A DNA stretch of 46,129 nucleotides from Calditrichota bacterium. Its GTDB lineage: Bacteria > Electryoneota > B3-LCP. The notes beneath the pieces were generated by a model. That model saw nothing but the letters and a program-made list of their open reading frames with translations. It had not been told where the DNA came from and did no database searches. The position numbers and the translations under genes are program-made. Position 1 is the stretch's first letter, and every line of letters starts with the position of its first letter. This document shows, piece after piece, positions 1-46,129 of this stretch. Location: positions 1 to 46,129 of the forward strand of contig JAGVQJ010000158.1 in the NCBI GenBank assembly GCA_020051775.1, written 5' to 3'.

Positions 1-1
1 C

Positions 2-100
2 TATCACAATGATCTGAATGATTACCCCACCGCGACAGGGTATAAGTTGATAGCTAAATCCTTACCCGAACAGATAATGGGATCTCCATTGGAATATTAG
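2..100 (+). CDS. C-terminal fragment of a protein truncated by the window start, possibly SGNH/GDSL-type hydrolase
   Basis: Frame 2 is open from the window edge to TAG at 98-100: YHNDLNDYPTATGYKLIAKSLPEQIMGSPLEY. The DxxYPTxxGY segment resembles the C-terminal D-x-x-H/P block of GDSL hydrolases. Confidence 0.4.
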   Translation, partial: YHNDLNDYPTATGYKLIAKSLPEQIMGSPLEY

Positions 101-316
101 CACTCTTCGAACGGCTCCCAGAGTTGGTTTCACCCCTGTACATATCTCGCGGTATTTAACACGATTGAGTTCGAAGCTACCAACATTGACAACCTCTGGA
201 ACTTTGTACTTTTTTTCTCGTAGTACTAATAGAAAATCCCGACGGCATTGATGTTATAGCAATTTCTCAGTCATTTGACCTTTACGTTTCGTTTTATATA
301 ACCATCGGAGAACGTA

Positions 317-2074
317 ATGCATGGAAACCACTTGCGCCATCGTGTTCTGATTTTCGCGGTCATCATGTTTATCATTTTCGTTCTCGCCGGCTGCGAGGAT
401 GCCACCGGACCTTCTGTTTCCAACTCTTACCTACAAGTTCAGCCCGAAAACCCACTGCTGATTAACTCCTTATCTTACCAATTCACAGCGGTGATGCATC
501 AAAGCGATGGTTCAACCACCAACTTAACCACTCAATGCGATTGGCAGGTCAGTCCATCTTCTTTAGGTTATTTTAACAATAGCCAGGGTATTTTCTATAC
601 CTATAGCTCGGGCTTGGGCTATATTTACGCACGGCATAATGGATATTGCGACTCAACTATCATCCAAGTCGCAACGCTGAATGAGTTGATCGTAGAACCG
701 ACCAGTATCTATGTGGCGCCCGCACATACTCTTGAATTGCGCTGCCTGGCGGTGGTGTCCATGCCCGGCAATTGGTCAGACACTCTGGATTTCACTAACT
801 CAGCCATTTGGATTAGCGACAATTCCAGCATCGCGGAGGTGACACCTTATGGCTTGCTGACAGGCAAAGCTCTGGGTAATACAACCCTGCGCGCCGGTTG
901 GGGTAGTCTGTGTGAAAATGCCCAGGCGCATGTTGCCAACCTAGACTATGTCTCCCTGGATGTAGACCCTCAAATAGTGTTCTCCCCGCAAGACACGTTT
1001 CAACTCAGTGCTTTCGCCCATTATGGGTCCCACTCCCAGGACGTTTCTACCCAGTGTGACTGGCAAAGCTCCGACCCCGGCGTCATGAGTTTCCCGGGCA
1101 CGACTTCTCCGGGTTGTTTAGTAGTACAGGCTCCGGGAACCGCTTCCATCCAGGCGATCTATGGCAGTACTACAAGTGAACCTGTGACCCTGACCTCCAA
1201 AGAATTGCAGTCTATCACGATCAGTCCAACGGACACAACTTTGAATTCCTTTGGTACGGTTCAATACACAGCGATCGGGCATTACAGTGATTATAGCACG
1301 TTTGATCTGACCGGGATGGTAGACTGGAGCAGTTCCAATCCCGGGATTGGCATGATCTCCGCCTCCGGAGTAGCCACGCCGGTGGATAGTGGCTCCTGTG
1401 TCATCACCGCCCGAAAAAACAGTCTTCTGAGCAATGCAGCTAATTTGGTGATAAACGTCGCGATGTGGGGTGAAAATTTCGATAATGGATTGATTCACAC
1501 ATGGGAAGAAGCCGGTGACTGGTTCATCCAAAATGGTGAATACGTCAACCAGACTGGTTATGGGGATAATTACAGTTATAACACCGACATGGAATTTTCC
1601 AACTTTAGAATGGAAGTGGATTTCATGCATTGCGGGGCCTATGTATACTACAGCTCAGGGATCTTGTTCAGGGGGAATTCCGGCATCGATGATCATTACT
1701 TCATCGTTATCTGGCCCACCGGTGATTACCGTATCGGTTGCGTTCAAAACGGAACTTGGGATGAGTTCGATTATGGCATGTCCACTGCTATAAACACCGG
1801 TTTCAATGTTTGGAATCACATCCGCGTCGAAGCGGTAGGGTCATCGTTGAGTTTCTATATCAATGACGAGTTTATATCGCAAGTAACGGATGATGCTTTG
1901 GTATCCGGCTCTGTCGGTTTCAATGGCGGTCCGGAAAGTGGATACGAGTTCCGGTACGACAATCTCACTATCGCACCGATAAGTGTGCAATCCCGCCCAT
2001 TTTCCATCCCTACCGTCTCGACCAGAACCCCATTGGGCAATAAAAAGGAAGCTTTCACAAGACGATTGCAGTAA
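317..2074 (+). CDS. Lipoprotein with bacterial Ig-like (Big_2-type) repeats and a C-terminal LamG/DUF1080-like domain
   Basis: Lipobox FVLAGC; repeated 'WxSSxPGxxxxSxxGxxTxxxxGxxxITA' Ig-like segments; C-terminal 'SSGILFRGNSGIDDHYFIVIW...IRVEAVGSSLSFYINDEFISQV' is typical of concanavalin-like/DUF1080 folds. Confidence 0.7.
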   Translation: MHGNHLRHRVLIFAVIMFIIFVLAGCEDATGPSVSNSYLQVQPENPLLINSLSYQFTAVMHQSDGSTTNLTTQCDWQVSPSSLGYFNNSQGIFYTYSSGLGYIYARHNGYCDSTIIQVATLNELIVEPTSIYVAPAHTLELRCLAVVSMPGNWSDTLDFTNSAIWISDNSSIAEVTPYGLLTGKALGNTTLRAGWGSLCENAQAHVANLDYVSLDVDPQIVFSPQDTFQLSAFAHYGSHSQDVSTQCDWQSSDPGVMSFPGTTSPGCLVVQAPGTASIQAIYGSTTSEPVTLTSKELQSITISPTDTTLNSFGTVQYTAIGHYSDYSTFDLTGMVDWSSSNPGIGMISASGVATPVDSGSCVITARKNSLLSNAANLVINVAMWGENFDNGLIHTWEEAGDWFIQNGEYVNQTGYGDNYSYNTDMEFSNFRMEVDFMHCGAYVYYSSGILFRGNSGIDDHYFIVIWPTGDYRIGCVQNGTWDEFDYGMSTAINTGFNVWNHIRVEAVGSSLSFYINDEFISQVTDDALVSGSVGFNGGPESGYEFRYDNLTIAPISVQSRPFSIPTVSTRTPLGNKKEAFTRRLQ

Positions 2075-2237
2075 AATAGGAGCGCGTATTGAATTAAGGC
2101 GGGATGCGCGTTTTTGGCGTCCCGCCCTATCTCGTCCCCAATCCCTCCCGAAATCCCTTGACATTTCCCCCTTAAATCAGTACCTTTAATGCTTAATGCC
2201 TCCATGCTGGAACTCCAAATATAGCCTGATTAGTTTG

Positions 2238-3824
2238 ATGAATATGACGATGGAAAATAATAATAATCGCAAGCTGTCCCTTTCGCGCCGCGACTTCCTT
2301 AAAAAAGCCGGAACCGGGGCTGCCGCTACACTGGCGGCGCAACCATTCGCTTCGTTGTTGTTGAATGGGAAACAAGCTTTAGCCGCCGGGATTGCCAAAT
2401 CCGAATCTCAGCTTGACTCCGACACCATCCGCAAGCTGCTGGAAATCGCTTTATCGCGAGGCGGTGAGTTCGCCGAAGTGTACGTCGAGTACACGGCCAA
2501 CAGCAGTCTGTCCCTGACCGAAGAACGCATTCGCCAGGCCAATTACGGTATTGTGCAGGGGGTGGGCATTCGGGTGCTGAAGGGCGCTCAGACCGGTTAC
2601 GGTTACAGCGACGATTTCAGCTTTGAAAGCCTGAAAAGCGCCGCGCAGGTGGCTGCTTTCATCGCCGACCAGCCAAGCATTACGACGCAACCCCTGCGGT
2701 TGACTGCGAAAAAATATCCCAACGTCTCACCCATAAAAGCGAATCCCGATCAGGTGGCGGTCAAAACCAAGACTGACCTGCTATACCGTGCCAATTCCAC
2801 CGCCCGTGGAGCCGATGGCCGCGTGACTCAGGTGGATGCCTCCTATGCGGACTCCATTTCGCTGCTCACCATCGCCAATTCCGAAGGGCTGCTGACTTAT
2901 GATGAACGCGCACTATACCGTCTGAATGTCAGTGTAGTCACCGAAGCGGGCGACCGGCGCGAGAGCGGCTATCACGGCGGAGGCGGCAGATTGGGATTTG
3001 AACTGTTCGAGACCTTCACTCCTGAACAGGCGGCTAAAGAAGCCGTGCGTCAGGCCGCTGTCAATCTGGAGTCGGTGGACGCCCCCGCCGGTCCCAATGT
3101 CGTAGTGCTGGGCAACGGCTGGGCAGGCATCCTGCTGCATGAAGCCATCGGTCACGGCCTGGAAGCCGACTTCAATCGCAAGAAGACCTCGCTGTTCACC
3201 GACCGCATTGGTCAACGCGTGGCCTCCGATCTGGTCACGGTGATAGATGAAGGCAACATCCCCCATCGGCGCGGTTCGCTGACGGTGGATGATGAAGGCA
3301 CCCCGACGCGCCAGAATGTGCTGATCGAGAACGGCATCCTGCGCAGCTACATGACCGACCGGCTGAATGCCAAGCTCATGGGCATGGAAATGACCGGAAA
3401 CGGCCGCCGTGAATCTTTCAATTTTATGCCGGTGCCTCGCATGACCAATACCTACATGCTGGGTGGTGAGAGTACGCCCGAAGAGATCATTGGCTCGGTA
3501 TCGAAAGGCCTGTATGCCAAGGCCTTCAGCGGCGGACAGGTGGACATTTCCAACGGTAATTTCGTGTTCAATGTCACCGAAGGCTACTTGATTGAGAACG
3601 GCAAAGTGACCGCTCCGGTTAAAGGGGCCACGCTGATAGGCATCGGGCCTGAAGTGCTGACCAAAGTGGAGATGGTGGGCAATGACTTCTCCTTAGACAC
3701 CGGTGTCGGCACCTGCGGCAAGGCCGGACAGGGCGTGCCAGTGGGCGTCGGCCAACCGCATGTGAAAATTTCCGAAATCACCGTGGGGGGGACTTCGGTT
3801 CGAGGCCGCAGCATGACCGGGTAA
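2238..3824 (+). CDS. tldD: TldD-like metallopeptidase with a predicted Tat signal peptide (ORF opens at 2196; start probably 2238-2250)
   Basis: HEAIGHGLEAD (HExxxH) motif, GNGRRESF and C-terminal VGVGQPHVKISEITVGG typical of TldD; N-terminal SRRDFLKKAGTGAAATLAAQPFASLLL twin-arginine motif. Confidence 0.88.
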   Translation: MNMTMENNNNRKLSLSRRDFLKKAGTGAAATLAAQPFASLLLNGKQALAAGIAKSESQLDSDTIRKLLEIALSRGGEFAEVYVEYTANSSLSLTEERIRQANYGIVQGVGIRVLKGAQTGYGYSDDFSFESLKSAAQVAAFIADQPSITTQPLRLTAKKYPNVSPIKANPDQVAVKTKTDLLYRANSTARGADGRVTQVDASYADSISLLTIANSEGLLTYDERALYRLNVSVVTEAGDRRESGYHGGGGRLGFELFETFTPEQAAKEAVRQAAVNLESVDAPAGPNVVVLGNGWAGILLHEAIGHGLEADFNRKKTSLFTDRIGQRVASDLVTVIDEGNIPHRRGSLTVDDEGTPTRQNVLIENGILRSYMTDRLNAKLMGMEMTGNGRRESFNFMPVPRMTNTYMLGGESTPEEIIGSVSKGLYAKAFSGGQVDISNGNFVFNVTEGYLIENGKVTAPVKGATLIGIGPEVLTKVEMVGNDFSLDTGVGTCGKAGQGVPVGVGQPHVKISEITVGGTSVRGRSMTG

Positions 3825-3865
3825 TATATGGGGAACAGGGAGAAGGGAACAGGGAATAAAATGAG

Positions 3866-3905
3866 GTCATTGCGAGGCGCGTTGTTTTTGCGCCGAAGCA
3901 ATCGC
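3866..3905. repeat. Intergenic imperfect palindrome (GTCATTGCGAGG...GCGCCGAAGCAATC type)
   Basis: GTCATTGCGAGGCGCGTTGTTTTTGCGCCGAAGCAATC, with GGCGC/GCGCC arms; resembles a widespread intergenic repeat family. Confidence 0.5.
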
Positions 3906-3940
3906 CAGCGTTGAAACCACAGCTCGTGAACCGAAACTGT

Positions 3941-3966
3941 TGTCGGGGTCGTCCCTGACCCCGACA
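3941..3966. repeat. Perfect 10-bp inverted repeat with 6-nt loop
   Basis: TGTCGGGGTC-GTCCCT-GACCCCGACA, 10 nt before the cupin ORF start. Confidence 0.7.
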
Positions 3967-3976
3967 TGATTATCCA

Positions 3977-4351
3977 ATGCAGAATATGCCCAAACTCATT
4001 CATTCCCCCACGGTTATCTCTGCTGCCGGAACTCCTCCGAAGACCATCCAGGAATTCGTCGGGCGGGTGAACACGGGCACGGAAGCTCTGAGCATCGCTC
4101 GGATGAAAAGCCCGCAGGGGTGGTCCGAACCGGGGCAGCGACCCGAATTCGATGAGTACACGGTAGTGCTTTCGGGAATGCTGCTGGTGGAGTTTGATGG
4201 CGGCAGTCTCGAAATATCCAACGGTCAGGCGGTCATCACCAAGGCAGGAGAGTGGGTGCGTTACAGCACTCCGCACCCCGGCGGTGCGGAGTATATCGCC
4301 GTGTGCGTGCCGGCATTTTCACCGGAAACAGTGCATCGGGATAATCACTAA
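3977..4351 (+). CDS. Cupin-domain protein
   Basis: 124 aa; RPEFDEYTVVLSGMLLVEFDGGSLEISNGQAVITKAGEWVRYSTPHPGGAEYIAVCVPAFSPE follows the cupin pattern. Confidence 0.75.
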   Translation: MQNMPKLIHSPTVISAAGTPPKTIQEFVGRVNTGTEALSIARMKSPQGWSEPGQRPEFDEYTVVLSGMLLVEFDGGSLEISNGQAVITKAGEWVRYSTPHPGGAEYIAVCVPAFSPETVHRDNH

Positions 4352-4369
4352 TTCTAAAGACCAGCCATT

Positions 4370-5710
4370 ATGAAACTTACCGACATCGCCCAATACACGT
4401 TAGAGCAAGCTTTAAAAGCGGGAGCCGACCAGGCTGACGTGTACTTGGAGCAGGGGCGGGAATCCACTATCACTGTGCGAATGGGGGAGCTGGAAGTCCT
4501 GAAGCAGGCCACCTCCAAGGGATTGGGATTGCGCGTCTTCATCGGCAACCGCTTGGGCTTTGCTTACACTTCGGATTTCGACCGCCAGAGCCTGAAAGCC
4601 TTCGCCGCTCGCACAGCGGAAATGGCCCGGGAGATCAGCGCCGATCCGCATAATGTGTTGCCCGAAGCCGCTGTTAAAGCTGTTTATCCCGACTTGCAGC
4701 TCTACGATCCGCAAGTGGCCGAGATTCCGGTTGATTGGAAGATTAAAGCCGCCAAAGAGATGGAAAGAGCCGGGATGGGTTATGATCCCCGCATCAACAA
4801 TTCCGGTGGAGCGAGCTTTTACGACGGCGACGTAGAATCCGTCATTGTCAATTCCCTGGGAGCGCTGCACAGCTATCGCTCCTCAAGTTGCACCCTGGCT
4901 TGTTCGCTAGTCGCAGAGCAAGATGGGAAAAAGCAGACCAATGGTTGGTCGTCCAGCAAACGATATTTTAAAGTATTGGAAAGCCCTGAACAAGTGGCGA
5001 AAGTTGCGGCGCAGCGCACCGTGCGCATGTTGGGAGCTACCAAGCCTGAAACTCAAGTTGTCCCGGTTGTGTTTGACCCGCAGATGGCCGCCGGATTCAT
5101 CGGCATCCTGTTCGGAGCGTTGAACGGCGACAGCGTTCACAAGCGCTCCACCTTCATGGTGGACAAACTGGATCAGAAAATTGCGCCCGACCATTTCACG
5201 CTCTTGGATGACGCTCTGATGGTGCGCGGCTTGGGTTCGCAACCGGTGGACGATGAAGGCATCCCTACGACCACGCACACGGTCATGGATCACGGGGTGC
5301 TTAAAATGTACTTCTATGACGCCTATTCAGCTCACAAGACCGGCATGAAACCCACTGGCAACGCCCGGCGCGGTTATAGTTCCACTCCCTCGGTCGGAGC
5401 CTGGAATCTGTATCTGAAGGCCGGAGATAATACTCCTGAGCAAATAATCAAATCGGTGGATAACGGTCTGTACCTGACCAGCACCATGGGCTTCGGCGTT
5501 AATTTCACCAGTGGGGATATGTCTCGCGGCGCTTCCGGTCTCTGGATCGAAAAGGGCGAGCTGACTCATCCCGTCGAGGAGGCCACCATTGCCGCCAACC
5601 TGCTGGACATGCTCAAAAACGTTGTAATGATCGGTAACGATCTGGAATTCCGCCGTTCCACCGCCGCCCCGACTATCCGTATTGATGGCATTACCGTATC
5701 AGGGAAATAG
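4370..5710 (+). CDS. pmbA: PmbA/TldE-like protein
   Basis: ALKAGADQADVYLEQGRESTITVRMGELEVLKQATSKGLGLRVF and the C-terminal GNDLEFRRSTAAPTIRIDGITVSG are typical of PmbA/TldE; no signal peptide. Confidence 0.87.
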   Translation: MKLTDIAQYTLEQALKAGADQADVYLEQGRESTITVRMGELEVLKQATSKGLGLRVFIGNRLGFAYTSDFDRQSLKAFAARTAEMAREISADPHNVLPEAAVKAVYPDLQLYDPQVAEIPVDWKIKAAKEMERAGMGYDPRINNSGGASFYDGDVESVIVNSLGALHSYRSSSCTLACSLVAEQDGKKQTNGWSSSKRYFKVLESPEQVAKVAAQRTVRMLGATKPETQVVPVVFDPQMAAGFIGILFGALNGDSVHKRSTFMVDKLDQKIAPDHFTLLDDALMVRGLGSQPVDDEGIPTTTHTVMDHGVLKMYFYDAYSAHKTGMKPTGNARRGYSSTPSVGAWNLYLKAGDNTPEQIIKSVDNGLYLTSTMGFGVNFTSGDMSRGASGLWIEKGELTHPVEEATIAANLLDMLKNVVMIGNDLEFRRSTAAPTIRIDGITVSGK

Positions 5711-5721
5711 AAGATCTGTAG

Positions 5722-6615
5722 ATGACTGAATCCTCGCGAGACGTCATCATCATCGGCGCGGGCCCGGCCGGCATCGCTGCGGCGATCCAGTTAAAGCGCA
5801 GTGGAATTGATCCCCTAATCTTCGAGAAAGACGCGCCCGGCGGCCTGTTGCGCAACGCCAACCTCGTGGAAAATTATCCCGGTTTCCCTAACGGGGTCGT
5901 GGGGCCCAAATTGGTGGAACTGATGACGCGGCACCTGCGCGAAACCGGCGTTGAGTTGATTCACGAGGAAGTCCTGGAGGCCGATTGGTCTGATGCTTTT
6001 GTCATCGGAACGGCCGCACGTGCATGGAACTCGAAGGCGCTGATTATTGCCACCGGCACCAAGCCCAAGCCGCTGCCGTTACCCCATCCGACGGGGGTAG
6101 TCGGGAAGCATCTGTTTTATGAGGTCCATTCATTGTTGCACCTGAAAAGCGAATCCATCGTCATCCTGGGCGCAGGAGATGCTGCCTTCGACTATGCCTT
6201 GAATCTGGCCGGACGCGGCAACCAGGTAACCATTCTGCATCGCGGATCTGACACTACCTGCCTCCCCCTGCTCCGACAGCGAACCGAGCGCCTCGACAAT
6301 ATCGTTTTTCGGCCAAACGTCGAAGTGTTGCGCATCGAGGAGGCGCACTCTGGATTGAGGCTGATTTGTCGGGTTGAGTCAAGCGAGATCAAGCTAAATG
6401 CCGTATATGTGATCGCAGCCTTCGGTCGCGAACCGTACTTGAACTTTATAACCCCACAGTTAAAGTCTCAAGTCGAGATGCTTACGGCTCGGGGCATTCT
6501 TCATATAATCGGGGATGTGGTTAACGGAAGCTTTAGGCAGGCTGCCATAGCAGCAGGGGATGGAATCAAGGCCGGAATGATGATTTATAAGCATTTGCAG
6601 CGAAAGGACGCATGA
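5722..6615 (+). CDS. NAD(P)/FAD-dependent oxidoreductase, thioredoxin-reductase-like fold without the CxxC
   Basis: GAGPAGIAAAIQL and ILGAGDAAFDYALNLA dinucleotide-binding motifs; GDVVNGSFRQAAIAAGDGIKAG FAD-binding C-terminus; the usual CATCDG redox motif is absent. Confidence 0.85.
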   Translation: MTESSRDVIIIGAGPAGIAAAIQLKRSGIDPLIFEKDAPGGLLRNANLVENYPGFPNGVVGPKLVELMTRHLRETGVELIHEEVLEADWSDAFVIGTAARAWNSKALIIATGTKPKPLPLPHPTGVVGKHLFYEVHSLLHLKSESIVILGAGDAAFDYALNLAGRGNQVTILHRGSDTTCLPLLRQRTERLDNIVFRPNVEVLRIEEAHSGLRLICRVESSEIKLNAVYVIAAFGREPYLNFITPQLKSQVEMLTARGILHIIGDVVNGSFRQAAIAAGDGIKAGMMIYKHLQRKDA

Positions 6616-7544
6616 AGGTACTTGCACGCGCCGGGGAAGGAGATATTGCCCGTGTATATTTGGCTCAGACTGACGATGGACGGTTGATCGAGTTCGCCGA
6701 ATCGCTGCAACCCAATACGCCGATTGACAAGAAATGGGTGCTATGTATTTCCACCCTGTTCGGTTGTCCGGTGAATTGCCGCATGTGCGACGCGGGCGGT
6801 TCCTATGAAGGCAGGTTATCCGCTCAGGAAATGTTGGCGCAGATTGATTACCTCATCCGGTTGAGGTTTCCCGAGGGCGTTGTCGCGGTCGAAAAATTCA
6901 AGGTTCAATTTGCACGCATGGGGGAACCAGCCTTCAATTCGGCGGTGCTGGATCTGTTGGGAATTCTACCTGATAAATTCAATGCGCCGGGGTTGATCCC
7001 CTCTTTCTCGACCATCGCGCCGGAAGGAACGGATCGGTTTTTTGAGCGCCTGAAAGAAATCAAGAACCGTCTGTATCCCGGACACTTTCAGTTTCAGTTT
7101 TCCCTGCATACCACCGATCCAGAATCAAGACGTTGGTTGATTCCGGTCAAGACCTGGAGCTTCGCAAAAATGGCACGGTTCGGCGAATCATTCCGGGAAC
7201 CCGGCGACCGGAAAATCACTCTGAATTTCGCCTGGGCCCAAGGTCAACCGATGGATTCGGCTATCCTGCTCGATCATTTCGATCCGGAAATCTTTCTCAT
7301 TAAGATCACACCGGTCAACCCGACTTTTAAAGCGGTCTGCAATGGTTTAGTTTCGGTGCTGCCGGAAAACCCCAATCACGAATCCATCAATGCTCTACGC
7401 GCCGCCGGTTATGAAGTCATTCTCAGCATTGGTGATCTGCGGGAAAATAGTGTGGGCAGCAATTGTGGGCAATACGTGTCTGCGTATCAGCGAGGCGGTC
7501 AAACTCTGTCAACCGCCTATCAATGTTCTCTAACGCCGGTATAA
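6612..7544 (+). CDS. Radical SAM protein of the RlmN/Cfr type
   Basis: CxxxCxxC (CPVNCRMC), a Cys 7 residues upstream (LCISTLFGC), ARMGEP, SLHTTDPESRRWLIPV, and C-terminal GSNCGQY. ATGA overlap with the upstream gene. Confidence 0.82.
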   Translation: MKVLARAGEGDIARVYLAQTDDGRLIEFAESLQPNTPIDKKWVLCISTLFGCPVNCRMCDAGGSYEGRLSAQEMLAQIDYLIRLRFPEGVVAVEKFKVQFARMGEPAFNSAVLDLLGILPDKFNAPGLIPSFSTIAPEGTDRFFERLKEIKNRLYPGHFQFQFSLHTTDPESRRWLIPVKTWSFAKMARFGESFREPGDRKITLNFAWAQGQPMDSAILLDHFDPEIFLIKITPVNPTFKAVCNGLVSVLPENPNHESINALRAAGYEVILSIGDLRENSVGSNCGQYVSAYQRGGQTLSTAYQCSLTPV

Positions 7545-7561
7545 TCTGGCTCTGGAACCTC

Positions 7562-8344
7562 ATGAAAAAACTACTGTGCCCCTGTCTTGTCCTGGCGATT
7601 TTAACCCTGCCAGTTCTGGCGCAACAGCCGGAGAAGTATCCCAAACCCACAGGATACGTTAACGATTTTGCCGGAGTCGTGGAACCGGAATACGCCCGGC
7701 GCATCGAAGCGCTCGGCCAGGAGCTTGCCGAGAAGACCGGCGCACAATTAGTGCTGGTGACGGTTAAAAACCTGAACGGCAACGATGTGCAGGATTTCGC
7801 CAATCGCCTGTTCAAAGCCTGGGGCATCGGTCAGAAGGGCAAAGACAACGGTCTCCTGATGGTGGATGCGATGGAAGACCGGCGGGTTTGGATCGAAGTG
7901 GGGTATGGTTTAGAAGGTCTATTGCCGGATGGCAAAGTCGGCTCCATCCTGGATCAGTACGTGGTGCCCGAACTTCGAGCGGGGAATCGTGGCGCGGCCT
8001 ATTATGGAGGTCTGGCGGCTGCGGCTGATGTCATCGCCGCGGACGCCGGAGTGACTTTGGGGGGCGAACGACCCGCACCGGTTCGATCAAGGGGAAGCCG
8101 GTCTGATTACGATCTGGGCGATATCCTTCGGTTGCTGCCTCTATTGTTGATTTTCTTATTCATTTTCGGTCGGCGCGGTGGTGGAGGATGCCTCTGGCCG
8201 ATGATCTTTATGGGGATGGGCGGTGGCCGAGGCTTTGGCGGAGGCGGCTTCGGGGGCGGTTTGGGCGGCGGTGGATTCGGCGGCGGCTTCGGTGGTTTCG
8301 GCGGCGGTGGTTCGGGTGGCGGCGGGGCTGGCAGAGGTTATTAG
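7562..8344 (+). CDS. TPM-domain (YgcG-like) membrane protein with Gly-rich C-terminus
   Basis: Signal peptide, then TGYVNDFAGVVEPEYARRIEALGQELAEKTGAQLVLVTVKNLNGNDVQDFANRLFKAWGIGQKGKDNGLLMV...VWIEVGYGLEGLLPD; the last ~50 aa are GGGFGG repeats. Start moved from 7463 to the in-frame ATG at 7562. Confidence 0.88.
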   Translation: MKKLLCPCLVLAILTLPVLAQQPEKYPKPTGYVNDFAGVVEPEYARRIEALGQELAEKTGAQLVLVTVKNLNGNDVQDFANRLFKAWGIGQKGKDNGLLMVDAMEDRRVWIEVGYGLEGLLPDGKVGSILDQYVVPELRAGNRGAAYYGGLAAAADVIAADAGVTLGGERPAPVRSRGSRSDYDLGDILRLLPLLLIFLFIFGRRGGGGCLWPMIFMGMGGGRGFGGGGFGGGLGGGGFGGGFGGFGGGGSGGGGAGRGY

Positions 8345-9967
8345 ATGAACGATTACAAACAGAAAATCCCCCTGGTTTTGATCCTGTTGCTGGGTGCTGT
8401 TTTATTGTTCGCCAATCTCGGATTATACGATCTGTGGGGCGATGAGGTCTTCTCCTTCCCCAAAGGCAACAGTTTCGCCGAGGCTCTGGCTCATTCCAAG
8501 GTCGTCCAGGTTTCCGTGCACCCGCCTCTGCATCTGCTGATGCAGTATGTCTGGATTCACACCTTTGCGGGGTTGGATCTGGCTCTGAACCGATTCATTT
8601 ATGCTATCTTTGGATTGCTGAACGTTTTTCTCGCCTACTTGATCGGCAAAGAGCTCTACAATCACCGGACCGGTTTAATCGCCGCGTTTTTAACGGCCAC
8701 CAGCCCCTACCTGGTGATGTATTCGCGCATGGTGCGCTACTATCCCTTAACTGCGTTCCTGGTGCTATTGGTAGTCTGGCTCTTCTTGCGGTATCGGCGC
8801 ACTCAAAGATGGTCTGACTGGGCCTGGTTTACTCTGGCTGGTGTAGCGTTGATTTACGAAGACTATCTGGGAATCGTCGTGCTTGCCGTGTTATACCTTT
8901 TCACCTTTCTGCGATTTAAAGACCATAGAACCCTGATCCCGAAGCTGTTGCTGTCGGCTCTGGTTATTTTCGTGCTCTTCCTGCCTTGGCTGCCGGTGTT
9001 GACACAGCAGTTGGGGCATGGCACTGATCCCTACCCGGAACTGGCGAAACAGACCCAGCAGGAAAATCCCCGACTGGCGCAAAAGCAAGTCGGCCTGCGC
9101 GGGATGATCTTCGATACAATCATGAAGGTTGGCTATCTATTTTATACCTTTAGTCTTGGCGAAACCACCTACCCTTGGCGCTGGATCGTCAGTTTACCCG
9201 TGATGGGCGCGTTTCTGGCGCTGCTTTGGGGTGGCGCCTTTCGGCGGCGTGTCACCGGAAATGATAGCACCACATTGCTGATCTTCACACTGTCTGGTTC
9301 ACTGGTGTTGTTGCTGATCTTAAGCCAGATCCACGGACAGTTTTCCTCGCGGGCTTTCCAGCTCCCTTCCAAGCTGATGTTCCTGCTCCCCCTGTTCCTT
9401 GTGCTGGTGGCACGTGGTGGGGATAACCTGAAAAGCCGGCTTCCCCAGATTACACTGGGCGCGGTCTTGATCCTGGGGAATGGCTATGGCCTGACCAACT
9501 ACTTCAGCGGCCGCCAGTTCATGAATGCGAAGTATCTAACACCCTGGCGGCAGATGCAAGCGGTCATCGAGTCACAATCCGAACCCCAGGATTTGATACT
9601 GACCGATGAAGAAGCCCTTTTGAAGCAGCTTTATAATAGCGACAGCCCTTTGAACTCCTTTGGTTTGGTGGGCGCCATCGAAGAATCTCATAATCGCTTC
9701 GTCCGCGTCGGGCCTTATGACTTATATTTGGTCATCCGTTACCGCGGTGACGAGCAGATCACCATCGAAGGGTTGGCGGTCCGGGACAGCTTGAAGCAAT
9801 TATATCCCTTGCTCGACGTCGCCTATTACGTTCCCACCGACCCGGAGGCGGCGCCGTTCTGGAAGCGCTTTCTGGGCAAGGAGCCCAACCCCTATCTCGT
9901 GGAAGTCTACCGTTTTCGGGTGGAACTTGCACCCGGCGATACCATCATTTCAAACTATGGAGAATAA
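8345..9967 (+). CDS. Glycosyltransferase family 39/ArnT-like integral membrane protein
   Basis: Many TM segments; N-terminal 'LYDLWGDEVFSFPKG...HPPLHLLMQYVW', 'YNHRTGLIAAFLTATSPYLVMYSRMVRYYPLTAFLVLL'. Confidence 0.8.
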   Translation: MNDYKQKIPLVLILLLGAVLLFANLGLYDLWGDEVFSFPKGNSFAEALAHSKVVQVSVHPPLHLLMQYVWIHTFAGLDLALNRFIYAIFGLLNVFLAYLIGKELYNHRTGLIAAFLTATSPYLVMYSRMVRYYPLTAFLVLLVVWLFLRYRRTQRWSDWAWFTLAGVALIYEDYLGIVVLAVLYLFTFLRFKDHRTLIPKLLLSALVIFVLFLPWLPVLTQQLGHGTDPYPELAKQTQQENPRLAQKQVGLRGMIFDTIMKVGYLFYTFSLGETTYPWRWIVSLPVMGAFLALLWGGAFRRRVTGNDSTTLLIFTLSGSLVLLLILSQIHGQFSSRAFQLPSKLMFLLPLFLVLVARGGDNLKSRLPQITLGAVLILGNGYGLTNYFSGRQFMNAKYLTPWRQMQAVIESQSEPQDLILTDEEALLKQLYNSDSPLNSFGLVGAIEESHNRFVRVGPYDLYLVIRYRGDEQITIEGLAVRDSLKQLYPLLDVAYYVPTDPEAAPFWKRFLGKEPNPYLVEVYRFRVELAPGDTIISNYGE

Positions 9968-9969
9968 AC

Positions 9970-10689
9970 ATGCCGGCCAAACAGGACCCTGAAGTTATTG
10001 CCCGCAAATTCGCCGATCAGATGCAGGCGGCATTCGGACCTCAACTGGAGTCTCTCCTGCTCGTGGGTTCAGCCGCTCGAGGCGATTTCCAGCCGGGCAA
10101 ATCCGACGTCAACACTTTGGTGGTGCTTTCCACCGCCGGCATGGAGCAACTGGAGAAGGCCTATCCCCTCCTGCAATCCTGGAAGAACCGCGGGTTGGCC
10201 CTGCCCCATTTCATGACCCGGCAGTCCCTCGAGCGTTCGGTGGACTCTTATCCGCTGGAAATCTTGGATTTCAAATCCTTCCATCGTCTCCTCGTTGGAG
10301 CTGATTGCCTTTCCGGCTTGCAAATCCCGCCGGAACCACTAAGAGTGCAGATCGAACGTGAAGCTCGGGGCAAGCTGTTTCTGCTGCGCCAGGTTTGGGC
10401 GGCGCAGGCCGGGCATGATCGCGAGCTGTCCGAAGTCATGCGGCAGGCGTTGAAAGCTTTCACCGTAATCTTCCAAGGAATCCTGACGCTAAAGGAACAG
10501 CCCATTCCCGCGGATCGAACCCAGTTGTTCGACAAAGCCGCACAGATCGCTGGATTTTCAGCGCCGATTTTCCGCCGGATCCACGAACTGCGATTAGGTC
10601 ACAAGGAACAGAAGCCGCATGACCTGTTTAAAGCTCTCCTGCATGAAGTCACGGGTATCGTGGCGTGGGTAGATGGGTATAAAGGTTGA
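9970..10689 (+). CDS. Nucleotidyltransferase-domain protein
   Basis: LLLVGSAARGDFQPGKSDVNTLVVLS matches the GSxxxGDxxxxSDxN nucleotidyltransferase motif. Confidence 0.7.
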   Translation: MPAKQDPEVIARKFADQMQAAFGPQLESLLLVGSAARGDFQPGKSDVNTLVVLSTAGMEQLEKAYPLLQSWKNRGLALPHFMTRQSLERSVDSYPLEILDFKSFHRLLVGADCLSGLQIPPEPLRVQIEREARGKLFLLRQVWAAQAGHDRELSEVMRQALKAFTVIFQGILTLKEQPIPADRTQLFDKAAQIAGFSAPIFRRIHELRLGHKEQKPHDLFKALLHEVTGIVAWVDGYKG

Positions 10690-10772
10690 CCTGTGCCAAT
10701 ACCGCAATCTTATCATCGTATAAACAACAGAAAAACATCAAACTGGTAACGATTCAGTAGAATTTCTCCCCT

Positions 10773-12890
10773 ATGCTCCAAGTCATCCAGGATTTCAAAT
10801 CAGGCGCGATCCGCCTGGTGGACGTGCCCGCACCGGAAGTATCTCCAGGAAACGTGCTGGTGCGCACGCGGGTATCCGCCATTAGTGTCGGCACCGAGCG
10901 CACCACCGCCGACGTGGCTCGCAAGAGTCTGATCGGCAAGGCCCGCAGCCGTCCCGATCTGGTGCGCAAGGTGTGGGAAAACGTGCAGCGCGAAGGTCTC
11001 GCCACGACCATCAAGAAAGTCAAGGGGCGCCTGGACGAATGGAAGCCTATGGGTTACAGCGCCACGGGTGACGTATTGGCGGTTGGTGCAGGCATAGATG
11101 ATATTCTGCCGGGAATGCGGGTGGCGTGTGCCGGAGCCGAACACGCCGGTCACAGTCAGATCATTCTGGTGCCCAAGAACCTATGCGTTCCCCTCTTGGA
11201 CAGCGTTCAGTTCGAGGATGCAGCGTTTACGACCATCGCTTCCATTGCTCTGCAAGGCATTCGCCGTGGGGAAGTCAACCTGGGCGACAACGTAGTAGTA
11301 TTGGGGCTTGGATTAGTAGGCCTGTTGACCGTGGATCTCTTGAAAGCCAGTGGTGCCAATGTCCTGGGAATGGATATTCGCGGATCAGCGTTGGATTGGG
11401 CGAAAAAGTTTAACGTAGACCAAACCGTGCTCTTGGGCGAGGACGATCCCGAAGAAGCAGTAGCCGCTTGGTCGGGGGGGCGCGGCGCTGATCTGGTAAT
11501 CCTGACTACAGCCACCCAATCCAGCGTGCCGATGCGCATGGCGCCGACATTGCTTCGCGATCGCGGTCGCCTGGTGGTGGTAGGCGTGGCAGGATTGGCG
11601 CTGGAACGGGAAGTCTTCTACATGCGCGACCTGGAACTGCTCTTCTCGCGTTCCTATGGCCCCGGTCGCTACGATCCAGGTTACGAGGAGAAGGGCCGCG
11701 ACTACCCCATCGGTTTCGTGCGTTGGACCGAACGGCGCAATATGGAAGCCGTAATCAGTTTAATCGCCCAGGGAAAGATTCATCCCTCCAAATTGATTAC
11801 CCATCGTTTCCCCATCACCGAAGCGGACAAAGCCTACCAGATGATCTTGGAAGGGAAGGAAGCGCCCGTCGGGGTGATCCTGAACTACCCGGATGAACCG
11901 GTCACGAGTCGGCGCATGACGATTTCAGCGCGCCCGGCGGCCAAATCACTGAAAATCGGAGTTATCGGTGCGGGAGGTTTCGCCCGGAATTTCATCCTAC
12001 CGCAGATTGCCCGCTGCTCGGACGCTCAAATTGCCATGGTCGCGACGGCACACGGACATACGGCCCGCATGGTCGCCGAGAAGTACGGCATCCCCGAAGC
12101 CACAACCGATGCCGCGCAAGTGTTGAATGACGACTCCATTAATATGGTTTTCGTCCTCACCCGGCACGATACTCACGCCTCGCTGGTTTGCGAAGCGCTG
12201 CGTCGCGGCAAGATGGTCTACGTAGAAAAACCGCTGGCGATGAATCAAGCGGAACTGGTTCAGGTGGAAGAAGCGCTGCGGAATTCGCCTTTCCCCTGGT
12301 TAATGGTCGGCTTTAATCGGGTCTTCTCGCCCCATACCGCCTTTTTGAAGAAGCATTTCCCGCAATCGCCCGCCTTCATGTTCTATAGAGTCAACGCCGG
12401 GACACTGCCCGCCGGCAGTTGGATGAAAGATGCTCAGTCCGGAGGTGGACGCTGGGTAGGGGAAGGTTGCCATTTTCTGCACTTTGCGCGGCACTGGATG
12501 GGTGTTGACCCGGTGGCATTCATGGCCAGCGGGATTCCGTTGCGCGGGGAAGATCCGATGGAAAACCTGAGCCTGTTTCTGGACTTCGGGCCGAAGGGGA
12601 CATTCAGCCTGCTCTACACTTCGCGCGGCGCTAAGAAGTATCCCAAAGAGCACCTGGAGGTGTGGGGCGAAGGCAAGACCGCCGTGCTGGAGGATTTCCG
12701 TAGCGTTACGGTTTTTCCCGGGAAGAAAGTGCACAAGAGTAGCGGGCAGGACAAAGGCATTGACACCGAAATCGCGCGAACTTTGGAGGCTGCCCTGAAA
12801 GGCGCGCCTCCGCCCCTGGATCAGGAAGAGTTGCTGGCGACGCACCGACTCCTGTTCCAGATCGAAGACAGTCTTCGTCAAAAGTCATAA
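10773..12890 (+). CDS. Bi-domain oxidoreductase: zinc-type alcohol dehydrogenase fused to Gfo/Idh/MocA
   Basis: N-terminal MDR half (VVVLGLGLVGLLTVDLLKASGANVLGMDI) and C-terminal Gfo/Idh/MocA half (KIGVIGAGGFARNFILPQIARC...VYVEKPLAMN). Confidence 0.88.
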   Translation: MLQVIQDFKSGAIRLVDVPAPEVSPGNVLVRTRVSAISVGTERTTADVARKSLIGKARSRPDLVRKVWENVQREGLATTIKKVKGRLDEWKPMGYSATGDVLAVGAGIDDILPGMRVACAGAEHAGHSQIILVPKNLCVPLLDSVQFEDAAFTTIASIALQGIRRGEVNLGDNVVVLGLGLVGLLTVDLLKASGANVLGMDIRGSALDWAKKFNVDQTVLLGEDDPEEAVAAWSGGRGADLVILTTATQSSVPMRMAPTLLRDRGRLVVVGVAGLALEREVFYMRDLELLFSRSYGPGRYDPGYEEKGRDYPIGFVRWTERRNMEAVISLIAQGKIHPSKLITHRFPITEADKAYQMILEGKEAPVGVILNYPDEPVTSRRMTISARPAAKSLKIGVIGAGGFARNFILPQIARCSDAQIAMVATAHGHTARMVAEKYGIPEATTDAAQVLNDDSINMVFVLTRHDTHASLVCEALRRGKMVYVEKPLAMNQAELVQVEEALRNSPFPWLMVGFNRVFSPHTAFLKKHFPQSPAFMFYRVNAGTLPAGSWMKDAQSGGGRWVGEGCHFLHFARHWMGVDPVAFMASGIPLRGEDPMENLSLFLDFGPKGTFSLLYTSRGAKKYPKEHLEVWGEGKTAVLEDFRSVTVFPGKKVHKSSGQDKGIDTEIARTLEAALKGAPPPLDQEELLATHRLLFQIEDSLRQKS

Positions 12891-12913
12891 CCTCAATTCA
12901 AAGTGAGAATCTC

Positions 12914-13489
12914 ATGAAACGTGGAACGATTATTCTTCTGGTCGTATTGGGTCTGCTGGTCATCATCGGTATGTCTCTCTACGGCTTTGTCAAAGGCAGT
13001 TACAACGCTCTGGTTTCCGGCGACGAAGGCGTTAAAGGCGCCTGGGCGCAGGTGGAAACCCAACTCCAGCGTCGTTACGATCTCATTCCCAACCTGGTGG
13101 AGACGGTCAAAGGCTATGCCACCCACGAACGCGAAGTTCTGACTCAGGTCACCGAGGCGCGCGCCCGGGTTGGCGGTTCAGCCACGATCGAGGACAAGAT
13201 CAGCTCTAACAACCAGCTCTCGGCAGCCCTATCTCGGTTGCTCATGGTGGTGGAAAGCTACCCCAACTTGAAGGCCAATGAGAATTTCGTCCGTCTGCAG
13301 GATGAACTGGCGGGCACGGAAAACCGCCTCGCGGTGGAACGTCGCCGCTACAACGAAACTGTGCAGTTGTACAATGTGATGTTGCGTCAGTTTCCCCGCA
13401 ACCTCATCGCCAACATGTTCGGCTTTCAGCGCGCCGCCTTCTTCGAAGCGCCCGGCGAAGCCAAAACCGCTCCCAAGGTGGAATTCTGA
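12914..13489 (+). CDS. lemA: LemA family protein
   Basis: N-terminal TM, then YNALVSGDEGVKGAWAQVETQLQRRYDLIPNLVETVKGYATHEREVLTQVTEARARV. Confidence 0.92.
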   Translation: MKRGTIILLVVLGLLVIIGMSLYGFVKGSYNALVSGDEGVKGAWAQVETQLQRRYDLIPNLVETVKGYATHEREVLTQVTEARARVGGSATIEDKISSNNQLSAALSRLLMVVESYPNLKANENFVRLQDELAGTENRLAVERRRYNETVQLYNVMLRQFPRNLIANMFGFQRAAFFEAPGEAKTAPKVEF

Positions 13490-14592
13490 TGAACGATCCG
13501 CGCTTGAAAAAAATGGCTCGGATTCTTTCGGAATACTCGCTCGGCTTGAAGCCGGGCGATTTATTTCTAATCCAGTCCAGCGACGTAGCGGCTCCGCTGA
13601 TCCGCGAGGTTTTCTACGAAGCCTTGCTGGCCGGAGCCTATCCGTACCTGAAGGTCACGCTCGAAGGTGTAGCCGAAATCCTGTATAAAACCGCCTCTGA
13701 CGACCAGTTGACCTTCATCAGCGAGCTGCAAAAACTGGAAGTTGACAAGATCAATGCGGCTCTAACCATTTTAGGCACGCATAACACTCGCAGCCTGGCC
13801 GGAGTGGATCCGCAGCGCATCGCATTCCAGAAGCAAGCGGGTACGCCATTGTCGCGCCGCATCCTGGAACGAATCGCTGCGGGCGAACTGCGCTGGTGCG
13901 CCACCCAATTCCCTACTTTCGCAGCCGCTCAGGATGCCAATATGTCCTTGACCGAATACGAGGATTTCCTCTTCGCGGCCTGCGGCTTGGATCAGGATGA
14001 TCCCGTCGGTCACTGGAGAGCGCTGGCGGCGAATCAGGAGCGCGTGATCTCGGTAATGCCCACTAAGAAGACCCTGCGCCTCACTGCCGCGGACACCGAC
14101 CTGACCTTTTCGGTTGAAAATCGCCGTTGGGTCAATGCCGCCGGCAAGGAGAATTTCCCCGACGGCGAAATCTTCAGCTCTCCTATCGAAGAATCGGTCA
14201 ACGGACAGATTCGCTTCTCCTACCCGGCCATTTACCAGGGGCGCGAAGTTGAAGATGTGCGTCTGGTGTTCGAGAACGGCCAGGTGATTAAAGCCCAAGC
14301 CACTCGCGGCATGGATCTGTTGAAAGCCATGCTTCAGGTTGACGACGGATCAGCGTTCGTTGGCGAATTCGCTTTCGGGATGAATCCGGGCATCACCCGC
14401 TTCACCCGCAACACCCTCTTCGATGAAAAGATCGGCGGAACCATGCACCTGGCTTTGGGAGCTTCCCTGCCCGAAACCGGCGGCAAGAACCAATCCGCCA
14501 TCCACTGGCCTATGGTGATGGATCTGCGGTCGGGGGGAGAAGTCAGTGCGGAAGGGGAGCTGATCTACAAGGATGGTTCCTTTGTGGTTTGA
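13489..14592 (+). CDS. Aminopeptidase, M29 (thermophilic metalloprotease) family
   Basis: ILSEYSLGLKPGDLFLIQSSDVAAPLIREVFYEALLAGAYPYL; C-terminal FAFGMNPGITRFTRNTLFDEKIGGTMHLALGASLPETGGKNQSAIHWPMVMDLR. Stop/start overlap with lemA. Confidence 0.88.
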   Translation: MNDPRLKKMARILSEYSLGLKPGDLFLIQSSDVAAPLIREVFYEALLAGAYPYLKVTLEGVAEILYKTASDDQLTFISELQKLEVDKINAALTILGTHNTRSLAGVDPQRIAFQKQAGTPLSRRILERIAAGELRWCATQFPTFAAAQDANMSLTEYEDFLFAACGLDQDDPVGHWRALAANQERVISVMPTKKTLRLTAADTDLTFSVENRRWVNAAGKENFPDGEIFSSPIEESVNGQIRFSYPAIYQGREVEDVRLVFENGQVIKAQATRGMDLLKAMLQVDDGSAFVGEFAFGMNPGITRFTRNTLFDEKIGGTMHLALGASLPETGGKNQSAIHWPMVMDLRSGGEVSAEGELIYKDGSFVV

Positions 14593-14701
14593 CACCCGAT
14601 TAAAATCGGGTGCACGCTGAAAGAGAAGTCGTTGAAACGGCTATTTTCTCTCAGTGGTTTTAACCACTTTAAATTGACGAGCACCGGAATTTATTCCGGT
14701 G
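14593..14701. repeat. Structured intergenic element made of three consecutive hairpins
   Basis: CACCCGAT-TAAA-ATCGGGTG (14593-14612), AGTGGTT-TT-AACCACT (14653-14668), CACCGGAAT-TT-ATTCCGGTG (14682-14701). Confidence 0.7.
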
Positions 14702-14719
14702 GCGGGAGCGTTCGGTTCT

Positions 14720-15508
14720 ATGAGCACAATAATCACCCTCACCACCGACTTCGGCACTACCGATGGCTATGTCGCCGCGATGAAAGGCGTAATTCTATCC
14801 ATGGCGCCCGAAGTGACCATCGTAGATGGCACTCACGAAATCGAACCTCAAGTGGTGCGACAGGCGGCGGTGGCCATCTATACCTTTGCGTCATACTTCC
14901 CCGCTGGAACCATTCATGTCGTTGTGGTTGATCCCGGAGTTGGAACGAAGAGAGCGATTTTAGCGGTCGAAGCTTTGGACCAGATCTTCATGGCTCCGGA
15001 TAACGGTCTGCTGTCACTGATCTTCGATTCCGATCCGCCGGCTCGCGTTTTCCGCGTCGAAAACCGGGTCTTATTCCGGCCCGAAGTGTCCGCCACCTTC
15101 CATGGGCGGGATATCTTCGCTCCGGTGGCTGCGCACCTGGCTTCCGGTGTGCGTTTGGAAGACGTCGGCCCGCAGACCGACCAATATGTTCGCGGATTGA
15201 TACCAAAACCTGAAGTCTTCGGCGAATCCATCATAGGCCAGGTCATCTACCGGGATCGTTTCGGAAATTTGATGACCAATATCACCCTAGAGCATCTGAA
15301 GGGGCTTGATTTTGCCAGGGTGAAAGTGAAGGTCGGTAACTTGGAATTACATGGTATATTTTCCACTTACGGGGAGGTGGAGAAGGGACAACCGCTGGCT
15401 TTGCTTGTGTCGTCGGGATTCTTGGAAATCGCGGTGCGGGAGGGAGATGCGGGGAAATTATTCAACCTGGTCGTGGGGGGAGTGGTTGTAGTGGGTATTT
15501 ATAAATAA
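14720..15508 (+). CDS. SAM hydroxide adenosyltransferase (DUF62 family)
   Basis: MSTIITLTTDFGTTDGYVAAMKGVILSMAPEVTIVDGTHEI...HVVVVDPGVGTKRAILAVE...APDNGLLSLI; start at in-frame ATG 14720. Confidence 0.88.
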   Translation: MSTIITLTTDFGTTDGYVAAMKGVILSMAPEVTIVDGTHEIEPQVVRQAAVAIYTFASYFPAGTIHVVVVDPGVGTKRAILAVEALDQIFMAPDNGLLSLIFDSDPPARVFRVENRVLFRPEVSATFHGRDIFAPVAAHLASGVRLEDVGPQTDQYVRGLIPKPEVFGESIIGQVIYRDRFGNLMTNITLEHLKGLDFARVKVKVGNLELHGIFSTYGEVEKGQPLALLVSSGFLEIAVREGDAGKLFNLVVGGVVVVGIYK

Positions 15509-15590
15509 TTCAGAAATCAAAGATCAAAATTGAATTTCACCGCTGGCGGATTATTTTATACCGATGCTCGAAAGTAATTTCCGATGTTTC

Positions 15591-15691
15591 CTGGATTCCA
15601 GCTTTCGCCCGGCACGGACGGTCGTGCCGACCGCTGGAATGACTGAGTACCTTGCATTTTTAGGGTCATCCCAGCGAAAGCTGGGATCCAG
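15591..15691. repeat. Inverted intergenic repeat pair (TGGATTCCAGCTTTCGC / GCGAAAGCTGGGATCCA type) with an internal hairpin
   Basis: CTGGATTCCAGCTTTCGC near 15591-15608 against GCGAAAGCTGGGATCCAG near 15674-15691; internal CGGCACG-GACGGT-CGTGCCG at 15610-15629. Confidence 0.7.
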
Positions 15692-15828
15692 ACGGGAGAA
15701 TATTTTCAAGAACTGCTATATAAGCCCAGTCCCCCACTGCCGAATCGCGCAGCATTCGGCGAAAAAAGGGCTATTAGCCCCTTGACTATCAGGCTCATTT
15801 TAGCTATATTAGCCCGTATACTCTTTAA

Positions 15829-17877
15829 ATGAATCCCCCGTCCCAACGTAAAACTATAGGAACTGTTATGAACCTTAAACATTTCATGGTTGTAATTGCG
15901 ATGATAACTTTGATCGCCTCCAATCTTCACGCTCAAGCCGCCAAGGAGCGCAGCGAGATCCCCGAGAAATACAGATGGCGGACTACCGACATTTATCCCG
16001 ATATCACCGCCTGGCAGAAGGATTTTGAATCCCTGAAGACGGACATTGACAAGCTCACGGCCTTCAAAGGGCGTTTTGCCGGGGACAAAGCGGTTGAAGT
16101 GCCGAAAGCGTTGATTGAGTTCAATAAACTCTCCGACGAACTGGGCAAGAAATTTGAGCATGTTTACACCTATGTCGCCTACAATGGGGATGTGGATCTG
16201 GCCAATTCCGAATGGGATGGCCGCAACCAGCAGGTGCAGATGTTGTGGGTGGATTACAGCCAGAAGCTGGCCTGGCTTGAGCCGGAACTGCTGAAAATTC
16301 CCCAGGAAACCATGCGCAGGTTTATCGCTGAAAATCCTGCGCTGAAAGATTACGAGAAGTATTACAACGATATGTATTTGCGCCAGGCGCACGTGCTGTC
16401 CGAAAAAGAAGAAGAGATTCTGGCGCTGGCCGGTAACATCGTGGAAACTTCCTCAGACGTTTTCGGCAAGCTGACGGATGTGGATTTGAAGTTCGGCTCT
16501 ATCCAGGTGCCGCGCCGGGATGAGAATGGTAACCCGGTCAAGGATGCGAACGGCAACGCCCTCCTGGATTCCGTGGAAGTCAGCGACGCCGGTTATGTCA
16601 ACTGGCGCACCGACCCTGACCGCCAAATCCGCCAAGATTACCATAACAAGCTATTCAGCGGTTATAATGAGTACGGCACCACCATTGCCGCTCTGATGAA
16701 CGGCAATGTGATGAAAAACGTCTTTTACGCCAAAGCCCGCAAATACGATAATACCCTGCAGGCAGCTCTTTTCAGCACATTTGTGCCGGAAAAGGTCTAT
16801 ACCAATCTGGTGGAAACAGCGCGTAAAAACTCTGCGCCGCTGCATAAATACAACGAAGTACGCAGACGCATTCTGGGCGTGGATCACTACCGCCACTGGG
16901 ATTATTACGCCGGGCTGTTCAAAGAGCCTGAGAAGCGCTACACCTGGGAAGAAGGCGTGGCCATTGTGGTTGATGCCTTGAGGCCATTGGGTGAGCAGTA
17001 CGTCAAAGACATTGCCTTCGGTTTGAATCCCGGCAGCGGCTGGGTGGACCCGTTCTACAGTAAAGGCAAGCGCGGCGGAGCCTACTCCGGATCCAGCTAC
17101 ATGATTCACCCCTTCATGCTGTACAATTTCGACGTAGATAAGGGCTTAAATCGCGAGGACGTCAGTACGGTGGCACACGAAGTTGGGCATTCCATGCACA
17201 CCTACTACTCAGAAAGAGAGCAACCTTACGTCAATTATGGCTACGCAATTTTCAACGCTGAAGTGGCTTCCACGACCAACGAAGCGCTGTTGAATGCCAA
17301 ACTGTTGCGCGAAGCTCGCGAAGCTTACAAGAAGGCGAAAAAAGGCCCTGCGAAGGACGCGGCTAAACAGAACCTCATGTCGCTCCTGGAAGCCAACCTA
17401 AGCGGCGCACGAGATACCTTCTACCGCCAGACCATGTTTGCTGACTTCGAGTTGGCCGTTAACCGCATGGGTGAAAATAGCCAACCCATTACCAAAGAAT
17501 CGCTGGATACACTGTACCTCGGCCTGTTGAATACATACCAGGGTCCGGCGCTGGAATATGAGCCACTGTCCTCGGTGGAATGGGAACGCATCCCTCATTT
17601 TTATCGGGGTTACTACGTGTACACCTACGCTACCAGTTATGCGGCGGCGATGGCTATCGCGGAAAAAATTCAAACCGAAGAGCGTTTGGGCAAGCACGAC
17701 GCCCGCGACCGCTACCTTAATTACCTGGCCAGCGGGTCGTCCAAGCACCCGGTGGAGCTGCTGCAGGATGCCGGTGTGGATATGTCCACACCAGCTCCCA
17801 TCGAAGCTTGTACCCGATGGTTTTCCGGTCTGGTGGATGAATTGGATGCGCTATCCAAAACTCCACAAGGGCAATAG
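15829..17877 (+). CDS. pepF: Oligoendopeptidase F (M3B family) with signal peptide
   Basis: VAHEVGHSMHTYYS zinc motif; IPEKYRWRTTDIYPDITAWQKDFESLKTDIDKL; C-terminal YATSYAAAMAIAEKIQ; signal peptide after M(15868). Confidence 0.9.
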   Translation: MNPPSQRKTIGTVMNLKHFMVVIAMITLIASNLHAQAAKERSEIPEKYRWRTTDIYPDITAWQKDFESLKTDIDKLTAFKGRFAGDKAVEVPKALIEFNKLSDELGKKFEHVYTYVAYNGDVDLANSEWDGRNQQVQMLWVDYSQKLAWLEPELLKIPQETMRRFIAENPALKDYEKYYNDMYLRQAHVLSEKEEEILALAGNIVETSSDVFGKLTDVDLKFGSIQVPRRDENGNPVKDANGNALLDSVEVSDAGYVNWRTDPDRQIRQDYHNKLFSGYNEYGTTIAALMNGNVMKNVFYAKARKYDNTLQAALFSTFVPEKVYTNLVETARKNSAPLHKYNEVRRRILGVDHYRHWDYYAGLFKEPEKRYTWEEGVAIVVDALRPLGEQYVKDIAFGLNPGSGWVDPFYSKGKRGGAYSGSSYMIHPFMLYNFDVDKGLNREDVSTVAHEVGHSMHTYYSEREQPYVNYGYAIFNAEVASTTNEALLNAKLLREAREAYKKAKKGPAKDAAKQNLMSLLEANLSGARDTFYRQTMFADFELAVNRMGENSQPITKESLDTLYLGLLNTYQGPALEYEPLSSVEWERIPHFYRGYYVYTYATSYAAAMAIAEKIQTEERLGKHDARDRYLNYLASGSSKHPVELLQDAGVDMSTPAPIEACTRWFSGLVDELDALSKTPQGQ

Positions 17878-17906
17878 AAACCACCGTCATCACAAGTAAC
17901 AATGAG

Positions 17907-17935
17907 AAGGGCGGGGGGGGGCGACCCCGCCCTTT
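17907..17935 (+). terminator. Terminator-like hairpin downstream of pepF
   Basis: AAGGGCGGGG ... CCCCGCCCTTT, containing a G9 run at 17913-17921. Confidence 0.55.
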
Positions 17936-17958
17936 GGCTATAGCCTAAAGGAGCCGTC

Positions 17959-18357
17959 ATGATCTACGAAATTCGGCGTTTCGACTTGGGTAGCGTCTTC
18001 AAGATCACCTTCCTGGTATCCCTGGTAGTGGCTCTTATCCTTGGAATTTTCTTCGGCATGTTCATTTTGAGGATGATTGCTACCATCAGCCCCATGATTC
18101 AGGATGAGATGCCGATGGACGTCACGAAGGTTGCGGGCGCAGGAGTAATCTTCTTAATCGGATTCCTGGCGGTAGCTATGGCACTGCAATGGTCGGTGAT
18201 GGCCGTCATCGCCGCGGCAGTGTACAACGTCCTGGCCGGGTCCATCGGCGGTCTGCGTATGGAACTGTCAGAACCGGCGCCGCGCCATCTCGTTTCGGCT
18301 GTGCCGGTGGTGACGCCGCAGCCGCCGATCTCAATTATCCCCCCCGGCCCCCCTTGA
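17959..18357 (+). CDS. Small two-TM protein, DUF3566-like
   Basis: IYEIRRFDLGSVFKITFLVSLVVALILGIFFGMF ... VMAVIAAAVYNVLAGSIGGLRMELSE resembles DUF3566. Confidence 0.55.
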   Translation: MIYEIRRFDLGSVFKITFLVSLVVALILGIFFGMFILRMIATISPMIQDEMPMDVTKVAGAGVIFLIGFLAVAMALQWSVMAVIAAAVYNVLAGSIGGLRMELSEPAPRHLVSAVPVVTPQPPISIIPPGPP

Positions 18358-18384
18358 AAAGCGGGGGTGACTCGCGGGCGGGAG

Positions 18385-18424
18385 GGTTCCCCCCCTTGTC
18401 AAGGGGGGAATTGAAGGGGGGATC
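18385..18424. repeat. Dispersed CCCCCTTGTCAAGGGGGGAATTGAAGGGGGGATC repeat
   Basis: Nearly the reverse complement of GATCCCCCCTTTTGATTCTCCCCTTTTCAAGGGGGG at ~44211-44247. Confidence 0.65.
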
Positions 18425-18462
18425 AGAGACGATGTCTACAATCGTGATTACAGGATACAAGA

Positions 18463-20154
<1,692 letters not shown>

Positions 20155-20274
20155 GGATTGGGGGCTGGTTTCGCTTCACGGAATGGTCCGTGACGCCCGG
20201 AAAATAAGGAAGATGGAGGGTTAGAGGGTAAATAATTGATATTTAGCGTTATTGTGGACAGCTCAAAAAAGAAT

Positions 20275-21417
20275 TTAGAATTCTATCTTCGTGTATGAAT
20301 TCCATTTATAGCCATCTGGGTTAATTATTCTCCTTTCTCTTTTAAGAATGGTTAGGGCCCTTTTAAGGTTATTTTTAAAAACACCCGGACCGGCATCAAA
20401 TAATGCCCAATGATAAAGCTTTTCTCCGGTGATTTTCGTCCCTCTAAACATTGTATATACAGCTTCTGCAATAGCTGCGTCTGGCATCTCGTAAATTTGC
20501 TCTTTCTCATTAAATAATAGCTGTTGAAAGGATTTTTCCCGTTTTAAAAATGCCTGAAATGCAGATATTTCACTGAAAACTCGCTTAGCCTGCAGCGCAG
20601 CTTCCGTATTGGATGTTGCAAAAATTATCTTGAATAGTACGTTTTCCTGCTCTTCGTATAAAAAATCTAAAGCTAGACTATGTTTGCCAAGTTTGGCGAT
20701 ATTGGACATATAAAATTTCGTGAGTTTTTCAATTGCCTCATTTCCATCATTAACATCTTGAATAATTTGCATCCAATCTACTGTACCAAAAAAATCTGAC
20801 ATTTGATTAAGCAGTGCATCTTTCCCAGTAAAATCGCTTCCGGTAATATGTCCCTGGTATTTCTGTATCTGTTTAGCAGGGAAAAATATAAGAGCATCTG
20901 TTTTACCAGATTTCATTATCTTGGATAAAACATTAAAAGGTAACGGTGCTATACTAAATGGATCAAAAAATGCTAGAGTAAATGAGTTTTTAACACAATC
21001 CAAAATGGTTTCAATCCTATCTAAGTAATCCGTATTTTCAGCGAAGTACATTTCTTTGGAAAAGCCTGCATTTTGTAAATTTGTGATGAGTTCAGAAAAA
21101 AGCGATACGTCTTTTTCATAAAGCAAAGCATAGAATTCTTTATTGTCTGTAATAAATCGTGTATCGGCTTTAACAGTAGATAGGTTGAATAAACCAATTA
21201 ACGGAGAACCCGCCTCGTCAAGGAATTCTGCATCTTTTGCCGGAAATAATCCTGATCCTGCACAGACATCCAAATAGACCAAAGAGCCTGCATTATTTTT
21301 CAACCCATTTAGAATTATCCCCTGCCAGATTTTCTGATACCGAGAGAGCAATTCATGTTTTGCTCTTGTTGCTGCGGATTTCTCACGATTAAAGTAGATA
21401 TCTTGCGGATTACTCAT
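20275..21417 (-). CDS. tcmP: Three-Cys-motif partner protein TcmP-like
   Basis: FNREKSAATRAKHELLSRYQKIWQGIIL, VYLDVCAGSGLF (SAM-binding-like), LAFFDPFSIAPLPF; adjacent to DUF5131 on the same strand with an 11-nt gap. Confidence 0.75.
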   Translation of the reverse strand: MSNPQDIYFNREKSAATRAKHELLSRYQKIWQGIILNGLKNNAGSLVYLDVCAGSGLFPAKDAEFLDEAGSPLIGLFNLSTVKADTRFITDNKEFYALLYEKDVSLFSELITNLQNAGFSKEMYFAENTDYLDRIETILDCVKNSFTLAFFDPFSIAPLPFNVLSKIMKSGKTDALIFFPAKQIQKYQGHITGSDFTGKDALLNQMSDFFGTVDWMQIIQDVNDGNEAIEKLTKFYMSNIAKLGKHSLALDFLYEEQENVLFKIIFATSNTEAALQAKRVFSEISAFQAFLKREKSFQQLLFNEKEQIYEMPDAAIAEAVYTMFRGTKITGEKLYHWALFDAGPGVFKNNLKRALTILKRERRIINPDGYKWNSYTKIEF

Positions 21418-21428
21418 TTTCCACCTAT

Positions 21429-22148
21429 TTATCCGGTAACTAGATTTGGCATTTCATCCCAGGTTTTTCCGTCTAACAGGCGTCCAGTTCTATGTTTGTT
21501 TTTCCCCCCCCACTGTTTGAAGAAAAACGGCACTCTATCCAGTATACATATGTCCTTTATACAATCAACCCATTCTTTCCGCATAGGCCGTGCGTTCGGT
21601 CCAGATTCTCCCCCCACGACCACCCAATCCAGTTTATCCAAGTTCAATCTTGCTATGGGGCCAATTAGAGGTTCTATGGATAGAAATTTCAACTTGGCGT
21701 GAGTTCTTTGTAGGTCATGAATTCTCTTGAGGTATCGTTGTGATTCGATACTAACTCCCATCCAGATATTGCTTGTCCAATTCAAGTCAGGAGAGAGATT
21801 CAACAAGCGGTCAGACCGTTTTGTGAGTATCTGATAAGTATGTTGAGGTGTCTTATTCATGACCTGGAAAATTTCCATGATTACGCTGTCAGGAACGTCT
21901 TCATGAAATAAGTCGCTCATGGAATTCACAAAAATAACCTGTGGCTTCTTCCAGGTCAGCGGTTGATAAAATACGTCGTCGTGGACAGTTAGCTCGAATC
22001 CATTTGAATAGCGCTTCTGACCCATAGCTTTCAATCTTCCCGCCATCCGCTCAGCATAGCAGTTGGCGCAACCGCTACTAATTTTAGTGCATCCGGTGAT
22101 TGGATTCCAAGTAGTCTCGGTCCATTCAATTTTGGATTTTTGTCCCAC
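21429..22148 (-). CDS. Phage Gp37/Gp68 (DUF5131) family protein with three-Cys motif
   Basis: [92 protein letters not shown]. Confidence 0.92.
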
Positions 22149-22335
22149 TGTCGTATCCTCCTTAAAAATTTCCTATAAAATACAATCGAAATTTACATTT
22201 CGCAAGTAAATACTGCACTTTTGTTCAAGTTTTATCTTCTTAGACCGTTCCTTCTTTTTCTCCTTTCCTCTTGCCTTTTCCCCCTTCCCTTTGTACCTTT
22301 AATAGGCTTATAATTCTACATTACAGAATATCCCC

Positions 22336-22404
22336 ATGCACCTCCCCCTCTACCAAATTGACGCCTTCACGGACTGGCAATTCACTGCCAATCCAGCAAA
22401 AGGG
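22336..22404 (+). pseudogene. Truncated 5' remnant of a phzF gene (copy A)
   Basis: Encodes LYQIDAFTDWQFTANPA; shares 22 identical nt (CTCTACCAAATTGACGCCTTCA, 22348-22369) with the start of the intact phzF at 25682. Confidence 0.8.
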
Positions 22405-22467
22405 ATTTTCGGCCAACAACTATCGTTCAATATTGGAGCAAAACAATCCCATCCAGGAGAACCAACC

Positions 22468-24006
22468 ATGCGAAAATCCGATCCATGTGTTGCCAGCCTC
22501 ATTCTCGCACTAACTCTGGCTCTGGTTTTTGTGTTGATTATCGGTTGCAGCAAAGACTCCTCCACCGGCCCTGGCGGCGGAGGCAACACCGGCGGCGTGG
22601 TGGATTCATTCCAGGTGGGACTCAATGCTGATACCTTAGTCACCTCCGACGGCAATATCACTCTGATTCTTCCGGCCGGATCTCTAAGTTCACCGCAAAC
22701 TATCACCATAATGGCCATCAACGAGCCGCAAAGCTTCGTGGACAGCACCTGCTATCAATTTGGACCCGACAGCTTTAATTTCATCTATGACATCAAGCTG
22801 ATCATCCATTATGATGAAAGTAAGCTGCCGCCCGGATCCTCCGAGGCGGGGCTGGGAATCTGCCGCATCGTCGGATCAGAATGGGAAGTCATGAGCGCGA
22901 CCCTGGACCCATACGCGAATACACTCGAGGCGACGCTCAGCTCTTTCAGTTCCTACGGAGCCAGGGTCATGGCTACGGGGCAAGTTTACCAGGGCGGTAA
23001 GAACCTCTACTCGCAGGCTGATGTGAACGCCTTCGGCGCTCAGTATGTGGGAACCAGTAGCTACCTAAAAATCAGCGGAATGTATGAGCAGTTTTGGGAT
23101 TTGACGCCCTTGTCGAATATTACCTGGGTAGGTGGTGACTTGAGCATTGGTCTGCTGGACAGTCTCACCAGCCTGAACGGCCTGCAGGGGATTACCGTTG
23201 TCGGCCATGACCTGAATATTGGAGGGATGGACAATTTGATCAGCTTAGGGGGATTGGGCGGGATCGCTTCAGTGGGACGCTACCTTGACCTTGACAATAA
23301 TCCTAAACTGACCGAATGGGGCGGCTTCGGTCCCGGTTATATCGGCGGTAGCGTCATAATCGAAGAATGCGAGTCCGTCAAAAACCTCGATTTCTTGACC
23401 GGACGCGGCCAATTGTACGGCTTGGCCGTATTTGATTGTCCTGGTTTGTCCAGCCTGGCTGGGCTGGGACAGTTGACTTTGGCTGGGGCGATTCAGTTCG
23501 AGAATTGTGATAGTTTAAGCGACCTGACCGGGCTGGGGTCGCTGTACGAAACCGGAACCCTATCATTGAAGAGGAATGACCGATTGCTGTCTTTGGATGG
23601 ATTGAATAATCTCCGCGTCATCACATGGGGGTTAGAACTTCATATGAATCCTCTTCTACAGGATATCACTGGTTTGAGCCATGTGTATCATGTGGGCAAC
23701 CTTGACATCGAGGACAATGATGATCTTACGACGTTGGATGGGCTGAATAACGTCACGCAATTAGGTTGGCTCGGCGGCGGGTGGAAGTTTTCGATCAGCT
23801 ATAACGCCCACCTTATTGACATTACGCCTTTAAGCGGCCTGCAGCTCAATCCCGCTACTAACTTCGCCATCCCCTGCGACGCCATTCTTTACTGGAATCA
23901 ATACCTGGAGATTGATAATGTCCTGGACTGGCTCGATGCTATCGGGGGGCCCACAGTCTTAGATGGTTATGTTATCTTTTGGGGTGATACACTTTTCGGG
24001 CCATGA
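22468..24006 (+). CDS. Lipoprotein with N-terminal beta domain and receptor-L/leucine-rich repeats (paralog 1)
   Basis: Lipobox VLIIGCSKDSSTGPGGGGNTGG from ATG 22468. The ORF track start at 22336 runs in-frame through the phzF remnant. Repeats such as LTSLNGLQGITVVGHDLNIGGMDNLISLGGL. Confidence 0.75.
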   Translation: MRKSDPCVASLILALTLALVFVLIIGCSKDSSTGPGGGGNTGGVVDSFQVGLNADTLVTSDGNITLILPAGSLSSPQTITIMAINEPQSFVDSTCYQFGPDSFNFIYDIKLIIHYDESKLPPGSSEAGLGICRIVGSEWEVMSATLDPYANTLEATLSSFSSYGARVMATGQVYQGGKNLYSQADVNAFGAQYVGTSSYLKISGMYEQFWDLTPLSNITWVGGDLSIGLLDSLTSLNGLQGITVVGHDLNIGGMDNLISLGGLGGIASVGRYLDLDNNPKLTEWGGFGPGYIGGSVIIEECESVKNLDFLTGRGQLYGLAVFDCPGLSSLAGLGQLTLAGAIQFENCDSLSDLTGLGSLYETGTLSLKRNDRLLSLDGLNNLRVITWGLELHMNPLLQDITGLSHVYHVGNLDIEDNDDLTTLDGLNNVTQLGWLGGGWKFSISYNAHLIDITPLSGLQLNPATNFAIPCDAILYWNQYLEIDNVLDWLDAIGGPTVLDGYVIFWGDTLFGP

Positions 24007-24134
24007 CAATCAAACTCTACCAAATTGACGCCTTCATTAATAATCGGTTCGGAGGCAACCCGGCGACGGCGGCGGCGCATGGGATTAAGATCATATCGGA
24101 TAATTCCACAACCAAGCAGGAGACTGAGCCATGA
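24003..24134 (+). pseudogene. Truncated 5' remnant of phzF (copy B), a 43-aa ORF
   Basis: MTIKLYQIDAFINNRFGGNPATAAAHGIKIISDNSTTKQETEP*; ATGA overlaps at both ends with the flanking lipoprotein genes. Confidence 0.8.
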
Positions 24135-25657
24135 GCAAATCGTCCTCTGGTTTCGTAATCACCCTTTTGGCGTTGGGTGTCGTATCAGTGCTTTTGTTGA
24201 TTATCGGTTGCAGCAAAGATTCGTCCACCGGCCCCGGCGGCGGAGGCAATACTGGAGCTGAGGTTGATTCCTTCCTTGTCGGTCCCGCCGGAGATACTTT
24301 GGTAACCACCGATGGACACCTCAGTCTGGTGATTCCCCCCGGCGCCTTAACCGCAGCGCAAACCATCACCGTGGCCGCCATTAATCCGCCTGCGAATTTC
24401 GTGGATGAATCCTGCTACCAATTTGGTCCCGACAGCCTGGAATTTCTCGCTGAGGCGATCCTTACCATCACTTATGATGAGAGTAAACTTCCCCCCGGAT
24501 CATCTGAGGCCTCCTTGGCGATCTGCCGCATTGTCGGCTCAGAGTGGGAAACCTTGACTTCCACCCTCAATAAAACCACCAACAAATTGACGGCGGCGTT
24601 GTCTTCCTTCAGTTCGTATGGCGCGCGCGCCATGAGCAGCGGCCAGGTTTATGAGGGCAGTTACGAGATCAATTCGCAGGCGACCTGCGACGCCTTCGGG
24701 GCTCAGTATACCGGGATCACAGGGTACCTTAAGATCAACGGGGAGTGGGAACAATTTTCCGACTTATCCCCGCTGGTGAATTTAACCTGGGTGGGCGGAA
24801 GTCTTACCATCGTCTGGCTGGACAGCATCCATAATTTAGAAGGTTTGAACAGCCTCGAAGCGGTGGGCGGCGATCTCAAAATTAGCTATTGCGATAATTT
24901 AGAGACGTTCTCAGGTCTGGGGGCGTTGGGTTCCATCGGAGATGATATCTTCGTAGACCACAATCTGCGTCTGGAACAGATGTCCGGATTCCATCCCGCC
25001 CATATCGAACACTCCATCGTGATCGAAGAATGCGCGTCCCTACAGGATCTCATCTTTCTGACCGGCCATGAATTTCTATGGACGCTGTTTGTGAAAAGTT
25101 GCCCGGCGCTCACCAGCCTGGCAGGATTGGAAGCGCTCACCCGAGTGGATATCCAGCTTCGTTTCGACCGGTGCAACGGCTTGCTTAACTTGAACGGTTT
25201 GGAACTGCTGAATTCCACCGGAACTCTGGAAATTTCCGAATGCGATTACATGGTGTCACTCAACGGGTTGAGCAGTTTGCAGATCGTCAAGGGCTTGTTG
25301 CGTATTTGGGACAATCCGCGTCTGCAAAGCCTGGGAGGCTTGTCCCATGTTTACCACGTTGGTTCTCTGGATATTTACGATAATGATGACACAGGCTTTG
25401 GCTCGCTTGGGGGTCTGAATAATCTTCGGCAGATCGGCTGGATACAAGGCGGAAGCGTATTTCGAATCAATTACAACAATTACCTCACCAATATCACGGC
25501 TTTGAACAACCTGCTCCCCAATCCCAGCACCGGTTGGGTAATTCCCTGCGACTTTGTCATCTTGTCAAATATCAGTATGGGATCAGGCCCTGCCTGGGAT
25601 CTGCTGGACGCAATCGGTGGCGAAGATGTTGTGGCTGGGCAAGTAATTATTGGTTAA
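24131..25657 (+). CDS. Lipoprotein with N-terminal beta domain and receptor-L/leucine-rich repeats (paralog 2)
   Basis: LLLIIGCSKDSSTGPGGGGNTGAEVDSF; high similarity to paralog 1 throughout. Confidence 0.78.
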   Translation: MSKSSSGFVITLLALGVVSVLLLIIGCSKDSSTGPGGGGNTGAEVDSFLVGPAGDTLVTTDGHLSLVIPPGALTAAQTITVAAINPPANFVDESCYQFGPDSLEFLAEAILTITYDESKLPPGSSEASLAICRIVGSEWETLTSTLNKTTNKLTAALSSFSSYGARAMSSGQVYEGSYEINSQATCDAFGAQYTGITGYLKINGEWEQFSDLSPLVNLTWVGGSLTIVWLDSIHNLEGLNSLEAVGGDLKISYCDNLETFSGLGALGSIGDDIFVDHNLRLEQMSGFHPAHIEHSIVIEECASLQDLIFLTGHEFLWTLFVKSCPALTSLAGLEALTRVDIQLRFDRCNGLLNLNGLELLNSTGTLEISECDYMVSLNGLSSLQIVKGLLRIWDNPRLQSLGGLSHVYHVGSLDIYDNDDTGFGSLGGLNNLRQIGWIQGGSVFRINYNNYLTNITALNNLLPNPSTGWVIPCDFVILSNISMGSGPAWDLLDAIGGEDVVAGQVIIG

Positions 25658-25681
25658 TTGCTTAAACAAGGCCGATTATAA

Positions 25682-26464
25682 ATGAAACTGAAACTCTACC
25701 AAATTGACGCCTTCACCGACCGCCTCTTTTGCGGCAATCCAGCGGCGGTGTGTCCGCTGTCCGAATGGTTGCCGGATGAGACCATGCAAGCCATCGCTGC
25801 GGAGAATAATCTCTCGGAGACCGCTTTCAGTGTCCCCACGGCGGAAGGGTTCCACATCCGCTGGTTCACGCCCGTTTCCGAAGTGGATCTGTGCGGCCAC
25901 GCCACGCTGGCCACGGCGCATGTGCTCTTCCAGCACGAAGACTATCGTGGAGATGTGATCCGCTTCTCTTCCCGCAGCGGACTGCTGAAAGTTACTCGCG
26001 ACGGGGATCATCTGGTCCTGGATTTCCCGGTAGATACATTCCAGGCGGTTTCGATTCCACATGAAATCATTCATGGACTCGGCAGAGTTCCGGCGGAAGT
26101 GTATCAAGGGAAAACCGACTACCTGCTGGTCTACCCCCAACAAAGCGATATCGAAAACTTGACACCGGATTTCGGGCTGTTGGGCAAGGCCCAAGCTCGA
26201 GGCCTCATCGTCACCGCTCCGGGTGATGAAGCGGATTTCGTCTCACGGTTCTTTGCCCCAGCCGTGGGTATCAACGAAGACCCCGTCACCGGATCGGCGC
26301 ATACAACATTGACTCCGTATTGGACGGCGCGGCTGGGTAAAACGGAGCTGACGGCCATGCAGCTCTCAAAACGAAGGGGCTGGCTAAAATGCAAGCTGGC
26401 GGGAGATAGGGTGCTGATCGCCGGCCAGGCGATGACCTATCTGGTGGGGACAATTGAAGTTTAA
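25682..26464 (+). CDS. phzF: PhzF family isomerase
   Basis: KLYQIDAFTDRLFCGNPAAVCPL; SETAFSVP; FHIRWFTPVSEVDLCGHATLATAHVLF; VNEDPVTGSAHTTL-like block INEDPVTGSAHTTLTPYW. Confidence 0.93.
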   Translation: MKLKLYQIDAFTDRLFCGNPAAVCPLSEWLPDETMQAIAAENNLSETAFSVPTAEGFHIRWFTPVSEVDLCGHATLATAHVLFQHEDYRGDVIRFSSRSGLLKVTRDGDHLVLDFPVDTFQAVSIPHEIIHGLGRVPAEVYQGKTDYLLVYPQQSDIENLTPDFGLLGKAQARGLIVTAPGDEADFVSRFFAPAVGINEDPVTGSAHTTLTPYWTARLGKTELTAMQLSKRRGWLKCKLAGDRVLIAGQAMTYLVGTIEV

Positions 26465-26483
26465 ACCCATATCAGGCAATAAT

Positions 26484-26512
26484 AAAACCCGCCCAGGTCT
26501 TGAGCGGGTTTT
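26484..26512. terminator. Bidirectional Rho-independent terminator
   Basis: AAAACCCGC-CCAGGTCTTGA-GCGGGTTTT between the convergent phzF and the minus-strand gene. Confidence 0.8.
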
Positions 26513-26533
26513 ATATTTCGCGGCCCAGAGCAT

Positions 26534-27808
26534 TTATCGGTTCATATCCGCTTGGATCTCTTTAATTCTCTGCTCAAAATCATCATTCTTTCCTCCAACA
26601 AGCTGTAAGGCTTTTTCTTCTGCAGCGATGGCCTCAGCGTATTGCCCCTGTTTCCACAAGACCATGCTCAGGGTATCCCACACGTTGGCGTCATCCTTCA
26701 GGACTATAGATTTGCGGGCCGCCGCTTCGGCGCTGGCCAAATTCTTGCCTGCCAATGCCCAGAACCAGGCGTATTGGTTCAGCATTATGGCCTCGTCCTG
26801 GAACTTATCCGCGACAGCCTGACCGTAGACCTCCAGAGCTCGATCATCCCTTCCGTTCGTCAACAGTAGAGTCGCGTAAGCTTCCGTTAGTCTGCTGTTG
26901 AATTCATCTGGGTGACTCTGAAAATGCTTTTCTCCCGCTGCAATGCCCTGTTCGACGTCTAACTTCAGTTCAGAACAGGCTAGAACATATCCGGCAAGGA
27001 GCGTAGGATCATCGGGATAGCGCTTCATGAGTTGGCGATAAATATCGAAAACCCCTGCCTTCTTTTCCGAATTGTAGAAGTAGTTGTTCAATCTCCAGAG
27101 CGCGGGTTCTCGCAGTCTGGTTTTGGGAAACTCATCCAGAAATTTCAATATCGCCTGGGGTTCTGAATAGATGCTGGTATATTTAGCGTATTCGTAAGCG
27201 GTGGTTTCCCAATTGGCGATCTTCACCGAGAGCTTACGAGCCTTTTTCGGTCGTGCCAGTATTTTTTCGCTTAACTCGCGCATGGTTTTATAATCATCGC
27301 GATCTTCATATTTGTACGCCAGCTCAGCCATGACTTGCAGGTTATCGGGGTCTTTCTGTAGACTGCGCAACAATGCCAGGAATGTATGTTCTCCGGTTAT
27401 AGCTTTCTCGATCCTGCCCGAGAATTTGTCCGCCGGTGGGCCGTAGCCGACCACCCGGTCAATCTCTTCGCCGTCGGCGGTGGCGATGAGAACCGTAGGA
27501 GTGGCATGAACGTTGAACTGACGGTAGAGCCAATCACCGAGGGCGGTCGAATCCCCGGTGCGAACGGCGTGGAGGGGTATATAATGGCTGGTGAGGAAGT
27601 CGGCAAACTTTTCGTTTCCAAAGTACTGCTCATCGAGCAGTTGGCAGGCGCTTCAACCGGCGCCATAAAAATCCACCAAAATCAATTTATTCTCCAATGC
27701 CGCCAGGGTCTTGGCAGCGTCAAAAGTTCCTTCATACCAGTTAACGGCCTGGCAAACCGGCACCGACACACATAGAAATAGGGCGGCGCTGGTAATCATT
27801 CTTTTCAT
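26534..27808 (-). CDS. Putative selenoprotein: secreted thioredoxin-like domain (UxxC, Sec52 at TGA 27653-27655) fused to TPR repeats
   Basis: Reverse-strand translation from ATG 27808: MKRMITSAALFLCVSVPVCQAVNWYEGTFDAAKTLAALENKLILVDFYGAG[TGA]SACQLLDEQYFGNEKFADFLTSHYIPLHAVRTGDSTALGDWLYRQFNVHATPTVLIATADGEEIDRVVGYGPP... continuing in the same frame into the 306-aa track ORF (TPR region). The track ORF starts only at the first GTG after the TGA. Confidence 0.8.
27618..27644 (-). promoter_or_regulatory. Candidate bacterial SECIS element
   Basis: Minus strand after TGA: AGCGCCTGCCAA-CTGCTC-GAT-GAGCAG-TACTTTGG. Perfect 6-bp stem (27626-27640), loop starting with G, 18 nt after the TGA, plus a lower CCAA/TTGG stem. 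Confidence 0.65.
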
Positions 27809-27951
27809 AGCGACTCCTTTGGTCGTGTTTGTGATTCAAAAGGAATATACTTAATCACAGGAGTAAACACAAGGGAAAAAACACCTATACTGCTTGACTT
27901 TCGCAGCTAACCGGGTTAATTTTACCACTATATAGTTTTGGGAGAAGTTTC

Positions 27952-28284
27952 ATGGATCATCATCTAACGACAACCGCCTTCACTCTGGATGGGTATCAGA
28001 TCACTAAAACCCTGGGCGTAGTGCGCGGCATCATCGTGCGGTCGCGCAGTATATTCGGCACCATCGGCGGATCGCTGCAAACGTTGGTAGGCGGCAACAT
28101 CACTCTGTTTACTGAATTATGCGAAAAAACTCGCAACGACGCTTTCGAACAGATGGTGACCCATGCTGAGGCGCTGGGAGCTAATGCTGTCGTCGGGGTG
28201 CGATACGATGCCACGGAAGTCATGGGAGGCGTTACTGAAGTTCTGTGCTATGGGACGGCCGTGATCGTGGAACCACAACGGTGA
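27952..28284 (+). CDS. YbjQ/UPF0145 family protein
   Basis: [75 protein letters not shown]. Confidence 0.92.
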
Positions 28285-28348
28285 TAAACCGTAAAAAAAC
28301 GCCGGCGGCTGGGGAAACCGTCGGCGATTACATCCGCGTGAATTAGGA

Positions 28349-28576
28349 TTAAACAAGTTCGCGCAATTTCTGTCGCCCGGCTTCCTGAATTTGGAAATGG
28401 AGGCCGACTTGGGCGACCCATCCAGCTTCCACCATTTGTCGCAAGCCCGCGCGCACGCTGAACAGCGGCAACAGCGCCAAAGAAGCCGTCTCCTCGGCGG
28501 TTCGGGGTTGATCCAGCACGGTCAACAGTTTTCGCCCGGATTCCATCAGGCGGCCATCGGAGCTGACACAAGGCAT
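28349..28576 (-). CDS. Small winged-helix-like protein
   Basis: 75 aa, LLTVLDQPRTAEETASLALLPLFSVRAGLRQMVEAGWVAQVGLHFQIQEAGRQKL; 15 nt after the peroxiredoxin stop on the same strand. Confidence 0.55.
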   Translation of the reverse strand: MPCVSSDGRLMESGRKLLTVLDQPRTAEETASLALLPLFSVRAGLRQMVEAGWVAQVGLHFQIQEAGRQKLRELV

Positions 28577-28591
28577 GATCGGATTCCCCCG

Positions 28592-29251
28592 TCAGAGTGA
28601 TTTTTTGCTGAGATACCAATCCGTGATTTCGATGCCTTTGGTTTTTACCCTCTCCTCGGCGGCTTCGATGGTCAGCGGGGGCGGGATGATGACCATATCA
28701 CCCGGTTTCCAGTTGGCTGGAGTGGCCACGCCTTTGGCGTCGGAAGTCTGCAAAGCGGTGATCAGGCGCAGGATCTCATCCATATTACGACCTGTGGTCA
28801 GCGGGTAATAGATCATAGCGCGGATGTTCTGTTTATCGTCAATGACGAAGACGCAGCGGCTGGTCTCGGTCTTGCTCTCGGCCATGGAAACCATGCCGTA
28901 GAGATTCGCCACTTTGCGATCCAGATCGGCGATGACCGGGAAGGGGATCTTGACGTTCAATTTTTCTTCGATGTTGCGTACCCAGGCGATGTGGGCATAG
29001 ACGCTGTCAATGCTCAGGCCCAGCAATTCGCAGTTCAGCTTTTTCAGTTCCGGGTAAATCTTGGCGAAGCCAATGAATTCTGTTGTGCAAACCGGAGTGA
29101 AATCAGCCGGATGCGAGAACAGGATCAGCCAACTGCCACTATAATCTTCCAGGCGTAACGTACCATGAGTAGTTATTGCTTCAAATTGCGGAGCGGGAGC
29201 GCCCAGTTTGGGCAAGCCAACTGGCGCAGCGATGTTGGTATTATCGGACAT
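28592..29251 (-). CDS. Peroxiredoxin (AhpC/TSA, Prx6-like)
   Basis: GSWLILFSHPADFTPVCTTEFIGFAKIYPEL; start at ATG 29251 (MSDNTNIAAPVGLPKLGAPAPQFEAIT). Confidence 0.92.
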   Translation of the reverse strand: MSDNTNIAAPVGLPKLGAPAPQFEAITTHGTLRLEDYSGSWLILFSHPADFTPVCTTEFIGFAKIYPELKKLNCELLGLSIDSVYAHIAWVRNIEEKLNVKIPFPVIADLDRKVANLYGMVSMAESKTETSRCVFVIDDKQNIRAMIYYPLTTGRNMDEILRLITALQTSDAKGVATPANWKPGDMVIIPPPLTIEAAEERVKTKGIEITDWYLSKKSL

Positions 29252-29357
29252 GGTGAAACCTCGGTTGGGGCTTAGAGAGTGAGATAGTATGATTGTGCTT
29301 CTGTCAAATAATAACGTGAAATTTATCGCAACGTTGGTCATTGCTTGAAAGAGAATC

Positions 29358-30023
29358 ATGGATCCTTACGTCACCGTTCAAACCCTGGCCGCCCGAACCC
29401 AAGTCTGGCTGGAACGCATTGCCGCTTATAACCGGCATCCCCTGGAGCTGAACCGCGGCCATGCGGCGCTATTGGTCGTGGATATGCAGCGCTTCTTCCT
29501 TGATCCCGCTTCCCCTACCTACACTTGCGGCGGCGCCGCCATAATGCCTAATGTGCAAAAAATGATCGCACGTTTCCGGCGGGTCGGGAGGCCGGTGATC
29601 TTCACCCGCCATGTCCACAATCCGGATATGTCGGATGCCGGCATCATGGGTTGGTGGTGGGAAGGTATATGCCGCGAAGGTTCGCCGGAATCGGAAGTCC
29701 ACGATGATCTGGCTCCGCTACCCGGTGAAAAACAGATCCTGAAGCATCGCTATTCAGCGTTCTATAACACCGACCTGGAAACCGTGCTCCGCTGCCTGAA
29801 AATTGAAGACCTGGTCATCGCCGGTCTGATGACCAACCTCTGCTGCGAATCTACGGCCCGCGATGCGTATTTCCGAGATTATCGCGTGTTCTTCCCCGCC
29901 GACGGCAATGGCAGCGTCAACGAGGAGATGCATCTCGCCAGTTTGATGAACATCGCCTATGGTTTCGGGTGGGTGTTGAAAGCCGAAGAGATCATCACCA
30001 AGTTGGAAAATCCCAACGCATGA
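29358..30023 (+). CDS. Isochorismatase-like cysteine hydrolase
   Basis: HAALLVVDMQRFFLDP; KHRYSAFYNTDLETVLRCLKIEDLVIAGLMTNLCCESTARDAYFRDYRVFF. Confidence 0.92.
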   Translation: MDPYVTVQTLAARTQVWLERIAAYNRHPLELNRGHAALLVVDMQRFFLDPASPTYTCGGAAIMPNVQKMIARFRRVGRPVIFTRHVHNPDMSDAGIMGWWWEGICREGSPESEVHDDLAPLPGEKQILKHRYSAFYNTDLETVLRCLKIEDLVIAGLMTNLCCESTARDAYFRDYRVFFPADGNGSVNEEMHLASLMNIAYGFGWVLKAEEIITKLENPNA

Positions 30024-30032
30024 ATTTAGCAG

Positions 30033-31253
30033 GTGAGCGATATGATAATGTGGAAATATCAAAGTCTGGCGCCTCTCTGCGCGGCGATTGGGATCTTTTT
30101 GTCGAGTCCCAGCATGGCGGGCAAAAGAATCCCTCTCCCAAAGCTGGAACCCCGAGTTGCAGCAGAATTGACGACCTTCCTCGACCAAAATGCGCTAAGC
30201 CCGGAAGAGTACGTCATCTCCAAGTTTCAGGATCACGACCTGGTTTTCCTGGGGGAATTCCACCGCATTCAGCACGATGCCCTTCTGGTGCAGAACCTGA
30301 TCCCGCTTCTCTACAAAGCAGGGATACGCCACCTGGGCATCGAATTCGCCTGCGCCGCGCATCAAGCCGATATAGACAGTTTGCTATTCGCTCCAACTTA
30401 TGACGAATCCCTGGCGCGCAACATCTTCTGGCGGCAATGGGTGTTTTGGGGGTTCCAGGAATACATTGACATTCTAAAGGCGGCCTGGCGCTTCAACCGC
30501 AGCCTCCCGGCGGGGCGGCTTCCTTTCCGGGTGCTGGGATTGAACGCACGCATGGACTGGAATTACGTCTGGACACCCGAAGAACGCAATTATCCGGAGA
30601 TCATGAAAAAGGTCCTGCCCGACGGCGATTCCGATGAAGTCATGGCGCGCACCATTCAGCGGGAAATTCTGGACAAAAAAGAGAAGGCTTTGATATATTC
30701 GGGATTTAACCACGCCTACACTCGTTTTCATCAGCCGATTGTGGACGAAAAGACCGGCGAATTGAGGCGTTCTGCCAATACCCGCATGGGCAACCGCATT
30801 TATGACCAGATCGGCGATCGCTGCTTCCTAATCATCCTGCATTCGCCCTGGGAACCGGCGCGCCGAGACGGCCGGCATCACGTATATGCGGTAGAAGGCG
30901 TCATTGACGCGCTCTTCGCCCAGCGCCCTCCGGAAAAACGCCGAGTCGGTTTCGACGTGAAAGGTTCGCCCTTCGGCCGGTTGTCGGATCACACCAGCGT
31001 CTGGAGCCGCAGTTCCAAGGATTTCAGATTGGAAAACTATTGCGATGGATGGATCTTCCAGAAGCCGCTATCGCAGTATGAAGGTTGCACCGTGCCTGAC
31101 GCTTGGTTTACCGAAGCCAACCGGCTGGAAGCCATCGGCCAGATCGCCAACCCGGACCCGCGCGTCAAGCACAAGAACCGCACCGTGGAGTCTTTGATGG
31201 AAAGCTTGCGGGATGATACGAATTTCCAGAAGAGGTTTGAGGAGTTGTGGTAA
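30033..31253 (+). CDS. ChaN/Tiki-superfamily-like secreted protein
   Basis: Signal peptide; DHDLVFLGEFHRIQHDALLVQNLIPLLYKAGIRHLGIEFACAAHQADID. Confidence 0.6.
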   Translation: MSDMIMWKYQSLAPLCAAIGIFLSSPSMAGKRIPLPKLEPRVAAELTTFLDQNALSPEEYVISKFQDHDLVFLGEFHRIQHDALLVQNLIPLLYKAGIRHLGIEFACAAHQADIDSLLFAPTYDESLARNIFWRQWVFWGFQEYIDILKAAWRFNRSLPAGRLPFRVLGLNARMDWNYVWTPEERNYPEIMKKVLPDGDSDEVMARTIQREILDKKEKALIYSGFNHAYTRFHQPIVDEKTGELRRSANTRMGNRIYDQIGDRCFLIILHSPWEPARRDGRHHVYAVEGVIDALFAQRPPEKRRVGFDVKGSPFGRLSDHTSVWSRSSKDFRLENYCDGWIFQKPLSQYEGCTVPDAWFTEANRLEAIGQIANPDPRVKHKNRTVESLMESLRDDTNFQKRFEELW

Positions 31254-31441
31254 AACCGGAACTTCAAGCTTAACAGTAAGGTTTACTGATGCTGAAACGT
31301 TGCAACATGGTAAGAATGACGTGAAAATATCCTTGATTTTTTCTGAAAAAATGCGTAATTTATTATATGGTTTCTAAACCTACATTCAAATTAAACCGAT
31401 AACCCTATATCCTTAATTATCACACAATCTGAAAGTTTCAA

Positions 31442-32107
31442 ATGGGACTCCAGTTGCTACAATTCTCGATTGTTGTTAGAGGCACCCACCATAATCCAAC
31501 AATTATTAACAGGGATTTTCTCAGGATCAGAAATATCGTGCCGGCGGCCTGGGATTCAGAGGTTGATGAGGCGGGAATTGTCACAACGCCAACATTGGCA
31601 CAGGTAAAATATAAAAATGGGATCACCGTACATGTTGAACCAACAGTTGCTCAATTCATTGATCAAAACACAGCAAACCCTCTTGAAAGTAGGATTATAC
31701 CTGCTGTTATCAGTTTCGTAGAAACTCTTCCGCACGTGCATTATGAGGCTGTGGGTTTCAATTTCCATGGTTTATTTGAAGAACTAAATCCAGAGTCTAA
31801 TCTTAAATCACGTTTCTTAAAAGCTGGGCCTTGGGATATTAGTGAGCATCCGGTAAAAACGGTAGGATTAAACTTGGCATATGCTGTTTCCGATGGCATT
31901 CTTAATCTTACTATGGATCCTGTAATCGCTAAACGCCATGATGATCCAGCACAATCTGAGAAGAAAGGGATACTCTTTAAAGCAAATTTCCATCGTGACT
32001 GTTCAGGTAGCGTTCAGGTAGTGGAATCAATCAAGTCTTTTCTTAATAAAATCCCAGATGATTGGAAATTCTATAATACAATAATAAAGGATATCTTAGG
32101 GAGTTGA
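31442..32107 (+). CDS. Hypothetical protein, first gene of AT-rich cassette
   Basis: 221-aa ORF; start/stop ATGA-type overlap with the next gene; no family confidently recognised. Confidence 0.65.
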   Translation: MGLQLLQFSIVVRGTHHNPTIINRDFLRIRNIVPAAWDSEVDEAGIVTTPTLAQVKYKNGITVHVEPTVAQFIDQNTANPLESRIIPAVISFVETLPHVHYEAVGFNFHGLFEELNPESNLKSRFLKAGPWDISEHPVKTVGLNLAYAVSDGILNLTMDPVIAKRHDDPAQSEKKGILFKANFHRDCSGSVQVVESIKSFLNKIPDDWKFYNTIIKDILGS

Positions 32108-32730
32108 GAATGTCAAACGATAGAAGAAATAGCACTTCAACAATTTCCCCCTTCGAATGTAATACGTGTGGTATATTACTAAACCTTGATTGGAAAAAAT
32201 TGCCTCAATTACCAGAGTTTAGAACTAATGTTTGCACTACTGACGAAGATAAATTAACCCGGGAGAATATTTTATGGGTTCAAAAATATTACTCGATCGA
32301 GAAAAAGGCGCTCTCGAGTTCGGAATTAGATTCAATCAGAACAACTTCTAACATTCTCGATGAAATAACTGTTCCAACACATAAAAGTATTGATTTCACG
32401 AAAACTGCTCGAAATGCAATTAATGATCTTTTTATCATCGAAGACGCTACAACTGTTAATGGTTTTATCAATAGCCATACTTACTTGAAAGAATTACTGA
32501 TTGAGGCGAGTGAAGAGATTAAAAAATATTTCCCCGAAGCCGAATTAATACTCGAGGTTATTTCAGATCCTGAATCAGATGAAAATAGTGATGAGCTTGT
32601 CCTAAGTATATTAACCGATCTGGAAGTCCGTGAATCCATTAAAAGACGGAACGAATTTGATCGTGACTGGTGGCTAAAGAATATTAGACGGACAAAAGGG
32701 AATCTCTGTATCGACATAGAGTACAAATGA
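32104..32730 (+). CDS. Hypothetical protein, second gene of AT-rich cassette
   Basis: 208 aa; C-terminus YFPEAELILEVISDPESDENSDELVLSILTDLEVRESIKRRNEFDRDWWLKNIRRTKGNLCIDIEYK resembles partners found next to HEPN-like genes (from memory); ATGA overlap downstream. Confidence 0.65.
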   Translation: MRMSNDRRNSTSTISPFECNTCGILLNLDWKKLPQLPEFRTNVCTTDEDKLTRENILWVQKYYSIEKKALSSSELDSIRTTSNILDEITVPTHKSIDFTKTARNAINDLFIIEDATTVNGFINSHTYLKELLIEASEEIKKYFPEAELILEVISDPESDENSDELVLSILTDLEVRESIKRRNEFDRDWWLKNIRRTKGNLCIDIEYK

Positions 32731-33119
32731 GCTTCTCCTGGAAAGAGTACCTAAACCTTGCCAAAGAGCTGTCAGGCGTATCTTGTCCTAAACCGGACAT
32801 AGAAGCTGTTTCTAGAACGGCGATTAGTCGTGCGTATTATTCAGTTTTTCACCGAGCGTTGTTCTACATAGAAAAGACAGGTGATGATATAGAAAAAAGA
32901 GATGGCATCCATTTGGGGGTAAAAAAATGGTTTTTCAAAAAGGGTGAAATCTCAGAGAATATACGGTTAATTGGTGTTGATTTTGATCGATTAAGAATGG
33001 CCAGAGTGGAAGCTGATTATATCGAACCGTCATCTAAATGTAATATTAAGAAAGCAATTCGAGTTATCGAAGATAGCGAAAACCTTATAAAACGTATTGA
33101 CTCATTTCTAACTATCTAA
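32727..33119 (+). CDS. HEPN-like domain protein
   Basis: SFSWKEYLNLAKELSG...AVSRTAISRAYYSVFHRALFYIEK...LRMARVEADYIEP, typical of HEPN helical proteins. Confidence 0.75.
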   Translation: MSFSWKEYLNLAKELSGVSCPKPDIEAVSRTAISRAYYSVFHRALFYIEKTGDDIEKRDGIHLGVKKWFFKKGEISENIRLIGVDFDRLRMARVEADYIEPSSKCNIKKAIRVIEDSENLIKRIDSFLTI

Positions 33120-33150
33120 GCTCCTACTGAAATTGATTTTTCATTCCCGG

Positions 33151-33174
33151 AACCCCCGCCCCTACGGCGGGGTT
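33151..33174 (+). terminator. Hairpin terminator-like between cassette and gltX
   Basis: AACCCCCGCC-CCTAC-GGCGGGGTTTATT. Confidence 0.6.
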
Positions 33175-33207
33175 TATTGTTCGTGTTCACCAAACTTGAG
33201 GTTTGAT

Positions 33208-34629
33208 TTGTCCACCCCCATCGTCCGCTTCGCTCCCAGCCCCACGGGATACTTGCACGTGGGGGGCGCTCGCACCGCCCTGTTCAACTGGCTCTACGCC
33301 CGAAGTCAAGGCGGCAAGTTCCTGCTGCGCATCGAAGACACCGACCGGGAGCGTTCCACGCCACCAGCCGTGGAAGCCATTTTCGAAGGTTTACGCTGGC
33401 TGGGCCTGGACTGGGACGGCGAGCCTCTGTTCCAATCTACACGACTTGAGCAGCACCGAGAACTGGTGGAGAAACTGCTGGAACGCGGCGCTGCCTACCG
33501 CTGCTTCTGCGACCCGCAGGAGCTTTCCCAGCAACAAAAAGAAATGGAGAAAACTGGAGGCCGGCGGGGGTATCTTGGCACCTGCCGTGATCTAACATCG
33601 GATGAAATCGCTCGGCGAATGACCGCGGGTTTGCCCTACGCCATGCGGTTCAGAACGCCTCCGGGCGAGACCGCTTTCGATGACGCCGTGCACGGCACGA
33701 TCAGTGTGCAGAATGCCGAAGTGGACGACTTTATATTGCTGCGACGCGATGGCACTCCTGTTTACAACGTAGCTGTGGTCGCCGATGATGCTCACATGGG
33801 CGTCACCCAGGTGATCCGCGGCGACGACCACATTTCCAACACGCCCAAGCAGATCCTGATTTATCAGGCGCTCGGATTGCCGGTGCCTCGCTTCGCGCAT
33901 GTGCCGCTGATCTTAGGTACTGACAAGAAACGCCTTTCCAAGCGCCATGGCGCCACCGCCGTGACCGAATATCGAGGGATGGGCATCCTGCCTGAAGCTA
34001 TGCGCAACTTCCTGGCGCTTTTAGGCTGGAACCCCGGCGATGACCGCGAGATCATGTCTCTTGACGTGCTGACCCAGGCTTTCACCTTAGAAGGAATCAA
34101 CTCCAGCGGCGCGGTTTTCGATTTCGCCAAGCTGGAATGGATGAATGGCCGCTACATCGCCATGAAATCTGAAAATGAGATCTGGGCCGGGATGAGACCG
34201 TTCATTCTGGCCTGGTGTGATAAGGAAAGTGTTCTGGCGCCGGAGGATGAGTTGGGTCTGAAACTGGCGGGGCTGTTTAAAGAGCGGCTTCGTCGTTACA
34301 CGGAAGCTCCGGACATGGTGGATTACTTCCTACGCAATCCGGTGACCTACGATGAAAAGGGGATGAAGAAGTTCTGGAAACCGGAAACGCCGGGGCAGAT
34401 GTCGCGGCTGGTAGGCGAATTGGATAAATTAGACGAATGGACCGTTCCTGCTTTAGAGAAGGTCTTCGACCGCGTCTGTGATGAGTTCAATTTGAAAAAA
34501 GCAGACTTGATCCATCCCGTTCGTCTGGCTTTGACTGGCCGCACCGCCACGCCGGGAATGTTTGAGGTGATGGAAATTCTCGGGCGGGAAACCTGCCTAC
34601 GAAGAATAAAAAACAAAGGAATCCATTAA
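33208..34629 (+). CDS. gltX: Glutamate--tRNA ligase, probable TTG start
   Basis: STPIVRFAPSPTGYLHVGGARTALFNWLYAR; KKRLSKRHGATAV; TTG 33208 preceded by GAGG at 33198-33201. Confidence 0.93.
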   Translation: MSTPIVRFAPSPTGYLHVGGARTALFNWLYARSQGGKFLLRIEDTDRERSTPPAVEAIFEGLRWLGLDWDGEPLFQSTRLEQHRELVEKLLERGAAYRCFCDPQELSQQQKEMEKTGGRRGYLGTCRDLTSDEIARRMTAGLPYAMRFRTPPGETAFDDAVHGTISVQNAEVDDFILLRRDGTPVYNVAVVADDAHMGVTQVIRGDDHISNTPKQILIYQALGLPVPRFAHVPLILGTDKKRLSKRHGATAVTEYRGMGILPEAMRNFLALLGWNPGDDREIMSLDVLTQAFTLEGINSSGAVFDFAKLEWMNGRYIAMKSENEIWAGMRPFILAWCDKESVLAPEDELGLKLAGLFKERLRRYTEAPDMVDYFLRNPVTYDEKGMKKFWKPETPGQMSRLVGELDKLDEWTVPALEKVFDRVCDEFNLKKADLIHPVRLALTGRTATPGMFEVMEILGRETCLRRIKNKGIH

Positions 34630-34665
34630 ATTTAATCCAGCCAGTCGAGAACTTGGAGGCCAGCA

Positions 34666-36731
34666 ATGAAGAGTGCTGCCTCGTTATTATTGAGTCTCGT
34701 GGTGTGGTTCAACCCATGTCGTGGTGACCACATCACCGTGTCGGGAAACGTATCGGGTGTCTGGCGAGCGGATACTGTGTTCGTGGCGGGGGAGGTGCGA
34801 GTCCCACCGGGACAAGAGCTGGTGATTCGTCCCGGAGTGAGGGTAATTTTTTTGGCGAATTACAAACTGATCGTGGACAGCAGCGCCGTGCTCCGAGCGG
34901 AAGGCTTGCCGGGGGACTTAATATATTTCACCGCGGGAAACATAGCCATAGGCTGGCACGGCATACGTTTTCTGCACGCTGATGATGCTTCTATCCTGCG
35001 ATATTGCCATCTTGAGTATGGAAAATCTTCAAGCCCTCTTTGGGGTGACCCGGACGGTTTTGGAGGCGCCGCCTACTGTTTTTACTCCAACCTACCATCG
35101 AGCATTGTTCCATAAATAATTGCCAAGCTGATTATGGCGGAGCCATTGCTTGTTCGGATGCCAGTCCCTTCATTGCGTTCAACTCAATTTCCTATAATTT
35201 TTATGAGAATAATCTCCGGGGCGGAGCAATCTGTTGTTGGCCGAACTCAAACCCTGTTATCCGCAACAACGTGATTATGTCCAATCGCGCTGTGGAGGGA
35301 TCGGCGATTTATTGTCTGGATGGCTCTAGGCCATTTGTCTATGGAAATCTAATAACCGGCAACGAGAGCGATGAGGGGACTTCGAATTTCTGTCAAGAGT
35401 CTGATGCTATCATTTCGAATAATATTATTTACAGTAATGCTGGTACCTACTCAGGGGGAATTGGTTGCGTTGCCTCAAGCCCCACGATTAGCCAAAATAT
35501 CATTAGTGGAAATAGTGTTCTGACTGCCTATGGAGGCATTTCGGCGTATTCGGGGTCCAATCTCATTATCCGCTCCAATCACATTATCGCTAATACTACC
35601 GAAAATGGTGCCGGCGGGATATACATTAGTGTTCCTTCCTCCGCGGTGGTCTTCGGCAACTACATTCGTGCCAACACGTCACAGTATCATACCGGAGGGA
35701 TAGAATCTTCCGGCGCCATCATCAGGAACACGGTGTATGAGAATGTTGTTTATGGCGTTCCAGTAGCGGGAGGTATAAAGTGTACGGGTAATGGGTTCGT
35801 CGCCCATTGCATAATTTGGAACAACACCAATCCACAAATTTGGGGTGGCAATACTAATTATTCGGATATCCAGGGCGGTTATCCTGGCTTTGGTAACCTC
35901 AACCAGTACCCCGCCTTCGTGGACAGCGCCCACGACGACTATCGTCTGTTATGGGGTTCTCCGTGCATAGATAGCGGTCATCCGGATTCTTTAGATCCTG
36001 ATGGCACCCGCGCCGATATAGGCGCTTTCTACTTCGATCAGTCTGTATCCGTGCGGGTGCTGCTGACCCCTCATCAGATTCCCTATGTTATCCCCGCCAC
36101 CGGGGGCAGTTTGAATTTCACCATCCGCCTGGATAACTGGACCAGCGCTCCGCATATCGCCACTGTCTGGTGCGACGTTACTCTACCCGACAGCAGCATT
36201 TTCGGCCCGGTCTTGGGTCCGGCAACGGTGTCGATTCCAGCCAATACCATGCTGGCTCGAGTGCGCACCCAGAGCTTCCCAGCTGCTGCTCCCTTAAGCG
36301 TATATCACTACAACGCCTATGCCGTCGTTGAGGGCGACACTGGCAAGGACAGCTTTATGTTCGGGAAGCTGGGCAACCAGCTACTGCGGGCTGGCAGTTG
36401 GACGAACATCGGCGAATCTCTTAAGGCTTTCGAGTTGGGCGAGTCAATGGCTGCGCCAGTTCAGCCTGCGGCGTTTGCTCTCTATCCGTCTACCCCTAAT
36501 CCTTTCAATCCGATAACTCTGATCCGATTCCACTTATCAGAAGCTGGGCAAATCTGTCTACGGGTCAATGATATTACCGGCGGGTTAGTATCCACACTGA
36601 TAAATGGCTGGCGAGGGGTCGGTTCCCACGAAGTGACCTTTGACGGGTCGAACCTCGCTTCCGGAATTTACTTCTACACTCTGAAGGCAGGACCGAAAAC
36701 TGCCTCAGGTAAAATGGTTTTAATGAGGTAA
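34666..36731 (+). pseudogene. Right-handed beta-helix protein with C-terminal T9SS-type-A-like sorting domain, interrupted by a 1-nt frameshift near 35091
   Basis: ORF 34666-35115 and ORF 35271-36731 join into one reading after restoring one C: YCFYSN-PTIEHCSINNCQADYGGAIACSDASPFIAFNSISYNFYENNLRGGAICC... Confidence 0.85.
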
Positions 36732-36755
36732 TCTGTCTGTTAATGATAATAATCG

Positions 36756-36781
36756 AAGGGCGGTTCACCCGAACCGCCCTT
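36756..36781. terminator. Hairpin terminator between convergent genes
   Basis: AAGGGCGGTTC-ACCC-GAACCGCCCTT, 11-bp perfect stem. Confidence 0.75.
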
Positions 36782-36801
36782 AATTGTTCCTATGTTGCTT
36801 C

Positions 36802-37677
36802 TCATCCCGATAATACTTCCTCCAACACCCGCTCAATCCCCTTGTATTCCAGATCCAGTTCCCGGTAGATAACATCGCTGGTCGGGAATGCTTTCTCCTG
36901 CAACATGATGAGCTGCTCCTGAGTGATGGGAAAGAAGGGAAAGGTATCCAACCAGCCGGCCAGGACGCTTAAAGGTCTTTGAGGTATCTTGACGAACACG
37001 GGGTTTCGGTCGTTTTGTGAGGCGATTTTGTTCAGCAGCAAGCGGTACGATACCGTATCGCCGCCCAGATCGTAGATCTTGCTGATGGAAGTGTCGCGTT
37101 CCAGCGCATTGGCAAAGGCCTGCGCGACGGTGCTGACGGTCACCGGTTCCATCAAAGAATTGCCATTACCGGGGAGAGGAATGATCCCAAGGCGAATCAT
37201 TCCCTGCATCATCTTGGTAAATTCACCATCCTGCCCCAAGATCGTCGAGGGCCGGAAGATGGTCCAATTTAACTTGGACGATTTCACCAATTCTTCCGCG
37301 CGGGCTTTGGTACGTTGGTATAACGCCCCGGAACGATACCCCCATCCCAAAGCGCTCTGATGCAGGAATCGGGTGATGCCGGCTTTTTGACATGCTTCCA
37401 GCACGTTGCGAGTGCCGTCCACGTGCACGCGCTTGAATGTGATCCCCTTTTGGGGGAATTCCCGGATGATGCCCACCAGATGAATGGCGGCCTGGCATCC
37501 TGCCAGCTTTTCCAGCGGAAAAGTTTCCGGTCGCGTGACGTCACCCAGTATTTCGCCGGCTCCCGGCACGGACCCAATCCGGCGCACCAGCGCTACCAGC
37601 TCGTGCCCCCGATTCTGTAATTCTTCGACGATAGGGCGCCCGACAAACCCTGTGCCGCCCGTGATGAAGACCTTCAT
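36802..37677 (-). CDS. NAD(P)-binding SDR/NDUFA9-like epimerase-type protein
   Basis: MKVFITGGTGFVGRPIVEELQNRGHELVALVR; FLHQSALGWGYRSGALYQRTKARAEELVKSSKLNWTIFRPSTILG. Confidence 0.88.
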   Translation of the reverse strand: MKVFITGGTGFVGRPIVEELQNRGHELVALVRRIGSVPGAGEILGDVTRPETFPLEKLAGCQAAIHLVGIIREFPQKGITFKRVHVDGTRNVLEACQKAGITRFLHQSALGWGYRSGALYQRTKARAEELVKSSKLNWTIFRPSTILGQDGEFTKMMQGMIRLGIIPLPGNGNSLMEPVTVSTVAQAFANALERDTSISKIYDLGGDTVSYRLLLNKIASQNDRNPVFVKIPQRPLSVLAGWLDTFPFFPITQEQLIMLQEKAFPTSDVIYRELDLEYKGIERVLEEVLSG

Positions 37678-37871
37678 GATGAACCGCAAGTTAATGTTAC
37701 ACAATTGCTACGGTGAAGTTGATTAGATTGATGGAAATACTAAGCTATTTATTTCACAAGCAAAACCGCACAATTTGTTTGATATTGCGTCCCTGGTTGC
37801 TTATATTGAAAAGCTGACGATCTTTTCCTATAAAATTTCCTTTTATCCCATTAAAAACAGCAGGAGTCAAT

Positions 37872-40145
37872 ATGATCCGCAAGCAAGACGCGTTAGATTA
37901 TCATGAGCTGCCCACACCAGGTAAAGTGGAGGTCGTCCCCACCAAACCTTGCCTGACCCAGCGGGATCTTTCGCTGGCTTATACTCCGGGCGTGGCCCAG
38001 CCCTGTTTGGAGATTGAGAAGAATCCCGAAGATGCCTACCGATATACTTCCAAAGGCAATTTGGTGGCGGTGGTTTCCAACGGCACAGCCGTTCTGGGAT
38101 TGGGCGATATCGGTGCGCTGGCAGGTAAACCGGTGATGGAGGGCAAAGGCGTTCTTTTCAAGAAATTTGCCAATGTGGACGTCTTCGACATCGAGTTAAA
38201 TACGCACAACCCGGATGAGATTATCAAAACTTGCCAACTTCTGGAACCTACTTTCGGCGGTATCAATCTGGAAGACATCTCCGCACCGGCCTGCTTTTAC
38301 ATCGAAGAGACGCTTAAAGCGACCATGAAGATTCCCGTATTCCATGACGATCAGCACGGCACCGCGATCATCTCCGGCGCGGCTCTGCTGAACGCCCTGG
38401 AATTGGTGGGCAAGGACATCTCCAAAGTGCGCGTGGTTTTCAATGGCGCCGGCGCTGCGGGCATCGCCTGTGCGAACTTTTATGTGCAACTCGGCGTGAA
38501 GTTGGAAAACGTGATGCTCTGCGACACCAAGGGTGTGATTTACCACGGCCGTGAAGATCTCGATCCGAAACATCCCAAGTATAATAAATACAAAGCCCAT
38601 TTCGCTGGAAAGACCAACGCCCGGACGCTGGCAGAAGCGATGAAAGACGCCGACGTCTTTGCCGGAGTGTCCGTAAAAGACTGCGTGACGCAAGAAATGG
38701 TCAAATCCATGGCCAAGAACCCGATCATCTTCGCTATGGCCAATCCCGATCCGGAAATCACTTACCCTGAAGCCAAAGCGGCTCGCGATGACCTTATCAT
38801 GGCTACTGGCCGATCCGATTACCCCAACCAGGTCAACAATGTGTTGGGATTCCCCTTCATCTTCCGCGGCGCTCTGGACGTTCGTGCTACCGCCATCAAT
38901 GAACCGATGAAAGTAGCCGCTGCGCACGCTCTGGCTAAACTGGCCAAAGAGGACGTTCCCGACAGCGTCTGCCGCGCGTACGGTGTGGATAAGTTCACTT
39001 TTGGTCGGGAATACATCATCCCCAAGCCGTTCGACCCTCGAGTGTTGTTGTGGGAAGCTCCGGCGGTGGCCAAAGCGGCCATGGAAACCGGCGTAGCTCA
39101 GAAACCGATCGAAGATTTTGACCGCTACCGGGAATCGCTGGAGCGCCACTTCGGCCCGGCGCAAACCATCGTGCGCAAGCTCATCAACAAGGCCAAAGCC
39201 GCCCCCAAGCGCATCGTCTTCCCGGAAGGCAACGATGACCGCATCCTGCGCGCGGCGCAGATCATTCTCGATGAAAAAATCGGAGTACCCCTATTATTAG
39301 GCATTAAGACCGATGTCGAGGCTCGCATCAAGGATTTGGGGTTGGATTTGAAAGGCGCCGAAATCGTGGACAATTTTCATCATCCCAAAATCAAAGAATA
39401 CACGGATGAGTTTATCCGCTTGCGGCAGCGGCATGGCATCACTCCGGCCAATGCCTGGCGATTCTTAAGCCAGCGCAATTACTTCGGCAGCATGATGCTG
39501 CACATGGGCGACGCCGATTGTCTCGTAGCCGGTGTGACTCGCAGTTATCCGGAAACCATTCGCCCCGCTTTGCAGATCATTAAAATGCGCCCCGATAAAC
39601 GGCTTTGCTGCGGTCTGTACATGATGGTCTTCCCCAACGAAGTGATCTTCTTTGCCGATACGACCGTTAATGTGGATCATGACCAACCGGAAGATCTGGC
39701 CGAAATCGCCATCAGCACGGCCGACGTCGCCAAAGAGATGGGCATCGAACCGCGCATCGCCATGCTCTCCTTCTCCAATTTCGGCAGTGTGCAGCATAGA
39801 AATGCCGCCAAGGTTCGCAAAGCGGTGGAAATCGTGCGGAAGTTGCGTCCCGATTTGACCGTAGACGGAGAAATCCAAGCTGATGCGGCGGTCAATCGCG
39901 AGATTATCAACGAGAGCTTCCCTTTTACTGATCTAAAAGGGCCCGCTAACGTGCTCATTTTCCCCACCATGGAAGCCGGCAATATCGCTTATAAGCTGGT
40001 CTCACAATTGGGTGGCGCTACGGCTATTGGCCCCATCCTGGTGGGCATGGCCAAGTCGGTGCACGTCTTGCAGCACGGCTGTTCGGTGGATAATATCGTC
40101 AACATCGCCGCCATCGCCGTGGTGGACGCGCAAAACGCAGTGTAA
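37872..40145 (+). CDS. maeB: NADP-dependent malic enzyme with fused phosphotransacetylase-like domain
   Basis: [47 protein letters not shown], then PTA-like [21 protein letters not shown]...[37 protein letters not shown]. Confidence 0.95.
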
Positions 40146-40213
40146 TCTTGAGCAGTTTCGACAACGATGGGGGCGGGCGCATGTCCGCCCCGGTCATTAC
40201 CCTTAGCCTCTAT

Positions 40214-40239
40214 AACGGACTTGGGGTTGTCCGTTTTTT
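40214..40239 (+). terminator. Rho-independent terminator after maeB
   Basis: AACGGAC-TTGGGGTT-GTCCGTTTTTT. Confidence 0.75.
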
Positions 40240-40669
40240 ATAATTATAAAAAAAATCACTTGACATTATCCTTATTATTTCATACATTAAAGCACTTTAT
40301 ATTTATTCACTTCGCGCTGGCGGCACTTTTTTAAGTTCCGGTGGCAGTTATGATATCGGATATTAATAGGTTAAATGGCGCCATCACTCCCATTATCGCC
40401 TCGGTAAATATTTACGCACTACCTGCCTTGATTCCTGCAGCCCCAGGTCCTTACCAGGAAATCCTTATATCAAAATAGCAGTTCGATCCCCTCTTCCGGG
40501 GGTTTTTTATTTCCTACACCCAAGACGGATTATTCTAAAAGAATAGAAGAAACCTGCCCTTTCGTTATTGTAGGAGGCGCTATGAACGACACGGTGAAAC
40601 CTTTTATGTGGAAAACCTCGTTCCCTCTTGCTGCTACATGGAAAATTTGAACACTCAAAGGAGGTCACT

Positions 40670-43600
40670 ATGTTCAGGAAAATCTCAGTTGTATTGATCT
40701 ACCTGGCGCTGGCGACGGCGCACGTTTCGGCTCAGACCATCATACCCCCGGGAAATGTATCCGGTACCTGGACGGCAACAGGTTCGCCTTATTTAATCAT
40801 GGGTGAGATCACCGTGCCGACCGGTCAAACCTTAACCATCCAACCCGAGGTGGAGGTTATATTTCAAGGGCATTACAAGTTCATTATCAACGGCTACCTG
40901 GAAGCCATCGGTACGGAAACGGATTCCATCCTCTTCACTGCGGCGGATACCGCCATAGGTTGGCACAGCCTCCGCTTCGTTAATGCGCCTGACAGCAGCC
41001 ATCTCGCCTATTGCATCGTGCAGTATGGAAAGGCCACAGGAGCCACCATAGACGATATGATCGGAGGCGGTATAGCCTGCTTTACTTCCAATCCGGTCAT
41101 CAGCCACTGTCTCATCCGCTGGAATTATGCCTATATGTTCGGGGGCGGAACGGTTTCCGTGTACGGCGGGAATCCCATTTTCAACTACTGTACCATCAGT
41201 GAAAATACGGCTTATCAGAATGCTGGAGTTGGTGGAGGATGGATTACCGCCCCGCATTACAATTATTGCACCATTAGCGGAAACACGGCCACTTACGTTG
41301 GCGGTGGTGTTGGCGGCGGATATGGAGCAGATCCGACCTTCGATCATTGCACCATCAGCGGAAATTCGGCTGGGTCCAGTGCTGGTGTATGCTATGGAGC
41401 GGGAGCCAATCCAATTCTCACTTACTGCACGGTCAGCGGCAATTCTGCCACGGATTATCGCGGCGGAATTGGATTGGGAACGGATTGCGGCGGTTTGATG
41501 GACCATTGTATCATAAGTGGAAATACTGCGACCTGGCATGGCGGCATTGGTGTTGGCCTTGTCTGCACAACGGATATCACGAACTGCACCATTTGCGGGA
41601 ATACCGCCGACAGCTCAGGCGGCGGAATAGCTCTCGTGGATAATTATAGCGGTACCATTGATAGTTGCCTCATTACCGGTAATTCCGCCGGATGGAATGG
41701 CGGAGGTATTTTCTGTATTGGCGCCACTGACAGCGCCACCATCAGCCATTGCGCCATCAGCGATAATACGGCAGGGAATTACGGCGGCGGAATCGCTTGT
41801 GTGGATAGCGCCAATCCGACCATCGAATACTGCACCTTAAGCAGCAACGAAGCCGATTCCTGCGGCGGCGGAATTGCTTGCAGGAATTCTGACCCCTTCG
41901 TTGACCACTGCACGATCACCGGCAATGATGCTGCAGTATATGGCGGTGGAACGGTCAGCAGTTATGGTTCCGCTCCCACCTACAGCTACTGCGACATATC
42001 CGCCAACACAGCTCTTATTCATGGCGGTTGCGGCGGCGGTTGGGAGAATGCTTCCCCTACCTACCTCCACTGTACCATCAGTAATAATTCGGCTATATAT
42101 GCCGGTGGTGGTATGGGTCATGGCGAGAACGCCAGCCCGACCATCAGCTACTGTACTATAAGCGGAAACGCAGCCGGCATGGCTGGTACCGGTGGTGTCG
42201 GCTTTTACTATGGTTGCCATGGTTCCATGGACAACTGCACTATCACCGGGAATTCAGCTCCAGGCGCTCTCGGGGGAGGAATTTCCATCGCTTATGTAGC
42301 TGACCCGATTATAAGCAACTGCACCATCACTGGCAATACTTCTACTGGTGGAATCGGAGGTGGAATTATTGTCGCGTACGTTGCTAATCCGACCATCAGC
42401 AACTGTACTATCTCCGGGAATTCCGCTACCAATGGCGGCGGTATCGCCGCTGATAGCGCTAATCCCACCATCGAAAATTGCACCATCAACGACAATGAAG
42501 CGGATTCCTCCAGTGGCGGTATTTGGCTCATATACAGCGATGCCGTCATTGACAGTTGCACCGTCAGTGGAAATACCGCCGATTTTAGTTACGGTGGAAT
42601 CGGCTTCAAGCATTCCAGCCCGGTGATAACGAACTGCTTGATTGAAAATAATTCCGCCTTAGGTTCAGGGATTGGCTATGGAGGCGGGGGACTCGGTTAT
42701 GCATACAGTAGCAACTCAGTCATAAACAACTGTAATTTCATCGGCAATATGACTTACGGGGTTGGCGGTGGTCTGGTGGTATCTCAGGTGGGTACCAGCG
42801 GAACCATAAGTCATTGCACCTTCACCAACGACTCGGCGGCATGGGGCGGGGCTATCCTCGTAGGTATGGGAAGCATGCCGACCATCGAACGCTGCACCAT
42901 TCAGGGAAACGCCGCCGGCGCCTACGGTGGCGGACTGCATTACGCTTACGGTGGCGGCGGCATCACCAGGCATTGTACCATCAGTGGCAATCACTCGAGT
43001 ACTGGCGGCAGTGGCATTGACGTATATGGTTGTTTTCCGACCATTAAAAACACCATAGTAGAAGGAAACACCGGAGGAATTGCTGGTGTTTATTCCACCA
43101 ATGCCATCACCATTAACTACGGTGATTTCTGGAACAATCAAAACGCAAATTTCGCTGGCAACGTGTCTCCCGGTATCGGTCAGCAAGTCAGCGTTAACAT
43201 CAACGGGGACTCGTGCGATTGTTATCATAACATCTTCCTGGATCCCCTGTTCGTCGCTCCGGGTAACTTTCATCTGCAGGATGATTCTCCCTGCATTGAT
43301 GCCGGTGATCCAGCGTTGCCCTGTGACCCGGACGGAACCATCGCGGATATCGGCCGCTACTATTTTGATCAACCGATTCCGAATTTGACGATCACTCTGA
43401 CACCCGTCAATCCTCCCATCGTCATCCCCGCTTCCGGTGGCAGTTTCACTTTCGACGCCACCATGACGAACAACGAGGCGATTTCGGAGAATTTTGATGT
43501 TTGGATTATGGTCAGACTGCCCAACCAATCGTGGTACGGCCCGGTTTTGGGACCCATAAATCTGACCTTGCCTGCAGGGGGCACGTTAACTCGCCAGCGC

Positions 43601-44062
43601 ATTCAAAATGTACCGGGCAACGCGCCGGCGGGATCTTATTGGTACGAAGCCCGCGTGGGAGATCATCCCACGGTCATCTGGGATACCAGCGGATTCGCCT
43701 TCACCAAAACGGTCGCGGACGATGGCATTCCCGTGGATGACTGGAGTTGCACAGGTCAAAGCTTCGAGCAGGAGGCAACCATTACGGCTTCCACCCCCCA
43801 GAGCTTCACTTTGAAAGGAGCCTGCCCCAATCCCTTCAATCCGTACACCAATATCAGCTTCGCGTTGCCGGAAGATTCCCGGGTTCACCTGGCGATCTTC
43901 GACGTAACCGGGCGACAAGTGGCCTCTCTGGTGGAGGGCTGGCGGGAGGCGGGAACTCACGTCGTCACCTTCGATGGATCGAACTTAGCTTCAGGTGTAT
44001 ACATTTACTGCATGAGAGCGGGCGCGTTTATCGCCAGCGAAAAGATGGTGCTGGTCAAGTAG
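40670..44062 (+). CDS. Large right-handed beta-helix repeat protein with C-terminal T9SS-type-A-like sorting domain
   Basis: AAGGAGG just before ATG 40670; signal peptide; ~30 repeats of 'NCTISGNxAxxxGGGI'; C-terminus CPNPFNPYTNISFALPEDSRVHLAIFDVTGRQVASLVEGWREAGTHVVTFDGSNLASGVYIYCMRAGAFIASEKMVLVK. Confidence 0.9.
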   Translation: MFRKISVVLIYLALATAHVSAQTIIPPGNVSGTWTATGSPYLIMGEITVPTGQTLTIQPEVEVIFQGHYKFIINGYLEAIGTETDSILFTAADTAIGWHSLRFVNAPDSSHLAYCIVQYGKATGATIDDMIGGGIACFTSNPVISHCLIRWNYAYMFGGGTVSVYGGNPIFNYCTISENTAYQNAGVGGGWITAPHYNYCTISGNTATYVGGGVGGGYGADPTFDHCTISGNSAGSSAGVCYGAGANPILTYCTVSGNSATDYRGGIGLGTDCGGLMDHCIISGNTATWHGGIGVGLVCTTDITNCTICGNTADSSGGGIALVDNYSGTIDSCLITGNSAGWNGGGIFCIGATDSATISHCAISDNTAGNYGGGIACVDSANPTIEYCTLSSNEADSCGGGIACRNSDPFVDHCTITGNDAAVYGGGTVSSYGSAPTYSYCDISANTALIHGGCGGGWENASPTYLHCTISNNSAIYAGGGMGHGENASPTISYCTISGNAAGMAGTGGVGFYYGCHGSMDNCTITGNSAPGALGGGISIAYVADPIISNCTITGNTSTGGIGGGIIVAYVANPTISNCTISGNSATNGGGIAADSANPTIENCTINDNEADSSSGGIWLIYSDAVIDSCTVSGNTADFSYGGIGFKHSSPVITNCLIENNSALGSGIGYGGGGLGYAYSSNSVINNCNFIGNMTYGVGGGLVVSQVGTSGTISHCTFTNDSAAWGGAILVGMGSMPTIERCTIQGNAAGAYGGGLHYAYGGGGITRHCTISGNHSSTGGSGIDVYGCFPTIKNTIVEGNTGGIAGVYSTNAITINYGDFWNNQNANFAGNVSPGIGQQVSVNINGDSCDCYHNIFLDPLFVAPGNFHLQDDSPCIDAGDPALPCDPDGTIADIGRYYFDQPIPNLTITLTPVNPPIVIPASGGSFTFDATMTNNEAISENFDVWIMVRLPNQSWYGPVLGPINLTLPAGGTLTRQRIQNVPGNAPAGSYWYEARVGDHPTVIWDTSGFAFTKTVADDGIPVDDWSCTGQSFEQEATITASTPQSFTLKGACPNPFNPYTNISFALPEDSRVHLAIFDVTGRQVASLVEGWREAGTHVVTFDGSNLASGVYIYCMRAGAFIASEKMVLVK

Positions 44063-44096
44063 TCTCAAGTCTCGAGTAACCAGCTGCAAGTAAACC

Positions 44097-44122
44097 GGGG
44101 GCGGGCGAAAGTCCGCCCCCGG
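44097..44122. terminator. GC-rich hairpin downstream of beta-helix gene
   Basis: GGGGGCGGGC-GAAA-GTCCGCCCCC; a related hairpin GGGGGCGGGCGCATGTCCGCCCC lies at ~40168-40190. Confidence 0.6.
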
Positions 44123-44402
44123 TGCTCTATTTCATCATAGAGCGTCCTGGACCACTCCATCACGCCAGTTTTATAGTATGATATGAATGGCGAGCCACTA
44201 TAACCTGAGATCCCCCCTTTGATTCTCCCCTTTTCAAGGGGGGAACACGAGCTCCCTCTCAGGGGGCTTGTTGTCTTTGTAGCCCGCTGCTTTAGCGGCG
44301 GGCGAGCTTGAAACTTTTCTCCCGATAAAAATATTATAAATTTATGTTGTAAGTTACGGAAACATTTACTATATTAGTTACGTATAATCTACAGACAGGA
44401 TC

Positions 44403-45389
44403 ATGGACTTCTTTGCTGAACTAAAAGAACAGGCGCTGGCCAGCCGCTTGAAGCGCCTCAGCGAACGGATGTTGGAAGAGGGTGAAGCCCTCTACCAGGA
44501 GCTCGGTTTCAACTTCCGGCCGCGCTGGTTTCCCTTGTTCTACACATTGAGCCGCCAAAGCCCGCTGGCCGTCACGGAATTGGCGGCGGAGCTGGGGATT
44601 TCTCATCCGGCAGTGAACAAAATAGCTCATGAAATGTCGAAGGCGGGATTGATCACAGAGACGAAAGACAGTCGCGATGACCGCAAGCGGATGCTCAGCC
44701 TCAGTCCCAAAGGACGTGAGACGCTGGTCCAATTGCAGCCGGTGTGGGATCACATTCGCCAGGGCGCGCAAGAGATGTTGAAGGAAGCCAAGGTAAATCT
44801 GGTGGAAGATCTGGAGAAGGTGGAGAAGGCTTTCGCCCGGCAATCGGTCGTGGCTCGCGTGCGTGAACGAATGGGTGTCCCCCAGCCTACGACGCTTTCC
44901 ATCGTGGATTACCGCCCTGCTTACAAAAAATATTTTAAGAGTCTGAACGAGGCCTGGTTGAAGGATTTCGGGTTGGAGAAACATGACGTGGCCATGCTAA
45001 ACGATCCCAACCGGAACATCCTCATGCGAGGGGGAGCGATTCTGTTCGCCTTAATTAGCAACCAGGTCGTGGGGACGTGCGCTCTGGTGCGCTATAAAAA
45101 TGACGTGTTTGAACTATGCAAAATGGCGGTAACACCAGCGGCACGCAGGAACGGTATCGGACGCGCCTTGACGCAAGCCATTTTGGCTCGCGCCCGGGAA
45201 CGGGGCGCCAAGCAGGTTTTCCTGCAAACCAGCCCCAAACTCGCAGCAGCGGTAAAGCTATATCAGCAGGCTGGATTCTTAACCTCGAAATCCTTTACGC
45301 TTCCCAGACCGGACTATAATCGCTGCAGTATCACCATGATCATTGATCTGACTGATAGAGCACCACAGGAGAATTTCTATGAATTATGA
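44403..45389 (+). CDS. MarR-type HTH / GNAT acetyltransferase fusion
   Basis: N-terminal LAVTELAAELGISHPAVNKIAHEMSKAGLITETKDSRDDRKRMLSLSPKG; C-terminal ELCKMAVTPAARRNGIGRALTQAILARARERGAKQVFLQTSPKLAAAVKLYQQAGF. Confidence 0.9.
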   Translation: MDFFAELKEQALASRLKRLSERMLEEGEALYQELGFNFRPRWFPLFYTLSRQSPLAVTELAAELGISHPAVNKIAHEMSKAGLITETKDSRDDRKRMLSLSPKGRETLVQLQPVWDHIRQGAQEMLKEAKVNLVEDLEKVEKAFARQSVVARVRERMGVPQPTTLSIVDYRPAYKKYFKSLNEAWLKDFGLEKHDVAMLNDPNRNILMRGGAILFALISNQVVGTCALVRYKNDVFELCKMAVTPAARRNGIGRALTQAILARARERGAKQVFLQTSPKLAAAVKLYQQAGFLTSKSFTLPRPDYNRCSITMIIDLTDRAPQENFYEL

Positions 45390-46129
45390 GCATCGAATCT
45401 GTAACTATCGTCGGGGTCGAGTCGTCCTCTTAATAGCGTTGATCGGTCTGATCATTGTTTGGACTCCTTCGACGGCCCTTTATGCTTTTCCGCCTTTTGC
45501 GCAACCCGGCCAACTTCCGGCCATAGACGCCGCCACGCAGCAGGCCATTATTGACAAGATCACAGCCGCTCTGAACAAAGCCTATGTCTTTGCTGACCAA
45601 GCCGCCTCGATTGATTCCCTCTTGCACGCGAACTTAACCGCCGGAGCGTATCGGGAATTAACCGATCCAGCCCTGTTCACTCGCAAATTAATGGAGGACA
45701 TGCAAACGGTTTGCACCGATAGGCATCTGGGGACGGCTGCTTTTCACCCGTCGGCGGTTAAGGCAGACAATCCGCAAGACAGCGTACGATTGGCCGAGCG
45801 GGAAGAAGAAAGCCTTCGCAAATCCAATTACGGCTTTAAAAAAGTGGAAATCCTTCCGGGTAACATTGGCTATCTGAAATTTAATCAATTTGCCGTGGTT
45901 AACAAAGCAGGTGAAACGGCTATCGGCGCCATGAATTTTTTAGGCAATGTGGATGCCCTGATTATCGATCTGCGCGAAAACGGCGGCGGAAGCCCGTGCA
46001 TGATTCGGCTTCTCAGCGGATACTTTTTCCGGGAATCCGAACATCTGGTGAGCTGGTATCATCGAGATACCGACGAAACCATCCAGTCCCATAGCCAGGA
46101 CTATGTCCCGGGGAAGCGCCTGATCGATA
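45379..46129 (+). CDS. S41 family (C-terminal processing-like) peptidase, truncated by window end
   Basis: Open frame from ATG 45379 to window edge: MNYEHRICNYRRGRVVLLIALIGLIIVWTPSTALYAFPPF...NIGYLKFNQFAVVNKAGETAIGAMNFLGNVDALIIDLRENGGGSPCMIRLLSGYFF. Not in the ORF track because it has no stop in the window. Confidence 0.85.
   Translation, partial: MNYEHRICNYRRGRVVLLIALIGLIIVWTPSTALYAFPPFAQPGQLPAIDAATQQAIIDKITAALNKAYVFADQAASIDSLLHANLTAGAYRELTDPALFTRKLMEDMQTVCTDRHLGTAAFHPSAVKADNPQDSVRLAEREEESLRKSNYGFKKVEILPGNIGYLKFNQFAVVNKAGETAIGAMNFLGNVDALIIDLRENGGGSPCMIRLLSGYFFRESEHLVSWYHRDTDETIQSHSQDYVPGKRLID

Follow-up and report, generated by a model that had tools for sequence, protein, structure and literature searches.

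A thioredoxin-TPR protein with a probable selenocysteine codon in a Calditrichota bacterium, and the double selenocysteine machinery of its family

A TGA codon that interrupts a thioredoxin motif exactly where a catalytic cysteine is expected raises the question whether it ends the gene or encodes selenocysteine (Sec). Such a codon is found on the minus strand of contig JAGVQJ010000158.1 of a Calditrichota bacterium (assembly GCA_020051775.1), of which 46,129 nucleotides, here called the window, were analysed. Our answer is that UGA52 is most probably decoded as Sec; from the sequence evidence described below we put the probability of this decoding at about 95%.

Gene, domains and predicted structure

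One reading frame runs from an ATG at 27808 to a TAA at 26536-26534 and is interrupted only once, by the TGA at codon 52. Re-reading of this frame agreed to the base and to the residue with the coordinates and residues given in an earlier, sequence-only reading of the locus. Read-through results in a product of 424 aa, which is composed, from N- to C-terminus, of a hydrophobic leader, a thioredoxin domain and a TPR tail; the candidate Sec stands in the motif LILVDFYGAG-U-SACQLL and the cis-Pro segment reads NVHATPTVLI. Without read-through, translation table 11 yields just a 306-aa ORF that starts with the GTG at 27454 and does not include the active site. The features are collected in Table 1, including a possible terminator stem that was not taken in by our terminator scan, because its 11-nt loop exceeds the limits of the scan. 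A phage origin was considered and dropped, the phage collection giving no match.

The thioredoxin domain reaches 44 bits with PF13098 (Thioredoxin_2; Pfam cut-off 27), and both the UxxC active site (U52-S-A-C55) and the cis-Pro are present; P104 is invariant and residue 55 is Cys in every row of a 34-row alignment. AlphaFold2, which was provided with 34 window and locus sequences, modelled the whole read-through chain with a mean pLDDT of 92.6 and a pTM of 0.82. The best thioredoxin-fold structure among the matches listed is DsbD-gamma (1uc7; TMt 0.73 over 119 columns), and the top Foldseek matches are TPR proteins. The profile of the selenoprotein TsoB (NF045694) matches residues 19-135 with 32.6 bits, compared to a TsoB cut-off of 805.

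Table 1. Features of the candidate selenoprotein gene (window positions) and of Sec-related loci in the host genome and its relatives (contig or locus positions; G000, host genome). The host selA, selB and tRNA-Sec copies bear the locus labels L047, L048, L001, L002, L009 and L010.
Feature	Position	Strand	Evidence or remark
Candidate selenoprotein CDS, 424 aa with Sec52	26537..27808	-	Frame, homologs, model; TAA stop at 26534-26536
UGA codon 52, probably read as selenocysteine	27653..27655	-	TGA or Cys codon there in 60/63 scored homologous loci
Shine-Dalgarno-like AAAGGAG	27814..27820	-	Seen directly in the sequence
Possible terminator stem AACCCGC...GCGGGTT, then TTATT	26486..26510	-	Seen directly in the sequence
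Probable cleavable signal peptide, residues 1-20	27749..27808	-	Sequence features: KR, hydrophobic stretch, small residue ahead of cleavage
SECIS-like hairpin ACTGCTC-GAT-GAGCAGT	27625..27641	-	7 bp, GAT (GAU) triloop, loop 18 nt past UGA
Thioredoxin-fold domain, about residues 24-129, U52-S-A-C55, cis-Pro P104	27422..27739	-	Pfam PF13098, model, DsbD-gamma match
TPR tail, about residues 146-403	26600..27373	-	Pfam TPR_14 and TPR_19 above cut-off; all-helical model; Foldseek
selA copies, G000	C70:27195-28562, C24:26269-27630
selB copies, G000	C7:3736-5628, C86:29411-31282
tRNA-Sec copies, G000	C151:15853-15945, C83:15692-15783
SelD, itself a predicted Sec protein	L049, G000:C151:16064-16990	-	In-frame TGA, CAG-U-ASK
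FG-GAP TGAs	L055 (G000:C151), locus positions 3776, 5587, 7249	-
Further FG-GAP loci	G000:C68:8323-9771; also L241, L247, L249

The TGA site in homologs and the hairpin behind it

A scan of the genome collection resulted in 80 homologous loci, and the codon aligned with TGA52 was scored in 63 of them: 30 have TGA and 30 TGC or TGT, two encode Ser and one encodes Val. The sequence-only reading had named homologs with Cys or Sec at this site as something to look for and had seen that the TGA replaces the N-terminal catalytic Cys, leaving UxxC; the aligned Cys codons bear this out. SURF_9 (Candidatus Zixiibacteriota, contig QZKQ01000079.1), a genome of the family of the host, an uncultured bacterium of Zixibacteria type, encodes a full-length ortholog (45% identity) in which the corresponding codon is likewise TGA (NFYSDG-U-SSC). 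A maximum-likelihood tree was built from 60 members, which belong to Zixibacteria, Neomarinimicrobia, KSB1, Gemmatimonadota, Calditrichota, Latescibacterota, Acidobacteriota and further groups; it requires 13 changes of the Sec state, no fewer than seven of which fall on well-supported branches. Three homologs in which Ser or Val takes the position of Sec or Cys (L116 at 6109, L133 at 6103 and L148 at 6085) are perhaps redox-inactive members. The TPR fusion itself is less unusual than had been assumed, exported thioredoxin-TPR proteins with Cys or Sec being widespread across the FCB group and neighbouring phyla; it is the long 424-aa form that is rare, found only in the host genome, SURF_9 and Prado141.

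The hairpin listed in Table 1 has the bSECIS features in its sequence, i.e. a position shortly 3' of the UGA and a G in the apical loop, and the folding energy of the 51-nt stretch after the UGA is unremarkable (z -1.2). When codons were re-sampled according to usage under an unchanged amino-acid sequence, only 0.5% of the synonymous recodings reached the native hairpin score (p=0.005). The same recoding test gave a median p of 0.029 for 31 Sec members versus 0.66 for 30 Cys members, a difference with a Mann-Whitney p of 7e-10 without correction for relatedness. Of seven independent pairs drawn from supported branches, 5.5 have the hairpin on the Sec side and 0.1 show the opposite, so that the relatedness-corrected test is borderline at the strict cut (median sign-test p 0.06) and gives p 0.03 at a laxer one (6.1 of 7 pairs). 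The rules for hairpin position and loop were set after sight of the gene's own hairpin, for which the Cys members serve as the control; among the 31 Sec members tested, one (L131) has no such hairpin and another (L107) just a weak one. As judged from these codon comparisons, the hairpin is under selection in Sec homologs and not in Cys homologs, and a SECIS-like element, for which the sequence-only reading had suggested a search, is present.

The conserved TGA/Cys codon, the selected hairpin and the Sec genes of the host all speak for the earlier proposal of a real Sec-containing protein of redox type. It could be objected that the assembly is of metagenome type with 196 contigs and that Cys homologs exist, which would fit a TGA that arose by a sequencing error or by decay of the codon, the gene being that of an ordinary Cys thioredoxin or a pseudogene. 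However, error and decay are excluded because TGA or Cys is shared at one codon across independent homologs and the tree: independent genomes have TGA there, the Cys forms are relatives and not corrections, and the site is identical in all TGA homologs. Moreover, the frame is free of other stops, and hairpin and Sec machinery are present, which leaves this explanation with practically no probability. Scarcely more credible is a genome-wide reassignment of UGA or another suppressor tRNA inserting Cys or some other ordinary residue. The presence of a TGA within the frame of a conserved gene would agree with it and tRNA-Sec-like tRNAs carrying other residues are known elsewhere (PMC7609411), but both tRNA-Sec genes of the host have the UCA anticodon and are accompanied by full SelA/SelB sets, and a hairpin goes with the TGA. 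Furthermore, of the 35 complete ORFs in the window (gene set of this analysis), 12 terminate with TGA, among them the two from which it had already been regarded as a normal stop.

Sec decoding is in constant competition with termination. The UGA might act as a regulated stop that releases a 51-residue peptide at low selenium and the full protein at high selenium, its chief purpose being regulation. Yet a 51-residue leader without the active site has no obvious use, and Cys homologs without any UGA retain the full protein; we regard this possibility as very improbable, if slightly less so than the two before.

A probable reductase and its known relatives

With UGA52 read as Sec, the hairpin 18 nt past the codon would recruit SelB together with Sec-tRNA, Sec would be inserted in place of termination, and the leader would export the product. 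In a selenol-disulfide exchange Sec52 would be the attacking and Cys55 the resolving residue, while the TPR tail may hold a client or partner protein. We consider an exported selenol-disulfide reductase of DsbD-gamma/Thioredoxin_2 type the most likely identity of the protein, for which we infer the direction, the electron flow and the partner; the disulfide reductase mechanism itself we regard as somewhat more likely than not. Such a reductase would have its place in the cell envelope on the DsbD-gamma/thioredoxin side and could be recharged by a membrane conduit of DsbD/CcdA type; the host encodes two DsbD_TM proteins of this type.

The strongest competing view of the function is that the protein acts chiefly as an exported chaperedoxin. 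Here, the TPR tail and thioredoxin domain of the Sec protein would hold unfolding proteins and shield their cysteines, like the cytoplasmic CnoX/YbbN. E. coli YbbN/CnoX (3qou), which is among the structural matches, has the same two kinds of domains, a thioredoxin domain followed by TPRs, and CnoX from C. crescentus also works as a reductase (PMC6282202). However, YbbN is a cytoplasmic protein without Sec whereas the protein described here looks exported, the whole-chain superposition on YbbN is poor (TM-score just 0.21/0.31, rmsd 20.7), and the thioredoxin domain is nearer to DsbD-gamma/Thioredoxin_2. We consider a chaperedoxin role unlikely, though well worth keeping in mind. As for the favoured exported reductase, its closest thioredoxin folds belong to DsbD gamma and TsoB, but neither a DsbD transmembrane domain nor a rhodanese domain is present here and just the gamma-like domain matches.

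In the window, a peroxiredoxin gene (28592-29359, minus strand) and an isochorismatase-type gene (29358-30023, plus strand) lie near the selenoprotein gene; their SURF_9 counterparts (L059, 10222-10923 and 13024-13671) are also near it, in changed order. We do not claim the peroxiredoxin as redox partner, which looks cytoplasmic though it has the same neighbourhood in SURF_9.

That Sec replaces the redox Cys in thioredoxin-like UxxC selenoproteins had been taken as established, and a 2026 inventory of 119 families (PMC13188914) indeed contains a selenoprotein named 'Thiol:disulfide interchange protein' (PF13098, UxxC, WP_011366075.1), which shares the Pfam family and the Sec in first position with the protein found here. 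A TPR-fused form is not given there, the representative being compared by its description only, and none of the 119 families is a TPR entry. Sec in a PF13098 UxxC protein is known; what appears to be new is the TPR-fused form, absent from that inventory.

Two sets of Sec genes and the FG-GAP candidates

The Sec genes whose absence would speak against the proposal, selA, selB, selD and tRNA-Sec(UCA), are all present in the host genome. It contains two copies of SelA that share 43% identity, two full-length copies of SelB that share 37%, two tRNA-Sec genes, and one SelD copy above cut-off, which was counted in the host genome only. Two SelA and two tRNA-Sec genes occur in all six searched genomes of the host's family and two full-length SelB in five of them, the sixth having one complete copy and a fragment where a contig ends; G010 and G015, from further families of the phylum, have two SelA and two SelB each. 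Because the double-set pattern recurs in six genomes, contamination is excluded. SelA of set 1 groups, with full support, with the single-copy SelA of another family (f2), and SelA of set 2 branches elsewhere; the position of set 1 is the same in the SelB tree, in which set-2 SelB is not placed firmly, so that set 2 may stem from an old duplication or from a transfer. The two types of tRNA-Sec have mean identities of 95% and 91% within and 71% between types. Two complete Sec operons have been reported for Photobacterium profundum 3TCK (PMC5330540), which likewise has two tRNA-Sec genes and full sel genes in one genome; in contrast to this one strain, six family genomes and two further families hold two divergent sets here. 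3TCK is the one published precedent that we found for a double Sec machinery, and it is not family-wide.

An all-frames search for conserved TGA codons in the sel neighbourhoods was dominated by shadow frames and, after filtering, left SelD, with a GGA-triloop hairpin at +20 in the host, and FG-GAP proteins; other candidates near sel genes, mostly antisense to tRNA-Sec, were discarded. A Sec-type formate dehydrogenase in the host was also dropped, its matches being sub-threshold and without internal stop. Three tandem FG-GAP proteins adjoin tRNA-Sec 1 and SelD, each with one TGA in the motif ISVxY(A/G)-U-C, and in the single FG-GAP protein that was scanned a Por_Secre_tail sorting domain accompanies FG-GAP_3 repeats. 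The 24 best FG-GAP matches from 46 genomes contain one TGA each and belong without exception to families f1 and f2; for most of them the TGA count alone was read, and the motif in ten copies, some of them partial. A Cys form was not seen among the close homologs in the 46 genomes, where matches without TGA are more distant FG-GAP proteins or align in the C-terminal domain alone. The FG-GAP hairpins TCCACA-GAT-TGTGGA and CCACG-GAT-CGTGG show compensatory changes. The inventory PMC13188914 has no FG-GAP or VCBS entry and our literature search gave no paper joining FG-GAP and selenoprotein, which is weak evidence as few subscription papers were covered. From their sequences, the secreted tandem FG-GAP proteins apparently represent an undescribed selenoprotein family outside the thioredoxin fold. 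In the window, the C-terminus (43397-44059) of a 1144-aa ORF (40628-44062, plus strand) matches the FG-GAP selenoprotein candidates in their C-terminal part; this shared part is probably a secretion-sorting domain.

Tentatively, and with less than even confidence, we propose that the host lineage has two parallel, mutually specific Sec machineries (SelA1/SelB1/tRNA-Sec1 and SelA2/SelB2/tRNA-Sec2, with one SelD), between which the selenoproteins may be split by SECIS type; one of the two would then serve both the thioredoxin-TPR and the FG-GAP proteins, whose hairpins share a GAT triloop at +18 to +20.

The exported thioredoxin-TPR family with its repeated Sec/Cys exchange joins the selenoproteome of uncultured phyla, in which ordinary annotation would truncate such proteins, and its matched Sec and Cys members with and without hairpin are a natural test set for SECIS evolution. 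The probable secreted FG-GAP selenoproteins point to Sec use beyond the thioredoxin fold. In our view, the double Sec machinery of the host is of greater interest than the thioredoxin-TPR gene itself: in a bacterial family with two divergent Sec machineries, the orthogonality of two Sec-decoding systems in one cell becomes directly testable.

Follow-up and report, generated by a model that had tools for sequence, protein, structure and literature searches.

Known SECIS elements and UxxC selenoproteins

The classic bacterial SECIS elements are those of the formate dehydrogenase mRNAs of E. coli. In the consensus model of the bacterial SECIS (bSECIS; PMC13188914, Fig. 2A), a loop of 3–9 nt closes a stem of 4–16 bp and carries a G in one of its first two positions. 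The loop lies 16–37 nt from the UGA, and the minimum free energy (MFE) is at or below -7.5 kcal/mol. The loop G is mostly followed by G or U, which is usual, not required (PMC13188914). Thioredoxin-like selenoproteins with a UxxC motif have been described in the Sargasso Sea set (PMC1088965), and SaoT, HUIPC-type proteins and others belong to the same kind (PMC13188914). Two complete sel operons with two non-identical tRNA-Sec are present in Photobacterium profundum 3TCK (PMC5330540), the only case of two selB/selA/tRNA-Sec sets that was found in the literature accessible without subscription.

The hairpin analyzed here lies in the window, i.e., the whole 46,129-nt stretch of DNA under study. 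With a probability of about 95%, judged from sequence comparison, it is the bacterial SECIS of a selenoprotein gene, the UGA of which would be read as selenocysteine (Sec) in a thioredoxin-like protein. A bacterial SECIS in the gene of a thioredoxin-like UxxC selenoprotein is a kind already known, and this gene is a further example. The features are as follows:

26534–27808, minus strand: predicted selenoprotein gene, open but for one TGA, with Pfam matches and AAAGGAG before the ATG
27653–27655, minus strand: UGA codon, predicted selenocysteine U52 in the motif GAG-U-SAC, aligned with the first Cys of CxxC
27618–27644, minus strand: larger element with a CCAA/TTGG lower stem, the lower stem being unsupported
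27626–27640, minus strand: apical hairpin CUGCUC-GAU-GAGCAG of the putative bacterial SECIS, supported by folding, the contrast between UGA and Cys genes, orthologues and the recurring loop

The gene and its product

The ORF of 425 codons starts at the ATG at 27808, with AAAGGAG a short way 5′ of it, and its stop codon ends at 26534. A single in-frame TGA is present, at 27655–27653, beyond which 372 codons follow without interruption. Translated with this TGA as Sec, the product counts 424 residues with U52 and can be divided in three parts: a signal peptide-like N-terminus, a thioredoxin domain (residues ~24–130) and a TPR-rich C-terminal half. Its Pfam matches are Thioredoxin_2 (PF13098, 3e-11, 44 bits for a cut-off of 27), Thioredoxin_7 (PF13899, 8e-9, 36 bits for a cut-off of 27) and TPR_14 (8e-9), and the thioredoxin homology is found on both sides of the TGA. 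The Sec site reads DFYGAG-U-SAC-Q, in which the UxxC is Sec-Ser-Ala-Cys. The product would be an exported thiol/selenol oxidoreductase.

The protein shares the thioredoxin fold with the known thioredoxin-like UxxC selenoproteins and, as in these, Sec takes the place of the first Cys in CxxC. Unlike these, it combines a thioredoxin domain at the N-terminus with a TPR half behind it, and its GAG-U-SAC lacks a Trp before the CxxC. No match to the SaoT/HUIPC-type family models was obtained in an NCBIfam scan of the product. The best-scoring selenoprotein model is TsoB (NF045694, rhodanese/DsbD fusion-like), of which the DsbD/thioredoxin-like part aligns (residues 19–135). The score of 32.6 bits for a cut-off of 805 leaves the protein outside this family, and it carries a TPR half instead of the rhodanese part and UxxxxU motif of TsoB.

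A small ORF (27952–28284, plus strand) is divergent from the selenoprotein gene and has, by eye, a YbjQ/UPF0145-type-looking sequence. A peroxiredoxin-like gene, also recognized by eye from the translations, is located close to the selenoprotein gene in both genomes carrying the loci L019 and L020. The two genes may form a functional neighbourhood.

Structure of the hairpin

The hairpin is located exactly where a preliminary description had placed it, with the stem strands CTGCTC (27640–27635) and GAGCAG (27631–27626) on either side of the loop GAT (27634–27632). The spacing of 18 nt between the UGA and the loop was also given correctly, the stem CUGCUC beginning at the 13th nt past the TGA. 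Folding had been proposed as a check; that of a 66-nt region places the hairpin in both the MFE and the centroid structure, with preference for the apical G loop. This fold has an energy of -23.5 kcal/mol (z -2.65; 1 out of 200 shuffles equally good) and extends the stem to 7 bp by an extra A-U pair (27641 A, 27625 U). The 48-nt fold reaches -11.5 kcal/mol and the hairpin alone -8.4 kcal/mol. The possible lower CCAA/TTGG stem fared less well: a 3-bp CCA/UGG helix is formed in the 48-nt fold, but it is absent from the 66-nt fold, and the stem is not conserved, as the two nearest orthologues lack it.

Like the elements covered by the bSECIS model, the hairpin sits directly 3′ of the UGA within the coding frame. 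The 3-nt loop on 6–7 bp, the G within the first two loop positions (GAU), the spacing and the energy of the hairpin alone all fall within the limits of the model. It differs from the model by the absence of a conserved lower stem and by its loop GAU, which departs from the usual G followed by G or U. An Rfam scan of the window at gathering level returned no matches.

The fit to the consensus had been put forward in favor of the hairpin. The window hairpin does fall within the constraints of the model, but this is much weaker evidence than assumed. In a sample of 20,000 random codon positions from the genome (G000), 61.5% of the coding positions have some hairpin that fits the loose SECIS geometry. 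Hairpins of -7.5 kcal/mol or better are present at 3.6% of the positions, and those of -8.4 kcal/mol or better at 2.4%. The frequency of GAU triloops with a stem of at least 6 bp at 16–20 nt is 0.03%, a descriptive figure, as this class was defined post hoc. Because the geometric fit is so common at random positions, the case rests on comparison.

Comparison across relatives

The reading of the TGA as a recoded codon at a UxxC site is supported by the homologues. A first search gave 25 homologues with Cys, from the same phylum and from other phyla, in which the first Cys of the CxxC falls exactly at U52. In 81 aligned relatives, collected by a scan of named genomes and from earlier loci, the position is occupied by UGA in 37 (some near-copies included), Cys in 41, Ser in two and Trp in one. 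The record titles of the UGA relatives name Zixibacteria, Neomarinimicrobiota, Acidobacteria, Aminicenantes, Gemmatimonadota and others. The in-frame UGA, the two-sided homology and the U/Cys interchange that mark a selenoprotein gene are all present, and the genome holds selA, selB, selC and selD.

The same hairpin finder was applied to the distinct sequences, 35 UGA and 39 Cys genes. A model-type hairpin with negative energy was present in 31 of the UGA genes versus 11 of the Cys genes, with mean energies of -5.7 and -0.6 kcal/mol, respectively (Mann-Whitney p 2.5e-10, uncorrected for ancestry). No model-type hairpin is found in four of the 35 UGA relatives, the distance from the UGA differs in many others, and a few Cys relatives also have a stable hairpin. 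The preliminary description had named UGA orthologues devoid of a conserved hairpin as an observation that would speak against it; this situation did not occur, the UGA orthologues keeping a hairpin at the site.

Covariation, which had likewise been suggested as a check, is clear in 11 UGA relatives with a UGGAN loop: 16 double-sided changes were counted, a result reached in none of 500 shuffles, and slid controls performed worse. Both covariation and loss with Cys, as expected for a bSECIS, are observed, the three closest sequences, which form the window's own subgroup, contributing a single covarying pair. The other members are L020, identical to L157 (isolate SURF_9, the gene of genome G002), and L158, from Prado141. 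In these two nearest orthologues the stem occupies the identical position, and one of its pairs is changed from C-G to U-A. The loops of the subgroup differ, being GAU in the window, GGUCG in L020 and GGACA. Over 48 nt, the fold of L020, the closest orthologue, is no better than those of its shuffles (z 0.09). A phylum-wide search for orthologues of the thioredoxin/TPR gene yielded mainly DsbD-like Cys proteins, and a close orthologue in G002 only.

Among the other explanations, the best surviving one accepts the UGA as Sec and denies the window hairpin to SelB, its pairing being a by-product of the coding of L-L-D-E-Q. The loop G indeed lies within a conserved Asp/Glu codon, which makes its conservation partly protein-driven, and loose hairpins are common. 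This explanation is nevertheless very unlikely: the Cys homologues, under equal protein constraint, are mostly without hairpin, the stems covary, and a GAU triloop is also present in protein families in which the surrounding codons are quite different.

We give still less credit to a pseudogene or a sequencing error, in which a Cys codon turned into TGA next to a coincidental hairpin. The same TGA is found at the same position in dozens of separately assembled relatives (the 37 aligned loci), the hairpins of these UGA relatives are mostly missing in the Cys relatives, and the long frame beyond the TGA is undamaged. These observations outweigh the single substitution that separates TGA from TGT or TGC and the draft state of the genome, which consists of 196 contigs, the window being one of them.

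A reassigned UGA, read as Trp or Gly (codes 4 or 25) with no need for a SECIS, would explain the frame that is open across the codon. It is highly improbable, since the codon aligns with a catalytic Cys, and not with Trp or Gly, and since the genome contains tRNA-Sec with a UCA anticodon together with SelA, SelB and SelD. In addition, reassignment would give thousands of in-frame TGA, but only 39 candidates were found in 1.14 Mb. An intrinsic transcription terminator, to which the compact stem-loop of 6–7 bp bears some resemblance, can practically be dismissed, as the hairpin lies inside a long coding frame, no T-tract follows it, and a terminator scan of the minus strand found none here.

Doubled selenocysteine machinery

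The genome G000 (4.07 Mb in 196 contigs, 94.7% complete, 0.9% contamination) encodes two tRNA-Sec(UCA), two SelB and two SelA, with all SelA and SelB proteins scoring over their family cut-offs. A single SelD is present, which is itself a UGA gene and adjoins one of the tRNA-Sec. The duplicated genes are located as follows:

selA: contigs C70 and C24 (L017, L018)
selB: contigs C7 and C86 (L009, L010)
tRNA-Sec: contigs C151 and C83 (L001, L002)

Where a single Sec machinery is usual, two SelA, two SelB, two distinct tRNA-Sec and one SelD are found in all six genomes (G000–G005) of family f1, an uncultured lineage; in this count, G003 contributes its second SelB as a fragment at the edge of a contig, and an extra SelD-like protein of G002 scores below the family cut-off. 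Two SelA and two SelB are also present in the incomplete genomes G010 (family f6) and G015 (family f7), in each of which one tRNA-Sec was found. The other genomes examined in the phylum have at most one Sec set. The two tRNA-Sec types have distinct sequences, one of each occurring per f1 genome. The two SelB are deeply diverged (~37% identical), and the two sets occupy separate places while sharing one SelD.

In the trees, the groups that join SelB1 and SelA1 of f1 are those of f6/f7, then those of f2. The SelA2 proteins of f1 cluster with the second SelA found in f6/f7 (93/89), and SelB2 of f1 forms a clade of its own with an unresolved placement. Near the C-terminus, SelB1 has the motif S[ST]RK[FY]TTPxL versus C-x-R-[RK] and a PG tail in SelB2, in a region that, from what is established for SelB, would be the SECIS-binding winged helix.

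An artefact of assembly or contamination was considered for the double set and rejected: the copies fall into separate clades, each of which spans the genomes of the family, and SelB1 and SelB2 of G005 are on contigs of 359 and 433 kb. At the sequence level, the double machinery is real and conserved. It resembles that of Photobacterium profundum 3TCK in having two whole Sec gene sets in one genome. The latter is reported for one genome, whereas the f1 family has two diverged sets in all six genomes.

Other UGA genes and their loops

The 39 candidates, which include the window gene and selD, were obtained from 1.14 Mb of G000 scanned for an in-frame TGA with a two-sided coding signal and a hairpin. 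Two groups of secreted proteins emerge from this lineage. The first consists of FG-GAP propeller proteins that end in a Por secretion tail and conserve a UGA-Cys pair in the motif YG-U-C-xxAAPQ[IM]VDW. This group has 23 UGA matches (17 in f1, six in f2); its loci are L111, three genes upstream of selD, as well as L382 and L395–L420, and are often close to sel genes. Their loops are GAU, AGAUG or AGAUC, with AGAUG in six out of six f2 genes and GAU in the majority of the f1 genes, and a central pair changes from A-U to G-C between f1 and f2.

The second group is repeat-rich and secreted, with the same Por tail and the motif U-x-x-CGGGGIR; Pfam reports the tail domains only. Judged from their repeats, these proteins are probably right-handed beta-helices. 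All 31 UGA matches (L348, L388 and L422–L451 among the loci) are in f1, f6 and f7, the families with two Sec sets. A GCGG-GAU-CCGC hairpin, 20 nt past the UGA, is nearly invariant in this group, and an outer pair covaries. The Gly-Ile-Arg is written GGG-ATC-CGC in all 27 UGA genes that were read, for genome frequencies of these codons of 0.17, 0.53 and 0.41. No description of FG-GAP or beta-helix selenoproteins was found in the open literature, the scope being papers free of subscription, and both groups of secreted UGA proteins are undescribed so far.

Dozens of further UGA genes in this lineage share the GAU loop of the window hairpin. In almost every genome of the phylum, selD belongs to the UGA genes (L277–L283 and other selD loci). 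Its SECIS loop is GGA in f1 and GGU or GGA in f4, f5 and f8, the SelB of which are other clades; it is AGUU-type in f2, which has SelB1 only, and possibly GAU in G010.

In the f2 genomes, the SelB1-type system is the sole one present, and the loops of the FG-GAP UGA genes are AGAUG, which suggests that the GAU-type loops belong to SelB1. On the same comparison, we regard the window hairpin, with moderate confidence, as a client of system 1. A broader and more tentative scheme, which we consider possible although rather doubtful as a whole, would have two parallel Sec systems, each equipped with a SelA, a SelB and a tRNA-Sec of its own, and both served by one SelD. SelB1 would read GAU-type and SelB2 GGA/GGU-type loops, the loop being decisive, and the window hairpin and many secreted selenoproteins would depend on system 1.

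Proposed mechanism and significance

The decoding of the UGA as Sec and the binding of the window hairpin by SelB are inferred from sequence. SelD would supply selenophosphate, and SelA would make the Sec-tRNA-Sec. The hairpin 3′ of the UGA, bound by SelB, would then direct Sec to position 52, and of the two SelB copies, SelB1 is the putative reader. The result would be an exported thioredoxin-fold/TPR protein with a UxxC redox site.

Taken alone, the hairpin contributes a well-supported SECIS, together with a thioredoxin/TPR selenoprotein, which would be cut in two at the UGA by standard annotation. The larger import lies in a bacterial family with two diverged Sec machineries and in two secreted groups, in which dozens of UGA codons are conserved. 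Should the SelB pair prove truly loop-specific, it would constitute a natural, ready-made orthogonal pair for Sec insertion, and the co-evolution of SelB and SECIS would become directly testable.
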